Shown here: in pieces, positions 1-64,000 of the stretch
Position numbering within the stretch: position 1 is the stretch's first letter
Layout: each line of letters begins with the position of its first letter
Source of the DNA: Pseudovibrio sp. Ad37
Lineage (GTDB): Bacteria; Pseudomonadota; Alphaproteobacteria; Rhizobiales; Stappiaceae
Direction of reading: 5' to 3'
DNA length: 64,000 nucleotides
Assembly (NCBI RefSeq): GCF_001623075.1
Contig: NZ_LMCF01000032.1
Span: 1 to 64,000 of the forward strand
Position numbers and translations under genes: made by a program
Notes under the pieces: generated by a model
Told to the model about the DNA's origin: nothing
The model's input: only the letters and a program-made list of their open reading frames with translations
Databases searched by the model: none

Positions 1-134
1 TTATCTGTACACACGCAGCCTGAACTTGATGCAATAGCAAGGCAACTCAACCAACGACCCCGCAAGACCTTGCAATATCAAACCCCAGCTGAGAAGTTCT
101 CACAGTGTGTTGCCGCGACCAGTTGAATCCACCG
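1..134 (+). mobile_element. IS30-family insertion sequence, right end (transposase C-terminus and terminal repeat)
   Basis: An open frame enters from the left edge and stops at 124-126. Its last 41 residues include [18 protein letters not shown] and TPAEKF, the characteristic C-terminus of IS30-family DDE transposases. The stop is followed directly by TTGAATCCACC (about 123-133), which fits an IS30 terminal inverted repeat, and methyltransferase coding sequence on the other strand begins at about 135. The rest of the element lies outside the window, so its other end and target duplication cannot be checked. The family call rests on motif recall; the exact end point is accurate to a few bases. 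Confidence 0.8.
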
Positions 135-326
135 TCCATAGCCCGCAGCGTGCAGTATGCTTATCAATTTGGAAGCGCCACCGCCCACATCAATGAAGGT
201 TTCGCCAAGTTTGAGATCCTGGGTGATGAGCTGATAGGACAGTGTTGGCTGGGTTTCATACCAGGTCAGATACTCTTCTTCACGAGCATCATAAACCGCA
301 TTCCAGTGCGCGACTTTCTCGTTCAT
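135..326 (-). pseudogene. SAM-dependent methyltransferase, N-terminal fragment cut by IS30
   Basis: Reading from ATG at 326, the frame gives MNEKVAHWNAVYDAREEEY, then LKLGETFIDVGGGASKLI, which contains the glycine-rich motif I of class I methyltransferases (FIDVGGGAS). Similarity ends around LHAAGYG, exactly where the insertion sequence starts. The frame then runs on through about 20 meaningless residues to a stop at 78-80 inside the element. Normal family members have about 200 residues, so only the first third remains, without the rest of the Rossmann fold. It is almost certainly inactive. The substrate cannot be deduced. Confidence 0.8.
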
Positions 327-595
327 CTCAGGCCTCGTTTATGCAACACGGCTTATATGGAAGTAGCCGGCTAAGAAAGCAATATATAATTTAGATGACT
401 CTAAACTACAATCAATGGACTGCGCGAATGACCTTGCGTCCGGCTCTGATCCGCTAGGAGTTTAAGCGATTTTGCAGTGTTGGCGCAGCTACGTTTTTAC
501 GATGCGGACAAGCCCATGTTGCCTGTTAAAGGCCTGTTCTGGTCTTTGGTTGATCCTAGTCTATGACAGTTGCGCAAAGAACCAAGGATCAGCCA

Positions 596-1519
596 ATGCC
601 TGAGAGGAAGAAGCTCGGTAATAATCTGGACAAGGTTGAAGTACGGCCCGTGGAGTTTGAGTGTCACGGTGAAGTCTTGCATGGAGATCTCTACCTCCCG
701 AAAAAAAGACCGCCCAACGGCAAGCTTCCCGGGGTTGTGGTCACTGGAGCATGGACTTCGGTGAAAGAGCAGATGGCTGGTCTTTACGCCTCTGAGCTTG
801 CCATGCGTGGCTTTGTAGCGCTGGCTTTCGATTTTCGGGGTTGGGGTCTTTCTGCACATGATGGCAAAACCAAGTATCTGGAAGACCCTGTCCGCAAGAC
901 GGATGATATTCGCGCGGCTATTGATTTCATGGGACGATGCCCGGATGTGAATCCGGACAGGATTTGCGGATTGGGGATTTGTGCTTCAGCAGGGTACATG
1001 AGCGCTGCAACAGGTGGAAACCGGCACGTTCACTCACTGGCACTTGTTGCTCCATGGCTTCATAATTCGGAAATTATCTCAGAGGTTTACGGCGGTGTGG
1101 AAGGCGTCAGCAATTTGATGAAGGTGGGCCGCGATGCGCTGACCCATGATGAGCTGCGCTACATCGTAGCCGCGAGTAAAGTTGATGACACCGCACTGAT
1201 GTTTGACGTGGAGTACTACACTGAGGAAGACCGCGGTCTAATCCCGGAGTTTGACAACAAGTTCAATCTGGCCTCGTGGGAAGCATGGCTGACGTTTGAT
1301 GGTGTGCACACGGCGGACAAGCAAAATCAACCAACCCTGATTGTGCACAGTGAGGCTGCCGCGATCCCCAAAGGTGCCAAGGAGTTTGCGCGGCGTATGG
1401 GTGATCGGGCGACCACGTTGTGGTTTGAGGATGTCAGCCAGTTTGACTTTTATGACAAGACCCAACCCATTGATCGGGCTTTGGAAGCTGTCGCTGAACA
1501 CTTCCTTTCCACGCTTTGA
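596..1519 (+). CDS. alpha/beta hydrolase (dienelactone-hydrolase-like)
   Basis: A 307-residue protein with an alpha/beta-hydrolase fold. The early part has LPGVVVTGAW and FDFRGWGLS (oxyanion and strand regions). The nucleophile elbow is GICASAGY, so the probable nucleophile is Ser in a C-x-S-x-G variant. Near the C-terminus the stretch HSEAAAIPKGAKEF is followed by SQFDFYD, where a catalytic His would normally be expected; a different triad geometry is possible. The ATG at 596 is chosen because AAGGA lies 7 bases upstream; an in-frame ATG at 563 lacks a ribosome site. First gene of an apparent operon with the SnoaL-fold and SDR genes. Substrate unknown. Confidence 0.8.
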   Translation: MPERKKLGNNLDKVEVRPVEFECHGEVLHGDLYLPKKRPPNGKLPGVVVTGAWTSVKEQMAGLYASELAMRGFVALAFDFRGWGLSAHDGKTKYLEDPVRKTDDIRAAIDFMGRCPDVNPDRICGLGICASAGYMSAATGGNRHVHSLALVAPWLHNSEIISEVYGGVEGVSNLMKVGRDALTHDELRYIVAASKVDDTALMFDVEYYTEEDRGLIPEFDNKFNLASWEAWLTFDGVHTADKQNQPTLIVHSEAAAIPKGAKEFARRMGDRATTLWFEDVSQFDFYDKTQPIDRALEAVAEHFLSTL

Positions 1520-1531
1520 ACAGGATCTTTG

Positions 1532-2461
1532 ATGAGCGACCCGTCCGACCTTGAAACAGCAAAAGACACCGCCGCCATAACCACGGTGCTGGAAGGCGTT
1601 GTGAACTGTTTTGATCGGGGGGATTATGAGAGCCTTGGCCTGCTTTATAGCGACCACGTGGAGATGGATTACAGCTCGCTGCTTGGTGGCACAGCGCATA
1701 AGAAGACACGGGAACAACAGTTGATGGACTGGGCAGAGCTGCTGCCGGGGTTCGATCTGATGCGCCATTCTCTCAATGATTTCAATATCCGCATCGAGGA
1801 AGGCATCGCCAACGCCTCGTGCTCGGTTGCGGAGCAGCTGTATGTTGGTGACAAGGTTTGGGAGGTCGAGGGCCTCTATCAGTTCCGCCTGCATAAGCGC
1901 AGTAATCACTGGCGTATCTTCAAGCATAGTTTTGTGCTGAAGAGTGAGAATGGCAATGGCGATATATTGGAGACAGCCAAGAGCAGAGCCAAAGCTCATC
2001 CACCTGCTTTCCTGAAACGACGCAAGGCGCAAGCTGCTGTCGTTAAATTCCTTAAAGCCTTGGAAAATAAGGATATGGAGGCGCTTGCCGATGTCTGGTC
2101 GGAAAAGGCAGTGCAAGATATGCCCTACTCGCCTGATGGCTTTCCGGATGTGGTGGAAGGCAAGGCCAACCTGATCAAGCACTACAGCGCGTGGCCGGAA
2201 AATGCCGGAGAAGCGGATTTCACCTCCAATCTGAAATTCTACCCGATGATGTCGCCTGAATGGGTCTTTGCGGAGTTTACGGGGGAGGTCGAGATTCTGA
2301 CTACAGGACGGGAATACAACCAGATTTATGGCGGCTTGTTCCACGTACCTCATGGCAAAATTCAGTATTATCGCGAGTACTTTAATCCAGAACCCTTCCG
2401 CTTTGCCTACGACTTTGATGAGGGAAAAGACCCAGATCATTTTCTGATTGGTGAACCTTGA
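1532..2461 (+). CDS. tandem SnoaL/NTF2-like domain protein
   Basis: A 309-residue protein that appears to contain two SnoaL-like (NTF2 superfamily) domains. The first, about residues 10-135, carries VVNCFDRGDYESLGLLYSDH and the strand-rich WEVEGLYQF and HWRIFKHSF segments. The second, about 165-300, carries VVKFLKALENKDMEALADVW and FAEFTGEVEI. SnoaL-type domains form small-molecule pockets used by cyclases, isomerases and dehydratases, but no catalytic residue can be assigned here. ATG 1532 has AGGA a few bases upstream and lies 12 bases after the hydrolase stop, indicating cotranscription. A duplicated domain in one chain suggests an internal pseudo-dimer. Confidence 0.75.
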   Translation: MSDPSDLETAKDTAAITTVLEGVVNCFDRGDYESLGLLYSDHVEMDYSSLLGGTAHKKTREQQLMDWAELLPGFDLMRHSLNDFNIRIEEGIANASCSVAEQLYVGDKVWEVEGLYQFRLHKRSNHWRIFKHSFVLKSENGNGDILETAKSRAKAHPPAFLKRRKAQAAVVKFLKALENKDMEALADVWSEKAVQDMPYSPDGFPDVVEGKANLIKHYSAWPENAGEADFTSNLKFYPMMSPEWVFAEFTGEVEILTTGREYNQIYGGLFHVPHGKIQYYREYFNPEPFRFAYDFDEGKDPDHFLIGEP

Positions 2462-2531
2462 TGGTAATATGAAAATGAATTACTTATTTAATTCCAAGTG
2501 AATGTTGGTGTGAACTGAACAGAGGTGCCAG

Positions 2532-3179
2532 ATGGCCAGACGTGCGTTGATTACCGGTGGTAACAGGGGCATTGGGTATGCCATCGCGAAAGGACTGAAA
2601 AAAGAAGGCCTTGAGGTCATTATTGGCTCGCGGAATGCGGAGGCTGCCAAGCAGCTTGACTGCGGGCATGTGCATCTGGACGTGGCAGACTTGCGATCCA
2701 TCGAGCAAGCCTTTGATGATATTGGAATTATTGATGTTTTGGTGAACAACGCGGGAGTGCTCTATGAAGAGCCAATGCTGGAAAACCCTGCACAGTTTGA
2801 ACAAAGCATGCAGGTGATGGTGCATGGTCCCTATCACCTGATCCGTCGCGCTGCTCCAGCTATGATCGACAGGCAATACGGGCGCATTGTGAACATGAGC
2901 TCCAACTGGGGGTCTTTCACTGAAGGATTAGCTGGCCCCGGCGCTTATGGGGTGGCTAAAGCAGCGCTCAATGCCTTAACCCTTGCGCTTTCACGCGAAC
3001 TGCCGTCCTGCGTAAAGATCAACTCCATGTGCCCTGGATGGGTCGCAACCCGAATGGGCGGCGAAACTGCGCCACGGACACCGGAGCAAGGTGCCGAAAC
3101 TGGGATATGGCTGGCCACACTGCCAGAAGCCGGACCAAACGGCGGCTTCTTCAGCGACTATCACCCGATGGGGTGGTAG
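2532..3179 (+). CDS. short-chain dehydrogenase/reductase
   Basis: A classical SDR of 215 residues. It has the cofactor motif TGGNRGIG (about residue 8), an acidic LDVAD, the structural NNAGV motif (about 70), MSS-N as the catalytic Ser region (about 120), and YGVAK as the catalytic Tyr-Lys pair. It ends with GW rather than a long C-terminal extension, giving a compact form similar to carbonyl-reductase-like SDRs. It starts 70 bases after the SnoaL-like gene in the same direction and probably completes a three-gene operon. Substrate unknown; NADP preference is suggested by GSRN after the second strand. Confidence 0.85.
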   Translation: MARRALITGGNRGIGYAIAKGLKKEGLEVIIGSRNAEAAKQLDCGHVHLDVADLRSIEQAFDDIGIIDVLVNNAGVLYEEPMLENPAQFEQSMQVMVHGPYHLIRRAAPAMIDRQYGRIVNMSSNWGSFTEGLAGPGAYGVAKAALNALTLALSRELPSCVKINSMCPGWVATRMGGETAPRTPEQGAETGIWLATLPEAGPNGGFFSDYHPMGW

Positions 3180-3205
3180 AAAACTACATTTGCCAAAGAG
3201 CTACC

Positions 3206-4201
3206 CTACTCCGCAGGCATAAGCTTCTTTGCCTCTGTCTCTCCTTGCTTGGACATAAGCTGTTCAAAGAATTGGATTGTTTTGACCAGGCCCTCGCGCA
3301 GCTCTGTGGTTGGGCGCCAGCCCAGATAATCCCGGGCGCGGGTGATGTCAGGTTTGCGCTGGAGCGGATCATCCTGAGGTAGAGGCTCCCTGATGATCCG
3401 GGATTTGGACCCGGTTAGCTCCAGCACAAGCTCTGCGAGTTGCTTGATGGTGAATTCCTTGGGATTGCCGATGTTGACCGGCATGGAAATGTGGTCTGGC
3501 GCGTTCATCAGTTTGATCATCCCGTCCACCAGATCATCGCGGTAACAGAAAGAACGGGTTTGCATGCCGTCGCCGTACAGTGTGATCGGCTTGGTCGTCA
3601 GTGCTTGCATGATGAAGTTGGAAACCACGCGCCCGTCATTAGGGTGCATGCGTGGGCCATAGGTGTTGAAGATCCGCATAACCCTAATGTTGATGTTGTT
3701 CTGGCGGTAGTAGTCGTAAAACAGCGTCTCTGCGCAGCGTTTTCCCTCGTCATAACAAGAGCGTACTCCAATGGGGTTCACGTTGCCCCAGTACTCTTCT
3801 GGTTGCGGGTGAACCTGCGGGTCGCCATATATTTCTGAAGTGGAAGCTTGCAGGATCTTAGCCTTAATCCGCTTTGCCAGCCCCAGCATATTGATGGCAC
3901 CGAGCACGCTGGTCTTGGTGGTCTGCACAGGGTCAAACTGATAGTGAACGGGAGAAGCCGGACACGCCAGATTATAAATTTCATCGACCTCAACAAACAG
4001 TGGCTGGCACACATCGTGTCGTAAAAGCTCAAACCGTTTGTGGTCCAGCAGGTGTTCCACATTCATGCGGGTGCCAGTGAAGAAGTTATCGAGGCACAGC
4101 ACTTCGTGGCCCGCCTCCAAAAGTGTCTCACTGAGATAAGAGCCCAGAAAGCCTGAACCTCCTGTCACAAGAATTCTGCGCCGATCATCAAGTGAGAACA
4201 T
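3206..4201 (-). CDS. UDP-glucuronate decarboxylase-like NAD-dependent epimerase/dehydratase
   Basis: A 331-residue extended SDR. Sequence features are the Rossmann motif [12 protein letters not shown] at the start, CLDNFFTG binding the cofactor ribose, [15 protein letters not shown], the catalytic Ser/Thr in [10 protein letters not shown], and YDEGKR carrying the Tyr-x-x-x-Lys pair. [17 protein letters not shown] and [16 protein letters not shown] are hallmarks of UDP-xylose synthase (UDP-glucuronate decarboxylase) rather than GalE. It would turn UDP-glucuronate into UDP-xylose for envelope or exopolysaccharide. The ATG at 4201 is preferred over an upstream TTG at 4225. It converges with the SDR gene and stands alone. 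No glycosyltransferase neighbours are present. Confidence 0.85.
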
Positions 4202-4491
4202 GAGGCCAATCCGCAATACCGCCAAAGATTGGAAAAGCCTATCAGCCTGCCTTCTGACGTAAATATTGAAAAACCTCTCCCGAAAATTGGGCCCCGATAA
4301 ATTGCAATGTTTTCAACGGTATGAAAGCTCACAGGTGTTTGTTGAGCAAAATTCAAATAAATGTGCTGGTTGAAGGTTTGCTCACAGCGGCATGGCTGTT
4401 AGCATTACCCGTAGATCTTCTCACGCCTCGCGCGGCTTCTCTGTTCCCCAAATTTGAGAGGTTCACGCCAACAGCTTGTTGCAGGGCCTTA

Positions 4492-5688
4492 ATGTCTTCC
4501 TCCCTTTCAGCTAGTGCGACCAGCGCTGGTATTCTTTCTGCTTTTGTTGGGTTTGCCAGTTCATTTGCCATTGTGTTGCATGGATTGAGCGGTGTTGGTG
4601 CAAGCGCGGAACAAGCCACCTCTGGCCTTATGGCACTTGCCATCGCCATGGGGATTTGCGGTATCGGCTTCAGCTTGTGGAAGCGTGTTCCCATTTCCGT
4701 CGCCTGGTCCACACCCAGTGCCGCGTTGTTGGCGACCTCCGGTCTTCCAGAAGGCGGATTTGCAGCAGCTGTCGGTGCTTTTGTGTTTGCAGGTGTACTT
4801 GTGGTCATAACTGGGCTTTGGAAGCCCCTGGGCCGCATTGTTGGCCTGATCCCGGTTACTCTGGCCCAAGCCATACTGGCAGGTGTCATTCTGCCGCTAT
4901 GTCTCGTTCCCTTTGAGGCGGTGGCTGAGATCCCAGCTCTAGCTTTGCCTGTTGTATTGGCATGGTTTGTTGCGGGACAGATCAACAAGTTACTGGCCGT
5001 TCCTGCGGCGCTTTTAGCGTTCCTTGTTGTGCTTTATTTCCATGCAGATACCTCCAGCCTTAGCTGGCTGAAACTGGTGCAAGCTCCCGTGTTCGTCATG
5101 CCGGAGTTCTCACTCTCTGCTTTGATTGGGATTGGAATACCGATCTACATCGTGACGATGGCCTCCCAGAATATTCCGGGTGTCTCGATCCTGCGTTCCT
5201 TTGGGTATCAACCTGTTCCCGGACCACTGTTCAGTTGGACAGGCGTTGGTTCAGTCCTCAGCGCACCATTTGGTGGGCACGGGATCAGCCTTGCTGCCAT
5301 CACAGCTGCCATATGTGCCAATGAAGATGCTCACAAAGACCCTGCAAAGCGGTATTGGGCCGCAGTGATTGCAGGAGTTGTCTATATCATCTTCGGCATC
5401 TTTTCTGCCGGGTTTGTCGGTGTGGTTGAACTGGCACCGCGCATTTTGATTGGCGGAGTTGCCGGACTGGCGTTGATTGGAACACTCACCGTCTCGGTTC
5501 AGGGCATGCTGAAAGACGTGCCAAGTCGTGAGCCCGCCATTCTGACCTTCCTGATCACTGCGTCCGGCCTATCCTTCTTTGGCATTGGGGCAGCATTCTG
5601 GGGGCTTCTGGTCGGTATGGGGCTAATGTTCTGGATGGACTGGAAGCAGAAAGGCCTGCAGAGTGAACAGGCTACAGACAAAGCCTAG
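4492..5688 (+). CDS. BenE-family benzoate/H+ symporter-like transporter
   Basis: About 398 residues and very hydrophobic, with roughly 11-12 predicted membrane segments. SAFVGFASSFAIVLHGLSGVGAS, read in short pieces, matches the first helices of BenE proteins. The conserved ASQNIPGVSILRSFGY and FGGHGISLAAITAAIC segments match the nucleobase-ascorbate-like core of that family. The reading frame is open back to 4321, but only the ATG at 4492 gives the family length and N-terminus. BenE proteins import benzoate or similar aromatic acids; no benzoate-degradation genes lie next to it, so the actual substrate is uncertain. Confidence 0.8.
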   Translation: MSSSLSASATSAGILSAFVGFASSFAIVLHGLSGVGASAEQATSGLMALAIAMGICGIGFSLWKRVPISVAWSTPSAALLATSGLPEGGFAAAVGAFVFAGVLVVITGLWKPLGRIVGLIPVTLAQAILAGVILPLCLVPFEAVAEIPALALPVVLAWFVAGQINKLLAVPAALLAFLVVLYFHADTSSLSWLKLVQAPVFVMPEFSLSALIGIGIPIYIVTMASQNIPGVSILRSFGYQPVPGPLFSWTGVGSVLSAPFGGHGISLAAITAAICANEDAHKDPAKRYWAAVIAGVVYIIFGIFSAGFVGVVELAPRILIGGVAGLALIGTLTVSVQGMLKDVPSREPAILTFLITASGLSFFGIGAAFWGLLVGMGLMFWMDWKQKGLQSEQATDKA

Positions 5689-5690
5689 GA

Positions 5691-6098
5691 TTACTCAGGG
5701 AACTTATCAAACTTCGTGACGTCTTCCAGATGATCATCCCAGCTCGCCTTGCTGGCCATGAAGATGTGCGCAGTCGGCTGGGTATCGACAGGCGTGTCCA
5801 GTGACCCGGCAGGCACAACGAGGAAGTTGTTTTCGCGGTCATGTGTCGGCACTGGAGAGCCGCATTCTTCGCAAAAGCTTCTGCGGTGCTGGGTGGACGT
5901 CACATTGTAGGACTTTATGGAATCCTCTCCACTGGTACAGGCGAAGTCTGCATCAAAGGAAAAGAGATTGGAGCCGTGAACGGAACTGCTTCCTTTGCGA
6001 CAATAGCTGCAGTGGCAGAAATAAAACTTCTTGAACGTGGCTTGAATCTGAAATTGAACGGTCCCGCACAGGCAGGAGCCTTTATGAGTTTCGCGCAT
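5691..6098 (-). CDS. GFA/CENP-V-family zinc protein
   Basis: A 135-residue protein with the zinc-binding cysteine pattern of the GFA family: SCLCG (about 8-12), FCHCSYCRKG (about 28-36) and CEECGSP (about 75-80). Members were named after glutathione-dependent formaldehyde-activating enzyme, though most have no tested activity and may act as S-hydroxymethylglutathione-related or detoxifying proteins. It converges with the BenE-like gene with 2 bases between stops. A second GFA protein lies at 58929-59354, but the two are only distantly alike. Confidence 0.85.
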   Translation of the reverse strand: MRETHKGSCLCGTVQFQIQATFKKFYFCHCSYCRKGSSSVHGSNLFSFDADFACTSGEDSIKSYNVTSTQHRRSFCEECGSPVPTHDRENNFLVVPAGSLDTPVDTQPTAHIFMASKASWDDHLEDVTKFDKFPE

Positions 6099-6174
6099 AA
6101 TGATGGCCTTGAAGGGCAGATATAATTAGTTGGAGTCGCAATGTGGCAGCGTCAATCTTCAAATGCAAAACATA

Positions 6175-6206
6175 AAAAAACGGCGGAGCATTTGCCCCGC
6201 CGTTTG
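6175..6206 (-). terminator. Rho-independent terminator of the opp operon
   Basis: On the minus strand the hairpin ACGGCGGGGCA-AA-TGCTCCGCCGT has near-perfect 11-bp arms followed by a run of seven T. It lies about 25 bases downstream of the last gene of the peptide transporter operon. Confidence 0.9.
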
Positions 6207-6229
6207 TTGTATCTAGGATACAAATTCTT

Positions 6230-7090
6230 TTAGGCTTTTGCCTCCAACGCACGACGTTCTGCGATGCGTTTGCGTTCCGCAATAGGGTCAGGGATCGGCA
6301 CCGCATTGATCAGCTCTTTGGTGTAAGGACTCTGCGGATTGTGGATCACGTCGTGTGCTTCGCCGATCTCAGCGATGTCACCAAACTCAAGAACCATGAT
6401 GCGGTTACTGATGTGCTTCACCACGCTCAGATCGTGCGCAATGAACAGCAGAGACAGACCAAGCTCTTTCTGCAGATCCATCAGCAAGTTCACCACCTGT
6501 GCCTGAACAGATACGTCGAGCGCAGAAACAGGCTCGTCGCAGATGATCAGCTTTGGATTTGTGATTAAGGCACGCGCAATACCGATACGCTGACACTGTC
6601 CGCCAGAGAACTCGTGCGGATAGCGGTTGATCATCCGTGCGGACAGACCAACTTTTTCCATCAGTTCACGCACTTGCTTCTTTACTTCATCCTTAGATGT
6701 GCTCGGATGATGCGTTTTCAGCGGTTCCGCGATGATCTGACCAGCGGTCAGGCGCGGGTTAAGCGATGCGAGAGGATCCTGAAAGATCATCTGGATTTCC
6801 TTACGGATCCCCAGCAGGCCTTTCTCGTTCATCTTCATCAGGTCGCGACCCTGCCAGAACACTTCGCCGCCCTGAGACGGGATCATACGAATGATCGCGC
6901 GGGCAAGAGTGGACTTGCCACAACCGGATTCACCAACGATGCCGAGGGTTTCACCTTCCGCCAGATCAAAGGATACACCTTTGACCGCCCGCAGAATTTC
7001 CGGCTGATGCCAAGGCAAAGCATTTTGCTTTTTGATCTTGAATTCCACCCGCATGTCGCGAACGGATAAGATTGGCTCTTTCGTGCTCAA
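6230..7090 (-). CDS. oppF: oligopeptide ABC transporter ATP-binding protein (OppF-type)
   Basis: A 286-residue ABC ATPase. It shows Walker [10 protein letters not shown], the Q-loop [14 protein letters not shown], signature [15 protein letters not shown], Walker [13 protein letters not shown] and the switch His in IAHDLSVV. The C-terminal [19 protein letters not shown] is the oligopeptide/dipeptide-transporter C-terminal region. The insert after strand 1 ([21 protein letters not shown]) marks the F-type subunit. It is the last gene of the operon, 2 bases after oppD. It pairs with OppD to energise import through OppB/OppC. Symbol given by operon role; the peptide specificity is unknown. Confidence 0.9.
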
Positions 7091-7092
7091 AA

Positions 7093-7947
7093 TCAGCCCT
7101 CCGCCATTTGGGTTTCAAAGCTGCGGTCCAGCGTAACCAGACGTTCTTCGTCCTGGTTCAGACGTGGAACGGCGCTCAGCAGACCTTGCGTGTATGGATG
7201 GCTCGGTTTGCCGAAGATATCGACAGTTGAGCCCTGCTCCATCACTTCACCCTTGTACATCACCATAGTGCGCTCACAGGAGCCTGCCACGATGCCAAGG
7301 TTATGCGTGATGAGAACAATCGCCATGTGAAACTCTTCCTGAAGTTCCACCAGTAGATCCATAATACGCGCCTGAACGGTCACATCCAGTGCGGTTGTCG
7401 GTTCATCTGCAATCAGCAGCTTTGGACGACACAGTAAAGACATTGCGATCATCACACGCTGGCGCATACCACCGGAGAACTCATGCGGGTAAAGATGAAT
7501 GCGGTTTTTTGCATTCGGGATCTTCACCGCTTCGAGCATCCGCACACATTCAGCAATCGCATCTTTCTTCTTCATGCGCTTGCCGTTTGGCGAGTTGTAA
7601 ATGAGCGTCTCAGCCATCTGGTCCGAGATGCGCAAATACGGGTTCAGGGAGGTCATTGGGTCCTGAAAGATCATCGCGATCTCGTTGGAGCGAAGCTTGT
7701 TCATCTCCTCATGAGAAAGCCCGATGATTTCCTGTCCCTGGTACTTAATCGACCCGGAGACCTGCGCGTTGTGAGGCAGAAGCCCCATGGTCGCGAAGGC
7801 CGTCTGGCTTTTACCAGAGCCGGATTCACCCACGATCGCGAGGGTCTCGCCCTTGTCGATCTGCAGGTTTACGTTTCTTACGGCTTCTACTACTCCGTCC
7901 GGAGTGTCGTAGGTGATCCGTAGATTTTGGATATCCAAGAGTGCCAC
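7093..7947 (-). CDS. oppD: oligopeptide ABC transporter ATP-binding protein (OppD-type)
   Basis: A 284-residue ABC ATPase. It has Walker [10 protein letters not shown] (Gln-Thr instead of the usual Thr after Lys-Ser), Q-loop [14 protein letters not shown], signature [15 protein letters not shown], Walker [15 protein letters not shown], and the H-loop ITHNLGIVA. The [17 protein letters not shown] segment is the OppD C-terminal motif. It lies 11 bases after oppC and 2 bases before oppF, so translation is probably coupled. Confidence 0.9.
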
Positions 7948-7958
7948 GATTTCACCTC

Positions 7959-8888
7959 CTACCGGTCTTTAGGGTCAAGCGCATCGCGCAGACCGTCGCC
8001 GATAAAGAAAAAGCTGAACAGAGTGATGATGAAGAAGAACATTGGGAATGCCAGCTGCCACAACGTGCCATATTGCATTGCTCCAGCGCCCTCAGCAATC
8101 ATCGCACCCCAGCTGGTGTTAGGCTCCTGAACACCCAGACCAAGGAACGAAATGAAGCTCTCGGTCAGGATCATCTGTGGGACCAGTAGGGTTGAGTACA
8201 CAACCACAACACCCAACAGGTTCGGGACGATATGGCGAAGGATGATCGTGATTGGCTTCACGCCAGTCGCGACTGCAGCTTCAACAAACTCTTTGTTTTT
8301 GAGAGTAAGAGTCTGTCCACGTGCGATACGAGACATATCGAGCCAGGAGATCAAGCCGATACCCACGAATAGCATGAAGATTGAACGTCCGAAGACAACC
8401 AGCAGCAGGATCAGAACGAACATGTAAGGAATTGACTGCAGAATATCGACGATACGCATCATCACGTTGTCGACTTTACCGCCGGTGTAGCCAGCAATTG
8501 CACCGTACAATGTACCAACGACCACAGCAATCAAGGCACCAACGATACCCACCATCAGTGAGACCTGTGTTCCTTGGACCACGCGAGCGAACAGATCGCG
8601 TCCAAGTTGATCTGTACCAAAATAGTGACCGTTTTCTATGCTTGGCGCACCGAGCTCAGCGATCTGTCCCAGAATGCCCCAATCGATCTCTTCGTTGGAC
8701 CAGGCAGTAATCATGTGACCGAAGATTGAGAACAACAACACGGCGCACAAAATAATCAGGCTGACTACTGCAGCCTTGTTTTTGAGAAAGCGGCGGCGGG
8801 CATCCGCAAAGAGAGAACGCCCTTGCACTTCTTCTTGAACAGCCAGATTGTCTGCCAACTGCTCCATTTTTTGAACATCTACCATCAT
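7959..8888 (-). CDS. oppC: oligopeptide ABC transporter permease (OppC-type)
   Basis: A 309-residue inner-membrane permease with an extended N-terminus, one early membrane helix (AAVVSLIILCAVLLFSIFG), the YFGTDQLGRDLFARV motif typical of OppC/DppC, and the cytoplasmic EAA-like loop EAAVATGVKPITIILRHIVPN that contacts the ATPases. The C-terminal LRDALDPKDR is also typical. Transcribed between oppB and oppD with gaps of 11 bases on each side. Confidence 0.9.
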   Translation of the reverse strand: MMVDVQKMEQLADNLAVQEEVQGRSLFADARRRFLKNKAAVVSLIILCAVLLFSIFGHMITAWSNEEIDWGILGQIAELGAPSIENGHYFGTDQLGRDLFARVVQGTQVSLMVGIVGALIAVVVGTLYGAIAGYTGGKVDNVMMRIVDILQSIPYMFVLILLLVVFGRSIFMLFVGIGLISWLDMSRIARGQTLTLKNKEFVEAAVATGVKPITIILRHIVPNLLGVVVVYSTLLVPQMILTESFISFLGLGVQEPNTSWGAMIAEGAGAMQYGTLWQLAFPMFFFIITLFSFFFIGDGLRDALDPKDR

Positions 8889-8899
8889 GTGCTCAGCCC

Positions 8900-9823
8900 T
8901 CAGTATCTAATCTTCGGGTCGACCCAAGCGTACAGGATATCGACAATGAGATTGAAGAGAATGGTGAGACCACCGATGAGGATCGTGATACCCATCATCA
9001 CAGCGTAATCTCGGTTGAGTGCTGAGTTCACGTAGAACTGCCCGATACCACCGGTTGAGAAGTACATGTCGATGATAACGGAACCTGTGATCATGGAGAC
9101 GAACGCAGGGCCGAGATAAGACATGACTGGCAGCAATGTAGGCTTAAGCGCGTGCTTAAAGATAATAACTTTATACGGCAGGCCTTTAGCCATTGCTGTG
9201 CGGATAAAGTTGGTATGCAACACTTCCAGCATGGAGGACCGCGTCAAACGCGCGACTGATGCCATGTAGCTGGTCGAAAGTGCGATCACCGGAAGGATCA
9301 GGTGGTTCCACTGTCCGTCGTTCCAGCCGCCACCAGGCAACCAGCCCAGCCACAGAGTGAACACGAGGACGAGGATAGGTGCCATAACAAAGTTAGGTAG
9401 CACTTGTGCACCGATAGAAACACCAACGGCAAAGTAATCAAGCCAGCTGTTCTGTTTGAGCGCTGCTGCGATACCTAGCGCGCCTCCAACAATGACTGCG
9501 ACTGCAAACGACAGGAAGCCGTAAGTCAGTGTGACTGGGAAACCGTGTGCGATAATGTCATTTACACTTCGGTCCTTGTACTTAAAGGATGGGCCGAAGT
9601 CGAATTCTGTAATGATTCCACCAATATAATTGATGATTTGAACGTATATTGGATTATTCAGGCCATACTTGGCCTCAATATTAGCAAGAACCGCAGGAGG
9701 GAGCGGACGCTCGGATGTGAATGGGCCACCGGGAGCCGCATGCATGAGCAGGAATGAGATTATTATGAGCAGCAGCAATGTTGGTATTGCGATGGCTACT
9801 CTTCGTAGGATGTAGCTGAGCAT
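8900..9823 (-). CDS. oppB: oligopeptide ABC transporter permease (OppB-type)
   Basis: A 307-residue permease beginning MLSYILRRVAIAIPTLL, the standard OppB/DppB start, with the APGGPF motif in the first periplasmic loop, about six membrane helices, and the ATPase-contact loop RTAMAKGLPYKVIIFKHALKP. It ends AWVDPKIRY. Separated from oppA by 94 bases that hold a terminator-like hairpin, so it is probably expressed at a lower level than oppA. Confidence 0.9.
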   Translation of the reverse strand: MLSYILRRVAIAIPTLLLLIIISFLLMHAAPGGPFTSERPLPPAVLANIEAKYGLNNPIYVQIINYIGGIITEFDFGPSFKYKDRSVNDIIAHGFPVTLTYGFLSFAVAVIVGGALGIAAALKQNSWLDYFAVGVSIGAQVLPNFVMAPILVLVFTLWLGWLPGGGWNDGQWNHLILPVIALSTSYMASVARLTRSSMLEVLHTNFIRTAMAKGLPYKVIIFKHALKPTLLPVMSYLGPAFVSMITGSVIIDMYFSTGGIGQFYVNSALNRDYAVMMGITILIGGLTILFNLIVDILYAWVDPKIRY

Positions 9824-9874
9824 TGTTATTAGTGTCTCGTATGAAGAACGGGTGTTTCAGCAACAAAAACATGC

Positions 9875-9902
9875 AAAAACACCGATGTTAGAAACACCGG
9901 TG
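9875..9902 (-). terminator. intra-operon hairpin between oppA and oppB
   Basis: On the minus strand CACCGGTGTT-tct-AACATCGGTG forms a 10-bp stem with a single G-U pair and is followed at once by five T. It sits 16 bases after the oppA stop and 50 bases before oppB. Such leaky terminators or 3'-end stabilisers often give excess binding protein over permease. Confidence 0.75.
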
Positions 9903-9917
9903 CTCTTGATTGCTGGT

Positions 9918-11546
9918 TTACTTTGCAACTTTGTAAAGATTCTTCGCATACCAGTTTTGTTCAGCGTTTTTGATTGGCCAGTTCTTCAACTGAGCGTTCA
10001 TCATGAACGTATTGGTGTAGTGATAGATCGGAATAACAGGCATTTCTGCAGCCATGATCTCCTCAATACGTGTGTAATTAGCCTGTGGCTGCGTAGAGGA
10101 TTTTGCATCTGCCAACAACTTATCAACTTCGGCATTGTTGAATTTGCCGTCGTTGTAGCCAGACCCGGAATCCATCAGATCCAGGAAGGTCGACGCTTCG
10201 TTGTAGTCACCGCACCATGCACCACGAGCAAGCTCAAAGTTCTGGTTACCACGCTCATTCAGGAACGTTTTCCATTCCATGTTGTTCATGTTGACTTTAA
10301 CACCGAGCTTCTGCTTCCACATCTGGGTCATCGCGATCGCGATTTTCTTATGGGCTTCAGAAGTATTGTAGACCATGTCGAACTCAAGCGGATTGTCTTT
10401 GGTGTAACCAGCTGCCGCAAGCAATTCCATCGCCTTTGCGTCACGCTCAGCTTGAGACCAGTCAGCAAAGTCCACCTTTGGAACTTCGAAGCCAGCAGTT
10501 ACAGCAGGCGTAAAGGTGTAGGCTGGGAACTGGCCGCCCTGTATAACAGCGTCGGTGATCACACGGCGATCAATTGCGTATGCCAGAGCCTTACGAACCC
10601 GAACGTCTTTGAACTCTTCAGGACCTGAATCGGAAACATTGAACGTGTAGTAGTAAGAACAAAGGCGCGGGAAGACAACCGCCTGATCAGGGTATTCTTT
10701 TTTCAGACGTGGGAACTGACCAGCAGGTGCTTCTGTACGATCGGTTTCACCAGCAAGATAACGGGTCAATGCAACGTTTTCATCATTCATAACAAGGGCT
10801 TCAACCTTGTCGATAATGGTACTTTCATTATCCCAGTAATTGGTGTTGCGCACCATGCTGACAGTTTCCTGCGGAACGTGTGTTTCCAGTTTGTATGCGC
10901 CGTTGGATACGATGTTGCCCGGCTTGATCCACTCAGCTCCATGTGCTTCCACAGCCCACTTTGGTGAAGGGAAAGTTGTTGCATGTGTTGTCATTAAAGC
11001 GAAGTAAGGCAAAGGCTGTGTCAGTCTGACTTCCAATGTATGGTCATCAATCGCTTTCACACCAAGCTTGGAAACTTCCATATCTCCGGCAATGATTGCT
11101 TCTGCGTTTTCCAGAGACATGAGCTCCATGTACCAAGCATATGGAGAGGCATTCGCGGGATCAGCTGCACGTTGCCAGCCATACACGAAGTCTCCTGCTG
11201 TTACAGGCTTACCATCAGACCATTTCGCATTGTCACGCAGCTTGAAAGTGTAAGTCAGGTTGTCATCAGAAACGGTGTGGCTTAGAGCAACACCTGGAAC
11301 TAGATTGCCAAGGTTGTCCTGGTTGTACAGACCTTCAAAAAGGTTGCGAACGAGTTCAGAACCAGAGACGTCCTCTACAATAGCCGGATCGACAGAAGAG
11401 TGCTCATCAAGAACGCGGTATGTAAATGTCTGGTCGTCGGCGAGTTTCTCGCCTGTTTCTGGATGAACACCCGCAGCAAATGCAGATGTAGATAGCAATG
11501 CGGTGCCGACCACGCTCGCCAAAAGAGAGCTTTTGCTGAATTTCAT
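9918..11546 (-). CDS. oppA: periplasmic oligopeptide-binding protein (OppA-type, SBP family 5)
   Basis: A 542-residue solute-binding protein. Residues 1-24 form a Sec signal peptide (KSSLLASVVGTALLSTSAFA, cleavage after AFA). The mature protein begins with HPETGEKLADD and shows SBP_bac_5 features: YTFKLRDNAKWSDGKPVTAGDFVYGW (about 95-120), then VRKALAYAIDRRVI (about 320) and a C-terminal MPVIPIYHYTNTFM. This pattern is closest to the OppA/MppA branch. First gene of the operon; it captures peptides in the periplasm and delivers them to OppBC. The signal peptide confirms the ATG. Confidence 0.92.
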   Translation of the reverse strand: MKFSKSSLLASVVGTALLSTSAFAAGVHPETGEKLADDQTFTYRVLDEHSSVDPAIVEDVSGSELVRNLFEGLYNQDNLGNLVPGVALSHTVSDDNLTYTFKLRDNAKWSDGKPVTAGDFVYGWQRAADPANASPYAWYMELMSLENAEAIIAGDMEVSKLGVKAIDDHTLEVRLTQPLPYFALMTTHATTFPSPKWAVEAHGAEWIKPGNIVSNGAYKLETHVPQETVSMVRNTNYWDNESTIIDKVEALVMNDENVALTRYLAGETDRTEAPAGQFPRLKKEYPDQAVVFPRLCSYYYTFNVSDSGPEEFKDVRVRKALAYAIDRRVITDAVIQGGQFPAYTFTPAVTAGFEVPKVDFADWSQAERDAKAMELLAAAGYTKDNPLEFDMVYNTSEAHKKIAIAMTQMWKQKLGVKVNMNNMEWKTFLNERGNQNFELARGAWCGDYNEASTFLDLMDSGSGYNDGKFNNAEVDKLLADAKSSTQPQANYTRIEEIMAAEMPVIPIYHYTNTFMMNAQLKNWPIKNAEQNWYAKNLYKVAK

Positions 11547-12045
11547 CTAGGAATCTCCTCACTACATCGGTCGCCTGTTCCCCAACAGCGCCGATTTGAA
11601 TACATTATCTCAATAGGAATTGGAGTTCACCTCAACTGAAGGGCAAACCCAAAAAATTGCATATTTTCCTGAGAGCAACGCAAAATAGAAATTATTTCGC
11701 CCATTAGCAGCTCCCCACGAGTGGCTTTATGCTCAGTTCCCCTCACTGCTGGCAGATACGCATTTCCCGGTACGCACTCTAACGTAGTTTCTCTCTTATT
11801 CAATTGTATTCTTCGCAAGAAATGCTCGCTGCATCATATCCTGGGGGAAATGTAGCTAGATCGTTTGGCTAGGAAGCTTGCACAATCCTAGGCTTTGCAA
11901 GCTTTTTAAGTAGTTTTGCGTCCAATAAAATTTCCAAGGAAAAACATCTGAATCATTCGGAGTCACTATTAACCAAATTTGAGAGTAATTAGTTAGGTAT
12001 TCATAACCCATACTCTTTGTAGGGCAGAGTCTTCGGGTGGGGCAT
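11547..12045. other. intergenic region between divergent oppA and HAD-UbiA genes
   Basis: About 500 bases with no convincing gene. It must contain the oppA promoter and the promoter of the HAD-UbiA gene. The only clear structure is an inverted repeat AAGCTTGC (11874-11881) and GCAAGCTT (11897-11904) followed by TTT, which resembles a plus-strand terminator or leader hairpin. Confidence 0.6.
11874..11907 (+). terminator. terminator-like leader hairpin
   Basis: Perfect 8-bp arms AAGCTTGC and GCAAGCTT, loop of 15 bases, then a run giving five consecutive T. No plus-strand gene ends upstream of it, so it would terminate either a small RNA or the leader of the HAD-UbiA transcript. CTAGG (11869-11873) can instead pair with CCTAG (11887-11891), a weak alternative fold. 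Confidence 0.4.
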
Positions 12046-13524
12046 ATGGAAGATATTCAGAGACTTCAGAGGTCGGGGGAACCTGAATTACAACTCCCGC
12101 TTATATTAGATCTTGATCACACGCTGATACGGACGGATTGCTTTTTTGAAGCACTTATTCTGTTCCTCAAATCAAACCCTTTGAACCTATTCGTAGTTTT
12201 TTATTGGCTCATTCGCGGGCGTGCCTATGTAAAACAGCAACTGGCTATTCGTGTAGATTTAAAAATCGATAATTTACCATTGAACGAAGATGTTGTTGCC
12301 TATGCTCGTGCAGAAGCTGGCAAAGGACGTGACGTTCATATGGCGACTGCTGCTGATAACGTTCTGGCCATCGCAGTTGCCAGTCGGCTCAGCTTTGTTG
12401 ATGAAGTTCATGCCAGCAACGGCAAGATCAATCTAAAATCAGGCAATAAAGCTAGCTATCTGGAACAAAGGTTTCCGGATGGTTTTGCGTATGCTGGTGA
12501 TAATGTTTCCGATCTGCCTGTCTTTAAAAGCGCTGTCCGCTCCCTAATTGTCCACCCCTCCGACAGTTTATCTCAAAAAGCGATGCGATGTGGTGAGGTA
12601 GAAAAGACTTTTGTAAGACCTGATGGTTTTTTTCGGCCTCTCCTGAATAGTTTGCGCCTCCACCAGTGGGCAAAGAACACGCTGCTCTTTGTGCCTCTTA
12701 TTCTGGGTGGTCAGGCTTTGAACCCTGAAGCATGGGCGAGTGCGGTACTGGGCTTTGTGGCTCTCGGCATTCTTGCAAGCTCCACTTATTTGTTGAATGA
12801 CCTTTGGGATCTTGAAGCGGATCGCCAGCATTGGAGCAAGAAGGCAAGGCCACTGGCATCGGGCAAGCTGAAGATCGCCCATGCTATGTTGGCCATCCCT
12901 CTGGGGTTTGCTCTAAGCTTTGCCATCGCGGCGATGTTAGGGCCCTTCGTCGTACCGGGGCTTTTCGCTTATTTGGTAACAACGGTTGCCTATTCCTTTT
13001 ATTTGAAGCGCGTACCATTGCTCGACACCGCTGTTCTGGCCGTGTTGTTCACAATGCGTCTTGGGGTTGGTGTAACGCTGGTTGATGTGCCGCCCTCCCC
13101 CTGGCTCTTTGTCTTCTCTATGTATTTGTTCCTCTCGCTGTCTTTGGCAAAACGCCATACGGAGCTTGGTCGCCATGTGGAGGCTGGTACAAATGGGGAG
13201 ATGTCCGGGCGCGGGTATCGAAACAGAGATTTGCCGATGTTGCTTGCACTCGGCTCGGCAAGTGGATTGGCAGCAACGCTGGTTATGGTGCTTTACCTAA
13301 CCAATGAAGCATTCAACGCCAACTTTTATTCTGCAGCTGTGCTTTTGTGGGGCATGCCACCCATTTTGTTTCTTTGGCTTGGTCGCGTCTGGCTGAAATG
13401 CCAGAGACTGGAACTGAACGATGACCCTGTGGTCTTCGCGTTAAAGGATAAGCAGAGCCTCGTGCTTGGCGGTATGCTGGCCATTCTGTTCTTGTTTGCC
13501 TGGTTCGGAGGCTATTTGATCTGA
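12046..13524 (+). CDS. HAD phosphatase-UbiA prenyltransferase fusion
   Basis: A 492-residue two-domain protein. Residues about 20-195 are a HAD hydrolase: LDLDHTLIRTD is motif I, MATAADN motif II, and YAGDNVSDLPVF motif IV. Residues about 205-490 are a UbiA-type membrane prenyltransferase: LRLHQWAKNTLLFVPL, the first Asp motif NDLWDLEADRQHWSKKARPLASG, and about eight helices. This layout matches decaprenyl-phosphate phosphoribosyltransferase-like proteins, in which a phosphatase would remove the 5-phosphate of the product. GTG at 12037 is an alternative start. It overlaps the GtrA gene by one base. Role in making a polyprenyl-phosphate-sugar donor is inferred. Confidence 0.8.
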   Translation: MEDIQRLQRSGEPELQLPLILDLDHTLIRTDCFFEALILFLKSNPLNLFVVFYWLIRGRAYVKQQLAIRVDLKIDNLPLNEDVVAYARAEAGKGRDVHMATAADNVLAIAVASRLSFVDEVHASNGKINLKSGNKASYLEQRFPDGFAYAGDNVSDLPVFKSAVRSLIVHPSDSLSQKAMRCGEVEKTFVRPDGFFRPLLNSLRLHQWAKNTLLFVPLILGGQALNPEAWASAVLGFVALGILASSTYLLNDLWDLEADRQHWSKKARPLASGKLKIAHAMLAIPLGFALSFAIAAMLGPFVVPGLFAYLVTTVAYSFYLKRVPLLDTAVLAVLFTMRLGVGVTLVDVPPSPWLFVFSMYLFLSLSLAKRHTELGRHVEAGTNGEMSGRGYRNRDLPMLLALGSASGLAATLVMVLYLTNEAFNANFYSAAVLLWGMPPILFLWLGRVWLKCQRLELNDDPVVFALKDKQSLVLGGMLAILFLFAWFGGYLI

Positions 13525-13973
13525 TGGTTGCCGCTCGCCTTGCCGCGCTGAAATCTTCTTATGACACCAGCCCAGAGTTCAGGCAGATCATCCGCTTTTT
13601 GTTAGCTGGTGGTCTTGCTGCTTTTGTAAACTGGCTGTTGCGGATTGCACTGTCTGTGTTCATGCCGTTTTGGCTGGCGGTGTTGCTGGCCTATTTCATC
13701 GGAATGAGTGTCGGATACGCCCTCTATAAGCATTTTGTGTTTGTAGGGGCGCAGAAACCCGAAAGCATCAAACGACAGGTACTGATCTTTCTTGGGGTGA
13801 ACCTGTTCTCTGCTCTCATCGTGCTTGGGCTGTCTGTTGGTTTAAATGCAATGCTTATGACAACCCTGCCGCTCTTTATCGCGCAGGCACTCGCACATGG
13901 TGTTGCCATCGCGGTTGGAGCGGTGACAAACTATCTGGGTCATAAGGTGATCACTTTCCGCCAAACTCGATAG
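13524..13973 (+). CDS. GtrA-family membrane protein
   Basis: A 149-residue membrane protein with four predicted helices and the GtrA pattern: IRFLLAGGLAAFVNWLLRI near the N-terminus, SVGYALYKHFVF in the middle, and NYLGHKVITFR at the C-terminus. GtrA proteins are proposed flippases or accessory factors for polyprenyl-phosphate-linked sugars. Its ATG overlaps the stop of the HAD-UbiA gene (TGATG), so the two are translationally coupled. This supports a joint role in making and moving a lipid-linked sugar. Confidence 0.88.
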   Translation: MVAARLAALKSSYDTSPEFRQIIRFLLAGGLAAFVNWLLRIALSVFMPFWLAVLLAYFIGMSVGYALYKHFVFVGAQKPESIKRQVLIFLGVNLFSALIVLGLSVGLNAMLMTTLPLFIAQALAHGVAIAVGAVTNYLGHKVITFRQTR

Positions 13974-13981
13974 AACCTGGT

Positions 13982-15223
13982 TCAACCGTTTGCCACAAAA
14001 GCAAGCGCTTGCATGGCGACGTTGAGAAACAAAGCTTGCGCCACAAGCATAGCGAAGATCCCCATGTTGTCTTGTCGCACGGTGCGCACAACGAAGAGCA
14101 TCATGAGCGGGAGCCAGTCCAGCACGTAGCGCTGCACGGAATACTGAGAGAAGCCGTTGGAGTGGTAGAACAGTGTCATTCCTGCGATGAGAGCGATTGT
14201 TAGCCCTGCAAAAAGGTATTCCCGGTTCCATTTGGCGAGGAAGAAGTAAAGCAGGAACGGGGCGCCGATGAAGAGCGCTATGCCCTTGTCGCCAAAGCCG
14301 CTCATTTGCGTCAGGTATTTGCCTGAAAACTCTATATCCGGTCCTTGCACGAAGAAGTGGACCAGGTTGAAGAGCAGATAATCCCGATGGAACAAGCCCA
14401 GCTCTTGAACACGATCCTCAATCCATGACGCAGATGGATCACCCAGAGCATCCCATTCTGGTGGGAAAATGTATGCATACCCAGTTTGCATAGGATCGCC
14501 GAAGCGGGCGTAATTGTAAGCAAAGTAGATGCCAATTGCGATTGCAGGAAAGACTGCGAGTTTGAGCAGGCGCCCAATACTCTCAGCATTGATTGCAAAG
14601 ATGGACCTGTCTGGTGGCGTCATCAAAACAAAAAAGAACGGCATGTAAAGAATGCTCATCTGCCGGGTGAGGAATGCGAGACCGATAAACAATCCCACAA
14701 GCCAAGCATTTCTCTTGATGAGCGCTGACCAGAGTGCCAGTGACGTCAACATTGCAGCAACGGCTTGCGCAAAGAACCAGACACCATCGGCGCGGAGCAC
14801 AGTGTATTGCAGCGGTGTTGCAAAAAGAAACGCTGCGACAAGCAATAGAGCCAGTCGGTAGTCTGTCTGGTAGTTGCGCGTAATTTGCCACCACAACAGT
14901 CCGGTAATGAAAAAGCAAATCAGCCCCAGAGCAATAAAGTGATGAAACCCTACACCCAATACGGCCACAAATGGCAGAGCGATCAAGGCTGGTACAGGGG
15001 GGAATATGACAAAGATCTTGTCTTCGAAAAGCGCACAGTCCAGATCAAAGCAGCGCGAAGCCTCAAAGCGGCCTTGCAAAAAAGCCTCTGCAAGCAAGGC
15101 GTAAGAATTGCTTTCTGGCTGCTCCCCAATCATGCGGAAAACAATGACTGCCAGAAGAATGGAAACCAAACCAGCAAGAATTGTTGTGAGGAGTGCGCCT
15201 CTAAAACGTTCAATCGAAATCAT
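13982..15223 (-). CDS. GT-C-like polytopic membrane protein (probable glycosyltransferase)
   Basis: A 413-residue protein with about ten membrane helices. The first periplasmic loop has ALLAEAFLQGRFEASRCFDLDC, the place where GT-C enzymes (GT39/GT83-like) carry catalytic acidic residues, followed by FEDKIFVIFPPVPALIALP, a common pattern of bacterial members. Such enzymes move a sugar from a polyprenyl-phosphate donor to an envelope acceptor. It converges with GtrA with only 8 bases between them. ATG 15223 follows a GGGGGG run; an upstream TTG at 15235 is possible. Exact family uncertain. Confidence 0.65.
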   Translation of the reverse strand: MISIERFRGALLTTILAGLVSILLAVIVFRMIGEQPESNSYALLAEAFLQGRFEASRCFDLDCALFEDKIFVIFPPVPALIALPFVAVLGVGFHHFIALGLICFFITGLLWWQITRNYQTDYRLALLLVAAFLFATPLQYTVLRADGVWFFAQAVAAMLTSLALWSALIKRNAWLVGLFIGLAFLTRQMSILYMPFFFVLMTPPDRSIFAINAESIGRLLKLAVFPAIAIGIYFAYNYARFGDPMQTGYAYIFPPEWDALGDPSASWIEDRVQELGLFHRDYLLFNLVHFFVQGPDIEFSGKYLTQMSGFGDKGIALFIGAPFLLYFFLAKWNREYLFAGLTIALIAGMTLFYHSNGFSQYSVQRYVLDWLPLMMLFVVRTVRQDNMGIFAMLVAQALFLNVAMQALAFVANG

Positions 15224-15527
15224 AATGCCCCCCAAATATGGGAGAGTAATAACATCAAGAATCCTAGTGTCTTCTTAAAGGGGTGCAAGAGGACTAAAAT
15301 TGGCACGAAGCTCTCGCAAAAGTAACCGAGATAAAAACATTCTCGGTGCTAACTCCTCAAAGAACATCATTGATTACAATTCATCTCATTTCTTGATTTC
15401 ATGTTTGTTGCCTGATAGGTGAAAGGTGTTGCTCCCACAGACTTTGCCGCAATCGCGGTAGATCCATGGTGTTGGGTTTTTAAAAATAAACCCGCAAATT
15501 TGCCAGGATTGAAACAGGAATATCCAG
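15224..15527. other. intergenic region between divergent genes
   Basis: About 300 AT-rich bases between the GT-C-like gene and the Bcr/CflA gene. It must hold both promoters; I see no convincing gene, repeat or RNA structure. Confidence 0.5.
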
Positions 15528-16790
15528 ATGTCGGACTCTCCGAAAACCGCAGGTGCGAGCCTGGGAACGGTTGAATTTGTTGCCCTCATGGCTACGTTGA
15601 CCAGCTTGACTGCGCTTTCGATTGACGCCGTGCTGCCAGCGTTTTCAGTCATCGGCAAAGATTTAAATGTCGGAAATTCCAACAACGTCCAGCTCATCAT
15701 TTCTGCGCTGTTTCTTGGATTAAGCTTGGGTCAGTTTGTTTTTGGTCCCGTCTCTGATCGCTTTGGCAGAAAGCCGGCGGTTTATGCAGGGTCTGTTGTT
15801 TTCGCAATTGGTGCCGTCCTTGCAGCCACGGCGACATCATTGCCAATGATGATTTTCGGGCGTCTGCTTCAAGGTGTCGGAGCCAGCGCTCACCGTACGG
15901 TCGTTATGGCAATTGTTCGCGACAAGTATGTCGGCGCGGAAATGGCCCGCATCCTGTCGTTTGTAACAGCAGTGTTTATTATTGTGCCCACATTAGCGCC
16001 GTTGATTGGTCAAGGCATCCTGTTTGCTGCGGGATGGCGGGCGATCTTTGTCATCATGCTGATTATGGCGTCTGTTGGCTGCATCTGGCTGGCAATGCGT
16101 CAGCCAGAAACACTGAAACCGGAAAACCGCCGGGTAATCACGCCCAAGGTGCTTTGGGAAGGTCTTGAAGAAGTCGTAAGCCATAAGGCGACGCTGTATT
16201 ACACCGCGGCTTCAGGCTTTGTTTTTGGTACGATGATGACATATCTGAGCACTGCTCAGCCGATGTTTGCAGATATTTTCAACGTCCACGAAACATTCCC
16301 GCTCTATTTCTCCGGAATTGCCGTTGTGTTTGGCATGGCGTCCATCGTCAATGGCCGTATTGTCAGACGTATCGGCTTGCAGAACATGTGCCGTGCTGCG
16401 CTGACAATTCAGATTGTCACCAGCCTCAGCTTTGCGATGTATCTGCTCCTCATTGATACCACGCCTGATCTGTGGTTGTTCATGACCTATCTTTCGCTGG
16501 CATTCTTTTGTCAGCCGATGTTGAGCGGAAATCTGAACGCCATGTCCATGGAACCACTCGGGCATATCGCTGGCTTGGCTGCAACGCTGGTTGGCGCGAC
16601 CACCACGTTTATTGCGCTCATCCTCTCTGTGATTGTTGGCCGTTTCTACGATCAGACCTTGCTGCCCTTGTCCTTTGCGTTCTGCGTTTTTGGCGGAATC
16701 GCACTTGTGCTGGTGGTTATTGGCGCAAGGGTGCAGAAAGCAGAAAAGATCGCGTTGTCAAACACGACCTCAGCTGAAGCCAACGCCTAA
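15528..16790 (+). CDS. Bcr/CflA-family multidrug efflux MFS transporter
   Basis: A 420-residue major facilitator with 12 predicted helices. The loop 2-3 motif GPVSDRFGRKPAVYAGS and the helix 4 segment RLLQGVGASAHRTVVMAIVRD are typical of the Bcr/CflA drug:H+ antiporter group. TDMYLPAFP of typical members is replaced by SIDAVLPAFSVIGKDL. It would export drugs, sulfonamides or dipeptides. ATG 15528 follows CAGGAA at proper distance. It stands as a single transcription unit, with the lipoprotein gene convergent downstream. Confidence 0.85.
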   Translation: MSDSPKTAGASLGTVEFVALMATLTSLTALSIDAVLPAFSVIGKDLNVGNSNNVQLIISALFLGLSLGQFVFGPVSDRFGRKPAVYAGSVVFAIGAVLAATATSLPMMIFGRLLQGVGASAHRTVVMAIVRDKYVGAEMARILSFVTAVFIIVPTLAPLIGQGILFAAGWRAIFVIMLIMASVGCIWLAMRQPETLKPENRRVITPKVLWEGLEEVVSHKATLYYTAASGFVFGTMMTYLSTAQPMFADIFNVHETFPLYFSGIAVVFGMASIVNGRIVRRIGLQNMCRAALTIQIVTSLSFAMYLLLIDTTPDLWLFMTYLSLAFFCQPMLSGNLNAMSMEPLGHIAGLAATLVGATTTFIALILSVIVGRFYDQTLLPLSFAFCVFGGIALVLVVIGARVQKAEKIALSNTTSAEANA

Positions 16791-16819
16791 GCGCTGCTAA
16801 GATGTTCAAGAAATAGGGA

Positions 16820-17206
16820 CTACTGTTTCTTCGGAAGCGTCCTGACCCAGGAGACAGTCGGCATTTCTACGCCTGCACCGGGGTACCAGTCATCGCGAAC
16901 TTCCTCGTGGCCTTCCTTTGTGCACACGATTTGCGCGTCTTTGTATTCCTTTGGAATGACGAGTTGGCCGGGGCTTTTCACGTGCAGGTTTTCAGCAAAC
17001 CCATCCAGGATGCATTGCGCGCCAGATGGCTTGGTTTCGATAGAAACAACATAAGCATCAGAAGGAGGGTTTGACGGATCAGGTCCAAAAACATTGGATT
17101 GGCATCCGGCGAGGAGCACTGCAGATGCAATGAGAACTCCGAGGGAAGCCCCTTTAGAACTGAGGGGGCTGAACTGACCGGCGTCTGATGCTTTGGCGAA
17201 CCGCAC
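16820..17206 (-). CDS. PEGA-like lipoprotein
   Basis: A 128-residue secreted protein. The signal sequence SLGVLIASAVLLAGC ends in a lipobox (LLAGC, Cys about 34), so it is a lipoprotein. The mature part contains VVSIETKPSGAQCILDGF and a following CTKEGHEEV, reminiscent of PEGA beta-strand repeats (xxTxPxGAxCxLxG). Two cysteines in this domain could form a disulfide. GTG at 17206 is preceded by AGGAG at 6 bases. It is paralogous to the lipoprotein at 29480-29911. Function unknown; probably periplasmic or outer-membrane surface. Confidence 0.75.
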   Translation of the reverse strand: MRFAKASDAGQFSPLSSKGASLGVLIASAVLLAGCQSNVFGPDPSNPPSDAYVVSIETKPSGAQCILDGFAENLHVKSPGQLVIPKEYKDAQIVCTKEGHEEVRDDWYPGAGVEMPTVSWVRTLPKKQ

Positions 17207-17318
17207 GCGAATCTCCTGAGAAACTAGATTTCGCTTGGAAGCTACGCCTATTCATAGAGAAGGGTGAATCCCTCAATTCACTCCCACTAATATTGCAGGT
17301 CAGCGATGCCTTCGCCTG

Positions 17319-17654
17319 TTATTTGTCTGACCACACAGCAAGCTCGTTGTTGTTCGGGTCAAGAAAATGGAACCGGCGCCCACCCGGGAAGGTGAAGATC
17401 TCGCGGCAGATTTTTGCGCCGTTTTTCACCTGTGTGTCCTGCAGAGCTTCCAAATCTTCGGCATAAAGCACCACAAGCGCCGCACCGCTTGCGGTGGAGG
17501 ACGACAGGTCTGCCTTGAAGAAACCGCCATTGAAGGCAGCGTAGTCAGGGCCGTAGTCCTCGAAAGTCCAACCGAGTGCATTGCTGTAAAATGTCTGTAC
17601 GGCTTCCAGATCAGCAGCTGGCAATTCGATGTAATTGATTTTTCCAGATTTCAT
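17319..17654 (-). CDS. VOC-superfamily (glyoxalase-like) protein
   Basis: A 111-residue single-domain protein with the vicinal-oxygen-chelate fold: INYIELPAADLEAVQTFYSNALGWTFEDYG at the N-terminus and FPGGRRFHFLDPNNNELAVWS at the C-terminus. The metal ligands could be Glu in YIELP, His in RFHF and Glu in NNELAVW, an arrangement common in bleomycin-resistance-like members. No partner gene indicates its substrate. Confidence 0.85.
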   Translation of the reverse strand: MKSGKINYIELPAADLEAVQTFYSNALGWTFEDYGPDYAAFNGGFFKADLSSSTASGAALVVLYAEDLEALQDTQVKNGAKICREIFTFPGGRRFHFLDPNNNELAVWSDK

Positions 17655-17787
17655 AATTTCAAATCCCTAAGGAAGCCGAGGGGCTCTTTCCAAAAGGCCT
17701 CCCGCAAATCTCCAATATTGCAACAAAATTAGATTAGTGAGATAGATAATTCAGTCCTATCGTTATAGTTGCAAGCAAGATATTCAA

Positions 17788-18354
17788 ATGAAGATTTTTG
17801 GTTTTCTCCTTCGTACAATTGCAGCTCTTGCTCTGGGAGTTGTTGCTTTTCTTGGTGCTACGCCGGGCTTTGCTCAATCAGCCCCCAAAGGCGATGCGGC
17901 TGTTGCCAGCAGTCCCAAGGTTACCACGCAGCAACACGGAGACTGGATGCTGGAGTGCTATGACCCCGCCGTGAATGGCATGAGCTGCCAGATCAAGCAG
18001 CGTGTGGTTCATAATGAGAGTGGCCAGAATATTTTGCTGATGACACTCACCTATAGTCCGAAAGAAAAGAGCGATATGGTGCAATATGTATTGCCGCTCG
18101 ACTTTCTGTTGGCTCCGGGTGTTGGGGTGAACATCGGTGATTTTCAGGCAGTTGCGCGGGTCAATCGCTGTATGGCGCAAGGCTGTGTGATTGAAGGCAA
18201 AACCGAAGAGGCCTTCATCAACGCGATGAAAGCTGCAAAAGATCAAGGACGATTTGTGATGATGTCCAGAGCAGGCAAAAAGGTTGGCATCAACTTTTCA
18301 GCCACCGGTTTTACAAAAGCCTACAACGAGATGCGAGCGCAGAACTCAAAGTAA
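17788..18354 (+). CDS. invasion-associated locus B (IalB) family protein
   Basis: A 188-residue secreted protein. Residues 1-30 are a signal peptide (LLRTIAALALGVVAFLG then GFAQS). The mature part shows the IalB pattern: WMLECYD, then SCQIKQRVVHNESGQNILLMTL, LPLDFLLAPGVGVNIGD, and NRCMAQGCVIEGKTEEAFINAMKAAK. The name comes from Bartonella, but the family is widespread in free-living alphaproteobacteria, where it is a periplasmic or envelope protein of unclear function. The paired cysteines probably form disulfides. Confidence 0.85.
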   Translation: MKIFGFLLRTIAALALGVVAFLGATPGFAQSAPKGDAAVASSPKVTTQQHGDWMLECYDPAVNGMSCQIKQRVVHNESGQNILLMTLTYSPKEKSDMVQYVLPLDFLLAPGVGVNIGDFQAVARVNRCMAQGCVIEGKTEEAFINAMKAAKDQGRFVMMSRAGKKVGINFSATGFTKAYNEMRAQNSK

Positions 18355-18362
18355 GCTCGTGG

Positions 18363-18596
18363 TCACTGCGCAGCAATGCAGTTCCATTCACCGCGAAGAC
18401 CCAAAACAGCTGTAGCGCCGGCAACGGTGCAATGAGAGACTTCAGTGTTGGCAAGATGCAGCTTTGAAGCCGGGTTCGGATTTGCAAGATAGGCAAGGCC
18501 AATTGCAGCTGTAAGAGCAAGAGCGGATGCGGCAACGGAGAATACCACTCCAATGCTCTGCTTGGGGTTTGATGAGGGTTGCATAGAGGTCGTCAT
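18363..18596 (-). CDS. small hypothetical membrane or secreted protein
   Basis: A 77-residue protein starting at ATG 18596 (MTTSMQPSSNPKQSIG). One hydrophobic segment (VVFSVAASALALTAAIGLAYLA) is followed by a short periplasmic-type tail with two cysteines (SHCTVAG and EWNCIAAQ). An upstream in-frame ATG at 18638 would lie inside the neighbouring insertion element and is rejected. The element sits about 30 bases upstream, so its native promoter has probably been displaced. I do not recognise the family. Confidence 0.5.
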   Translation of the reverse strand: MTTSMQPSSNPKQSIGVVFSVAASALALTAAIGLAYLANPNPASKLHLANTEVSHCTVAGATAVLGLRGEWNCIAAQ

Positions 18597-18618
18597 GTAA
18601 GCTTTCTGTTCTTTCAAA

Positions 18619-18626
18619 TGCTGGAA
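18619..18626. repeat. target-site duplication, left copy
   Basis: TGCTGGAA, identical to 19816-19823, directly flanks the IS1595-family element. Eight bases is the duplication length usual for that family. Confidence 0.9.
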
Positions 18627-19815
18627 GGGCATTATCAACCAAAGACAGCTATTTCGCTATATTAGGCTATTTATGCTATCCTGTGTCAATCGTGAGATGA
18701 GAGGTATGCATGTCAGAAACATTGTCTTTAGTTCTGGAGTCCATTCGTACTTTAGATGATATGGTTCTGGCTTTTCAGAGCGAGGACAAATGCAGTCAGC
18801 TTGTTGAGAGCATGGTATGGCCTAAAGGGCGGATTTGCCCTGCATGTGGCTATAAGCATTCGATCTCACTTGCTGATCAAGATAGTGGCCGAGGACGATT
18901 ACGACCAGGCTTGTATCAGTGCTCAAACAGTCATTGTCGCTTCCAGTTTACAGTCACCACGCGCACGCCGTTGCATGCTACCAAGCTCCCGTTGCAGATC
19001 TGGTTGAAAGCAATGTGGCTCATTTTACAGTCTGATAAGGGCCTGTCTTCCGTACGGCTGGCAGAAGCTTTAGGTGTTAGTCAGCCAACAGCCTGGCGTA
19101 TGGGGCACGCTATTCGTTTGCTGACCGCGCAGGAGCATTTGCTGGATGGCACTGTCGAAACAGATCACTTTTATCTAGGTGGCAACCCTCCGAAAAAGCG
19201 GAATGTACCGCCTCCTGGACGTGGAAGAAAAGGGAAGAAGAAAACCGCTAAAACACCAATTCTTTCAATGGTTCAGAGGCCACAGTCAACAGAAGTTGGT
19301 AGCCCTGCAGGTCATGCCCGCGCAAGTGTCGTTGCTGATCTTTCAGCCGTGGAGGCAAGTCGTGTCTTTGGCCAGGAACTGGACCTGCAAGCGAACTTGA
19401 TGAGCGATGACTGGACAGCCTTTGCAGCCCTTGGTCACAACTTCAGCGACCATCAAACAGTAAATCACTCAAAGGATGAATATGTTCGCGGAGCGGTACA
19501 TATAAACTCCAGTGAGGGTTTTAGCTCCAGAGTCAGACGAACCGTATCCGGTGTTTTTCATCATATCAGCACGGCCCATGCTGATCTTTACATGCATGAA
19601 ATTGGCTTCCGTTGGTCACAACGTGTTGTAAAGGGGCAGGCTGTCAGGCAAAGCCGCAATGGCAAGAAAAAACTTAGAACCATATGGTCACGTGTTCCTC
19701 CTGCCCTGCAAATCGCAAAACTGCTGCGCAATGCTGTTGGGCGTCAAATGCGACGGACCCAGCAAGGTGGTATTTCCGTCAGATCCGAGATAGCTGTCTT
19801 TGGTTGATAATGGCC
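18627..19815 (+). mobile_element. complete IS1595-family insertion sequence, 1189 bp
   Basis: The left end begins GGGCATTATCAACCAAAGAC and the right end read in reverse begins GGCCATTATCAACCAAAGAC; identity continues through AGCTAT, so terminal repeats of about 26 bases differ at one or two positions. Both begin with GG, as IS1595-family ends do. An exact 8-bp duplication (TGCTGGAA) flanks the element. One intact transposase occupies most of it and its stop lies in the right repeat. Near-identical ends and duplication indicate a recent or still active insertion. Confidence 0.92.
18710..19807 (+). CDS. IS1595-family transposase (ISXO2-like DDE/N)
   Basis: A 365-residue transposase. The N-terminal zinc ribbon has CPACGYKH and CSNSHCRFQF. 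A helical region includes LPLQIWLKAMWLILQSDKGLSSVRLAEALGVSQPTAWRM. The catalytic core has VETDHFYLGG (first acid), SDDWTAFA (second acid) and HINSSEGFSSRVRR (the Asn/Glu segment that marks ISXO2-like enzymes). ATG 18710 follows GAGAGG. The frame is intact, so the enzyme may be functional. A basic insert rich in Gly-Lys-Arg (about 165-180) lies after the first acidic motif. Confidence 0.92.
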   Translation: MSETLSLVLESIRTLDDMVLAFQSEDKCSQLVESMVWPKGRICPACGYKHSISLADQDSGRGRLRPGLYQCSNSHCRFQFTVTTRTPLHATKLPLQIWLKAMWLILQSDKGLSSVRLAEALGVSQPTAWRMGHAIRLLTAQEHLLDGTVETDHFYLGGNPPKKRNVPPPGRGRKGKKKTAKTPILSMVQRPQSTEVGSPAGHARASVVADLSAVEASRVFGQELDLQANLMSDDWTAFAALGHNFSDHQTVNHSKDEYVRGAVHINSSEGFSSRVRRTVSGVFHHISTAHADLYMHEIGFRWSQRVVKGQAVRQSRNGKKKLRTIWSRVPPALQIAKLLRNAVGRQMRRTQQGGISVRSEIAVFG

Positions 19816-19823
19816 TGCTGGAA
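19816..19823. repeat. target-site duplication, right copy
   Basis: TGCTGGAA, identical to 18619-18626, immediately follows the right inverted repeat of the insertion sequence. Confidence 0.9.
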
Positions 19824-20080
19824 TTTATGGCAGTGACACGCCATCAGTCTTTTCTGCAATGTAGAACAGCTCTGCAAACCGCATGTGAGCAAGATCCCTA
19901 GTTTGCAGCGGTTATTCAAGGGATTTACACTGTTTTTTGTGATTATGTGTGACGTGAAATCCTCTGTTCTCGCCTAAGTTGAAGTGCCTTTGCTGTATTA
20001 CACCTCTCGCCCTCTTGGAAGCTGCGTAATTTTTCTCTAATCCGTTTCCTAGTGTTTTATGTGTTGGGAGGCACGGTCCC

Positions 20081-21862
20081 GTGGCGAAGTCCAGTAGCAG
20101 TCCATTGATAACCGGCAGTGGTCTTTGGCAGCAGTCGCCTGAGCGTGTGTTGTTTGAAAATCTTTCCTTCGGGCTTAATACAGGCGACCGGATTGGGCTG
20201 GTAGGCCACAACGGATGCGGTAAGTCGACGTTTCTCAACATCCTTGCTGGTCGCGGTGAGCCTAGCGAGGGCAGCATCTCTGTCTCCCGTGCTGCTGTCG
20301 TTTCCTGTGTTGAGCAGCATCTTCCCAAACAACTGATGGAACTGACGCTGGCTGAGGCGATTCGTGAGGCGTTGCCGAAGGACAAGCGCGACTGGATGGA
20401 CTGGAAGGTGGATGTGATGCTGCCGGAAATGGGGTTCGAGCCTCACCAGTCCGCAGTGCTTTGTAAGGACCTCAGTGGTGGTCAGATGACACGCCTCATG
20501 CTGGCACGTGCTTTGATGACTGAGCCGAACCTGTTGTTGCTGGATGAGCCAAGCAACCACTTGGACCTGCCAACAATCATGTGGCTCGAAAGCTTCCTGA
20601 AATCGTGGAAGGGCAGCTTTCTAATGATCTCTCATGACGCGACATTGCTCGATTCCGTTACCAATCGCACCTGGATCCTTAAGGATCGCAAACTAAATGC
20701 CTTTGACCTGCCCTGCACGAAGGCCTTGGCAGAACATGAAGTTTTGACCCAAGCACGTATCGCACGACGTGACACTGAGGAAAAAGAGATCAAGCGCGTT
20801 GAGGCCAGTGCCAAACGCCTCGCGGATTGGGGGCGGACGTTCGACAACGAGGACCTGTCACGCAAAGCCAAGTCTATGGAAAAGATGGTCGACCGCATGA
20901 AGGACGACCAGACTGACGCCGTTGAGGCTTATCCGTGGAACCTGTCTATTGCCGGAGAGCAAATTCAGGCTGACCGCCTGGTTCAGTTGAAGGACCTGAC
21001 CGTGACGCCGCCTGTGGCGGATGTGTTCCTATACAACGTCGATGACATTGCTGTGCGGCCCGGTGACCGGATTGCGGTTATGGGCGCGAACGGGACGGGT
21101 AAATCCAGCCTGTTGCGCTGTTGCTGGGAGAAGCGGACGAGTGAGGCGGGCGACGTGCGGGTCCATCCACGATGCCGGATTGCGTTTTATGATCAGACAC
21201 TTCAACAGCTTCCAGGGGAAGCTAATCTGGTTGAGGGGATGGTGTCAGTCGGAGAAGCTCTTGGGGTGGATCTACGAGTTCCTGATTGCGAGAAGACCAT
21301 TATTGCGGCTGGGTTCAAATACAATCAACTATCGCAGAAAGTCTCTCAGTTGAGCGGCGGTGAGCGCGCGCGTTTGTTGCTTGTCTCTCTGTCTCAGGTG
21401 CAAGCCAACCTGATGATGCTTGATGAGCCGACCAACCATCTGGATCTTTACGGGCGTAATGAGCTTTCAAATCAACTTCAGTCGTTTAACGGTTCTTTCT
21501 TGTTGGTTTCGCACGACAGGCATCTGGTGGAAGCGACATGCAATCGGTTCTGGGTCGTGCAAAATGAGCGTTTGCAGGAAGTCAATGATGTGGATGCCGC
21601 GTATGCCTTGATCGCAGACGTTCAGGTGAAAGCTGCCAAAGCTGCTGCCATTGAGCAACCTGCTGTTGAGGCTAGGATTGAGGATACGGCGCCTGAAACA
21701 GATCATTCCGGGGAAGATGAACTGCTAGAGCGGTTGATTGAGTTGGAAACGCTGATGGAAGCGGATCTGTCGCGGCGACCGAACCGGCAGTCATCTCACC
21801 TGCAAGTGCAATGGAAAGATGAGATTGCTCAAATTCACGAGCGGCTTGAATTGAACGGCTAA
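20081..21862 (+). CDS. ABC-F family ATPase
   Basis: A 593-residue protein with two ABC cassettes and no membrane domain. First cassette: Walker A GHNGCGKST, signature LSGGQMTRLMLARAL, Walker B LLLLDEPSNHLD. Second cassette: GANGTGKSS, LSGGERARLLLVSL, LMMLDEPTNHLDL. DEPxNHLD is diagnostic for ABC-F proteins, which act on the ribosome. The linker (about 215-290) is charged and helical, fitting the P-site tRNA interaction motif. A short C-terminal coiled-coil-like tail follows, closest in style to Uup. GTG 20081 has GGAGG 8 bases upstream. It overlaps the convergent tetR stop by 4 bases. Confidence 0.9.
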   Translation: MAKSSSSPLITGSGLWQQSPERVLFENLSFGLNTGDRIGLVGHNGCGKSTFLNILAGRGEPSEGSISVSRAAVVSCVEQHLPKQLMELTLAEAIREALPKDKRDWMDWKVDVMLPEMGFEPHQSAVLCKDLSGGQMTRLMLARALMTEPNLLLLDEPSNHLDLPTIMWLESFLKSWKGSFLMISHDATLLDSVTNRTWILKDRKLNAFDLPCTKALAEHEVLTQARIARRDTEEKEIKRVEASAKRLADWGRTFDNEDLSRKAKSMEKMVDRMKDDQTDAVEAYPWNLSIAGEQIQADRLVQLKDLTVTPPVADVFLYNVDDIAVRPGDRIAVMGANGTGKSSLLRCCWEKRTSEAGDVRVHPRCRIAFYDQTLQQLPGEANLVEGMVSVGEALGVDLRVPDCEKTIIAAGFKYNQLSQKVSQLSGGERARLLLVSLSQVQANLMMLDEPTNHLDLYGRNELSNQLQSFNGSFLLVSHDRHLVEATCNRFWVVQNERLQEVNDVDAAYALIADVQVKAAKAAAIEQPAVEARIEDTAPETDHSGEDELLERLIELETLMEADLSRRPNRQSSHLQVQWKDEIAQIHERLELNG

Positions 21863-22452
21863 ACTGGGTCCTCCTCCAGATCAGCAAGAGCCGCACGGAG
21901 TTGTGCCTGATGCGTCTCTTTGAGCACGTCGAAAGCTTCTTTTCCATACATGCCCTTGAGTGTGGTCTGTGAGATAGCAAAATGTTGGATTGAACCGATG
22001 TGCTGGTAAATCCAACAAAAGAGCTCAGCATCTGAGGCTTTTGACCATCGCTTCATCTTGTGAGCCAGCGCGCCCAGTGCATCCAGAAATGGCTTCATAG
22101 GCCAGTTTTCGGAGGTGGTCTGGGCGTCCAGCAGAGCTCTTGCGACCAGTTGTGTGTCCTCCACTTTGCAAAGTGCGTCCTCTGAGAGTTGGAGGAAGAA
22201 TGTGCGCAACTTGGTTTCTGGCGTAGTCCCCTCGACGTTTTCGATTGAACACAGCAACCGATCAGAAAGCGCGCTGAGCACTTCCTCATAAAGCACTACC
22301 TTTGAGCCGAAGAAATGAAGCAGTGCTTGTTTGGTCACCCCAAGTTGGTCTGCAATGCCTGCAAGGCCTGCTGCGTGATACCCCTTCTGTGCGAAGACCG
22401 CGCTTGCCGTTGTGATGTAGCGTGTTCTGGGGCTGTCTGCGTGCTGATCCAA
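21859..22452 (-). CDS. TetR-family transcriptional regulator
   Basis: A 197-residue repressor. The N-terminal DNA-binding domain (about 9-55) reads RYITTASAVFAQKGYHAAG, then IADQLGVTKQALLHFFGSKVVLYEEVL, the TetR helix-turn-helix. The C-terminal ligand domain is diverse. The start is TTG at 22452 with GGGAG 6 bases upstream. It is divergent from the Rieske oxygenase gene, and a perfect palindrome lies between them. Its probable -35 (TTGGTA) overlaps that palindrome, with TATACA 17 bases on, so it likely represses itself and the oxygenase. Ligand unknown, presumably related to the oxygenase substrate. Confidence 0.85.
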   Translation of the reverse strand: MDQHADSPRTRYITTASAVFAQKGYHAAGLAGIADQLGVTKQALLHFFGSKVVLYEEVLSALSDRLLCSIENVEGTTPETKLRTFFLQLSEDALCKVEDTQLVARALLDAQTTSENWPMKPFLDALGALAHKMKRWSKASDAELFCWIYQHIGSIQHFAISQTTLKGMYGKEAFDVLKETHQAQLRAALADLEEDPV

Positions 22453-22492
22453 ATCCTGCTCCCTTTGCGTTCTGTATAGGATAAACTTGACA

Positions 22493-22510
22493 ACTTACCA
22501 AGTGGTAAGT
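22493..22510. promoter_or_regulatory. TetR-type operator palindrome
   Basis: ACTTACCA-AG-TGGTAAGT is a perfect inverted repeat with 8-base arms and a 2-base centre, located between the divergent tetR and Rieske oxygenase genes, 12 bases before the oxygenase ATG. A TTGACA hexamer abuts it at 22487-22492. Confidence 0.85.
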
Positions 22511-22522
22511 GGAGGGTTTGCC

Positions 22523-23683
22523 ATGACGCGAGATGAAGAAATTAGCTTGGTTGCTGAGTTGCTTGGGTTGGATGCTAGGAACGACAAGTTTCTGGATGAG
22601 AAAGTCACGCATTCCCCGGTGGAGCGTTACAGCTGTCCTGATCTCTTCACTCAGGAAATGACCACCTTGTTCCGCAGTAGGCCTGTCGCGGCTGCGCAAT
22701 CTGCTGAGCTGCCAGCAACAAACGCTTTCCTGAGCCGGTCCGTTTCCGGCCTGCTTGTTTTGTTGACCAGAGACGCCACGGGAAAAGCTCATGTATTCCT
22801 CAACGTGTGTCGCCACCGTGGTGCGAAGTTGGTGAGAGAGGAAAGTGGCTGCAAGCAAAGGTTCTCATGCCCCTATCATGCATGGACATGGTCGAACCAA
22901 GGTGATTTGGTTGCTGTGCCTCAGGAGCAGCAAGGCTTCCCGGATTTAGACCGCTCCCAACATGGTCTCAGGGAACTTCCAGTTCTAGAAGCCCATGGCT
23001 TTATTTGGATTATTGCCAATCCAAACTTTATAAATGCAGAGGAAATCCAGCAATGCCTAGCGCCACTCTCCGAAGACTTGTCATGGTTGGAGCTTGCTGA
23101 TCACCGGATCGCGGTTGAAGAAACCTTTGAAATTGCTGCCAATTGGAAGACGCTGATTGAAGGTGGGATCGAGGCCTATCATTTCCGTGTGGCTCACCGC
23201 AAAACGATTGGTCCGTACTTTCCAGATAATCTGTCCAGCTATCAAATGCTGGGGGGTAACATGCGGTCTGTGTTGCCGCGCATCAATCTGTTTGAGTTGA
23301 GAGATAAACCTCAGGAGGAGTGGAGCATTCGTGAGCATGCCAACATCATCTATTCTGTCTTACCCGGAACGCAGCTGCTTGTTCAACAAGATCATGTTGT
23401 CTGGGTGCATTGTGAGTCGCTTGCCGTTGACCGCACACGGGTCCGATTGGCGACACTGGTCCGGAACTCCATGCCGCAAACTGATGAAATGCAGAAGCAT
23501 TGGGTTCGCAATCAGGCAATCACCTCAACGACCCTGACTGAAGACTTTGAGTTGGGAGAAGAGATTCAGCAAGGGTTTGCTTCCGGCGCCAACACGCATC
23601 TTACTTTTGGCCGCTTTGAAGGTGCACTTGATCGCTTTAACCAAGTCCTTGAAGATGCAATGAAAGTGACGGAAGAGGTATAG
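22523..23683 (+). CDS. Rieske non-heme iron oxygenase, alpha-subunit type
   Basis: A 386-residue ring-hydroxylating-type oxygenase. The Rieske [2Fe-2S] site is CRHRGAKL (about 95) plus CPYHAWTW (about 115), giving the Cys-x-His and Cys-x2-His pairs. The catalytic domain holds WKTLIEGGIEAYHFRVAHR, the bridging and iron-ligand region with two histidines. ATG 22523 has GGAGGG 7 bases upstream; the frame is open to a TTG at 22487, but that TTG is part of the promoter/operator. No beta subunit is adjacent, suggesting a homotrimeric oxygenase or demethylase. The convergent FNR downstream could supply electrons. Substrate unknown. Confidence 0.88.
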   Translation: MTRDEEISLVAELLGLDARNDKFLDEKVTHSPVERYSCPDLFTQEMTTLFRSRPVAAAQSAELPATNAFLSRSVSGLLVLLTRDATGKAHVFLNVCRHRGAKLVREESGCKQRFSCPYHAWTWSNQGDLVAVPQEQQGFPDLDRSQHGLRELPVLEAHGFIWIIANPNFINAEEIQQCLAPLSEDLSWLELADHRIAVEETFEIAANWKTLIEGGIEAYHFRVAHRKTIGPYFPDNLSSYQMLGGNMRSVLPRINLFELRDKPQEEWSIREHANIIYSVLPGTQLLVQQDHVVWVHCESLAVDRTRVRLATLVRNSMPQTDEMQKHWVRNQAITSTTLTEDFELGEEIQQGFASGANTHLTFGRFEGALDRFNQVLEDAMKVTEEV

Positions 23684-23706
23684 GCTGCGAAGTGCAGATA
23701 AAAGAA

Positions 23707-23732
23707 AAGCCCGCTGAATGAACAGCGGGCTT
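23707..23732 (-). terminator. terminator between Rieske oxygenase and fpr
   Basis: AAGCCCGCTG and CAGCGGGCTT form perfect 10-bp arms with a 6-base loop. On the minus strand it ends in TTTTCTTTTA, a good tail for the fpr transcript. On the plus strand it can also stop the oxygenase transcript. Confidence 0.9.
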
Positions 23733-23757
23733 CTCGCAAAATTCCGAAGCAAATGGC

Positions 23758-24600
23758 TTAGCCAACGAACGCGCGCTCAACCACGAATGTGGATGGGGCT
23801 GCGTTGGAACCTTCTTCAAGGCCATGCTTTTCAAGGATCGCTTTAGTATCGTTGATCATTTCCATAGAACCACAGATCATACCGCGGTCAATCGCAGAAT
23901 CAAGCTTTGGCACGCCAAGGTCTTCGAAGAGCTTGCCGTTTTCGATCAGAGTGGTGATGCGTTCCCGACAAGGATATGGTTCACGGGTTGCTGCTGTGTG
24001 CAGGCGCAGTTTTCCAGCTGCGAATTCACCAACGAGTGGATCGTTCTTCACTTCCTCAACCAGTTCCTTCGCGTAGGTGAGTTCATTCACTTCGCGGCAA
24101 GTCTGGGTCAGAATAACTTCCTCAAACTTCTCATAGGTTTCTGGATCACGGATCAAGGATGCGAACGGAGCAACACCAGTACCGGTAGAGAACATGTAAA
24201 GACGACGGCCTGGTATCAGGGCGTCATTTACGAGCGTGCCGGTCGGCTTCTTACGCATAAGAACGGTGTCGCCTGGCTGAATCTTCTGCAGATGTTCAGT
24301 CAGCGGACCGTCCTGAACTTTAATGGAGAAGAACTCCAGCTCTTCGTCCCAGGATGGGCTTGCGATGGAGTAAGCGCGGAAAACCGGCTTCTCAGCATTT
24401 GGCAGGCCGATCATAACAAACTCGCCAGAACGGAAACGGAAAGAGCTTGGGCGCGTGATGCGGAATTTAAACAGACGGTCAGTGTAGTGTTTAACGGACA
24501 CTACTTTTTCAGCAAATACGTTTGCTGGAATAGGAAATTCGGTCTTGGCTTCCTGATCAAGCACAGGAGCTGGGGCCAACGCTGCGTCGGTCATTTGCAA
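23758..24600 (-). CDS. fpr: ferredoxin-NADP+ reductase
   Basis: A 280-residue FNR. RAYSIASPSWDEELEFFSIKV is the FAD-binding segment, GTGVAPFASLIRDPETYEKF binds NADP, and GMICGSMEMINDTKAIL is the C-terminal nucleotide motif. The end, VVERAFVG, fits bacterial FNRs of the Fpr type. It is about 20 residues longer than E. coli Fpr because of an N-terminal extension. It would pass electrons between NADPH and ferredoxin or flavodoxin in the cytoplasm. It converges with the Rieske oxygenase and could serve it, although FNR is usually a housekeeping and oxidative-stress enzyme. Confidence 0.88.
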   Translation of the reverse strand: MQMTDAALAPAPVLDQEAKTEFPIPANVFAEKVVSVKHYTDRLFKFRITRPSSFRFRSGEFVMIGLPNAEKPVFRAYSIASPSWDEELEFFSIKVQDGPLTEHLQKIQPGDTVLMRKKPTGTLVNDALIPGRRLYMFSTGTGVAPFASLIRDPETYEKFEEVILTQTCREVNELTYAKELVEEVKNDPLVGEFAAGKLRLHTAATREPYPCRERITTLIENGKLFEDLGVPKLDSAIDRGMICGSMEMINDTKAILEKHGLEEGSNAAPSTFVVERAFVG

Positions 24601-24963
24601 TCCTTAGATTGTTTTGATTAGGCCATAGCCCGATACTTGGCCAATTGTTGCCTCCGCTTTATCCGAGCCAAGGCCCGAAAAGCAACCATTTTATAAGTAA
24701 AATTTCAGAAATTTACTCGTGAAAGTGACTAAATCACCGTCGGAGCTCAAAGAACTGTCAGTTTCTGAAAGAAAGCTTGTAAGATGAGCTGACATGAGAA
24801 TTCAGCAATAGGTGGAACTACTCAAAGCAAGTCGCTAGTAAAGATGACTTGAGTTTGTTCATGAATCAGCTTTGCGTGCCTGCTCTAAGGTCAAGATAGC
24901 AAGATATGTTCAGCCCCTCTGTGTTGTAAGGGTGGAAATGATGACAGGCAGAGGAAACGGGAC
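24601..24963. other. intergenic region between fpr and AraC/GyrI gene
   Basis: About 360 bases upstream of two divergent genes. It is expected to hold both promoters. I see no gene, RNA or strong repeat here. Confidence 0.5.
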
Positions 24964-25815
24964 GTGAAAGTGGAGCAGAACAAGGCAGCCTATGAGAAGC
25001 GAATGCTGCGTGTTCTTGAATATATCTATGAAAATCTGGATGGAGATCTAAGCCTTGATGCTTTGGCTGATGTCGCCTGCATGTCGCGCTTTCACTGGCA
25101 TCGTGTTTTCCAGAGCATGCGCGGTGAAACGCTGGCGAGCTCAATACGTCGCATTCGGTTGAACAGGGCTGCGTTAGATCTTATCCAGACAAAACAAGCT
25201 GTTACCGAGATTGCGGAGAGATATGGTTACCCGAGTGCACAGAGTTTTTCTCGTGCGTTTAAGGGAGAGTATGGCGTTGCACCCGGCCAGTTCCGTGAAA
25301 ATAAAAGCGCGGCTCCTGAGATTGCCTCCGAGAAAAACAGTATCTTTTCAATGCATCCAGTTGAAATTAGAGATGTGCCTGAAAAGAGCTTGCAGGTCCT
25401 TTGCCATCGCGGTTCCTATTCTGACATGGGAGTTGTGTATAGCAAATTGGCGGCAATGCTGTCTTCTCGTGGTGTGATCCGTAAATGTGGGCCGTTTGTT
25501 GGCATTTATTATGACGATCCTTCAATCGTCCCACCAGATGAATTACGCTCACGTGTGGGTGCAGTTGTTCCACCGCAGTTTGAAAATACTGAGGGACTTG
25601 AAGCACATAGTATTCCAGCTGGACGCTGTGCTGTGCTGCGTCATCAGGGGCCGTATGCAGGTTTGCAGGCGGCTTTCTGTTACCTTTATGGGGTGTGGCT
25701 GCCGAACTCAGGTGAAGAGGCCGCGGACCACCCGTGTTATGAGGTGTTTTGGAACAGCCCAACCAACACCGCTCCTGAAGATCTCGTTGTCGAGATCTAT
25801 TTACCGCTGCAATAA
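24964..25815 (+). CDS. AraC-family regulator with GyrI-like effector domain
   Basis: A 283-residue regulator. The N-terminal AraC helix-turn-helix pair covers about residues 10-115: SLDALADVACMSRFHWHRVF, then AVTEIAERYGYPSAQSFSRAFKGEYGVAPGQFR. Residues about 130-283 form a GyrI/BacT-type ligand domain (VEIRDVPEKSLQVLCHRGSYSDMG and RCAVLRHQGPYAGL). This architecture resembles Rob/SoxS-related and drug-sensing activators. GTG 24964 follows AGAGG. No obvious target operon adjoins it. Confidence 0.88.
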   Translation: MKVEQNKAAYEKRMLRVLEYIYENLDGDLSLDALADVACMSRFHWHRVFQSMRGETLASSIRRIRLNRAALDLIQTKQAVTEIAERYGYPSAQSFSRAFKGEYGVAPGQFRENKSAAPEIASEKNSIFSMHPVEIRDVPEKSLQVLCHRGSYSDMGVVYSKLAAMLSSRGVIRKCGPFVGIYYDDPSIVPPDELRSRVGAVVPPQFENTEGLEAHSIPAGRCAVLRHQGPYAGLQAAFCYLYGVWLPNSGEEAADHPCYEVFWNSPTNTAPEDLVVEIYLPLQ

Positions 25816-25844
25816 CAATATCTTATAGAAGCATACGCCCGTCT

Positions 25845-26198
25845 TCAATTCTGTAGGATATTGTCCTCTTCCTGGGTTTCCTGCTTCTCATTGATGTTGC
25901 CATCCTTGTTGATTTCCTTGATGCAAGCCTCCTGATCGGCAGCAGACATGTTGGTGAAACCAAAATTCGGCGGATACCCCAGTGGATCGGAGCCAGCGCC
26001 GCCTGTGCGGTATTTTTCTGCAATATCGGGACAATCAGAAACTGGGCTCACGATGTCGGGGTATTCGGACTTCAGAGGATTGGCGTTTTCGTTTGCGACG
26101 GGGTTGTCAGCAAAGTTGTTGATTTGCGCGGCGCCATAACCTGTTGAAAATGCGAAGAAACTCAATGCTATAAGTGTTGTTATTGCTTTTGCTTGCAT
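25845..26198 (-). CDS. hypothetical secreted protein
   Basis: About 117 residues from ATG 26198. The N-terminus MQAKAITTLIALSFFAFSTG is a signal peptide. The mature part is polar, with a pair of cysteines (SDCPDIAEKY and QEACIKEIN) and an acidic, Gln/Glu-rich tail ending NILQN. No known motif recognised. It converges with the AraC/GyrI gene. Confidence 0.55.
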   Translation of the reverse strand: MQAKAITTLIALSFFAFSTGYGAAQINNFADNPVANENANPLKSEYPDIVSPVSDCPDIAEKYRTGGAGSDPLGYPPNFGFTNMSAADQEACIKEINKDGNINEKQETQEEDNILQN

Positions 26199-26412
26199 GT
26201 CAGTTGCACCCACCACTCGGAGAAAAGAAGGTCGGCTGCATTAAACAGGAAACCCACAAAGGTTGTGTGAGCGCTTATGTTTTAATTGCGTTTATTTGGG
26301 TAATACACCGCTCTTAAGTTGCCAGCGGCTCGCTTTACAAGCGCTTAACCTATGCGTAAGGTTTGGGTTCGCTCTGGAGGTTTTGACCTTTCACCGCGAA
26401 TGGGGGGACGTC

Positions 26413-27651
26413 ATGTTGAAGAAGATTGGCTGGGGTGTTCTGGCCGTTGTGTTGCTGTTGGCAGCGGGTGCTTTTTACTTCCGGCAAGACATTGCCGAGA
26501 TCCGCGCCGTGATGGCTTATGCGGATGCATTCAAACCTGAGAACATCGATCAGAAATTCAGATCGCTTTACAAAGAGTATTCCAGTACCTCGGTAAAAGC
26601 GCCAAATGAGACCTATGAGTTGCCTCGGGCGCATCAGGCTTCGCCGATGCCAGCGACCTTTATGTACAAGGGCGAGGCAGCCTCTACGGCAGATTATATT
26701 CTGGATTCTCACACCACCGGCCTTGCCATCATGCACAATGGTAAGCTGATCCATGAGTACTATGATCGCGGCAACACTGCTGAGACACATGCCATTCAGA
26801 TGTCCGTCTCCAAATCCATGGCTTCCATCCTTGTTGGGGTGGCGCTTGATGAAGGGCACATCGAGAGTGTGGAAGATCAGGTCGTCAAGTATGTGCCGGA
26901 GCTCAAGGGAACGGCCTATGACGGTGTGCGACTGAATGACGTGCTGGAAATGTCGTCGGGTGTGCGCTGGAACGAGAACTACGCTGATCTGAATTCAGAC
27001 ATCGTCCAGTCTGTCGTCGCAATCCTGCTGGGTTCTCAGGATGAGTTCACCAAGGATGTGCCGCGTGAGCTGGAGCCGGGAACTTACAATCGCTATTCCT
27101 CTATTGATACGCATGTTGTGGGCTGGGTGCTGCGTGGGGCGACCGGCAAACCCTATAAAGAATGGTTCAACGAGAAGCTCTGGTCCAAGATTGGCGCTGA
27201 ATCCTCTGCTGAAATCATGGTGGATCAGGAAGGTGAACCGGTTGTCTTTGGCGGGGTGAACATCCGCCTGCGTGATATGCTGCGGGTTGGGATGGTGCTG
27301 GAGCGTGGTGGTTTGAACCACAAAGGCGAGCGTATCGTGTCGGAAGAGTGGATCAACACATCGGTCACGCCAGATGAGCCGCGCTTGATGCCCGGCTACA
27401 ACAATCCGCAGAGCCCCTCACCGCTTGGCTACAAATACCAGTGGTGGCTGCCGCTGGAATCCGATCAGGGTGACTTCACCGCAATCGGCATTCACGGCCA
27501 GTTCCTCTATATCAACCCGGCTCGAAATGTGGTGATCGCCAAAACCTCGACCTATCCGTCCTATCAACGCGATAAGGAGATGGTGAAGATGAAGTCGATC
27601 GCGCTGTTTCAGGCCATTGCCCGCCATTTGAGCGACGTGCCGAACTCTTAA
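26413..27651 (+). CDS. class C beta-lactamase-like serine hydrolase
   Basis: About 412 residues from ATG 26413. A membrane anchor (IGWGVLAVVLLLAAGAFYF) occupies residues 5-23. The catalytic motif Ser-x-x-Lys is SVSK in MSVSKSMASILVG, the Tyr motif is YSS in NRYSSIDTHVVGWVL, and a His-Gly pair occurs in IGIHGQFLYI. This is the beta-lactamase/transpeptidase-like (EstB/6-aminohexanoate-hydrolase-like) family; HTTGLAIMHNGKLIHEYYDRG is typical of those hydrolases rather than true AmpC. It may hydrolyse an ester or amide outside the cytoplasm. Resistance should not be assumed. Confidence 0.85.
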   Translation: MLKKIGWGVLAVVLLLAAGAFYFRQDIAEIRAVMAYADAFKPENIDQKFRSLYKEYSSTSVKAPNETYELPRAHQASPMPATFMYKGEAASTADYILDSHTTGLAIMHNGKLIHEYYDRGNTAETHAIQMSVSKSMASILVGVALDEGHIESVEDQVVKYVPELKGTAYDGVRLNDVLEMSSGVRWNENYADLNSDIVQSVVAILLGSQDEFTKDVPRELEPGTYNRYSSIDTHVVGWVLRGATGKPYKEWFNEKLWSKIGAESSAEIMVDQEGEPVVFGGVNIRLRDMLRVGMVLERGGLNHKGERIVSEEWINTSVTPDEPRLMPGYNNPQSPSPLGYKYQWWLPLESDQGDFTAIGIHGQFLYINPARNVVIAKTSTYPSYQRDKEMVKMKSIALFQAIARHLSDVPNS

Positions 27652-27685
27652 AACGCGTTCTGATTGATAAGAACTCGCTTCATAG

Positions 27686-27718
27686 AAAAAGCCGGCTCAG
27701 GGAGAGAACCGGCTTTTA
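27686..27718. terminator. bidirectional terminator
   Basis: AAAAGCCGG and CCGGCTTTT frame a loop of about 14 bases between two convergent genes. A-rich and T-rich flanks allow termination in both directions. Confidence 0.85.
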
Positions 27719-27739
27719 TAAAATCGTGGATGCTCTGCG

Positions 27740-28462
27740 TTATGCAGGCTGGCCTGTTGCTGCAAGCAGAACTTCGCGGATGTTGACGTTCTGTGGCTGC
27801 TGGTAAACGAACATCACGGTGTCTGCCACGTTCTGTGGGTCCAGTACGCCGCCCATCTCTTTCTTCCACTGCTCGTAACCATCAATGATGTCCTGAGATG
27901 TGGTGTGAGACAGCAATTCAGTCTGCACAGCGCCCGGAGCAATGGTCATGACGCGCACGTTGTCTGCTGCCACTTCTTCACGCAGGTTTTCGCTGATGGC
28001 GTGAACGGCAAACTTGGTGCCGCAGTAAGCTGCGTGTGCCGGGAATGTTTTGCGGCCTGCAATGGAGCTGACGTTGATGATGGAGCCGCCTTTACGCGCT
28101 TTCATGCCTGGCAGAACTGCGTGGATGCCATTGAGAACACCTTTCACATTCAGGTCGATCATGCGGTCCCATTCAGTTGGATCCTGAACGGACAGATCAC
28201 CCAGCAGCATGCAGCCAGCGTTGTTGACGAGTGCGTCTGCAGGGCCGAACTTGTCTTCAGCTTCCTTTACAGATGCAATCAGCTGCTCACGACTGGTGAC
28301 GTCAACGCCGCGGCACAGTGTGTTTGGAAGACCCAGAGCTTCCATCTGCTCAACCCGGCGAGCAAGCAGAAGAAGTGGGTGGCCAGCTGCGCTGAAAGAC
28401 TTCGCAATCGCTGCACCAATGCCGGAACTTGCGCCAGTGATAATGATAAGTGGCTTTGTCAT
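27740..28462 (-). CDS. short-chain dehydrogenase/reductase
   Basis: A 240-residue SDR from ATG 28462, which has AGGAAAA upstream. Motifs: TGASSGIG (cofactor), CRGVDVTS, NNAGC (about 85), NVSSIAGRKTFPAHAAYCGTKFAVH with the catalytic Ser, Tyr and Lys. The TFPAHAAYCGTK pattern is common in YdfG/serine-dehydrogenase-like SDRs, and LARRVEQ after strand 2 suggests NADP. It is divergent from a LysR regulator, a typical regulator/target pair. Confidence 0.85.
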   Translation of the reverse strand: MTKPLIIITGASSGIGAAIAKSFSAAGHPLLLLARRVEQMEALGLPNTLCRGVDVTSREQLIASVKEAEDKFGPADALVNNAGCMLLGDLSVQDPTEWDRMIDLNVKGVLNGIHAVLPGMKARKGGSIINVSSIAGRKTFPAHAAYCGTKFAVHAISENLREEVAADNVRVMTIAPGAVQTELLSHTTSQDIIDGYEQWKKEMGGVLDPQNVADTVMFVYQQPQNVNIREVLLAATGQPA

Positions 28463-28583
28463 TTTGTTTTCCTGCCTAGTTAGCTTTTTCTTGAGCAAGA
28501 TGAACTTGCGTTGTGTTGAGGCGATTGTACAAAAATGATCACGCTGATAAATATGGGTAATCCGAAATGATTGTTAGGCTGAA

Positions 28584-29483
28584 ATGAACAATATCTACTG
28601 GAATGGCCTTCGCTCGTTTCTGGCTGTGGCAGAATATGGCAGTTTTACCTTAGCCTCTGATGAAACGGGTCTTTCAAAAGCAAGCTTAAGCCAACAGGTG
28701 AGTCAGCTGGAGGAGCAGCTGGATGTGCAGCTGTTGTTTAGAACCACCCGCAAACTGCGCCTGACTGAAATTGGTGAGCGTTACTATGAAATGTGCCGCA
28801 CCGGCGTGAAGCAGATTGAAGATGCATCTGATTTGGCATCGCAGGCGACGGACAGCCTGACGGGCCCCATTCGTATGAATGCCGTAGGTGGTTTGATTGG
28901 CGAGGAGCTGATTGCACCGCTGGTGATTGAGTATCAGCACGCCAATCCGGGGATTGAGGTGAAACTGGATTTTTCCAGCATCCGGGAAGACTTGCTGGAG
29001 ACCGACTACGATCTTGTGTTGCGGATGGGAGATTTAGAAGACAGCACCCTGATTGCCCGCAAGCTGTATACCATCACAACACGCTATGTGGCGTCCCCGT
29101 CCTTTGTGGCGGCTCATTCCAAAATCCGCCACCCTTCTGATCTCAAAGGCCTTCCTTTCATTTCCGGCAGTGTGCAGGAATGGATTTTCACGCGCGGACA
29201 AGAGCGCATTGTGGTGCAGGCGGAAAAGGGATTCCAGATCTCCAATGGCCGCGTCATGTGTCAGGCAGCGGCAGCGGGCTTGGGTGTTGCGCGCCTTGCG
29301 GATGTTTACACTGATGCACTCATCAAACGCGGCGAGTTGACGGAAATGCTTTCTGGATGGAAGCAGACAACACCGCTTTGGCTGGTGAGCCCGCCAACAC
29401 GGCACCAACTGCACCGGGTGCGGGAATTGATGAATTACCTCACAGCCAACTTCAAAACCCGCTATGAGGCGGTGCTGGGTTAG
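28584..29483 (+). CDS. LysR-family transcriptional regulator
   Basis: A 299-residue LysR protein. The N-terminal helix-turn-helix is FLAVAEYGSFTLASDETGLSKASLSQQVSQLEEQL, with LLFRTTRKLRLTEIGERYY behind it. The effector domain (about 90-290) has IREDLLETDYDLVLRMGDLEDSTLIARKL, as in the CrgA-like branch. It is divergent from the SDR at 27740-28462 with a 121-base gap, so it probably controls that gene and itself. Confidence 0.88.
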   Translation: MNNIYWNGLRSFLAVAEYGSFTLASDETGLSKASLSQQVSQLEEQLDVQLLFRTTRKLRLTEIGERYYEMCRTGVKQIEDASDLASQATDSLTGPIRMNAVGGLIGEELIAPLVIEYQHANPGIEVKLDFSSIREDLLETDYDLVLRMGDLEDSTLIARKLYTITTRYVASPSFVAAHSKIRHPSDLKGLPFISGSVQEWIFTRGQERIVVQAEKGFQISNGRVMCQAAAAGLGVARLADVYTDALIKRGELTEMLSGWKQTTPLWLVSPPTRHQLHRVRELMNYLTANFKTRYEAVLG

Positions 29484-29911
29484 CGGCGGTAGGTGCCAAC
29501 AAAGTCATCTGGCACAACAGCGCCTGCGGGGCTGGAGTTGGGGACATTCACGCCAACCGGAATGAAGACACGTTGGATGATGATCTTGTCGCCATCTGGC
29601 GGTGGTGGGCCGGGAAGCACGGCGCCTTGCGTGGTTTTGTAGCCTTTCAACTCGCAAATGAGATTTCTGCTCTCAAATCCGGCAGGAACAACCATCGGGC
29701 CGGGCGTGTGCTTTACAAAGATGGATGACCGATACCCTTCCAGAAAACAGAAAGCACCATCAGGCGTGGTGTTGACCGTAATCAGCGTTGCCCCCGGTGG
29801 AATCTCTATGGAGGGCGAATAGGCCTGTGGCAGGCGCTCTTCATCAGAAACGCACCCTGCTAATAGGGGAAGAGTGATTGCGAGAGTGCTTAAAGGGAGC
29901 TTGATTTGCAA
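29480..29911 (-). CDS. PEGA-like lipoprotein (paralog of 16820-17206)
   Basis: About 143 residues if translation starts at TTG 29911, which has GAGG 9 bases upstream and gives a short signal peptide LPLSTLAITLPLLAGC with a lipobox. The mature part has TLITVNTTPDGAFCFLEGY, then VKHTPGPMVVPAGFESRNLICELKGYKTTQ, matching position by position the lipoprotein at 16820-17206. It has an extra Pro-rich tail (PGPPPPDGD). The frame is open further upstream to 30085, but that part has no lipoprotein signal logic. Function unknown. Confidence 0.7.
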   Translation of the reverse strand: MQIKLPLSTLAITLPLLAGCVSDEERLPQAYSPSIEIPPGATLITVNTTPDGAFCFLEGYRSSIFVKHTPGPMVVPAGFESRNLICELKGYKTTQGAVLPGPPPPDGDKIIIQRVFIPVGVNVPNSSPAGAVVPDDFVGTYRR

Positions 29912-30742
29912 GTTGTGGGCCTCTTCAGGACGATCTGCAAAAGGTAACGGGCACATGAAAAGGATGACACCCATAAGAATTGCTGAGGTTGTTTTGCTGA
30001 TAGCCTCAAAAATAGTGAGGAGTGGTGGTGACCTCTCCGAAAGACAAGGAGTTATCCAACACTGGATCCACTGAAGATTTTGCAAGCAGACCCGCCGTAA
30101 CTCTCGATAATACTCACAAGGATCAGACTGTTTTATGCGGGATGAGCGACTGTTACTTTCCTGAGAATGCTTCAGCTTAAAGCCTGCAAAGTTTAGATGC
30201 CGAGTAAGGTTTGAATGGAAGTTTCTGGCTATGCAGCGTGATGCACGGCGTTCGAAATATCAGATAGAGTGTTCAAAATGCACACGAACTTTGTAAGGCG
30301 GATTAGGAATGCTCGGTTTTTTTATGAACCAGAGGATTGTATTTCGGTGCATGCAAGTGTGCTGTTTCCTGTCCTATGTCTTTGCGGGTGAAGATAATCT
30401 GGAGCTTTCATGGTGAAATCAGCAGTTTAGGTCGTGGATAGGTGGTGCTTTGCCGAAGTATATTTTTTTTGATTATTGAAGCGGGTTAAGGAATACATCT
30501 TGTTGGCATGTTGATAGTCAGACAGGTAATTTCTTCATTTTCTCAGTTTAATTTTATTCTCGAATTGAACTTGGTTCACGCATTAATGATGGAAGTTGCG
30601 CATAAAACACTAAGGAAAATTCGACAGGTTTTGTACTCTTGCATCCACGAAATTAGGAAGTATCTATGAGAGAGTGAACCGAAAGGTGCACAAGGATACT
30701 TTGAGCCCATATAGCCGTTTTGCGCAGATTAACGGAACGAGA
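29912..30742. other. long intergenic region before gshA
   Basis: About 830 AT-rich bases with no open frame that looks coding. The minus-strand part nearest the lipoprotein holds its promoter, the plus-strand part nearest 30600 presumably holds the gshA promoter. I see no tRNA, clear terminator or repeat here. An unannotated small RNA is possible but unsupported. Confidence 0.5.
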
Positions 30743-32347
30743 ATGACAAAATTAGGTGAAGCCACGCTGAAGCTGTTGGAAAATAGCACAGTACGAAAAG
30801 GTCTTGCTGAACTCCGCGTGGGGATCGAAAAAGAAGCTCTGCGTGTTGGCAGAGATGGCTTTATGTCATTGCGTGATCACCCGGAATCTCTGGGTAAAAC
30901 GCTAACGCACAAGTTTATCACGACAGACTTTTCTGAGGCTCAGGTGGAGTTCATCACACCTGCTGTGCATTCTGTTGCAGAGAGCCTGGATTTTCTGAAA
31001 GAACTGCAGGCTTTTGCAGCGCGTAAGACGGATGATGGCGAGTATTTGTGGAATGCGTCCATGCCGCCGGAAATTGCCGGTGATGAGACGATCCGCATCG
31101 CGGAGTATGGAAACTCGAATGCGGCGCAGATCAAAACGCTGTACCGCAAGGGACTGGCGCATCGCTATGGCAAGCGTATGCAGACGATCTCCGGGATCCA
31201 CTACAACTTCTCCATCTCCGATGGCCTTTGGCACGAGTTTCATGAGCAGTGTACCTCCGGCGGAAGCCTTCAGGACTTCCGCAGTGCAGGGTATCTCGGC
31301 CTGATCCGTAACCTGCAGCGTCATGGCTGGCTGGTGCTTTACCTGTTTGGAGCTTCTCCTGCCGTCGACAAAAGCTATCTGGCATCCCCGCATCCAACCC
31401 TGTCTATGCTGGGTGATGACACTTATTTTGGCGAATATGCAACGTCTCTGCGCATGAGCGATCTGGGTTACACCAGCGTCGTGCAGAGTGAGCTGGACAT
31501 TCACTACAACTCTCTTTGCGATTACATTGAAGGCCTGCGCGGCGCTCTTGCAACGTCTGTGCGCCAGTACGAGCAAATTGGTGTGGCGGAAGAAGGCGAT
31601 TACAAGCAGATCAACACGCACCAGCTGCAGCTTGAAAACGAGCTGTACGGCTCTGCACGGCCTAAGCGAAACACCAAGGAAGGCGAGCGCCCGATTGCTG
31701 CGCTGTGTCGCCGTGGTGTCGAATACATCGAATTGCGCTCTCTCGACATCAATCCGCTCAACCCGATCGGGATTTGTGAGCAGCAGGCTCACTTCCTCAA
31801 TGCCTTCCTGACCCATATGACCCTTGCTCCGTCTCCATGTATCTCCTCTGGAGAGCAGCAGGCGCTCAACGATCAGCAGCGCATGGTTGCCTGGCAGGGT
31901 CGTCTGCCAAACCTGATGCTACCTGCCTACGGGGATGGTGGTATGGAACTGCGTGAAGCAGGCCATCAGGTTCTTGATGATATGCGTCTGACAGCTCAGA
32001 TCATGGATGAAGTGTACGGTGGTACAGGCCATACAGACGCTGTGAACGCGCAGGCGGCTAAGCTGGACAATCCTGAGCTCACACCATCCGCTCAAATTTT
32101 GAAAGGCGTGAAGCAGAAGGGCTCTTACACCGGCTTTATCGCTGATCTTTCCAAGAACCAATCTGATCACCTGAAAGCCATGCCGCTGTCTGGTGAGCGT
32201 CTGAAGTTCCAGGAAGCGATGGTTTCTCAGTCCCGCGCCGCTTATGAGCAGGTTGAAACGCAAGCGGGTAGCCACAGTTTCGATCATTTCCTGGATTCGC
32301 AAAACACAACAGAAGTTTTGCCACCAGAATGTCTGGACGGCCAGTGA
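30743..32347 (+). CDS. gshA: glutamate-cysteine ligase, type 1
   Basis: About 534 residues from ATG 30743, close to the 518 of E. coli GshA. LRVGIEKEALRV is the N-terminal ATP/glutamate motif, TTDFSEAQVEFITPA and WNASMPPEI follow, then KTLYRKGLAHRYGKRMQTISGIHYNFS and YIELRSLDINPLNPIGI, all conserved in the gammaproteobacterial type 1 enzyme. Many alphaproteobacteria use the plant-like type 2 instead, so transfer is possible. It makes gamma-glutamylcysteine, the first step to glutathione. GTG at 30674 would add 23 residues and is less likely. The acetyltransferase gene overlaps its 3' end. Confidence 0.88.
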   Translation: MTKLGEATLKLLENSTVRKGLAELRVGIEKEALRVGRDGFMSLRDHPESLGKTLTHKFITTDFSEAQVEFITPAVHSVAESLDFLKELQAFAARKTDDGEYLWNASMPPEIAGDETIRIAEYGNSNAAQIKTLYRKGLAHRYGKRMQTISGIHYNFSISDGLWHEFHEQCTSGGSLQDFRSAGYLGLIRNLQRHGWLVLYLFGASPAVDKSYLASPHPTLSMLGDDTYFGEYATSLRMSDLGYTSVVQSELDIHYNSLCDYIEGLRGALATSVRQYEQIGVAEEGDYKQINTHQLQLENELYGSARPKRNTKEGERPIAALCRRGVEYIELRSLDINPLNPIGICEQQAHFLNAFLTHMTLAPSPCISSGEQQALNDQQRMVAWQGRLPNLMLPAYGDGGMELREAGHQVLDDMRLTAQIMDEVYGGTGHTDAVNAQAAKLDNPELTPSAQILKGVKQKGSYTGFIADLSKNQSDHLKAMPLSGERLKFQEAMVSQSRAAYEQVETQAGSHSFDHFLDSQNTTEVLPPECLDGQ

Positions 32348-32859
32348 AGCCTGCCCCTGAACACGGAAGGCAAGGCTTGCTCCAAATCCTGCCCTACACA
32401 TCTGATGACCACGACGTGCTCGCTGCGCTCTATGAGAGCGTGGCGAGCCGTACGTTTGCCTATGATTACACCAGCCTCGTAGATGCCAGCCAGTTTCAAA
32501 GCCTTGTTGAGGGGGAGGATGTCTGGGTCTTGAAGTATGCAGGAGAGCGTATCGGCTTCATTGGGTATTTCACGCCAGAGCACTTCCTGCATTCGCTGTA
32601 CATAGACTACGCCCACCACAAACGCGGGTTCGGGCGACAGGCACTTCAGTTTTTGCTGGAAAATTATGGCTGCAGGCACGAGTTGAAAGTGCACCGCATT
32701 AATCAGCCTGCGTTGAAGTTTTACAGCGCGCTTGGATACGAGGATATCACTGCACAGGCCGATGCTCATCAAACCTGGCAGCGTTTGCGCTCTCCAGAGG
32801 CAATTCTGGATCACTCACCGGCTATTGCGGTGGGAGAGCAAGCCTCTCACCGACAATAA
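32329..32859 (+). CDS. GNAT-family N-acetyltransferase
   Basis: A 176-residue GNAT. RIGFIGYFTPEHFLHSLYIDYAHHKRGFGRQALQFLLE contains the acetyl-CoA-binding motif A (Arg/Gly-x-x-Gly region), followed by LKVHRINQPALKFYSALGYED. Its ATG lies 19 bases upstream of the gshA stop in another frame, so translation of the two is probably coupled. Substrate unknown. Confidence 0.82.
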   Translation: MSGRPVKPAPEHGRQGLLQILPYTSDDHDVLAALYESVASRTFAYDYTSLVDASQFQSLVEGEDVWVLKYAGERIGFIGYFTPEHFLHSLYIDYAHHKRGFGRQALQFLLENYGCRHELKVHRINQPALKFYSALGYEDITAQADAHQTWQRLRSPEAILDHSPAIAVGEQASHRQ

Positions 32860-32877
32860 ATTCAATATATCAAACTA

Positions 32878-32985
32878 TTAGAGCACGCCGCGTTCATTAA
32901 CATTCACGCATCGCGCTCTAATATCTTTGGTGGAGCGAATTCTTGTCGTTTGATTGAAACCAATCAAACGGAACGCGCTCTAAGA
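32878..32985. repeat. intergenic palindromic repeat unit
   Basis: A module bounded by TTAGAGC (32878) and GCGCTCTAA (about 32916-32924) is followed by a perfect hairpin CGTTTGATT-gaaacc-AATCAAACG (about 32948-32971) and a third border GCGCTCTAAG ending near 32985. Such AGAGCGC-bordered modules resemble dispersed intergenic repeats of Rhizobiales-type genomes. It separates two convergent genes. Confidence 0.6.
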
Positions 32986-33687
32986 TGGCATGCAAAGAGC
33001 AGGTAGACGATCAACATGTGCTTTGATCGTTTGCTCGGCCAGTTCACCGTCCCCAGTGCGCACAGCATTGATCAGTTGAGTGTGATCATCCTGAACGCCT
33101 TCTGAAATAAACCCGGCACGGCGCATCGCAGCGCGGTAGCGGGTGCACTGGTCATGAAGCATATGCAGGAACCGGCTTGCCCAACTGGAGCCTGCTCCCT
33201 CAACCAACGTCATATGAAATACGCGGTTGGCTTCTTCCCATTCATTCCAGAAATCACGCCGTGAAGCTTGCCATGTCCGCTCAATTTCCTGCAGTGCATG
33301 GTAGGCATCCAGCACGCTTTCGCGCCACTGAGCGTCGCCCTTTTCAACGGCGGTTCTTACCGTTGCGCTTTCAAGAAGGCGGCGCTGATCAATAATATCC
33401 TGAAACTCTTTTTGCGAAAGTTCTGGAATATAAAATCCCTTATGAGATTGCGTGGCAACCAGTCCTTGAGACACCAGACGGGAAAGTGCTTCGCGTACAG
33501 GTGTAGGCCCAACATCAAATGTGCTGCACATCTCGCGAATGCGCAATTTACTGCCCGGCTCAAGCTGGCCAGACAAAATTGCCGCCCGCAGGTGCGCGTA
33601 GGCCCTGTCAATGAGAGAGGCGGATGACGGGACGTTTTGTGCAATGACCGATGTTACGGCTCTTTCTAAGGTATCCTCTATTTTCAA
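32980..33687 (-). CDS. GntR-family regulator, FadR/FCD subfamily
   Basis: A 235-residue regulator. The winged helix-turn-helix (about 22-85) reads AYAHLRAAILSGQLEPGSKLRIREM, then FDVGPTPVREALSRLVSQGLVATQSHKGFYI. The C-terminal helical FCD domain (about 95-225) has RRLLESATVRTA and DDHTQLINAVRTGDGELAEQTIKAHVDRL, with His/Asp residues that bind metal in the family. It resembles CsiR-like carbon-source repressors. No target is adjacent; its upstream gap leads to the rep region. Confidence 0.88.
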   Translation of the reverse strand: MKIEDTLERAVTSVIAQNVPSSASLIDRAYAHLRAAILSGQLEPGSKLRIREMCSTFDVGPTPVREALSRLVSQGLVATQSHKGFYIPELSQKEFQDIIDQRRLLESATVRTAVEKGDAQWRESVLDAYHALQEIERTWQASRRDFWNEWEEANRVFHMTLVEGAGSSWASRFLHMLHDQCTRYRAAMRRAGFISEGVQDDHTQLINAVRTGDGELAEQTIKAHVDRLPALCMPS

Positions 33688-34195
33688 AGTTATCTGCCTT
33701 ACAATTATTATCTATGCAATTCGGCGTTTCTTTTCGTAGCTATGGAAACTATGTCATTTGTTTTCTTGTCCGACCAAGTTAAATTGCAAATATGAATTGG
33801 CCTTCTTATTACATCAATTGTAAAACAATATCTGAACTATAAAAGCAATGAAATTGCGTAGGAATGACATAACTTTCCAATAAAACAAAAGTATTTTATG
33901 GAAAATAATGTCGAATTATCGATTATTTTTACAAAAATGTGTATGTGCGGTCTTATTCACTGAGCATATGAATCAGACTTACTTAGAGTTTGATGAGCAG
34001 AAATGGAGTTTATTCGCCATTTTAATAAAATATTCTCAACTATACTCTGTAGGCTCATTTCCTCGCGTATAAACGGCAGAAACTATTAGCAACGCTCTAA
34101 GTGGAAATCACTTATAGATCGCAAAATGTCTCCCCCCAATACGCGATGATTTGCTCAGCTTATCTCTGGTGTTTCAGAAAACTTATCCCCCCTGC

Positions 34196-34231
34196 CTCAC
34201 GCAGTGTTACTGATCAGTGAGGAGGCGTGAG
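34196..34231. repeat. nested inverted repeat upstream of repA
   Basis: CTCACGC (34196-34202) pairs with GCGTGAG (34225-34231), and the loop contains the perfect palindrome ACTGATCAGT (about 34209-34218). It could be a protein-binding site or cruciform in the replication control region. Confidence 0.55.
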
Positions 34232-34404
34232 AATCAGGAGCTGGATGATTGAGTCGGAGCGAGCTGACGCATGAATATGTTTCTGGAGAAATGGATCGGT
34301 TGTTTTGTCGATTTTATGCACGCCTCGTTTTTAAGTTTTTGAGACAACCTAACTATCTGAAATTAATAGGAATTATGCCTCTTTATGAGGCGATGGTCAT
34401 AAGT

Positions 34405-34420
34405 GTTAATGAGGATTAAC
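34405..34420. promoter_or_regulatory. candidate parS or repA operator
   Basis: GTTAAT-GAGG-ATTAAC is a 16-base inverted repeat with GTT and AAC ends, the overall shape of repABC centromere sites (GTT-N10-AAC), though the centre is not the usual GC. It lies about 110 bases before repA. Confidence 0.4.
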
Positions 34421-34532
34421 CAAAAAGGGATTGAACTGAACTACAGGTTGGTTACCCTTTCGACGCAAACACGGGCCATATGGGCGCACTTTCCGTTTGT
34501 GGATGACTAGAACCGTTTGAGGGCTAAGCGAA

Positions 34533-35753
34533 GTGGAATACGGCAACAACACTCTTTTGCGTGAGGAAACTCCGTCTGAGAAGATCTCCCGTTATTCGCA
34601 GCTCCTTTCTGGCCAGCTGCACCGGTTAAGACAAGAACTTTATCCGCCTGAAGCGCATAAATTGCTGCGCTCGTTCTCTTCTGTCGATGTTGCCCGTCTT
34701 ATCGGCGTTTCTGAAAGCACCATTCGCCAGTTGGATCTGGACGGAGAAGGCCCTACACCAACCCGCCTTGCCAATGGCCGCCGCAGCTATACGTTGCAGC
34801 AGATCAATGCGATCCGTGAAGTGCTTGCCGCCCGTAAAAAGGGCGATGAAGCCGTAAATATCCTGCCGCGCCGTCGCGACGGTGAAAAGCTGCAGGTGAT
34901 CGCATGTGCCAACTTTAAAGGCGGCTCCGCAAAGACCACCACCAGCACGCATCTGGCGCATTATCTGGCGCTGCGCGGCTACCGCGTTCTCGCGATTGAT
35001 CTGGATCCGCAAGCCTCGCTTTCCGCGATGTTTGGTGTGCAGCCTGAGTTTGATGTTGAGCCAAACTGCACCTTGTTTGGTGCACTGCGTTATGATGAAG
35101 GCCGCCGGACACTGGGTGACGTGATCCGCCCGACCTATTTTGACAATCTGGATCTGGTTCCGGCCAACCTTGAGCTGGCTGAGTTTGAGCACATCGTTCC
35201 GACAGCGATCGCTTCTGGTGCGTCTACCGGCGAAAACATCTTCTTCCGCCGCATCCGCAACGTTCTGAACGAAGTTGATGATCGCTACGATGTTGTTGTG
35301 ATCGATTGTCCGCCACAGCTTGGCTTCCTCACTCTGGGCGCGCTGTTTGCATCCACCGGATTGCTCATCACGCTGCACCCGCAAATGCTGGACCTTGCAA
35401 GCTGTAACCAGTTCCTCGGCATGAGTTCTGACCTGATGGCCGTGATTGAGAACAATGGCGGCGAAATGAATCTGGATTGGATGCGGTTCCTCGTGACCCG
35501 TCACAATCCAAATGACAGCCCGCAAACCCGTGTGGTTGGTTTGTTGCGTGCCCTCTTTGGCGAGGATGTGCTGACATCGCCAGCTTTAGAATCCACCGCG
35601 GTTGCTAATGCGGGCCTTGAAAAGAAATCGCTTTATGAACTGGAACCAGGAGCCATTGGCCGCGAAACGCTTAAGCGTGCGCTTGAATCCATGGATTCGG
35701 TAAACCGTGAAATTGAAGATCTTCTCCGCAGCTCTTGGGGTCGAGCACTATGA
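34533..35753 (+). CDS. repA: plasmid partition ATPase RepA (ParA family)
   Basis: A 406-residue RepA of the repABC type. The N-terminal part has a MerR-like helix-turn-helix (FSSVDVARLIGVSESTIRQLDLDGEGPTP) used for autorepression. The ParA core starts IACANFKGGSAKTTTSTHLAHYL (deviant Walker A, Lys in GGSAKTT), then DLDPQASLSAMFG (Walker A'), and DVVVIDCPPQLGFLTL (Walker B). It drives segregation together with RepB and represses the operon. GTG 34533 is the start. Its stop overlaps the repB ATG (ATGA), so the genes are coupled. Confidence 0.95.
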   Translation: MEYGNNTLLREETPSEKISRYSQLLSGQLHRLRQELYPPEAHKLLRSFSSVDVARLIGVSESTIRQLDLDGEGPTPTRLANGRRSYTLQQINAIREVLAARKKGDEAVNILPRRRDGEKLQVIACANFKGGSAKTTTSTHLAHYLALRGYRVLAIDLDPQASLSAMFGVQPEFDVEPNCTLFGALRYDEGRRTLGDVIRPTYFDNLDLVPANLELAEFEHIVPTAIASGASTGENIFFRRIRNVLNEVDDRYDVVVIDCPPQLGFLTLGALFASTGLLITLHPQMLDLASCNQFLGMSSDLMAVIENNGGEMNLDWMRFLVTRHNPNDSPQTRVVGLLRALFGEDVLTSPALESTAVANAGLEKKSLYELEPGAIGRETLKRALESMDSVNREIEDLLRSSWGRAL

Positions 35754-36823
35754 ACAAAGCTAAGGACCGGAAAAACGCATTAGACACGCTGTTTTCAGGC
35801 GGCGGTATGGCCGGCATGGTTGCGGATGCAACTGCGCCGCGCCCCCGCTTGTCTTCCGGTGCTATTGGCGCAGCCGAGATCAACCTGATCAAGGACGAAC
35901 GCGACAAACTGCGTGAAGAATTGAAAACGCTGAACACGCAAATGGCGACCTCCGATAACGTGGTGGAACTGAACACTGAACAGGTTCAACCGTCCTTTGT
36001 TGCGGACCGTATGGAAGTTGCGTTTGATCCGGCCTTTGAGGCGCTTAAAGAGTCTATTGCGGAAACCGGACAGCAAGTGCCAATTCTGGTGCGTCCTGCG
36101 CCAGATGAAGACGGCATCTACCAGATTGCCTATGGCCACCGTCGTTGGAAAGCCTGCCGCGCTTTGGGCAAGCCTGTCCGCGGTGTCATCAAACCGCTCT
36201 CTGATGAAGAATTGCTGGTTGCTCAAGGCCAGGAAAACCACGAACGGAAAGACCTGAGTTTCATTGAAACCTGCCTGTTCGTTTTCCGCCTTGCGCAAGA
36301 TTACCCGCAGACGCTTATTGTCAAAGCCATTGGTAAAGACAAGTCTCTCGTTTCCAAACTCCGCAAGCTGGCGGCAACCATGCCTGAGGAGTTTTTGCGT
36401 GTGATTGGGCCTGCCCCAAAAATCGGGCGGCCACGTTGGGAAGAGATGGCAAGTTTCTTCCACGAGGGCCAGTTGGCGCCAAACCACGAAAAAGCGATTG
36501 CCTCGCTGTTTGCGCTGGATTCATTCACAGAGCTACACAGCGATGAGCGGTTTAGCGAAGTGTTGCAGCTGCTGCAGGAAACGCCAAGCGAGATGGAGGC
36601 AGGTTCTGCGTCCTCTTCTGGTGAGATTGCTGTTGCAGCTCATACCCGCGCGGCCAAATCCTCTGAATGGCTTGGAAACAAGCATGTGCTGGTCAAGCAC
36701 ACTGGCAAAGCGACCGTCTTCTCCGTTGATAGCAAGACGCAGAGTGACTTTGGCTCCTTCTTGCTGAAAGAGCTGCCGGGCTTGATTGCCAAATTTGAAG
36801 ACACGAAGGGGGAGGATGCCTGA
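35750..36823 (+). CDS. repB: plasmid partition protein RepB (ParB family)
   Basis: A 357-residue ParB-type protein starting at ATG 35750. NALDTLFSGGG is the N-terminal RepA-interacting peptide. The ParB nuclease-like domain (about 85-175) has ALKESIAETGQQVPILVRPA, YGHRRWKACRALGKPVRG and GQENHERKDLSFIE; the last two are ParB boxes I and II. A helix-turn-helix follows (VKAIGKDKSLVSKLRKLA). It binds the centromere of the replicon. ATGA overlap with repA. Confidence 0.94.
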   Translation: MNKAKDRKNALDTLFSGGGMAGMVADATAPRPRLSSGAIGAAEINLIKDERDKLREELKTLNTQMATSDNVVELNTEQVQPSFVADRMEVAFDPAFEALKESIAETGQQVPILVRPAPDEDGIYQIAYGHRRWKACRALGKPVRGVIKPLSDEELLVAQGQENHERKDLSFIETCLFVFRLAQDYPQTLIVKAIGKDKSLVSKLRKLAATMPEEFLRVIGPAPKIGRPRWEEMASFFHEGQLAPNHEKAIASLFALDSFTELHSDERFSEVLQLLQETPSEMEAGSASSSGEIAVAAHTRAAKSSEWLGNKHVLVKHTGKATVFSVDSKTQSDFGSFLLKELPGLIAKFEDTKGEDA

Positions 36824-36844
36824 TGGTGTAAACCTCTGAATGAC

Positions 36845-36929
36845 GAAAGGCCCTGCTGACGGCAATCAGCAAGGCCCCAAAATCGTCGCCCAAGAGAGTG
36901 AAGAGCACTCGTCGAGGACCATCTTTAGC
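36845..36929 (-). ncRNA. counter-transcribed RNA (incA-type ctRNA) of repABC
   Basis: On the minus strand a candidate promoter has TTGATT (36960-36965) and TAGGAT (36936-36941) 18 bases apart. Transcription would run about 80 bases to a strong hairpin GGCCTTGCTGA-ttgccg-TCAGCAGGGCC (36849-36876) ending in TTTC. Location between repB and repC, orientation and hairpin all fit the antisense RNA that controls RepC synthesis in this plasmid family. Exact ends are estimated. Confidence 0.65.
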
Positions 36930-37078
36930 ACGATCATCCTACGACGAACGCGCGGTGCGAATCAAGTCAGCAATGCTTTCTTGAAACCCTTTGTAGCGCA
37001 TTTTTGCTTTTTCGGGCGCTCAATCCCCAATCTTACTTGGATAACACCTTGGGTCTTCCCTCGGTGAATGGGTTAGCT

Positions 37079-38380
37079 ATGCAAAGCACCGGTGTTGCGT
37101 CCTTTCGCAAAATGACACCCGGCATGTTGGAAAGTCAGCGACTGGCAATGGCGAATGACATCGTCAAAACAACAAAAGCCGAGGTGGCGATCACGTTAAA
37201 AAAGGCGGCCCCTGCTCTGGGGATCGATGGTACCGCCTACCATATTCTCGATATTCTGATCGGCCTGACACGGGCAGATGACTGGAAACAGGACCGCCGT
37301 CCGCTGGTCGCGATCTCCAATGACAAGTTGGCTGAATACGTGTGCCGCTCCACGCGCACCGTTATCCGAGCACTTAAGCGACTGGTTGAGGTGGGCATAC
37401 TGGCATACCGCGACAGTTCAACAGGCCGTCGTTTTATCTACCGCAATGGTGCAAGTGGTGAGATTGACCGTGGATATGGTTTTGACTTTTCGCCGGCACG
37501 CCAGCGGATTGATGAGATCAAACGGATCGGGGAAGAGTTTCAGGCACGTGTGCGGGCAGAGCAGGAAGCAAAGCGGACTGTTAACCGGTTGTCTCGCGCA
37601 ATCGTTGATGCTTGCCGGACCGGGCAAAGCGAAGGCGTGGATTGTACCGTGTTCCTGGAAGAACTCTCTGCCATTATGGAAACGCCAATGCTGCTTCTTG
37701 AGCGGGCAGGCAAGGTCTCAAAACTCTATGAACTGGTTGTGGAAGAGCTCGCAGAAGACAAAACCGGAGACGAGCAAACTGCCTCAGATATCAATGAATA
37801 TGCCAAAATGTCAGGCGACCATGACATTCATGTCACCCCTTATAATAATACAACCCATCAAACTCCTATAAATAGTAAAACACGGCAGCCATCTAACGAT
37901 GACTACTCAAATATTAATTCCGCTTCTAACGAAGCTTCAAAGATTGCTCTTGAAAAAGACCAATCAAGCAAATTCTCTGCCAAATCCAATGCTCCAGCTC
38001 AATTGCAATCTCGGCAATCTGGTCAGTTAGATAACGGTTTAAGTGAGCATTTATCTGCTATTTCTATTGGTTTGATTGATAGCGCAACAACGGAAACCCA
38101 GGAAATGCTGGGCATGCAGTTTTCAAGCTGGTTCGAGCTTGCGCAGTCTGGCGAACAGCTTCGTTTGGCGATTGGCCTTTCGGAAGATGGCTGGAAACAA
38201 GCGGTTGTGACACTGGGCGAAAAAATGGCTGCGGCGGTTCTGGTGGTGACGGTTGAAAAAACCCTGCGCGATCCTGAAGGCATTTCGCGACCGGCGGGTT
38301 ACTTCCGCGCCTGTGTTGACCGCGCCAAGGACGGAAAACTCGCCCTGCACAAGTCGCTTTATGGACTGGCTCTGGGGTAA
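37079..38380 (+). CDS. repC: replication initiator RepC
   Basis: About 433 residues from ATG 37079. The conserved N-terminus is FRKMTPGMLESQRLAMAND, followed by GTAYHILDILIGLTRADDWKQDRRPLVAISN, the winged-helix segment LAEYVCRSTRTVIRALKRLVEVGILAYRDSSTGRRFIYR, and near the C-terminus PAGYFRACVDRAKDGKLALHKSLYGLAL. This is the RepC initiator that binds an origin usually located within its own gene. A Ser/Asn/Thr-rich, low-complexity and AT-rich linker sits at about residues 250-325. It is not overlapped with repB; the antisense RNA lies in the gap. Confidence 0.93.
   Translation: MQSTGVASFRKMTPGMLESQRLAMANDIVKTTKAEVAITLKKAAPALGIDGTAYHILDILIGLTRADDWKQDRRPLVAISNDKLAEYVCRSTRTVIRALKRLVEVGILAYRDSSTGRRFIYRNGASGEIDRGYGFDFSPARQRIDEIKRIGEEFQARVRAEQEAKRTVNRLSRAIVDACRTGQSEGVDCTVFLEELSAIMETPMLLLERAGKVSKLYELVVEELAEDKTGDEQTASDINEYAKMSGDHDIHVTPYNNTTHQTPINSKTRQPSNDDYSNINSASNEASKIALEKDQSSKFSAKSNAPAQLQSRQSGQLDNGLSEHLSAISIGLIDSATTETQEMLGMQFSSWFELAQSGEQLRLAIGLSEDGWKQAVVTLGEKMAAAVLVVTVEKTLRDPEGISRPAGYFRACVDRAKDGKLALHKSLYGLALG
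37815..37965. other. AT-rich stretch inside repC, candidate oriV
   Basis: Bases 37815-37965 are much richer in A and T than the surrounding repC sequence and encode the low-complexity linker. In studied repABC plasmids the replication origin lies within repC in an AT-rich part. No iteron was found by eye. Confidence 0.4.
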
Positions 38381-38871
38381 GGGTCTGTAATACCGGTTTC
38401 TTGCGGATGTGGCAGATGGATCCGCAAGTGTGGTGTTGGCGTGCGGGTGATGAATTCTTCTTCGATAAGGTCAAGCATATTGCGTTGTTCCCGAAAACTC
38501 ACCAACGCCTTTGCATCCGCAAAGGAAAACCATTGATAGGCATCGTGCTCTTCATTGATCGTAATTGAGGTATCGTGAGGTACATCTGCAACAAACACTG
38601 GGAGAATTGAGAAGCTGTTCATTTCTGGAACGTAGAAACGAATATCGGCATCTGCGGACCAAAGGTTATTGAGGACTATGCCGGTCTCTTCTCTTACTTC
38701 GCGCAGCATTGCTTGCCAGGCGGTTTCTCCTTCTTCGATACCTCCAGCAATCTGACTCCAGGTATTAACTGGCGGTTTGAGGCGGCGAAGTAAGAGAACT
38801 TGCGGCTCTTCGGTGTTCTTGTCGATGAGAAATACTGTGGCGGCACGGCAAAAAACAGGAACTTGGGACAT
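38359..38871 (-). CDS. NUDIX hydrolase
   Basis: A 170-residue NUDIX protein. The NUDIX box GGIEEGETAWQAMLREVREETGI matches G-x5-E-x7-R-E-x2-E-E-x-G. Upstream PQVLLLRRLKPPVNTWSQIAGG and downstream ITINEEHDAYQWFSFADA are shared with the second NUDIX gene at 39673-40182. It should hydrolyse a nucleoside diphosphate linked to another group (dihydroneopterin-triphosphate-like members share the EHDAYQW motif). Its end overlaps the repC end by 22 bases. Confidence 0.88.
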   Translation of the reverse strand: MSQVPVFCRAATVFLIDKNTEEPQVLLLRRLKPPVNTWSQIAGGIEEGETAWQAMLREVREETGIVLNNLWSADADIRFYVPEMNSFSILPVFVADVPHDTSITINEEHDAYQWFSFADAKALVSFREQRNMLDLIEEEFITRTPTPHLRIHLPHPQETGITDPYPRASP

Positions 38872-39002
38872 AATGGTCTCATTGAAAATGGTAAAGGATT
38901 CAGATTAGCGTTATATGCAGATCAAGCCAAGAGAAGTAGATTTGGCGCTTATCCGGATGGTCAATTAACCCGCCTCCTCCTAGGTTAAACCGAGATCTTT
39001 GG

Positions 39003-39623
39003 TCATTCCATCAGATGGCTTACATCGTTTAATTTTATAACTCTGGAAGAGCCATCCTTCTCTCGTTTCAAATGAGTGAGACTGCAGGGTCTGATGTCGT
39101 GCATAATATTCTGCAGGTGAGTATCACTTGAAAGGCCAAGCCACCAATTGATGATGCAAATTATAGAGTTGGCATGACTTATGATTATGAGCTTCTCTAT
39201 ACTAGTAGTCGCCAAGTACTCCATGTAGGTCGCTATTCGAGAGTACAGCATCCTCCAGCTTTCTCCTTGATCATAGGGGATCCAATCGAGAATGGGTTCG
39301 GTTGGGGAGATCCAAATCTTCTGGGCCTCTGCTTTTGAGAGGTCCTTTGCCACGCCGTTGTTCAACTCACGCAGCTGGCGGGCTTGGAGGAACGTCTTTC
39401 CGGTTTTCGCAGTTATCCATTCCGCAGTTTGCACTGCGCGTGTCAGATCGCTGGTAAAAATTTGGAAGGCATGTGTTGGAACAGACTTTGCCAAGTAGTC
39501 GGCAGTCTGCTTCGCTTGAGTGACGCCAAGAGGCGTAAGTATCGAATCTGTCCAACCTCCCACAACACCTTTCAGCATGTGCTCACTTTCACCGTGTCTC
39601 AGAAGAATGAGTTCGTTCAGCAT
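39003..39623 (-). CDS. histidine phosphatase family protein
   Basis: A 206-residue phosphoglycerate-mutase-like protein. The phospho-histidine motif is LILLRHGESEH near the N-terminus, TSDLTRAVQTAEWI contributes another Arg, and the second catalytic His is in IIISHANSIICI. Length and pattern fit a small-molecule phosphatase (PhoE/GpmB type) rather than a glycolytic mutase. It lies between the two paralogous NUDIX genes in the same direction. Confidence 0.85.
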   Translation of the reverse strand: MLNELILLRHGESEHMLKGVVGGWTDSILTPLGVTQAKQTADYLAKSVPTHAFQIFTSDLTRAVQTAEWITAKTGKTFLQARQLRELNNGVAKDLSKAEAQKIWISPTEPILDWIPYDQGESWRMLYSRIATYMEYLATTSIEKLIIISHANSIICIINWWLGLSSDTHLQNIMHDIRPCSLTHLKREKDGSSRVIKLNDVSHLME

Positions 39624-39672
39624 TCAACACCACCGGAGTTCCGGCACTTCCATGAATAGAGAATGTGGAGTG

Positions 39673-40182
39673 TCAGGAGCTCAAAACTTCGCTGGCGTCC
39701 TCATTCTGCTGTGTCGGTAACTCGATCCGAAGATGTGGGCTTGCTTTGCGTGTTACGAACTCGGCATGGAGATATTCAAGAACGCGGCGCTGGCCGGGAA
39801 AGCTGAAGAGCTCCATGGCATCATCAAATGAAAACCATTGATAGGCATCGTGTTCCTCATTGATGGCGATTGGCGTTTCGCTGGAGACAAAACTCACAAA
39901 CACTGGCAGTTTCTGGATGATGTTCTTTTCCGGAACATAAAATTCTTCACACAGATCAGCAGACCAGAGTTCGGTGAGGACCAAACCGGTTTCCTCTTTC
40001 ACCTCTCGCAATGCTGCTTCCCAGCCGGTCTCATTTGGTTCAACCTTGCCTGCAACCTGACACCAGGCGCCGAGCAAAGTATCAGCGCGGCGCATAAGCA
40101 AGACCTGCGGCTCCTCTGCATTCAGGTCGAGAAGAAAAACGGAAACGCCGTTGCTGAGAACGGGAATATTGTTGGGGGTCAT
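39673..40182 (-). CDS. NUDIX hydrolase (paralog of 38359-38871)
   Basis: About 169 residues from ATG 40182. The NUDIX box is AGKVEPNETGWEAALREVKEETGL; the first Gly of the box is kept and all catalytic Glu and Arg are present. PQVLLMRRADTLLGAWCQVAGK, EFYVPEKN and IAINEEHDAYQWFSFDDAMELFSF align closely with the neighbour at 38359-38871, so the two arose by duplication. Order NUDIX, phosphatase, NUDIX suggests cotranscription or a duplication interrupted by insertion of the phosphatase gene. Confidence 0.88.
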   Translation of the reverse strand: MTPNNIPVLSNGVSVFLLDLNAEEPQVLLMRRADTLLGAWCQVAGKVEPNETGWEAALREVKEETGLVLTELWSADLCEEFYVPEKNIIQKLPVFVSFVSSETPIAINEEHDAYQWFSFDDAMELFSFPGQRRVLEYLHAEFVTRKASPHLRIELPTQQNEDASEVLSS

Positions 40183-40287
40183 AAGTTGCTCATAAAATAA
40201 CTGGTGCAATAGACCATGAGCATACTCAGAGAAGAACGAAAAACCAAGAGAGACGAAGGGCAGGAGATCACTCCCCTGCCCTCACGC

Positions 40288-41337
40288 TTAAGTTTTGGAA
40301 TGGGCTGTTGAAGCTGGGACCTGATCGTCTTTAGAGAACTGACCGCGTGTCCGGTTGGCATAAGAGACCAGCACCAACATCACCGGCACCTCAACCAGTA
40401 CACCTACGATGGTTGCCAGGGCAGCTCCGGAGGTGACGCCGAACAAGCTGATTGCCACAGCGACGGCCAGCTCAAAGAAGTTCGACGCACCGATCATCGC
40501 GCCGGGCGCTGCAACATTGTGCGGCTGGCGCCACTTCCGCATCCAGAAGTATGTGACGAAGAAAATCAGGACAGTTTGGATCAGAAGCGGAATCGCGATG
40601 AGAACGATGTCAGCTGGTGATGAAATGATGTTGTCCGCCTGAAGACCAAACAGCAAGAACACCGTGCCCACCAGACCCGCAATCGAGAATGGTTTCATCC
40701 CTGCACTGAATGAAGAAAGGTGCTCTTTGTCTTTGAGGCCGAGCCGGGTCACCCACCCTGCCCCCAATGGCAACGCAACAAACAGTGCGGTTGAAACCAA
40801 CAATACATCCCATGGGACGATGATGTTTGAGACATCCAGCAAAAACGCCGCGATTGGCGCGAAAGCAAAGATCATAATCAGGTCATTGGTTGCAACCTGA
40901 GCCACCGTATAACTTGCATTGCCCTTTGTTAGATACGACCAGACAAACACCATCGCTGTGCAAGGAGCAACGCCAAGCAAGATCATGCCTGCGATGTATT
41001 GATCCGCCAGATCTGCCGGAATGAACGGCGCAAAGATATGGCGCATGAACAGCACGGCCAGAGCTGCCATGGTGAAGGGTTTCACCAGCCAGTTCATGGC
41101 CAGCGTTACTATGAGGCCCTTTGGTTTCACAAAGCAATTGCGAACCTCGGTGAACTCGACCTGCACCATCATTGGATAGATCATAAGCCAGATCAGAACC
41201 GCGATGACCAGATTGATCCCGCCGACCTGCAAGTCACCGATGATCTGAAAAAGGCCAGGTTGAAGGAGGCCTGCCCCTACCCCCAGAGCCATTGCAAGAC
41301 CTACCCATACTGAGAGGTAGCGTTCAAAAGTACCCAT
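40288..41337 (-). CDS. arsenite efflux transporter, ACR3 family
   Basis: A 349-residue transporter with ten predicted helices. [34 protein letters not shown] is the ACR3 core with the conserved Cys needed for arsenite transport; [14 protein letters not shown] and [17 protein letters not shown] are also hallmark segments. It would pump arsenite (or antimonite) out of the cell. Second gene after arsR in the same operon, 45 bases later, with an ArsR-like operator copy in that gap. The C-terminal tail is polar. Confidence 0.92.
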
Positions 41338-41351
41338 GATTTCTCCTGCCT

Positions 41352-41367
41352 ATCGTCGATAGACGAT
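41352..41367. promoter_or_regulatory. second ArsR-like operator, between arsR and acr3
   Basis: ATCGT-cgatag-ACGAT matches the core of the operator upstream of arsR (ATATCGT-cgatac-ACGATAT). It lies just before the acr3 start, so acr3 may have its own controlled promoter. Confidence 0.7.
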
Positions 41368-41382
41368 GAATTTCGACAAATT

Positions 41383-41709
41383 TTAGAGCTTGAAGCTGCT
41401 CTCAAAGAGGAAGTTGAAGTTCTTCAACTCAGACCGATTGACTGAATAACAAATGCGCGGGCGCTGTACTTCCGCCAGTATGAACCCTGCATCCTTCAGG
41501 ATTCGGAGATGCTCGGACACTGTGGACTGCGCCAGACCGATAGAGTTCACGAGATCTCCACCGACACAACCGGGTTGAGCCGCCATAATTTTCAGCAGAC
41601 GGACACGTGCTGGATGCGCCAGGGCTTTGGCCTGGACGGCGAGCTTTTCTTCTTCTGCTTCATTCAAAGAGGCAGGTGCGAATTCAGTAACGCAGGTGTT
41701 TTCTGTCAT
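41383..41709 (-). CDS. arsR: ArsR-family repressor
   Basis: A 108-residue winged-helix repressor from ATG 41709. LAVQAKALAHPARVRLLKIMAAQPGCVGGDLVNSIGLAQSTVSEHLRILKDAGFI contains the helix-turn-helix, where the usual ELCVCDL metal motif is instead QPGCVGGDLV with one Cys. Other cysteines sit at RPRICYSVN and near the N-terminus (ENTCVTEF), so a rearranged three-Cys arsenic site is possible. It is upstream of acr3 and flanked by two copies of one palindromic operator. Confidence 0.9.
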   Translation of the reverse strand: MTENTCVTEFAPASLNEAEEEKLAVQAKALAHPARVRLLKIMAAQPGCVGGDLVNSIGLAQSTVSEHLRILKDAGFILAEVQRPRICYSVNRSELKNFNFLFESSFKL

Positions 41710-41721
41710 CGTTGATTCCGT

Positions 41722-41741
41722 ATATCGTCGATACACGATAT
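41722..41741. promoter_or_regulatory. ArsR-like operator upstream of arsR
   Basis: ATATCGT-cgatac-ACGATAT is a perfect inverted repeat with 7-base arms and a 6-base centre, 13 bases upstream of the arsR ATG. Confidence 0.85.
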
Positions 41742-41777
41742 ACTCCTCTCCTCATTCACTGGCAAGGCCTTTCTGTG

Positions 41778-41791
41778 TTGACAGCTGTCAA
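41778..41791. promoter_or_regulatory. TTGACAGCTGTCAA palindrome
   Basis: A perfect 14-base palindrome, followed by a second half copy TTGACAGCTG at 41808-41817. It lies about 70 bases upstream of arsR. A near-identical site occurs at 44267-44280. The binding protein is unknown. Confidence 0.55.
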
Positions 41792-41839
41792 CTTTTTTGA
41801 AGCTGAGTTGACAGCTGAAACTCCCCTCCCCTGCTCAGA

Positions 41840-42442
41840 CTATCGTGCTGTGGAGTGATACTCTGGGTTGGGCTGCATGCCTGTTGCAGAGGCCATGCGG
41901 TTGGACATGGAGAAAAAGGCCGCGACTTCGCAAATGTCCCAGATATCTTCTTCCGAGAAGCCAACATCCCGAAGGCCTTGCCGGTCACCCTCAACAATCT
42001 CAGAGGACGTCTTCGCAATCTTTGTAGAAAAGTCGAGCATCACACGCTGTTTGTCAGTCAGATCGGCATAGCGATAGTTCATCACCATAGCTTCACCCAG
42101 TTCCGGTTTATTGGAATACTCCCGAACAGCAGCGCCATGGGCAACCTGACAATACCAGCAGGAATTGATCGACGAAACGGTGACGGCGATCATCTCTCGT
42201 TCCAGTTTGGAAATGCCAGAGTCCCCGAGCATGAGCTCATTGTACATCTGAGAAAACGCCCTGAGCTTTTCTGGTCGATGTGCGAAGGCAATCAGCACGT
42301 TCGGAATCAACCCGAGTTTGCTCTGACATTTACCAAAAAGCTCCTGAATATCATCAGGTAATGGATCCGGCAGGCTGAGCTTCAAGGCAGTCGGGTGCGT
42401 AAGGCTTGCGCTCTCTATTTTCTGAAAATCGGTTGTCGTCAT
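41840..42442 (-). CDS. carboxymuconolactone decarboxylase/AhpD-like protein
   Basis: About 200 residues from ATG 42442. The active-site pattern is SSINSCWYCQVAHGAAVRE, the Cys-x2-Cys-x3-His motif of AhpD-type peroxidase-related enzymes. The N-terminal half (LGLIPNVLIAFAHRPEKLRAFSQMYNELM) and C-terminal DIWDICEVAAFFSMSNRMASATGMQPNPEY are typical of the uncharacterised peroxidase-related subfamily. Likely a thiol-dependent antioxidant protein. Same strand as msrQ-like and ars genes but separated by terminators or gaps. Confidence 0.88.
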   Translation of the reverse strand: MTTTDFQKIESASLTHPTALKLSLPDPLPDDIQELFGKCQSKLGLIPNVLIAFAHRPEKLRAFSQMYNELMLGDSGISKLEREMIAVTVSSINSCWYCQVAHGAAVREYSNKPELGEAMVMNYRYADLTDKQRVMLDFSTKIAKTSSEIVEGDRQGLRDVGFSEEDIWDICEVAAFFSMSNRMASATGMQPNPEYHSTAR

Positions 42443-42518
42443 TATATGGTCCCTCCTCCATTTCAGCAGCTTACCCGTGAATGAAGGGACTGTCCTCACT
42501 ACAAAAGGAGAGCAAAGA

Positions 42519-42547
42519 AAAACCCGCCTTTGGGAAGAGGCGGGCTT
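42519..42547 (-). terminator. terminator after msrQ-like gene
   Basis: On the minus strand AGCCCGCCT and AGGCGGGTT form a stem of about 9 bp followed by TTTTCTTTG. It lies 22 bases after the msrQ-like stop. Confidence 0.85.
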
Positions 42548-42568
42548 AGTTGGAGGCTTGCTTGGGAT

Positions 42569-43177
42569 TTAAGCGTGGGCGGAGAGCTTACGCTCTTTTC
42601 GTTTATTGGTGACGTGCACATATCTGTAGAGCTCTAGGAGTAGAAGCGGTGTGAAATGCACCAGTGCTGGTCCAACTTTATAGTCTACCAGGACCCAATG
42701 GGCGAACACGAGGACTGCTGCTGCGTAGACAAGTTTTTGCAGATTCTTCCATCTAGACCCGAGCTGGGCGATGAACCAAGCGTTGCTGGTAACTGTGAGC
42801 GGTATGAAAATGAGAGAAGCCAGCCATCCAGTCCAGATCCCGATTTTGACGAGGTCTTGCAAGATAGGGCCTAGGGATCCCTTATCCAGCAAGTAGATAG
42901 CAACATGCAGCGCTGAATAGCAGGCCGCTGCTACGCCGATATACCGCCGCCGTTCCATCAACCAACGCACCCAGCGTTGACCGTTTGTCAGGAACATCAG
43001 CGGCGTGATCATGAGGCTTATGATCAGAAAACGAGCGACAAACTCTCCAGTTGGATGGAGAAGGTGCTCCAACTTGTCGCTTTCACGGAGAAGCTCTCCG
43101 ATGATAGCTAACCCCGGGAGCGCAAGGATAAACCAGAAGGTAAATGGTGAGTTCCAAAATGCTCGAAGGTAAGACAT
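42569..43177 (-). CDS. MsrQ/YedZ-like heme-binding membrane protein
   Basis: About 202 residues from ATG 43177, with five to six predicted membrane helices. The ferric-reductase-like core has FLIISLMITPLMFLTNGQRWVRWLMERRRYIGVAAACYSALHVAIYLL, and FAHWVLVDYKVG, giving the histidines that ligate heme. MsrQ supplies electrons to the periplasmic methionine-sulfoxide reductase MsrP. No msrP gene is beside it, which is unusual for this family. A long inverted repeat lies in the region upstream. Confidence 0.8.
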   Translation of the reverse strand: MSYLRAFWNSPFTFWFILALPGLAIIGELLRESDKLEHLLHPTGEFVARFLIISLMITPLMFLTNGQRWVRWLMERRRYIGVAAACYSALHVAIYLLDKGSLGPILQDLVKIGIWTGWLASLIFIPLTVTSNAWFIAQLGSRWKNLQKLVYAAAVLVFAHWVLVDYKVGPALVHFTPLLLLELYRYVHVTNKRKERKLSAHA

Positions 43178-43212
43178 GGTCGCCCGGATGAGTTTGCACT
43201 GAGTTGTAAGGT

Positions 43213-43263
43213 GCACACTGCTGATTTCTCAGTGTTGGGGTACGTGGGAAGTCAGCAGTGTGC
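43213..43263. repeat. 12-bp-armed inverted repeat upstream of msrQ-like gene
   Basis: GCACACTGCTGA (43213-43224) and TCAGCAGTGTGC (43252-43263) are exact reverse complements separated by 27 bases. It sits 36 bases upstream of the msrQ-like start, so it could be an operator pair or leader stem. Confidence 0.75.
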
Positions 43264-43652
43264 GGCCGATTGCGACTGCGGTGTTCGCGTTCAACCTTGT
43301 CCAAACACTGGATTAGCTCTGACTTTTCCGCAAGAAATCAGATGTAACAAAATGTCTTGGGACTTGGTTGAGTTAGAGATCTAGCTGCTTCGTGGTGTCG
43401 GTTAAGTTATGGCCCAACCTATTGGAGGCATTAGGTAATTTAAGAAGCCCCGGCAATGACTCTCAAATCGTCCTTTCTGCATATGTTTATTGAAAGGCTT
43501 CCTCTATTACACTTTAACATGAGTTGCGTTGTTTTTGATGCAAATGTGGTTGCAAACAGCAACAGCAGCTGACGGTGCTCTGAAAAAAGCTCTGCCGGAA
43601 ACCTGTGACAGATTGTTGAGTGAGTTGTGTGCTGCGAATGTTGGCTGGGACT

Positions 43653-43691
43653 GAATGAAGGGAAAGAATGAAGGGAAAGAATGAAGGGAAA
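43653..43691. repeat. 13-bp tandem repeat, three copies
   Basis: GAATGAAGGGAAA occurs three times head to tail without a mismatch. It is noncoding and could vary in copy number by slippage. Confidence 0.9.
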
Positions 43692-43877
43692 GCTGGGGCT
43701 CAAAGCATCGGATTGATACTCAGCTTTCGGCTTTGAGCGAGATGTGCAGGTTTTAGATCTACCAAACGGACGGGTCTTCAGAGCTGTATACGTGTGAGTT
43801 GCCAACTGACAACATTGGTCTGGAAGGGATATCGGCACTCAGGTTGCATGAAAGGAGTGCCGATGTTTGGCGGGATG

Positions 43878-44138
43878 TTACAGGTTTAAACGCAAGACCT
43901 GAGATCGCTTCTGGAACTCTTCCTCATCTATTTCACCAGTCGCAAAACGTCTGCTGAGTATGTCTAGCGCTTCGGAAGTTTGGGACTTTGGCTCTTCAGG
44001 TTCAGCCTTGCGGGCGCTGTTTATACCTCCGAAATAACCGTAGGACCGGGCGATTAAAAAGCCGATTACGAGCAAGAGAATAAGAGTGATTGGGAATGGG
44101 AAAAAGTGAAATCCGTGCATTCCTGCTTGATGAAACAT
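43878..44138 (-). CDS. SHOCT-domain small membrane protein
   Basis: An 86-residue protein from ATG 44138, which has AAGGAGATCACC as a strong ribosome site. A Phe-rich start leads to one membrane helix (PITLILLLVIGFLIARSYG). The C-terminus EALDILSRRFATGEIDEEEFQKRSQVL is the SHOCT motif, a short helical oligomerisation module. Function unknown; such proteins are common in stress or envelope loci. Confidence 0.8.
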   Translation of the reverse strand: MFHQAGMHGFHFFPFPITLILLLVIGFLIARSYGYFGGINSARKAEPEEPKSQTSEALDILSRRFATGEIDEEEFQKRSQVLRLNL

Positions 44139-44266
44139 GGTGATCTCCTTGGGATATTTATTAGATATCTCTAGAATGGAGAGTACCGGCACGGCTTTCA
44201 AATTACATTTGTAATCAACTGTCTCAATCGCTTCACCTGCGGATAACGGTTACACTTTTATAAAAG

Positions 44267-44280
44267 TGGACAGCTGTCAA
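44267..44280. promoter_or_regulatory. TGGACAGCTGTCAA near-palindrome
   Basis: Differs in one base from the palindrome at 41778-41791, and identity continues into CTTTT after both. It lies between two divergent genes. Confidence 0.5.
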
Positions 44281-44390
44281 CTTTTCGAATTGGTGAGAGA
44301 TTTCCAATTTACGTCGAAACTATTCGCCGAATGAAATAGGATGGAAGGCGTGGCTCAGGTAGCATACTGACAGGAAAAAGAGGTGCCAGA

Positions 44391-44756
44391 ATGATCAAAA
44401 AACTCCCAGAAAGTTCGGAGAACATCCTCGGTTTTGAGGTGGATGGAAAAGTCGATCTTAACGAAGAAATGGAGCTGATTTCGCAGGTTGAGAACGTCCT
44501 CGACAAACATGCGAATGTCAGTGTGCTGGTGATTTTGAATGACCGAGCGAAGTGGGGCATCGAGGCTGGCTACGAAGATTTGAAATGGGCGATGACCCAC
44601 ATCAAGAGTTTTCATCGCATCGCAATCGTCTCTGATCGGAAGATTTGGGAGTGGCTCGTCGCGATCGATAGTCCGTTTGCGGCCATGCTTGGTATAGGTG
44701 AAAAGCACTTCGATATGGCAAATCTCGACAAGGCTTGGGAGTGGGTCAGAGAATAA
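44391..44756 (+). CDS. SpoIIAA-like/STAS-superfamily protein
   Basis: A 121-residue soluble protein. ILGFEVDGKVDLNEEMELISQVENVLDKH, then VSVLVILNDRAKWGIEAGYEDLKWAMTHIKSFHRIAIVSDRKIWEWLV, fits the SpoIIAA-like (STAS-fold) family of small bacterial proteins of unknown function. These often respond to stress. ATG 44391 follows GGTGCC weakly. It lies 31 bases upstream of the thioesterase gene. Confidence 0.75.
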   Translation: MIKKLPESSENILGFEVDGKVDLNEEMELISQVENVLDKHANVSVLVILNDRAKWGIEAGYEDLKWAMTHIKSFHRIAIVSDRKIWEWLVAIDSPFAAMLGIGEKHFDMANLDKAWEWVRE

Positions 44757-44787
44757 TTAGAGCCCTTCGGGAGGTGAGGATAGAGCG

Positions 44788-45204
44788 TTGATAGAGACCT
44801 ATCGCGGTGTAGTTTACCCCTACCAGTTGGACCATATGGGACACATGAATGTTCAGTGGTACACCGAGAAATTCGATGAGGCCAACTGGCATCTGTTCTC
44901 ACAAGCCGGGCTAAGCGCCACCTATTTTCGAGAGTACAACAGGGGTATGGCTGCCGTTCAACAAACCACAAAATACCATACTGAAGCGCTGGCGGGAGAC
45001 TTGCTTATGTGTCGATCCAGGGTGACGGACATTCATGAAAAGACGCTCTATATCCTCCATGAAATGCATAATGCTGAAACGCAAAAATTGATTGCGACCA
45101 CTGAACTGATATGCGCGCATCTGGATAGGAAAGCCCGCCATGCGTGCCCGTTTCCGCCAGACGTGCGGGCGGCGGCTAAGGCGCTTCTTATCGAGGGTAA
45201 CTAA
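44788..45204 (+). CDS. hotdog-fold acyl-CoA thioesterase
   Basis: A 138-residue 4-hydroxybenzoyl-CoA-thioesterase-like protein. YQLDHMGHMNVQWYTEKFDEANWHLF has the catalytic Asp and the helix of the hotdog fold; LAGDLLMCRSRVTDI and LIATTELICAHLDRKARHACPFP follow. It would release acids from CoA. The start is TTG 44788 with TGAGGA about 7 bases upstream. Same direction as the STAS-like gene. Confidence 0.82.
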   Translation: MIETYRGVVYPYQLDHMGHMNVQWYTEKFDEANWHLFSQAGLSATYFREYNRGMAAVQQTTKYHTEALAGDLLMCRSRVTDIHEKTLYILHEMHNAETQKLIATTELICAHLDRKARHACPFPPDVRAAAKALLIEGN

Positions 45205-45313
45205 GTCCTCCATCGCGTTTCAGGAAGGCTTTTCTGGTCCTAATTCGCGTTCTAGGTCGCAAGCATCCCGCCAAACTCCCATGGTTCCAACAGGCAAATC
45301 ATGGAGTTATCAA

Positions 45314-45922
45314 ATGGCAACAAAGCACAGCACCAAAGCCCTTATCGCGATTGGCGTAATAGCGATTGCGGCATACGTCACATTCTCATCAGGCATGGAA
45401 ACCTCTGAGACTCTCAGCCTTGAAGGTGTGCATTCAATCGCGATTTCAGGAAGCAATCTAGGTCTGCGTATCGTCGGAGGCAATAGTAGTTCAAGCGACA
45501 TCAAGCTTGATACAAGCGATGCAAGAGGCTGCTCTCTAACCGCTACAACATCTAAAAATGAAGATGGTCTTATGACCATTCAATTTGAAAGAAGCGGGTC
45601 CTGGAGGCTTGGGTGGTGTGACCCCGCAGCGACGCTCAGGCTGCCGAATTCGATGAACATCAGCGTTAAGATGGACAGATTAGCGGGCGACTTTGTGGGG
45701 CAGTTTAAGGACTTCGCTATCACCTCAGAGAAGTCTGTCATCTATTTCGACGGGAGCGTTTCGCGCTTCGATTTGGTTGGAGAGATGGCCGCGGTCTATT
45801 TGAAATTTGATGCAGATGTTCCAAAGGAAAACATCCGCATCAATGTTGAGAAGCTCGTGTCCAGCATCAACTTGGCGAAGGGGTGGAAGCACGCCACGAG
45901 CATTCTGCTAGAGATCTTTTAG
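45314..45922 (+). CDS. hypothetical exported beta-strand-rich protein
   Basis: About 202 residues from ATG 45314. STKALIAIGVIAIAAYVTF is an N-terminal membrane anchor or signal. The rest is strand-rich and Ser-rich, with VHSIAISGSNLGLRIVGGNSS and ATLRLPNSMNISVKMDRLAGDFVG resembling DUF4097-type adhesin-like repeats. Cys residues at RGCSL and GWCDPA may pair. The frame is open further up to 45140 but that part overlaps the thioesterase gene. Function unknown. Confidence 0.6.
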   Translation: MATKHSTKALIAIGVIAIAAYVTFSSGMETSETLSLEGVHSIAISGSNLGLRIVGGNSSSSDIKLDTSDARGCSLTATTSKNEDGLMTIQFERSGSWRLGWCDPAATLRLPNSMNISVKMDRLAGDFVGQFKDFAITSEKSVIYFDGSVSRFDLVGEMAAVYLKFDADVPKENIRINVEKLVSSINLAKGWKHATSILLEIF

Positions 45923-46986
45923 GCTGTCTCCACACTCTGCGCGGTACGGCTCTCCTTCCGCCATACACTGGGGCTCTTGCCTGTGACACGTTGGAACTCG
46001 CGATTGAAGTTGGACTTCGTTGTAAAGCCAACATCGTAAATGATCGTGGTGATGGGCTTGTCCGTTGTCTCTAACAGAAGACAGGCTTCAGCCACTCGGA
46101 ACCCATTGGTGTATTGTGGTAGGTTGATCTCACGCACTGTGTTGACAGCTGTCGAGATCTGGCGAGCCGGAACACGGAGTTTGCGAGCCAACCTATCGAG
46201 GGAGAGGTTTTCGTCCCGGTACAGATGCTCGTTCTGCATGAGTTGATCGAGTGCTTCGACCAGCACAATCTGTTCCTTGGTGGCTGATGCGGTCGTTGTT
46301 TCAGGTTCTGGCAACTGCGGTGTAGCCGCAGGTTTACGAGTAAACAGAATAGCGATTGTGACCAGCGCAAGCAGCATGAATAGGTTTGCAGTGCCTACGA
46401 TGGTTGCTGCATTGGTCCCCTTGTTCACGGCAAAGTCCGCTGCTACGACGAGGTCAACAAGTGCGGAGGTTGAGAAAATAGCGCCTGCGATCAGCTGTGT
46501 CTGGCGTGCCGGGAGCATTTGATCGATGGGCAGATGGCTGGCCCATTCCCACTGCCTGGTCGTCGCAGACCGGAAGAACAACAGACCGTAACCGAGATAG
46601 ACAACGACACTTGTAAGGTCGATCAGCACTGGGGCGTTGAAAGCGGGTGCCAGAGTGAGAGAGCTAAGAGAGGCAGCTGTTGCACCTATCGTCCAGCCGA
46701 CAGCTTTCTTCGAAAGGCGATCAGTGAGTTGAAGAAATGAGAGCCAGGTCGCAGGCGGCAACAACAATGCCAGCCCTATGAGCGACCAGGGTGGGAGACC
46801 ACCCATGCCCCACTTGATACCAAGAAGAAACGACTGGATTGCATAAAGGCTGATGGTTGCAATAAGCAGCGACGGAATTTTGCGTCCATACCCCACCATA
46901 AGGCGCAGCAGGATGAAGCATAAGAACAAGGCAGTAAAAAAGGGAAGGGGTAAGCTCGGCAACGCGCCAACTCCAATTGCAGACAA
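45919..46986 (-). CDS. AraC-family regulator with N-terminal membrane domain
   Basis: About 355 residues. The N-terminal 220 residues have seven to eight hydrophobic segments (PLPFFTALFLCFILLRLMV, LLIATISLYAIQSFLLG, WSLIGLALLLPPATWL and others). After a Pro/Thr-rich linker, the C-terminal AraC helix-turn-helix reads LSLDRLARKLRVPARQISTAVNTV, then KPITTIIYDVGFTTKSNFNREFQRVTGKSPSVWRKES. Such membrane-anchored AraC proteins are thought to sense lipids or envelope state. The start is uncertain: TTG 46986 fits best. It converges with the preceding gene by a 4-base overlap. Confidence 0.82.
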   Translation of the reverse strand: MSAIGVGALPSLPLPFFTALFLCFILLRLMVGYGRKIPSLLIATISLYAIQSFLLGIKWGMGGLPPWSLIGLALLLPPATWLSFLQLTDRLSKKAVGWTIGATAASLSSLTLAPAFNAPVLIDLTSVVVYLGYGLLFFRSATTRQWEWASHLPIDQMLPARQTQLIAGAIFSTSALVDLVVAADFAVNKGTNAATIVGTANLFMLLALVTIAILFTRKPAATPQLPEPETTTASATKEQIVLVEALDQLMQNEHLYRDENLSLDRLARKLRVPARQISTAVNTVREINLPQYTNGFRVAEACLLLETTDKPITTIIYDVGFTTKSNFNREFQRVTGKSPSVWRKESRTAQSVETA

Positions 46987-47040
46987 TGCTCTATATCTAG
47001 TCTGTCTGCGTTAGGAGTAAAAGAGCGTACTGTATTTCTT

Positions 47041-49434
47041 TTAGCGGCAGAGCTTTCGGGCAACATTGAGCACAAACATCCAGAGGATGGCTTGCGTCCA
47101 GACGATGCCGATCAGATCCCAACTGATAGCGGGAACAAGGAAGCCGGATCGACATATGACAACCGCGAGTAATTGAGTGGTGATTATTGCCATGAGCAAT
47201 TTCGCCGAAGGGCGTGGTGCCTGCCAGAACCAGTGATCGTGTCTGCAGACAAACAGGAGTAGATGTCCGGCCACAACCAGCTGCAAGAACATGACGCTCT
47301 GTAATTCAGCAGCGGGTACATCCAGCCAATGCCGCGCTGCCATCATCAGGGCAAAGTTCTCGACAACTGAAATGAGCCCAAGCACGGTTGCCGTGCGCAA
47401 CATGTTTCCGAGTTGCCATTCCATTGGCGCTGGTGCAGCCTCCGTGTTGTCGTAGGCGATGGTGATGATTGGGATGTCATCCAGCAGTGCCAGCATCACT
47501 ATCATGATGGCTGTCAGAGGCACCTCTTCCAACAACAGCACGCTGGCAGAGACAAACACCATCAGGTTGATTGTCATGGCCACGCGATAATCAACGTAGC
47601 TGATCATCCGTGCGAAGATTTTGCGTGCCTCTATAACTGCATCGGTGATGACGGAGAGGCCAGGCCGTGTCAGGATCAGATCAGCGGCAGATCGGGCGGC
47701 ATCTGTTGCACCTGAAACGGCAATGCCCACATCAGCTTGTTTCAATGCTGGAGCATCATTCACGCCGTCACCCGTCATGGCGACGTAATCTCCGGATTGC
47801 TGAAGTGCTTTGACAATGCCGTATTTGTGCTCGGGAAAGACACGGGCGAAGCCATCTGCGTTGACGATCTCCTCGCGAATGTTGGCTGGTAGGTTGTCCA
47901 TATCCTTGGTTTCAGAAAACACTTGGCTGGCGCTTTCAAGCGAGGTGCCAAGTCCGAGCTGTCCGGCGATCTCTCGGCCAATTGCAACATCGTCGCCTGT
48001 CACCATCTTTACCGCGATGCCAGCATTCTGGGTTTCTTCAATCACCGCTTTGGAATCATCACGGGGCGGATCAAAAAGAGAGAGGATCCCGAGCAGGCGT
48101 AACTCGTGTTTCTCGTTGGTCTTGGCGATGCCGAGTGCACGCAAGCCTTTGACGGCAAACTCGTGCACGGCACTACTGGCAGCGGCTTTCTCCTCTGGTG
48201 CATTTGTGCAAAGATCAATGACGACTTGCGGTGCACCTTTGATGACCTTGAACGCTCCGCTTGGACCAGAGACGCCCGCTTCTGTTCGTTTGCTCACGGG
48301 ATCAAACGGAGTGAATGTGTTTTGCTTGTAAAGTTCCAGCACGCCCCGTTCGGCTTTGCTGACAATCAGTTGGTCTATGACGTCCTTTTCAATGCTACTC
48401 GAGGCAAGAGCTGCCATAACGACCAGTTCTTTCTCGCTCTTCGCGTCAAACAACACGGGCTCGCCAAGTGTGAGTTCGTTTTTGGTAAGCGTCCCGGTTT
48501 TGTCAGAGCACAGCACATTCACGCCTGCCAGCTCTTCAATTGCCTGAAGATGCGAGACGATGGCTTTCTTCTTTGAAAGCGTGAGTGCGCCAAGAGCCAT
48601 AGTGACAGATAGAACTGCGGGCATCGCAACCGGGATTGATGCGATTACCAGTACGAGCACCAGCTCAATGATACCCAAAATGCTCTGCTGCAGATAAAGC
48701 TGTTTGATGATGATGAGTGCCGCAAGCAAGGCCGTGCCGAGAATGAGAAATTTGCCAATACCCAGAACGCTTTTCTGGAAATGAGAAATGTTGCCCGCGG
48801 ACTGAACCAGCTTTCCCGTGTTACCAAAGAATGTGTTGCCACCCGTCGCAGTCACAAGTGCCTGCATGGTGCCTTGCTTAATGATTGAACCGGAATACGC
48901 CACATCACCGATCTGCTTATCGACCGGGAGAGACTCGCCCGTCAGGGCTGCCTGGTCGACGGCAAGGTACGGTCCGCGTTCCAAAATACAGTCTGCCGGG
49001 ATGATGTCTCCGTTTTCCAGATTGATGATATCACCGGGAACGATTTCCTCTGCAGGAATGTCAGCCCACTTCCCGTCTCGTTTTACACGGGCTTTGAGCG
49101 CCATGGATGATTTCAGCGCCGCCAGCGCGTCAGCTGCTTTGCTGCTTTGAACAAACTCGATGCCAGAGTTGAGGATCAGCATAAACAGGATGATCGTGAA
49201 GTCGGCCCAGTGCTCGATGATGGCTGACAGGATCGCCGCAATTTCGATGAGCCACGGGATAGGCCCCCAGAATGTCAAAAGCAGCTGAGCCAGTTTGCTG
49301 GTCTTCTTTTCTTCCAGCGCGTTGGGGCCATATTGCTTCAGCCGGTTGGATGCGGTTGATCCCGTCAGTCCTTCCGATGAGCTTTCCAGGCGTTTGAATT
49401 CATCAGCTAAGCTGGGCTTATCCTGTTCAGCCAT
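47041..49434 (-). CDS. P3A-type proton-pumping ATPase
   Basis: About 797 residues from ATG 49434, with the P-type order: TGES actuator motif in AALTGESLPVDK, phosphorylation motif CSDKTGTLTKNEL, KGAPQVVIDLC nucleotide site, MTGDGVNDAPALKQADVGIAVSGATDAARSAADLIL hinge, and about ten helices. DFTIILFMLILNSGIEFVQ and PVAMPAVLSVTMALGALTLSKKKAIV are closest to plasma-membrane H+-ATPases of the Pma1 group. It would export protons and may serve acid tolerance. GTG 49458 is an alternative start. It is divergent from the quinone oxidoreductase gene. Confidence 0.88.
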   Translation of the reverse strand: MAEQDKPSLADEFKRLESSSEGLTGSTASNRLKQYGPNALEEKKTSKLAQLLLTFWGPIPWLIEIAAILSAIIEHWADFTIILFMLILNSGIEFVQSSKAADALAALKSSMALKARVKRDGKWADIPAEEIVPGDIINLENGDIIPADCILERGPYLAVDQAALTGESLPVDKQIGDVAYSGSIIKQGTMQALVTATGGNTFFGNTGKLVQSAGNISHFQKSVLGIGKFLILGTALLAALIIIKQLYLQQSILGIIELVLVLVIASIPVAMPAVLSVTMALGALTLSKKKAIVSHLQAIEELAGVNVLCSDKTGTLTKNELTLGEPVLFDAKSEKELVVMAALASSSIEKDVIDQLIVSKAERGVLELYKQNTFTPFDPVSKRTEAGVSGPSGAFKVIKGAPQVVIDLCTNAPEEKAAASSAVHEFAVKGLRALGIAKTNEKHELRLLGILSLFDPPRDDSKAVIEETQNAGIAVKMVTGDDVAIGREIAGQLGLGTSLESASQVFSETKDMDNLPANIREEIVNADGFARVFPEHKYGIVKALQQSGDYVAMTGDGVNDAPALKQADVGIAVSGATDAARSAADLILTRPGLSVITDAVIEARKIFARMISYVDYRVAMTINLMVFVSASVLLLEEVPLTAIMIVMLALLDDIPIITIAYDNTEAAPAPMEWQLGNMLRTATVLGLISVVENFALMMAARHWLDVPAAELQSVMFLQLVVAGHLLLFVCRHDHWFWQAPRPSAKLLMAIITTQLLAVVICRSGFLVPAISWDLIGIVWTQAILWMFVLNVARKLCR

Positions 49435-49627
49435 CCGGTCTTTCCATGGATTGAGCACTCATCATGGGAATATCTTCGCTGTTGCATGTAAACGGATGGT
49501 GAGAACAAGGAGAGCTTCCATGAACCGTGGTTTCCTGATTGCGAAGCGGCTTGCTCAAATTATTCAGGTTTGCGAGAGGGGAGGGGACTTGCACCTAGCG
49601 TCGTGGTTGCGCTGACTGTGTTTCCGT

Positions 49628-49647
49628 AACATACTCATGGGTATGTT
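49628..49647. promoter_or_regulatory. 20-bp palindrome, copy 1
   Basis: AACATACTCATGGGTATGTT is an inverted repeat with one mismatched arm position, 19 bases upstream of the quinone oxidoreductase ATG. It matches the site at 55408-55427. Confidence 0.8.
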
Positions 49648-49666
49648 TTGATTTGGGAGGGAAATC

Positions 49667-50653
49667 ATGCGTGCCGTTGTCTGCTCAGAATACGGACCAC
49701 CAGAAGCTCTGCGTGTGGAAGATGTTGAACGCAAGGAACCGAGGAAAGGACAAGTGCGGATTGCGGTGGAAGCTGCAGGCGTCAACTTTCCAGATACGCT
49801 GGTGATTGCGGGTAAGTATCAGATCAAGCCACCAATGCCGTTTGTTCCAGGCGGTGAAGTTGCGGGCAGAATTGAGGCCGTAGGTGAAGGCGTCACTCAG
49901 TTTGCACCGGGTGATCCCGTGATGGCTCTTCTGCTGCAACAAGGTGGCTATGCCGAAGAAGTTGTCGTTGACGCTTCAGCTGTGATGAAGCGGCCAGAAG
50001 CGATGGCTGCTCATGTTGCCGCCGGCTTTACGATGACCTACGGCACGTCCATGCATGCGTTGAAGCAACGTGCGCAGTTGCAACCGGGCGAAACATTGCT
50101 GGTGCTGGGCGCTGGCGGTGGTGTCGGGCTCACGGCTGTTGAACTGGGCAAGGTCATGGGCGCCAAGGTGATTGCCGCTGCCAGTTCCGCTGAAAAGCTG
50201 GAAGCCGCGCGGAAAGCGGGTGCAGATGAATTGATCAACTATTCCACGCAGGATCTGAGAGAGCGTCTTAAGGAGATCACGGGCAAGGCTGGCGTTGATG
50301 TTGTGTATGATCCGGTTGGCGGAGAGCTTTTCGAACAGGCACTCCGCTCAACAGCCTGGAATGGTCGCGCATTGGTTGTAGGCTTTGCTGCTGGCGATAT
50401 CCCGTCAATCCCCACCAACCTGCCTCTGCTGAAGGGCTGTGCCGTTATGGGCGTGTTCTGGGGTGCGTTCCGCATGAGGGAGCCGGATAAGGACCTTAAT
50501 AACTTCTCAGAGCTGTTTAAATGGTTCCAGGAAGGCAAAATCAACCCGACTGTTAGTAAGAGCTATTCTCTGGAGGAAGCCCCTCAGGCACTTCGAGACC
50601 TCATGGATCGACGTGTGGTAGGGAAGGTCGTTCTGGAAACCGGGAGGGAATGA
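49667..50653 (+). CDS. NADPH:quinone oxidoreductase-like zinc-free MDR
   Basis: A 328-residue medium-chain dehydrogenase. VEAAGVNFPDTLVIAGKYQIKPPMPFVPGGEVAGRI is the N-terminal GroES-like part without zinc ligands. VLGAGGGVGLTAVELGKVMGA is the NADPH-binding motif and VVYDPVGGELFEQALR a hallmark of the QOR group. GGGAGG precedes ATG 49667. It is the first gene of a two-gene operon, directly under the palindrome at 49628, and likely reduces an enone or quinone; in this cluster an enoyl-CoA reductase-like role is possible. Confidence 0.85.
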   Translation: MRAVVCSEYGPPEALRVEDVERKEPRKGQVRIAVEAAGVNFPDTLVIAGKYQIKPPMPFVPGGEVAGRIEAVGEGVTQFAPGDPVMALLLQQGGYAEEVVVDASAVMKRPEAMAAHVAAGFTMTYGTSMHALKQRAQLQPGETLLVLGAGGGVGLTAVELGKVMGAKVIAAASSAEKLEAARKAGADELINYSTQDLRERLKEITGKAGVDVVYDPVGGELFEQALRSTAWNGRALVVGFAAGDIPSIPTNLPLLKGCAVMGVFWGAFRMREPDKDLNNFSELFKWFQEGKINPTVSKSYSLEEAPQALRDLMDRRVVGKVVLETGRE

Positions 50654-51447
50654 AGATGCAACCCAGATTTGCAGGTCAGGCAGCCCTGATTACGGGCGCA
50701 GGCAGCGGCATTGGCCGCGCGACCGCGATCCGACTGGCGGAAGAAGGAGCTGCAATCGCTCTGGTGGACCTGAATGAGGACGGCCTTGATGAAACCGCAG
50801 GGCTGTTGCCAGAAGGTTGCCGTGCGCGGGTCTATGTCGTTGATGTTGCGAATGAAGAAGCGGTTGAGAGCTGCGTGGAGGCGGTTGAGAACACCTTTGG
50901 CGGTATCAGCGTTCTTTGCAACAATGCCGGGGTCATCTGCGAAGGCTCGTGGGGCGGAAGCCATGAGGACTTCAGCGACTGGCTCAAGGTTTATGAGGTG
51001 AATGTACTCGGCGCAATGCTATTCACCAAGTACACCCGCGAACAGCTCAAGGCTTCAGGTCAAGGTTCTATTGTGAATACTGCATCCGTTGCTGGAATCA
51101 GAGCCGGCGCTGGCGGCAATGCCTATAGCGCGTCCAAAGCTGCGCTCATCAATTTTACAAAAACATCCGCCTGTGATTTTGGCGAGCATGGTGTGCGTGT
51201 GAATGCGGTTTGTCCGGGGCTTATTGAGACCGGTATGACAAAACCTGTGTTTGATCACGCTCGCAGTGTTGGCAAAGAAGACAGGCTCGGCTCAAGAGCG
51301 GAACTGCGTCGGCACGGTGATCCTGCTGAAGTTGCAGCAACAATCGCTTTCCTTGCCAGCCGCGATGCCAGCTTCATCACCGGCCAGGCCCTCGCCGTTG
51401 ATGGCGGAAACACATCCTCCCTCAACATGCCGGGTATGAAGATCTGA
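50650..51447 (+). CDS. short-chain dehydrogenase/reductase
   Basis: A 265-residue SDR. TGAGSGIGRATAIRLAEEGAAIALVDLNEDGL binds NAD (Asp at the end of strand 2), NNAGV occurs at about 90, and catalytic residues are in NTASVAGIRAGAGGNAYSASKAAL. The C-terminal ITGQALAVDGGNT completes the fold. Its ATG overlaps the stop of the quinone oxidoreductase gene (ATGA). The pair probably acts on successive steps of one pathway. Confidence 0.88.
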   Translation: MKMQPRFAGQAALITGAGSGIGRATAIRLAEEGAAIALVDLNEDGLDETAGLLPEGCRARVYVVDVANEEAVESCVEAVENTFGGISVLCNNAGVICEGSWGGSHEDFSDWLKVYEVNVLGAMLFTKYTREQLKASGQGSIVNTASVAGIRAGAGGNAYSASKAALINFTKTSACDFGEHGVRVNAVCPGLIETGMTKPVFDHARSVGKEDRLGSRAELRRHGDPAEVAATIAFLASRDASFITGQALAVDGGNTSSLNMPGMKI

Positions 51448-51474
51448 GATGATTTTGGTTAGCCAAAAATAGAA

Positions 51475-51519
51475 AGAGCCAGTCTGCAACACCGGGCAAT
51501 GCTGTTGCGGACTGGCTCT
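51475..51519. terminator. terminator between converging operons
   Basis: AGAGCCAGTC pairs with GACTGGCTCT and inner TGCAACA with TGTTGCG, giving a stem of about 17 bp. It lies between the SDR stop and the end of the acyl-CoA dehydrogenase operon. Confidence 0.88.
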
Positions 51520-51603
51520 CGCTGATCCAAAGGGGTGGACCAGATGGCTTCAATTATGAAGTTACTTTAGAAATAATCACAAGTAGAATTACGGATTATA
51601 CAG

Positions 51604-52719
51604 TTAAAGACCCCGTGTTTTTAGCAGAAAGTCTATATGGTGAGCACTGTCACCCAGCATCTCTGTTAACACCCGGTCGTGTTTCATGAACAATCCGACG
51701 TCAACTTCGTCGGTCATACCGATTCCACCATGCATCTGCACCGCTTCTTCTGTTGCCACGCGAGAAACTTTAGCAACCTTGGCTTTGGCTGCTCGGGAAA
51801 GAGCCTCTGCATTATCTGAGATTGTATCTATTGCACGTAACGCGGAGGAGATGAGTGAAGCTGTTTGTTCAATCTGGCAATAAAGGTCGGCCATTCTGTG
51901 TTGAAGTGCCTGAAACATGCCGATTGGAACACCAAATTGTTTTCTTTCATTCAGGTATGCCGTTGTGCGCTCTGCAACTTCTCTTGCAACTCCAAGTTGC
52001 TCTGAGGCTGCAATCGAACGACCTAAGCGGAGCGTGGCTTCCAGAACGGTCGCGCCCTTATCAAGCGGACACAGCAAATCCTTGCCATCCAGATGCAAAT
52101 TGCTGATCTGAATGTTTGCGGCATTGCGGCTGTCCAGCATGGCGTTGCGCTCTACCTCAACTTCAGTCGTGCTTGGATCTACCAGAAAAAGCCCGGTGTC
52201 TTCGCCGGTTTTTGCAACAACAATCAGCCGGTCGGCGTTGTAACCATCAAACACCGCGCGTTTTCTGGCGTTGAGAATGAAGCCGTTGCCGTCCGGTTCT
52301 GCCGTGGCTTTGATGCGGGACGGGTTGTGCTTTGCTCCCTCATCTATGGCCAGTGCGATGACTGCGTCGCCAGTAGCGATCTTCGGTCCCCACTCGCTTA
52401 AATGCTCGCCACCAGACTGACGCAGTGCAATTGCGCTCAAAACAGCGGTGGAGAGGAACGGAGAGGCCGTCAGGTTGCGACCCATTTCCTCAGCCACAAG
52501 GCCCGCAGCGCGGTGGCCAAAGTCGTATCCGCCTGCGTCTTCTGGCAGCAATATGCCAAACCAGCCCATGTCGGCCAATGTTTTGTGAAGCTCTTGATTG
52601 AAGCCAAGCGCCTCTTTCTGGTCGCGCAGATCACGCAGTGCCTGAACCGAGGCATTTTCTGCCATAAAACCAGAGGCTGAGTCCTTCAGAAGGGTTTCTT
52701 CAGAGCTGAAAAGTTCCAT
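51604..52719 (-). CDS. acyl-CoA dehydrogenase, non-catalytic-type subunit
   Basis: A 371-residue ACAD-fold protein. It has SRAAKAKVAKVSRVATEEAVQMHGGIGMTDEVDVGLFMKHDRVLTEMLG at the C-terminus, where homologous catalytic subunits carry an Glu-Gly-x-x-Glu motif; that motif is absent here. This is the pattern of the second subunit in heteromeric ACADs, such as those of steroid side-chain oxidation. It starts 11 bases after the frameshifted dehydrogenase gene and is probably its partner. ATG 52719 follows GGAGAG. Confidence 0.82.
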   Translation of the reverse strand: MELFSSEETLLKDSASGFMAENASVQALRDLRDQKEALGFNQELHKTLADMGWFGILLPEDAGGYDFGHRAAGLVAEEMGRNLTASPFLSTAVLSAIALRQSGGEHLSEWGPKIATGDAVIALAIDEGAKHNPSRIKATAEPDGNGFILNARKRAVFDGYNADRLIVVAKTGEDTGLFLVDPSTTEVEVERNAMLDSRNAANIQISNLHLDGKDLLCPLDKGATVLEATLRLGRSIAASEQLGVAREVAERTTAYLNERKQFGVPIGMFQALQHRMADLYCQIEQTASLISSALRAIDTISDNAEALSRAAKAKVAKVSRVATEEAVQMHGGIGMTDEVDVGLFMKHDRVLTEMLGDSAHHIDFLLKTRGL

Positions 52720-52730
52720 ATTTTCTCTCC

Positions 52731-53910
52731 TTAACCCAGTGATGGCAGGCGCAGCACTGCCTTAGAAATGATGGAGAGCATGATCTCCGAAGTGCCGCCT
52801 TCAATGCTGTTGCCCTTGGAACGCAGCCAAGAGGCAGACTGATTGCCGATGCCGTTGTTCTCTTCCGGCCCAGACAAGGCTTCCAGCCCTCCAGCCTGTA
52901 CAACGAGGCTCTGGCGGCGTTTGTTCAGTTCTGTGCCGAGATACTTAAGCTCTGCAGAACGGGCGCCCAGCTGGTTACCTGCGCGGTGGAAGTCTTTTGC
53001 AGCTGCAAGATGTGCGGTCAGCGCCATCTCATCAATCAGGAACTCCCCGATATCAGCACGAAGGAGCGGATCATCCAATCGGCCTGTCTCATCCAGCCCG
53101 ATTGAGTCGATCGCAGTCTCATAAAGGCCAGCGGAACCGCCAAAAATCGCATCCAGATTGCTGACCATTTCGCGTTCATGGGTCAGCAGATACTTGGCGA
53201 TTGTCCAGCCGTTGCCGCGCTCATCAACCACATTCTCCATAGGCACCTTCACGTCATCGAAGAAGGTTTCACAGAACGGAGAACTGCCGGAAATGAGGCG
53301 GATTGGTTTGGTGGAGACGCCTTCGCTGGTCATATCAAACAGCAGGAACGAGATGCCCTTGTGTTTCTTCGCATCCGGCTCTGTACGCACCAAGGCAAAG
53401 ATCCAGTCGGCTTGATCAGCGTAGGAGGTCCAAATCTTCTGGCCGGAGACGAGGAAATGATCGCCCATGTCCACGCCTTTGGTTTGGACGGACGCCAGGT
53501 CGGAGCCGGAACCCGGTTCTGAGTAGCCCTGGCACCAGCGAATTTCACCGCGTGCGATTTTGGGCAGGTGCTGCAGCTTTTGCTCGTGAGAGCCGTATTT
53601 CAGCAGAGCGGGACCAAGCATCCAGATGCCGAAGCTTTCCAGTGGAGACATGGCGTTGATGCGCGTCATCTCCTCTTTGAGGATCTTGGCCTCGTCACCG
53701 TTCAGGTCACCGCCGCCGTACTCTTTTGGCCAGCTTGGTACTGTCCAGCCACGCTCGGCCATGCGTTCCAGCCATTGCTGTTGTGCTTCGGGCTTAAAGG
53801 TCCAGTTGCGGCCACCCCAACAGATATCGCTCTCTGTGGTGACTGTCTTGCGGGCAGTTCTCTTCCAACCAAGCCCTTGTTTCTATGCGGAAGTCATCAA
53901 GTGATGTCAT
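52731..53910 (-). pseudogene. acyl-CoA dehydrogenase, catalytic-type, with N-terminal frameshift
   Basis: A long intact frame (343 codons from 53762) carries the ACAD core: QGYSEPGSGSDLAS, VSGQKIWTSYA, and the catalytic Glu motif KGNSIEGGTSEI. The missing N-terminus is present upstream in another frame: ATG 53910 with GGGAGAAC gives MTSLDDFRIETRAWLEENCP, then the frame breaks near 53850 and runs to a stop at 53794. The correct frame resumes as TTESDICWGGRNWTF and continues into the core. A small deletion is the simplest cause. It may be inactive, or a shorter protein may start at 53762. Confidence 0.8.
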
Positions 53911-53974
53911 TGCGTTCTCCCTGTTTTGGAGTGCAGATGCAAAGGATAAGGAGAGCGGTGGTTCTCCTGCCGTA

Positions 53975-55234
53975 TCAGATTTTTTCCTGAGTGTGTTTGC
54001 GCAGCTCAGAGCGGCCAATGAAGTTGCGGTGCACGGCATCAGGACCATCTGCAAAGCGCAGGGTGCGCAGGTTCATCCAGTTGGTTGCCAGTGGGGTATC
54101 CTGAGAGATGCCCTGACCGCCAAACATCTGCATGGCTTCATCTGTAACTTTAAGCGCCATGCGCGGTGCAACAACCTTGATCTGGCTGATCCAGAACGCC
54201 GCTTCACGGGCGGAGGCATTGTCCATCATCCATGCGGCTTTCAGGCAGAGAAGGCGGGCTTGCTCAATCTCCATGCGGCATTCGGCTATGATGTCGAAAT
54301 TGGCGCCCAGTTTGTAGAGCTGCTTACCAAAGGCTTCCCGGTTGATGGAACGCTTACACATCAGCTCAAGCGCTTGTTCCGCTTGTCCAATTGCTCGCAT
54401 GCAATGGTGGATGCGGCCCGGGCCGAGGCGACCTTGTGCCACTTCAAAGCCGCGTCCTTCTTCCAGAAGCAGGTTTTCGACAGGAACGCGTACATCCTCA
54501 AACCGCAGGTGCAAATGTCCGTGAGGGGCATGGTCATGGCCAAACACCTGCATCGGTCGTAGCTTGGTGATGCCCGGTGTGTTGGCGTCCACCACGATCA
54601 TCGAATGCTGCTGATGCTTGGTGCCGTCTGTTGGCGTGTGAACCATGGTGATGTAAACCGCGCAGCGCGGGTCACCAGCACCGGAAGACCACCACTTCTC
54701 ACCATTCAGCACGTAATGGTCACCATCACGCACGCAGGACATGCGGATGTTGGTGGCGTCGGATGAGCCGTGGTCTGGCTCAGTCATCAGGTAGGCTGAG
54801 CGAATCTCGCCGTCCAGCATGCGCTTCAGCCAGGTTTCTTTCATCGCCTCGGAGCCGTAGCGCTCAAACACTTCCATGTTGCCGGTGTCAGGGGCGTTGC
54901 AGTTGAACACCTCTGGTGCGAGCGGAGATTTGCCCATCTCTTCAGCCAGATAGGCGTATTCAACAGTGCTGAGGCCGTAGCCGCGCTTGGAGTCTGTCAG
55001 CCAAAAATTCCAAAGGCCTTTGGCGCGTGCGCTTGCTTTGAGGCTTTCCAGAATTTCTGTTTGCCGCGGAGTATGTTGCCAGCGGTCTCCCACCGGAATC
55101 TCATCATGAAATTCATCCTCGAGGGGCATGATTTCATCGCGAACCATGCTGCGCACTTGTTCCATGAGTGGCGCTACACGCTGGCTTACCCCAAGGTCCA
55201 TAGCTGGACGTTCGGCTAATAAAGTGTCGCTCAT
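53975..55234 (-). CDS. ACAD11-like acyl-CoA dehydrogenase
   Basis: A 419-residue ACAD from ATG 55234 with GGGAGGG upstream. MTEPDHGSSDATNIRMS, NGEKWWSSGAGDPRCAVYI, and EEGRGFEVAQGRLGPGRIHHCMRAIG match the dehydrogenase part of vertebrate ACAD10/ACAD11 almost word for word. RFADGPDAVHRNFI occupies the place of the usual catalytic Glu motif. In that group the enzyme acts on 4-phosphoryloxyacyl-CoA made by a kinase domain; here a matching kinase is encoded separately at 57886-58923. First gene of the minus-strand operon, divergent from the SDR at 55582. Confidence 0.88.
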   Translation of the reverse strand: MSDTLLAERPAMDLGVSQRVAPLMEQVRSMVRDEIMPLEDEFHDEIPVGDRWQHTPRQTEILESLKASARAKGLWNFWLTDSKRGYGLSTVEYAYLAEEMGKSPLAPEVFNCNAPDTGNMEVFERYGSEAMKETWLKRMLDGEIRSAYLMTEPDHGSSDATNIRMSCVRDGDHYVLNGEKWWSSGAGDPRCAVYITMVHTPTDGTKHQQHSMIVVDANTPGITKLRPMQVFGHDHAPHGHLHLRFEDVRVPVENLLLEEGRGFEVAQGRLGPGRIHHCMRAIGQAEQALELMCKRSINREAFGKQLYKLGANFDIIAECRMEIEQARLLCLKAAWMMDNASAREAAFWISQIKVVAPRMALKVTDEAMQMFGGQGISQDTPLATNWMNLRTLRFADGPDAVHRNFIGRSELRKHTQEKI

Positions 55235-55581
55235 GATTGACCCTCCCAAGACATCTGAGCTCTTTTGTCTTTACAGACCCGTGGGGAAATTCCACTTATT
55301 ATCAGAGGGATAGGTGATCATGAGCTCCCACACAAAATCAAAATCCCAGGCCGGAGAGACAAAAGAAACGAGCTAAAAATTTTGCTTTACAACTGTTGAT
55401 ATACGGAAACATACTACTGAGTATGTTGTCAACTGCGCGTGAAGATGAGCACGCTTGACCATTGGTTTAAGGTGGCCTCCCCAAAACGTGGGTGGCGGTA
55501 TCTGAATGAAGAAACGCCTGAATCAAGTCGCGTGAGATGCGGTGGCAGATCGAAGAACACTATGGGAGGTAGGGTGTCTTC
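55235..55581. other. divergent promoter region of the ACAD cluster
   Basis: About 350 bases between the ACAD11-like gene (minus) and the SDR gene (plus). It contains the second 20-bp palindrome at 55408-55427 and the Shine-Dalgarno GGGAGG shortly before 55582. No gene is seen in it. Confidence 0.7.
55408..55427. promoter_or_regulatory. 20-bp palindrome, copy 2
   Basis: AACATACTACTGAGTATGTT has perfect 8-base arms and a 4-base centre, in the region between divergent catabolic operons. It shares all arm bases but one with 49628-49647. Confidence 0.85.
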
Positions 55582-56415
55582 ATGGGATATCTTGAGGAAC
55601 TGTTTGGTGTCGCTGGCAAAACAGCGCTGGTAACAGGTGGTGGAACCGGCATTGGCCGCATGGTCGCCACTGCACTGGCAGAAGGTGGCGCCCGCGTCTT
55701 CATCTGCTCGCGCAAGCTGGATGTGGTTGAAAAAACAGCACAGGAGATCAATGCAAACCTGAAAGCCAACAATCCGGTGGCTGCCGGATCTGTTGAAGCG
55801 TTTCAGGGAGATGTTGGCTCTGAAGAGGGCGTGTTGGCTCTTGCTGAAGCTGTACGTGAGCGCAGCCCAAAGCTTGATATTCTGGTCAACAATGCTGGCA
55901 TCACCTGGGGTGAGCCACTGGGCACCTTCCCGTACTTTGCGTGGAAGAAGGTGATGGATGTCAACGTGGCAGGCCTGTTCCATCTGACGCAGACTCTGTT
56001 GCCGGAGTTGAAAGCCAGTGGACGACCGGAAGATCCGGCCCGCGTTATTAATTTGGGCTCGGTCATGGGCTCCACGCCGATTGGGGATGGCGCTTACTCT
56101 TACTCAGCCTCAAAGGCCGCAGTGCACCAGCTGACGCGCATTCTGGCCAAAGAACTGGCGAAAGAGCACATTACATTCAACGGCTTCGCACCGGGGCCGT
56201 TCCAATCCAACATGACAGCGTTTGCAACGGGCACGGACGAAAAAGCAGCGCATGTCGGGAAAGGCGTGCCACTTGGCCGGATCGGGCACCCTGATGATAT
56301 CGCAGGCGCAACGCTCTTCCTTTGTGGCAAAGGCGGGTCCTATGTCACGGGGGAAGTGATCCCGCTGGATGGTGGCATCCATATCGCCACAGGCACCAAT
56401 TTGTTTGGACAGTGA
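55582..56415 (+). CDS. short-chain dehydrogenase/reductase (RhlG-like)
   Basis: A 277-residue SDR. ALVTGGGTGIGRMVATALAEGGARVFICSRKLDVV binds NADP (Arg/Ser after strand 2), NNAGITWGEPLGTFP follows, and catalytic residues lie in NLGSVMGSTPIGDGAYSYSASKAAVHQLTRILA. The start and this active site resemble RhlG-type beta-ketoacyl reductases. It heads the plus-strand operon SDR, MaoC, MFE-type SDR, kinase, GFA. ATG 55582 is confirmed by GGGAGG. Confidence 0.88.
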   Translation: MGYLEELFGVAGKTALVTGGGTGIGRMVATALAEGGARVFICSRKLDVVEKTAQEINANLKANNPVAAGSVEAFQGDVGSEEGVLALAEAVRERSPKLDILVNNAGITWGEPLGTFPYFAWKKVMDVNVAGLFHLTQTLLPELKASGRPEDPARVINLGSVMGSTPIGDGAYSYSASKAAVHQLTRILAKELAKEHITFNGFAPGPFQSNMTAFATGTDEKAAHVGKGVPLGRIGHPDDIAGATLFLCGKGGSYVTGEVIPLDGGIHIATGTNLFGQ

Positions 56416-56422
56416 GGGGCTT

Positions 56423-56893
56423 ATGGAACTGACCATAGAAGAACTTGAGGCCCGGGTTGGCCAGCAGATAGGCTTGTCTGACTGGGTGGAGGTGGATCAG
56501 TATATGATCTCCACCTTTGGCAAACTGACCTTTGATGAGCAGTTTATCCATATGGATCCTGAGCGCGCCGCTGCTGAAACCCCGTTTGGCGGTACCATCG
56601 CTCATGGGTTTCTCACGCTCTCGCTCGCCAGCAAATTCGCCATAGAAACCTTGCCGGATGTGAAGGGGCGGACCATGGGCATCAACTATGGTTTCAATAA
56701 AATCCGCTTTTTACATCCTGTCGCCAGTGGTAAGCGCATTCGGGGACGTTTCACTCTGGATAATCTGACCCGCAAGGGAGATGGTCAGATCCTTCAGGAG
56801 TTTGGTCTTTCAATTGAGATTGAGGGTGTCGAAAGCCCCGCGTTGGTCGCACAATGGCTGACAATGACGTTTTTTGAGGAGGTAGCTGCATGA
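56423..56893 (+). CDS. MaoC-like enoyl-CoA hydratase
   Basis: A 156-residue single-hotdog hydratase. FDEQFIHMDPERAAAETPFGGTIAHGFLTLSLASKF includes the hydratase-2 motif with catalytic Asp and His. It starts 7 bases after the SDR gene, and its end overlaps the next ATG (ATGA). It adds water to 2-enoyl-CoA, giving the (R)-3-hydroxyacyl-CoA isomer expected for partnership with the following MFE-2-type dehydrogenase. Confidence 0.9.
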   Translation: MELTIEELEARVGQQIGLSDWVEVDQYMISTFGKLTFDEQFIHMDPERAAAETPFGGTIAHGFLTLSLASKFAIETLPDVKGRTMGINYGFNKIRFLHPVASGKRIRGRFTLDNLTRKGDGQILQEFGLSIEIEGVESPALVAQWLTMTFFEEVAA

Positions 56894-57801
56894 CGCAGGA
56901 CACGATAAATTTTGCCGGTCAGGTAGCGATTGTTACGGGCGCAGGCGGTGGGCTTGGTCGTCTTTACGCGCTGGACCTTGCCGCACGCGGCGCTGCGGTG
57001 GTGGTGAATGATCTGGGCGGCTCTGTTGATGGCTCCGGTTCGTCCGCAACCGCTGCTGAAACGGTTGTTGAGGAGATCAAAGCAGCAGGCGGCAAAGCAA
57101 TCGCCAATGCTGCGGATGTGACGGATGAGGCTGCTGTCAACGCTATGGTGGCGGACACTGTTGCAGCATTCGGGCGCGTTGATATTCTCATCAACAACGC
57201 TGGCATCCTGCGCGATAAGTCCTTTGCCAAGATGGAAATGTCCAACTGGAACAAAGTGGTAGACGTGCACCTCAATGGCGCGGCGCTCTGCACCAAGGCC
57301 GTTTGGAACGTGATGAAAGAGCAGGGCTATGGCCGCATCATCATGACCACATCTCCCTCCGGCATTTATGGCAACTTTGGGCAGGCGAACTACGGCGCTG
57401 CGAAAGCGGGCCTTTGGGGCATGATGAATACGCTTGGCCTTGAAGGGGCAAAAAGCAACATTCACATCAACTGCATTGCACCTTCTGCTGGGACACGCAT
57501 GACAGAAACCATCATGGATGCTGGCACGCTGAAGATGCTTGCGCCAGAGAACATCACGCCTGCAGTGGTGTTCCTGTGCTCTGATGCTGCGCCAACCCGT
57601 AAGGTGCTTGTGGCCGCTGCCGGCACTTACACACTAGCCGAAATGGTTGAAACACAAGGCATTCATCTGGCTGAGGGCAACCGTACACCAGAGGCAATTT
57701 CTGCCAATTGGGGCCGGATTGCTGACCGCACGGATGCGGAGCCGGTGAACAGCGCCATGGAAGGTGTCGCCAAGCTGGTAAAGGCAATGGCCAACGCCTG
57801 A
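56890..57801 (+). CDS. MFE-2-type 3-hydroxyacyl-CoA dehydrogenase (SDR)
   Basis: A 303-residue SDR with the HSD17B4-like pattern: VAIVTGAGGGLGRLYALDLAARGAAVVVNDLGGSVDGSG, then NNAGILRDKSFAKM, and TTSPSGIYGNFGQANYGAAKAGLWGMMNTLGLEG with the catalytic Ser, Tyr and Lys. NDLGG and AGILRDKSF are characteristic of the dehydrogenase domain of the peroxisomal multifunctional enzyme 2. It is coupled to MaoC by a 4-base overlap. The two form a split version of that enzyme and would carry out hydration and oxidation in beta-oxidation. Confidence 0.9.
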   Translation: MTQDTINFAGQVAIVTGAGGGLGRLYALDLAARGAAVVVNDLGGSVDGSGSSATAAETVVEEIKAAGGKAIANAADVTDEAAVNAMVADTVAAFGRVDILINNAGILRDKSFAKMEMSNWNKVVDVHLNGAALCTKAVWNVMKEQGYGRIIMTTSPSGIYGNFGQANYGAAKAGLWGMMNTLGLEGAKSNIHINCIAPSAGTRMTETIMDAGTLKMLAPENITPAVVFLCSDAAPTRKVLVAAAGTYTLAEMVETQGIHLAEGNRTPEAISANWGRIADRTDAEPVNSAMEGVAKLVKAMANA

Positions 57802-57821
57802 GCCTAAAAGCCGATAAGGAG

Positions 57822-57854
57822 CCTGACTGTTCACGGGACGGGGGAACCGTCAGG
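57822..57854 (+). other. intra-operon hairpin before the kinase gene
   Basis: CCTGAC-t-GTTC pairs with GAAC-c-GTCAGG around a G-rich loop. It has no T run, so it may stabilise or process the mRNA between the MFE-type gene and the kinase gene rather than terminate. Confidence 0.6.
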
Positions 57855-57885
57855 CAACCGGATGTTTCATGGAGGAGGGGAGCCC

Positions 57886-58923
57886 ATGACGAACGCCTTG
57901 CATACATTAGAGAAACCAGCGCTACAGGCCTATCTGAAGCAGCAGATACCGGAGTTTGGTGAGCTTCTGGAGATTGAGAAATTTCCGGGCGGCCAATCCA
58001 ACCCAACTTACAAGCTGGTGACCTCTGACAAGACCTACGTCATGCGAGCTAAACCTCCGGGAACCTTGCTGAAATCCGCCCATATGGTGGATCGCGAGTA
58101 TCAGGTGATGACGGCTCTGGCGGGTAGTGATGTGCCTGTGCCCAAGACTTACCATTTGTCTGCGGAGAATTCTCCAATAGGCACAATGTTCTTTGTGATG
58201 GAGTATGTTGAAGGGCGGATTTTCTGGGATCCTGCGCTGCCAGAGTGCTCTAATGAAGAGCGTATGGCGATCTTCGCGGAGATGAACCGGGTGTTGGCCG
58301 CCCTGCACGATGTCTCTCCCAATGCCGTTGGTCTGATGGACTATGGCAAGCTCGGCAACTACTTCGAGCGGCAGACCGGGCGCTGGATCAAGCAGTACAA
58401 GGCCTCAGAAACCGTCACGATTCCAGCCATGAACCGGCTGATGGAGTGGCTGGAAGCGAACATGGTGGAGGATGATGGTTCGACTTCGCTGGTGCACGGG
58501 GATTACCGACTCGACAACCTGATCTTCCATCCCACAGAACCGCGGATTGTGGCTGTGCTGGATTGGGAGCTTTCTACGCTTGGTCACCCGCTGGCGGACC
58601 TTGCCTATCAGTGCATGCAGTGGCGTTTGCCGTCTTTCAAAGGTTTGCGCGGTTTGGCAGGGCTGGATCGTGTGGCGCTTGGTATTCCGCTTGAAGAGGA
58701 GTACGTCCGCCAGTACTGTATGCGTCGCGGGCTCAGCGAGATTGAGAACTGGGAGTTCTATCTCGCGTTCTCCATGTTCCGATTAGCCGCAATTATTCAA
58801 GGGGTTGTAGCACGTGCTGAAGCAGGCAACGCCTCCAACCCACAAGCCGCAGAAATGATGCGAAAAGCTGTCCCTCTCATCGCCGGCATGGCCTGTGAGG
58901 TGGTTGGCGAACTGGTGGAGTAA
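57886..58923 (+). CDS. ACAD10/11-type phosphotransferase (putative 4-hydroxyacyl-CoA kinase)
   Basis: A 345-residue APH-fold kinase from ATG 57886 (GGAGGAGGGG upstream). FPGGQSNPTYKLVTSDKTYVMRAKPPGTLLKSAHMVDREYQVM, then MFFVMEYVEGRIFWDPALP, the catalytic loop VHGDYRLDNLIFH and the metal site AVLDWELSTLGHPLADLAYQC match the N-terminal kinase domain of ACAD10/11 and the LvaA-like kinases. These phosphorylate the 4-hydroxyl of 4-hydroxyacyl-CoA. It is the fourth gene of the plus-strand operon, and its expected dehydrogenase partner is at 53975-55234. Confidence 0.9.
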   Translation: MTNALHTLEKPALQAYLKQQIPEFGELLEIEKFPGGQSNPTYKLVTSDKTYVMRAKPPGTLLKSAHMVDREYQVMTALAGSDVPVPKTYHLSAENSPIGTMFFVMEYVEGRIFWDPALPECSNEERMAIFAEMNRVLAALHDVSPNAVGLMDYGKLGNYFERQTGRWIKQYKASETVTIPAMNRLMEWLEANMVEDDGSTSLVHGDYRLDNLIFHPTEPRIVAVLDWELSTLGHPLADLAYQCMQWRLPSFKGLRGLAGLDRVALGIPLEEEYVRQYCMRRGLSEIENWEFYLAFSMFRLAAIIQGVVARAEAGNASNPQAAEMMRKAVPLIAGMACEVVGELVE

Positions 58924-58928
58924 CGAGT

Positions 58929-59354
58929 GTGAACAAGCGATCCGGGCGTTGTATGTGCGGGGCGGTGTCCTACAAAATTGAGGGTGACCCGGTGGTTACA
59001 GCTCAATGTCATTGTGAGGAATGCCGCAGGGTGAGTGGGACCGGCCATACGGTTGGTGCCATGTTCCGGGCTGATCAGGTGAATATCTCCGGCGAGCTGG
59101 GCGAATATCTTTACACCTCTGCCAACGGCTCAAAGGTCACCAAAACCTTCTGCCCAAACTGCGGAAGTCCGATCTATGGCCGCAACACCAACGCGCCTGA
59201 CCACATGACGTTGCCGCTCGGTTCCATGGACAGCGCGGATGATCTGGAAATTGAGGTCGTCATCTTTGACCGCGACAAACCGCATTGGGATGCCCTGCCA
59301 GAAACAGCTGCGATCTTCGAAACCCAGCCAGACTGGAAGCCCGAGAAGGTGTGA
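58929..59354 (+). CDS. GFA/CENP-V-family zinc protein
   Basis: A 141-residue GFA protein. Zinc-site cysteines are in RCMCGAV (about 8-10), QCHCEECRRVSG (about 30-36) and FCPNCGSPIYG (about 78-81). GTG 58929 starts 5 bases after the kinase stop, so it belongs to the operon. Role unknown; it could detoxify an aldehyde released by the pathway. Confidence 0.85.
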   Translation: MNKRSGRCMCGAVSYKIEGDPVVTAQCHCEECRRVSGTGHTVGAMFRADQVNISGELGEYLYTSANGSKVTKTFCPNCGSPIYGRNTNAPDHMTLPLGSMDSADDLEIEVVIFDRDKPHWDALPETAAIFETQPDWKPEKV

Positions 59355-59383
59355 AGCCTAAAAGAAGCGCTCCACAAACAACA

Positions 59384-59413
59384 ATGCCGGCCTAAATCGA
59401 GTTAGGCGGGCAT
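59384..59413. terminator. terminator-like hairpin between converging operons
   Basis: ATGCCGGCCTAA and TTAGGCGGGCAT pair over 12 positions with one mismatch around a 6-base loop. There is no strong T tail. Confidence 0.55.
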
Positions 59414-59424
59414 GATTGCGAAGT

Positions 59425-60180
59425 TCAGTTAAGGGCAGCGGCAGGGGCTGAGCACTTCGAGATCTCGACAAAACGGCGAGATAGCTGGTGCTCGGGATTC
59501 CTGAAAAACTCTTGTGTTTCCTTGTGTTCTACGATCCTGCCACAATCCATTACCGCGATGTCATCGGCCAGCTTTGCCAGTGTTTGCAGGTCGTGTGAGA
59601 TGATCAGGAGACCCATGTTCATCTCTGCCTGCACCTCGCGCAGCAGGCAAGTTATTTGCTCCTGCGTCACCAGATCCAGCGCGGAGAGTGGCTCATCAAG
59701 CACCAGAAAGCGAGGTTTCACGGCCAAAGCGCGTGCCAGAGCAACACGTTGGCACTGCCCGCCGGAAAGCTGATGTGGTCGCTTGGTTGCGCAAGTTGCA
59801 TCCAACCCAACCATATCTAACAGGTCTTGTGCCTGTCGCTGGCGTTCAGCCTTGGGCAGCTTATGGATGGCTTTCAGCGGTTCGCAGATTAGGTCCAGCG
59901 CACTCAAGAAAGGGCTCAAAGCTGCCAGAGGGTCCTGCCACATGTAGTGGATGATATCTCCGGTTTTGCTGAGGTCGGGGAAGAAGATCTGGTTGTTGTG
60001 AAACAGCGTCTCATGCGGTGCGGGGATGATGCCTGTCATGGCCTTGGCAAGCGTTGACTTTCCGCAGCCGGAGCGGCCTACAAGGCCGGTTGTGCGGGAG
60101 GGATGCAGGGTCAGGTTGACTTTGGAAAGCACCTGATTGGAGCCGTAGGCGATGGAGAGGTGTCTTGCTTGCATGGTCAT
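59425..60180 (-). CDS. peptide/nickel ABC transporter ATP-binding protein (DppF-type)
   Basis: A 251-residue ABC ATPase. Walker A GRSGCGKST, Q-loop YMWQDPLAALSPFL (Met-Trp-Gln rather than Ile-Phe-Gln), signature LSGGQCQRVALARAL, Walker B FLVLDEPLSALDLVT, H-loop ISHDLQTLA. It lacks the long oligopeptide C-terminal extension, so it is nearer NikE-type subunits. ATG 60180 overlaps the stop of the previous ATPase gene (ATGA). Last gene of the operon. Confidence 0.88.
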   Translation of the reverse strand: MTMQARHLSIAYGSNQVLSKVNLTLHPSRTTGLVGRSGCGKSTLAKAMTGIIPAPHETLFHNNQIFFPDLSKTGDIIHYMWQDPLAALSPFLSALDLICEPLKAIHKLPKAERQRQAQDLLDMVGLDATCATKRPHQLSGGQCQRVALARALAVKPRFLVLDEPLSALDLVTQEQITCLLREVQAEMNMGLLIISHDLQTLAKLADDIAVMDCGRIVEHKETQEFFRNPEHQLSRRFVEISKCSAPAAALN

Positions 60181-60962
60181 AGCTGAAGTCTTTCCATAGC
60201 GCCCGTAATTTCCGCAGTCGCACGGTGGCAATCCGGGGCTATTGGTTGGTTCAGATCGCAGGCATCAACGAGTTGGCCAGCGTCCATCACCAGCACAGAG
60301 GTGCAAGTTTGGCGAACAATGCGCAGATCGTGGCTGACGAACAGCAGAGCGGAGCCAGTTTCCTGCTGCACCACGTTGAGCGCCTGCAGCGTTTCGTGCT
60401 CGGTGATGACATCAAGGCCAGTGGTCGGCTCATCAGCTATCAAAATAGTTGGCTTTAAAATCAACGCCATAGCCATCATCACCCGCTGCTTCATACCACC
60501 ACTCAAAGCGTTGGGATACTGCTTCAGACAGAGCTTGGGCAGTGAAACCGCTTCGAGTGCCTGAAGGAGAGCATGGTGTGCAGCTTGACCGTGCAGCGAG
60601 ACGTTTCCTGCTGTTTCAAGCAGTTGTGTTTCTATGGTCAGGCTAGGGTGCAAGGCGCTGCCGGGGCTTTGGAAGATACAGAAAATGCCGGTGCCTCGAA
60701 TCTGCTGCTTTTCAGCAAAAGGCATTGCCAGAAGGTCTTTGCCTTGAAACCGGATGGACCCGCTTGAAGCTGCCAGAGGAGCACGCAACGCGCCTGTAAT
60801 CGCGTGGCAGGTCAATGACTTACCACAGCCGGATCTGCCGATCAGACCCAGCCTCTGGTTGGTTGCAAGATCAAAACTGACGCCTTCAACCAGCGGCTCG
60901 TTGTTCTGCGCACTGTTGGAAATGGTGAGGTTATGCACCTGAAGAAGGGGGATTTCTACCAT
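60177..60962 (-). CDS. peptide/nickel ABC transporter ATP-binding protein (DppD-type)
   Basis: About 261 residues from ATG 60962. Walker A GRSGCGKSL, Q-loop CIFQSPGSALHPSL (Gln-Ser instead of Gln-Asp), signature LSGGMKQRVMMAMAL, Walker [16 protein letters not shown]-loop VSHDLRIVR. NikD-like length. The frame is open to 61115, but those residues overlap the permease gene and look like a shadow. It overlaps the permease stop by 7 bases and the next ATPase by 4. Confidence 0.88.
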   Translation of the reverse strand: MVEIPLLQVHNLTISNSAQNNEPLVEGVSFDLATNQRLGLIGRSGCGKSLTCHAITGALRAPLAASSGSIRFQGKDLLAMPFAEKQQIRGTGIFCIFQSPGSALHPSLTIETQLLETAGNVSLHGQAAHHALLQALEAVSLPKLCLKQYPNALSGGMKQRVMMAMALILKPTILIADEPTTGLDVITEHETLQALNVVQQETGSALLFVSHDLRIVRQTCTSVLVMDAGQLVDACDLNQPIAPDCHRATAEITGAMERLQL

Positions 60963-61825
60963 CTGTAGGGTTTCCTCTTGTCCAGCTGAAAGCGGATGCC
61001 TTCGCCCACCAGATTGAAGCTGAGTACGGCGAAGATGATGACGATGCCGGGTGCCAGCACCACGCTTGGGCGCTCTGCGAAGAAAGGCCGTGCTTCGTTG
61101 AGCATGGCTCCCCACTCCGCAGCAGGTGGTTGTGCGCCAAGGCCGAGGAAGCTGAGGGAGGATAGCACCAGCAAAAGCCCTGCCATTTCAAGGGAAAGAA
61201 CCACCAGCAGCGGGGGTAAGATTTGCGGAAGGATGTGCCGCCTGATGATGCTGAGCGGCTTTTGTCCGCATTGGCGGGAGGCTAAAACGTATTCTTTGGA
61301 AGCGGCTTCCAGCGTTAACGTGCGGACCAAACGGGCGAGGCTGGGCCACCAGGCCAGGGCGACGCCGAAGACGGCGGAGGTGAGGGAGGCGCCCAGATAG
61401 CCGATGATGGCAAGGGCAAACACCAGCATGGGAAACGCGAGGAAGATATCCGCAATCCGCATCAAAACCGCATCAACCCAGCCTTTGCAGAGGGCTGAGA
61501 GCAGACCCACGGGCAGGGCGATAGCGAGGATAAGTCCGGCTGTTGTCAGCGCCGTGCCAAGGGAGAGTGCGGTCCCTGCCATCAGGCGGGAGAGGATACA
61601 CCGGCCCAGATGGTCCGTTCCGAGCGGGTAAGTCAAACTGGGAGCGCTGAGACGGTGCAGCAGGTCGATCTGGTTGGGCGGGTTGGGGGCGAAGGTTTCG
61701 CCGCCGAGTGCCAGAGTGATGAAGAAGCACAGGAAGAGCCCACCCAACAAAAATGTGGTTCTGCCTCTGAGGAGCTGTGTTGCCCGCGAGAGGGGGATAG
61801 ATTTTGCACTATCAACGTACGCCAT
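60956..61825 (-). CDS. peptide/nickel ABC transporter permease (DppC/NikC-type)
   Basis: About 289 residues with six helices. PLGTDHLGRCILSRLMAGTALSLG is the DppC/NikC first-loop motif, and EYVLASRQCGQKPLSIIRRHILPQ the ATPase-contact loop. ATG 61825 has AGGAGG 6 bases upstream. It overlaps the DppB-type gene by 14 bases. Confidence 0.88.
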   Translation of the reverse strand: MAYVDSAKSIPLSRATQLLRGRTTFLLGGLFLCFFITLALGGETFAPNPPNQIDLLHRLSAPSLTYPLGTDHLGRCILSRLMAGTALSLGTALTTAGLILAIALPVGLLSALCKGWVDAVLMRIADIFLAFPMLVFALAIIGYLGASLTSAVFGVALAWWPSLARLVRTLTLEAASKEYVLASRQCGQKPLSIIRRHILPQILPPLLVVLSLEMAGLLLVLSSLSFLGLGAQPPAAEWGAMLNEARPFFAERPSVVLAPGIVIIFAVLSFNLVGEGIRFQLDKRKPYRW

Positions 61826-62756
61826 GGTCATCCTCCTTGAGTTGAGGCATGAGCCAATGGTTCGTCAGGTCCGCCGCAAAGTTCGCCAAAAAGAACACTA
61901 GCCCCATAAACAGCAGATAAGCTTGTAAGATCGCAAAATCCCGCTCGGCAATGGCCTGCAGTGCCAGTTGCCCTAAGCCGGGCAGGTTGAAGATGTTTTC
62001 AATGATCACAGAGCCACCCAGCAGCGAACCGAAAGAGATGGCCCAGTTGGTGATGAGGGGTGGCAGAATGGACTTCAGCACGTGGCGGCCCAAAATAGCG
62101 CGACGTGACAGGCCTTTAGTGATGGCCAGACGGATGTAATCTTCGCTCATCACAGCGATTATCCGCTCCCTCACCAGCCGGCTCATCACCGCAGCATTGC
62201 CAAGGGTCAGCGTGATCACAGGTAAGATCAGGTCCTGCGCATTGCCGAATTGCAGCAGTTTGAACCACCCTAAACCCAGCGCGAACACTGCCAGCAGAAA
62301 CAGCGCCAGCCAAAAGGAGGGAACGGAGACCAGAAACATGGTCAGCACATAGAGGCTGGTGGAGACCGATGTGCGCTGTGATACAGCGGTTATGGTGCCA
62401 AGCACCAGCGACAGAGCCAGTGAGCTGACGAAAGCCAGAACGGACAGCGTCGCCGTAATCGGCAAGTGCTCTTTAAACAGCTCCAACACAGGACGGCCCG
62501 ACGCGATGGAGGTGCCCAGATCCAGCCGGAACAGGTCCAGCAGCCAGATAAAGTAGCGCTGAATCAGAGGCTTATCCAAGCCATACTCCACCCGCAATGC
62601 CTCCACCTGTTCAGCGGTGAACGACACGCCCAGGCGGCGCAGTTCCATCTCAATAGGATCGCCAGGGGTGAGGCCGATGATTAAAAAACCAATCAGGGTC
62701 ATGCCAAACAGAGTTGGAATTCCCGAAAGCGTGCGCTTGAAAACAAACTGCTTCAT
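61812..62756 (-). CDS. peptide/nickel ABC transporter permease (DppB/NikB-type)
   Basis: About 314 residues from ATG 62756 (MKQFVFKRTLSGIPTLFGMTLIGFL). LTPGDPIEMELRRLG is the first-loop motif and RLAITKGLSRRAILGRHVLKSILPP the ATPase loop; GGSVIIENIFNLPGLGQLAL completes the pattern. It lies 65 bases after the binding-protein gene. Confidence 0.9.
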   Translation of the reverse strand: MKQFVFKRTLSGIPTLFGMTLIGFLIIGLTPGDPIEMELRRLGVSFTAEQVEALRVEYGLDKPLIQRYFIWLLDLFRLDLGTSIASGRPVLELFKEHLPITATLSVLAFVSSLALSLVLGTITAVSQRTSVSTSLYVLTMFLVSVPSFWLALFLLAVFALGLGWFKLLQFGNAQDLILPVITLTLGNAAVMSRLVRERIIAVMSEDYIRLAITKGLSRRAILGRHVLKSILPPLITNWAISFGSLLGGSVIIENIFNLPGLGQLALQAIAERDFAILQAYLLFMGLVFFLANFAADLTNHWLMPQLKEDDHGVR

Positions 62757-62821
62757 GTGCTGATCTTTCGTGAAAAGGCAGCACAGATCATGGTGTTGCA
62801 ATGATCTGTGCTGCGCATCTC

Positions 62822-64000
62822 TTATTTGGTTTGGGTAACCTGACCGTAATCGATCCAGTCAGCATGCTCGAACATTGGGATGTTCAGACCCGGACGGGAC
62901 AGGTTGAAGTTTGGCACCATCAGGATTGGAATAGCAGCCAGTTTGGTTTGCACGATTTCGCGGTGTGCTTCGCGAACAAGTTCAATGACTTTTTCGCGGC
63001 TCTGCGCCTGACGGGCATTGTCGAGAATGGTGTCCAGCTTGCCACCCGGCGCGGTGTATTGGTAGCCCCACGGGGTTTTGGAGTGGAACAGATTGTACAG
63101 CAGGTAGGTTGGGTCTGCGTTGTTGTTGGAGGCGAACTCCATGTACAGATCCGCTTCGCCTGTTGCCAGATAGGTGTCGTCGTAAACGCCTGAATCATCA
63201 ACCTGAACCAGCTCAATGTCGATGCCGATTCCGCGGAACATCTGCTCCAGCAGCTCTGGCATTGGGCGCACGCTGGAAACGTTTGGATAAGCCGCAACAA
63301 GGCGCAGTTTCAGCGGCTTGCCGTCTTTGCTGCGCATGCCGTCGCTGCCTTTGGTCCAGCCAGCTTCATCCAGCAGAGCTTCTGCCTTCTGGGTGTTGTA
63401 GTCAAAGCCGTCCACGTGCTTGTCGCCAAGGCCAAACATCCAGTCTGGCAAAATGCCTTTTGCAACAACACCTTTGCCGTTGAACAGAACTTGCGCCAGC
63501 TGCTCGCGGTTGATGGCATAAGCCAGCGCCTCGCGCACGCGTTTGTCCTTCAGCGTGTCGTATGGTGCCTTGCCGTGCAGGTTGGTCAGCAGAGCCACGT
63601 AACGGATCGGGCGGGATTCGTGCACCACCACAGAGCCGTCTTTTGGCAAGCTTAGCAGCATCTGAGGGGTGACTTCAGCAACGATGTCGACCTCTTTGTT
63701 CTGCAGTGCCAGCAAACGCACCTGATCATCCGCGATGAAGTGGTAGGTGATGTTCTCAACCTTCGGCGCATCTCCCCAGTAATCCGCATTGCGTTTCATG
63801 CTGATGGACTGTTTTGGCTTGTAGCTGTCCAACAGGTAAGAACCTGTACCAATTGGGTTTTCCGCACGTTCACCGTTGATGGAAAACAGCGATGCCCCAC
63901 GGTGGGTCATGTTTTCAATGACCAGAGAGGAATTGATCTCAGACTTGAACGTGAAGGTGTAAGGCCCGGTCTGATCAAAGCTTTCCTGATCAATCTGCAG
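62822..64000 (-). CDS. peptide/nickel solute-binding protein (SBP family 5), partial
   Basis: The C-terminal 390 or so residues of a periplasmic binding protein; the N-terminus and signal peptide lie beyond the right edge (frame open at 64000). ENPIGTGSYLLDSYKPKQSISMKRNADYWG, KRVREALAYAINREQLAQVLF and EADLYMEFASNNNADPTYLLYNLFHSKTPWG are typical of the NikA/DppA cluster. It is the first visible gene of the operon and determines specificity, which cannot be told from sequence alone. Confidence 0.88.
   Translation of the reverse strand: MQIDQESFDQTGPYTFTFKSEINSSLVIENMTHRGASLFSINGERAENPIGTGSYLLDSYKPKQSISMKRNADYWGDAPKVENITYHFIADDQVRLLALQNKEVDIVAEVTPQMLLSLPKDGSVVVHESRPIRYVALLTNLHGKAPYDTLKDKRVREALAYAINREQLAQVLFNGKGVVAKGILPDWMFGLGDKHVDGFDYNTQKAEALLDEAGWTKGSDGMRSKDGKPLKLRLVAAYPNVSSVRPMPELLEQMFRGIGIDIELVQVDDSGVYDDTYLATGEADLYMEFASNNNADPTYLLYNLFHSKTPWGYQYTAPGGKLDTILDNARQAQSREKVIELVREAHREIVQTKLAAIPILMVPNFNLSRPGLNIPMFEHADWIDYGQVTQTK

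Follow-up and report, generated by a model that had tools for sequence, protein, structure and literature searches.

A HAD-UbiA fusion, a GtrA protein and a GT-C-type protein as a candidate periplasmic ribofuranosylation system in Pseudovibrio

Three neighboring genes of Pseudovibrio sp. Ad37, encoding a HAD-UbiA fusion, a GtrA-type protein and a GT-C-type membrane protein, probably constitute a three-component periplasmic ribofuranosylation system, a reading to which we assign a probability of roughly 0.7. The UbiA domain would transfer phosphoribose onto polyprenyl phosphate and the fused HAD domain would remove the 5'-phosphate to yield polyprenyl-phosphate-ribofuranose, two steps that we infer by analogy with ORF15 of Citrobacter youngae. 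GtrA may then carry this lipid-linked sugar across the inner membrane to the periplasmic face, where the GT-C protein could use it as the donor for adding ribofuranose to an envelope glycan; these two roles are predicted from family membership and co-occurrence. The general pathway has been in print since 2024, a precedent that the initial annotation overlooked: the Citrobacter fusion ORF15 was shown to supply polyprenyl-phosphate-ribofuranose to a flippase and then to a GT-C enzyme acting in the periplasm (Kelly et al., PNAS 2024; PMC11127046). What is new relative to the published chemistry is the pairing with GtrA and a GT-C family that tracks the HAD-UbiA fusion. The Pseudovibrio genes would extend this route of periplasmic pentofuranose addition to the alphaproteobacteria, with a different type of flippase and an unassigned glycosyltransferase family.

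Genomic organization

The initial annotation had placed the three genes between positions 12046 and 15223 of the window (the whole stretch of 64,000 nucleotides that was analyzed), and all were recovered there with both ATG starts in agreement (Table 1). The HAD-UbiA open reading frame extends from a GTG (12037-13524, forward strand) and contains the ATG at 12046 three codons within; this ATG is the likelier start since it is preceded by the purine-rich GGGTGGGG. Similarly, the ATG of the GT-C gene lies four codons within a TTG-started frame and is preceded by GGGGGG. gtrA is flanked by the other two genes, overlapping HAD-UbiA by one base (TGATG at 13522-13526) and converging with the GT-C gene, whose stop lies 8 bases past its own. 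G+C content ranges from 0.46 to 0.54 over 6-22 kb with no foreign signature seen, and no glycan biosynthesis cluster was recognized beside the trio.

Table 1. Features of the Pseudovibrio sp. Ad37 locus, in window coordinates
Feature	Position	Strand	Basis
HAD domain of fusion (phosphoribose-phosphatase-like)	12046-12624 (end approximate)	+	NF006088 from residue 15; DxD motif; Foldseek matches to phosphoserine phosphatases
UbiA-type polyprenyl-phosphate phosphoribosyltransferase domain of fusion	12625-13524	+	PF01040; 132.5 bits; 8j8j/8j8k; motifs
gtrA, GtrA/DPMS transmembrane-domain protein, candidate flippase	13524-13973	+	PF04138, 56.8 bits
GT-C-type membrane protein, candidate periplasmic ribofuranosyltransferase	13982-15223	-	Weak PMT_2; co-occurrence with HAD-UbiA
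Module stretch missing at syntenic site of genome G387	11814-15388 (bounds approximate)		Flank adjacency; DNA alignment

Absence of DprE1 and identity of the sugar

The initial annotation noted that DprE1 was absent, which holds for the whole genome as well as for the window: PF04030 had no match genome-wide, the best hit of a DprE1 query (E 0.0102) contained stops, and the best score against NF053785 (DprE1) was 56.5 bits, whereas the 21 genomes taken to be positive scored 163-430 bits. DprE1 is likewise missing from all 13 GT-C carriers tested. Because the HAD-UbiA pathway makes polyprenyl-phosphate-ribofuranose, with DprE1/E2 added where arabinose is made (PMC11127046), the missing epimerase points to ribose as the simplest reading of the final sugar, in keeping with the earlier suggestion that ribose rather than arabinose might be transferred. 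This suggests a working rule whereby HAD-UbiA without DprE1 indicates ribose (or xylose) and HAD-UbiA with DprE1 indicates arabinose. In a tree of 43 HAD-UbiA proteins, all 13 GT-C-associated rows fell into one 18-row group (99/99, bootstrap unsettled) that also holds loci L009 and L011 and three DprE1-bearing rows, and an independent-pairs test contrasting GT-C with DprE1 could draw on just 1-2 pairs; the mutual exclusion of the two is therefore an observation and not a proven rule.

Xylose would be the expected product if an unlinked short-chain dehydrogenase epimerized the lipid-linked ribofuranose before flipping, in the manner of Citrobacter ORF13, which by itself turns ribose to xylose, both sugars being accepted by the Citrobacter GT-C (PMC11127046). 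An epimerase/dehydratase gene is present in the window at 3206-4225 and is syntenic in three other module-bearing Pseudovibrio whose compared stretch reaches that far. However, it is about 8 kb from the trio with seven genes between, and no homologue was found in the stretches around HAD-UbiA or GT-C in genomes G420, G421, G121, G225, G311, G504 and Devosia, leaving such an epimerization rather unlikely.

Distribution of the three genes

Just 36 of the 385 class genomes contain HAD-UbiA, yet it is present in all 14 genomes carrying GT-C, which represent only five or six lineages. Chance figures calculated for this co-occurrence take no account of relatedness and are given no weight. In each of these 14, gtrA directly adjoins HAD-UbiA, including the two (G420 and G421) in which GT-C is on another contig; the GT-C gene is convergent in the remaining 12. 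Within Pseudovibrio the pattern is all-or-none, with HAD-UbiA and GT-C both present in eight of 16 genomes and both absent from the other eight. At the syntenic site in G387 the flanking genes are adjacent without the trio, and alignable DNA ends at ~11813 and restarts at ~15389. The three genes are inherited jointly, and comparative genomics bears out the coupling of both GtrA and GT-C to the fusion that had been proposed from the window. The all-or-none trio and the clean empty site in one relative lend themselves to comparative work aimed at identifying the glycan.

It could be argued that HAD-UbiA and GtrA make and flip a donor that is used by another glycosyltransferase and not by the convergent GT-C, given that GT-C is encoded on the other strand, is unlinked in two genomes, and has a fold of predicted type only (see below). 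Against this, GT-C occurs together with HAD-UbiA in all 14 of its genomes, is missing from every Pseudovibrio without the fusion, and runs in one direction with HAD-UbiA and gtrA on a Devosia plasmid, making a separate transferase quite improbable. The neighbors of the unlinked GT-C genes, which are a methyltransferase, a DUF2155 protein, an amidase and one protein without a match in G420, and three proteins without a match in G421, give no hint of the acceptor. A distant GT-C homologue (29.7%) is located on a Flammeovirgaceae (Bacteroidota) plasmid with no HAD-UbiA within 9 kb. Among 50,697 phage records a single one matched in part, over 43% of the query at 31% identity.

The GT-C-type protein

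GT-C belongs to a rare family without assigned function that tracks the HAD-UbiA fusion. The window protein (about 413 amino acids) scores 22.9 bits against PMT_2, under the 26.1 cut-off, which two orthologues exceed (29.2 and 27.3 bits), so that the "GT-C-like" label of the initial annotation stands, albeit weakly. Residues E38, D64 and D66, located after the first hydrophobic segment, are invariant. An AlphaFold model with five close orthologues had a mean pLDDT of only 40.8, and a 13-sequence family profile had no match among PDB chains at E up to 1. Profile comparisons with membrane proteins encoded beside HAD-UbiA elsewhere gave weak matches to a 713-amino-acid protein in L009 (probability 37%, E 0.00035) and to proteins in L101 (probability 8%, E 0.004), L102 (E 0.072) and L011 (E 0.85), against E 0.86 for an MFS control.

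The HAD-UbiA fusion protein

The product of the first gene is a genuine fusion, scoring 580.8 bits against NCBIfam NF006088 (cut-off 351 bits) over residues 15-490, with the UbiA domain (PF01040) at residues 226-450 and 132.5 bits against the decaprenyl-phosphate phosphoribosyltransferase model. Its best match by both sequence and fold is M. tuberculosis DPPRS (8j8j/8j8k), and the AlphaFold model matches solved UbiA-type and HAD-phosphatase structures in Foldseek, those on the HAD side being phosphoserine phosphatases. The HAD motif LDLDHTL is intact with D25 (counted from the GTG at 12037) as predicted nucleophile, the UbiA motifs are NDLWDLEAD (254-262) and AKRHTE (371-376), and the residues tested in Citrobacter ORF15 are retained (motif residues D25, N254/D255/D258/D262 and R373/E376). 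Model, folds and motifs support the earlier proposal that one protein combines phosphoribosyl transfer with 5-phosphate removal, activities that remain predicted by analogy with ORF15. That the UbiA domain is instead an aromatic or other prenyltransferase with an inactive HAD partner is barely credible, as a weak generic likeness to ubiA_proteo (TIGR01474, 33.1 bits) is far below the 275.45 cut-off and is opposed by the phosphoribosyltransferase score, the intact HAD motif, DPPRS as nearest solved fold, and a separate 4-hydroxybenzoate octaprenyltransferase gene in the genome (386.9 bits to TIGR01474). A heme o synthase gene is also present separately. Two of the eight Pseudovibrio fusion genes are interrupted, indicating either that the system is dispensable or that those assemblies contain errors.

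Comparison with known systems

The closest published parallel is the C. youngae O1/O2 system (ORF15, ORF14 and ORF12/GT136; PMC11127046), which shares with Pseudovibrio the lack of DprE1, a HAD-UbiA fusion of identical domain order and catalytic residues, a GT-C candidate and a small membrane protein as presumed flippase. The two differ in that GtrA takes the place of the small MATE/EmrE-like ORF14 as candidate flippase in Pseudovibrio, a convergent gene encodes a GT-C protein shorter than ORF12 (652 amino acids), leaving no room for the C-terminal carbohydrate-binding module given in the description of ORF12 on which this comparison is based, and the trio is not surrounded by a recognized O-antigen cluster. 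We consider it possible, at slightly under even odds, that GT-C founds a ribofuranosyltransferase family distinct from GT136 and acts alongside a GtrA flippase and a HAD-UbiA synthase lacking an epimerase, all within a module that marine bacteria acquire and lose as one unit and that decorates an undescribed envelope glycan. Among the papers listed in literature searches, PMC11127046 alone described the HAD-UbiA pathway; its main text mentions GtrA once, for the Shigella system, and its supplementary figures S11-S12, with further candidate systems, may show a GtrA version. At the level of titles and abstract openings, the search found no Pseudovibrio LPS or O-antigen structure.

In the mycobacterial decaprenyl-phosphoryl-arabinose pathway (Rv3806c, Rv3807c, DprE1/DprE2 and Rv3789), Rv3806c is homologous to the Pseudovibrio UbiA half, but the phosphatase is the separate Rv3807c rather than a fused HAD domain, and DprE1 is present. 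The fusion family and a nearby GtrA-type protein also occur in Methylocystis sp. H62 (L012), Bosea sp. 117 (L010) and G418 (L096), which, unlike Pseudovibrio, have DprE1/DprE2 next door and are therefore probable arabinose versions; the GT-C family of the window is absent from G418 and had no match within the stretches examined of L010 and L012. The Shigella/Salmonella GtrA-GtrB-Gtr system for O-antigen glucosylation (PMC11127046) resembles the Pseudovibrio trio in combining a putative flippase of the GtrA type with a GT-C enzyme that uses a lipid-linked sugar, whereas its donor synthase is GtrB with a UDP-sugar instead of a HAD-UbiA phosphoribosyltransferase, predicted to use PRPP.

Composition of the module

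The initial annotation attributed a lipid-linked pentose pathway to the HAD-UbiA fusion, gtrA and GT-C-like genes of the window; this pathway was already in print in 2024 for Citrobacter youngae O1/O2, where the synthase is a fusion protein acting with a flippase and a GT-C glycosyltransferase named GT136 (Kelly et al., 2024; PMC11127046). The fusion start at 12046 given in that annotation is the likelier start codon (an ATG) of its reading frame, and the product (492-495 amino acids) marks the window as Pseudovibrio DNA, sharing 96-97% identity with its counterparts from P. ascidiaceicola and Pseudovibrio sp. Alg231-02.

Coordinates of the module, nearby genes and comparative loci
Feature	Record	Positions	Strand	Basis
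HAD-UbiA fusion gene	window	ORF 12037-13524, likelier ATG 12046	+	NF006088/PRK08238 passed, 580.8 bits (cut-off 351)
gtrA	window	13524-13973	+	PF04138 passed, 56.8 bits
GT-C gene	window	13982-15223	-	PMT_2, 22.9 bits, below the 26.1 cut-off
NAD-dependent epimerase/dehydratase gene	window	3206-4225	-	LegB-like, 123 bits
Transposase gene	window	18710-19807	+	IS1595 family
HAD-UbiA, GtrA, GT-C	Devosia neptuniae plasmid NZ_CP104964.1 (L183)	6971-10153		
GT-C homologue	Flammeovirgaceae bacterium SG7u.111 plasmid CP139022.1 (L186)	9001-10029		29.7% identity
Fusion, GtrA, 713-aa membrane protein	gammaproteobacterial MAG (L009)	8959-12975		
HAD-UbiA, NAD(P)-dependent oxidoreductase, large hypothetical protein	Rhizobium sp. 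CCGE531 plasmid NZ_CP032687.1 (L185)	6007-10542		

Against decaprenyl-phosphate phosphoribosyltransferase the UbiA half reaches 132.5 bits, but against aromatic UbiA only 33.1 bits. With the fusion as phmmer query, the only structure matches were the M. tuberculosis phosphoribosyltransferase DPPRS (8j8j and 8j8k), and the same two entries were the top Foldseek matches (TM-score by target 0.78 and 0.81) of an AlphaFold model built from nine input sequences (mean pLDDT 79.1), in which the HAD half matched phosphoserine phosphatases. Two further UbiA proteins in the genome pass the 4-hydroxybenzoate octaprenyltransferase and heme o synthase models, indicating that the fusion is dispensable for quinone and heme o synthesis; an aromatic acceptor, raised initially as the refuting case, is thus disfavoured as far as sequence reaches.

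The motifs LDLDHTL (HAD), NDLWDLEAD and AKRHTE, starting at residues 24, 254 and 371, correspond by motif, rather than by alignment to ORF15, to D18, to N247, D248, D251 and D255, and to R366 and E369 of the C. youngae fusion ORF15. As described for ORF15, D18A yields mainly 5-phosphorylated product, alanine replacement of loop II residues abolishes in vitro activity, and R366A and E369A retain some (PMC11127046). NDxxDxxxD is retained in 42 of 43 collected homologues, the exception being a divergent sequence (G140), and the strict HAD pattern in 29 of 43, the remainder being HAD-less, truncated or variant.

The fusion gene and gtrA overlap by one base (TGATG), and the convergent GT-C gene ends eight bases past the gtrA stop. 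A simple hydropathy scan gives the GT-C candidate about ten hydrophobic segments. PMT_2 is matched at E <=0.1 by 9 of 13 family members, and two of seven scanned separately exceed its cut-off (29.2 and 27.3 bits). Ten members share 82 invariant positions. They include E38, C62, D64, D66 and C67, which follow the first hydrophobic segment, and, near the C-terminus, H358, N360, G361, Q364, R369 and D373. Because the proposed catalytic Asp in several GT-C structures is placed after the first transmembrane helix (PMC11127046), E38, D64 and D66 are candidate catalytic residues of this putative GT-C.

Distribution and genomic context

The GT-C gene was accompanied by HAD-UbiA in carriers from five or six Pseudomonadota lineages. 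Among 41 genomes (the window's own and relatives), GT-C was found in ten and HAD-UbiA in 11, including all ten with GT-C; the eleventh (G418) has DprE1 and DprE2, the epimerase pair of the arabinose route, adjoining HAD-UbiA and lacks a window-type GT-C. Half of the 16 Pseudovibrio genomes carry both HAD-UbiA and GT-C and half carry neither. At class level (385 genomes) all four GT-C genomes fall within the 36 with HAD-UbiA, and at phylum level (398 genomes) GT-C occurs in two, the window's own and G504, which has the same convergent trio. HAD-UbiA lies directly beside GtrA in all 14 distinct GT-C genomes, 12 of which have the convergent arrangement; the other two, G420 and G421, have GT-C on a different contig from HAD-UbiA-GtrA. 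The three genes are co-directional on the Devosia neptuniae plasmid (49% identity to the window for the fusion, 50.5% for GT-C), so coupling of the trio survives both strand change and separation. This plasmid comes from a root-nodule isolate, and its GT-C is annotated as a hypothetical protein.

GT-C was found in one other of 72,556 plasmid records, that of Flammeovirgaceae. There the homologue has polysaccharide genes for neighbours, and no HAD-UbiA gene was seen up to 9 kb away. This is the single exception to co-occurrence and may mean that the family also accepts other donors. The homologue adjoins an O-antigen ligase-family gene and acyltransferases. In a tree of 43 fusions, which is no statistical test of GT-C versus DprE1, all GT-C-associated members fall inside one 18-row set.

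The relative G387 has oppA directly next to the MFS gene, the two genes bordering the module in the window, and the trio is missing from between them; alignable DNA ends at about window position 11813 and restarts at about 15389. This site is compatible with gain or loss of the module as a unit. None of the five other fetched stretches (L176-L180) shows the MFS flank, so the clean empty site is a single case among the six tried. Of the eight Pseudovibrio copies of the fusion gene, two are interrupted (L008/L116 from G389 and L120 from G388), one by a late frame change in the UbiA domain and the other by an early in-frame stop, reflecting either decay or assembly error. The IS1595-family transposase gene lies ~3.5 kb from the module, away from its edges.

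Candidate flippase variants and predicted sugar

GtrA is mentioned once in the main text of Kelly et al., for Shigella (PMC11127046). In two class genomes (G301 and G342) the gene after HAD-UbiA encodes an EamA/SMR-like protein of 124 aa (matches below cut-offs in G301), a layout resembling the Citrobacter flippase arrangement, whereas the window belongs to a GtrA group. The gammaproteobacterial MAG has fusion, GtrA and membrane protein in series, the last with a weak NF047440 putative-glycosyltransferase match, and a Methylocystis locus (L012) has fusion, DprE1, DprE2 and GtrA. By this comparison, the window variant appears to be GtrA-type and epimerase-free, with its own candidate GT-C family. 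A glycogen phosphorylase gene adjoins the MAG trio. The Rhizobium locus, with an SMR transporter and epimerase farther from HAD-UbiA, is possibly an epimerised version of the pathway.

According to Kelly et al., the bare pathway yields ribofuranose, ORF13 converts this to xylofuranose, and arabinofuranose goes with DprE1/E2 homologues (PMC11127046). Among the 36 HAD-UbiA class genomes, 21 score 163-430 bits with the DprE1 model (the 163-bit match, in G292, being a contig-edge fragment) and the other 15 at most 81.5 bits, if at all; the high/low division is our own, and the curated 500 bits is reached in none of them. The 13 GT-C carriers examined (G504 and Devosia lie outside this count) all fall in the low group, the window's genome at 56.5 bits and the others at <=65.7. 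PF04030 had zero matches in the window's genome, and a search with a Methylocystis DprE1-like protein (itself 359.7 bits to the model) returned nothing credible (E 0.0102, with stops), extending to the whole genome the lack of DprE1 noted initially at the locus. Ribose as the final sugar is therefore the simplest reading of the gene content; the product may instead be xylose, via an unlinked epimerase. The NAD-dependent epimerase/dehydratase gene ~8 kb from the module conceivably encodes a putative sugar epimerase.
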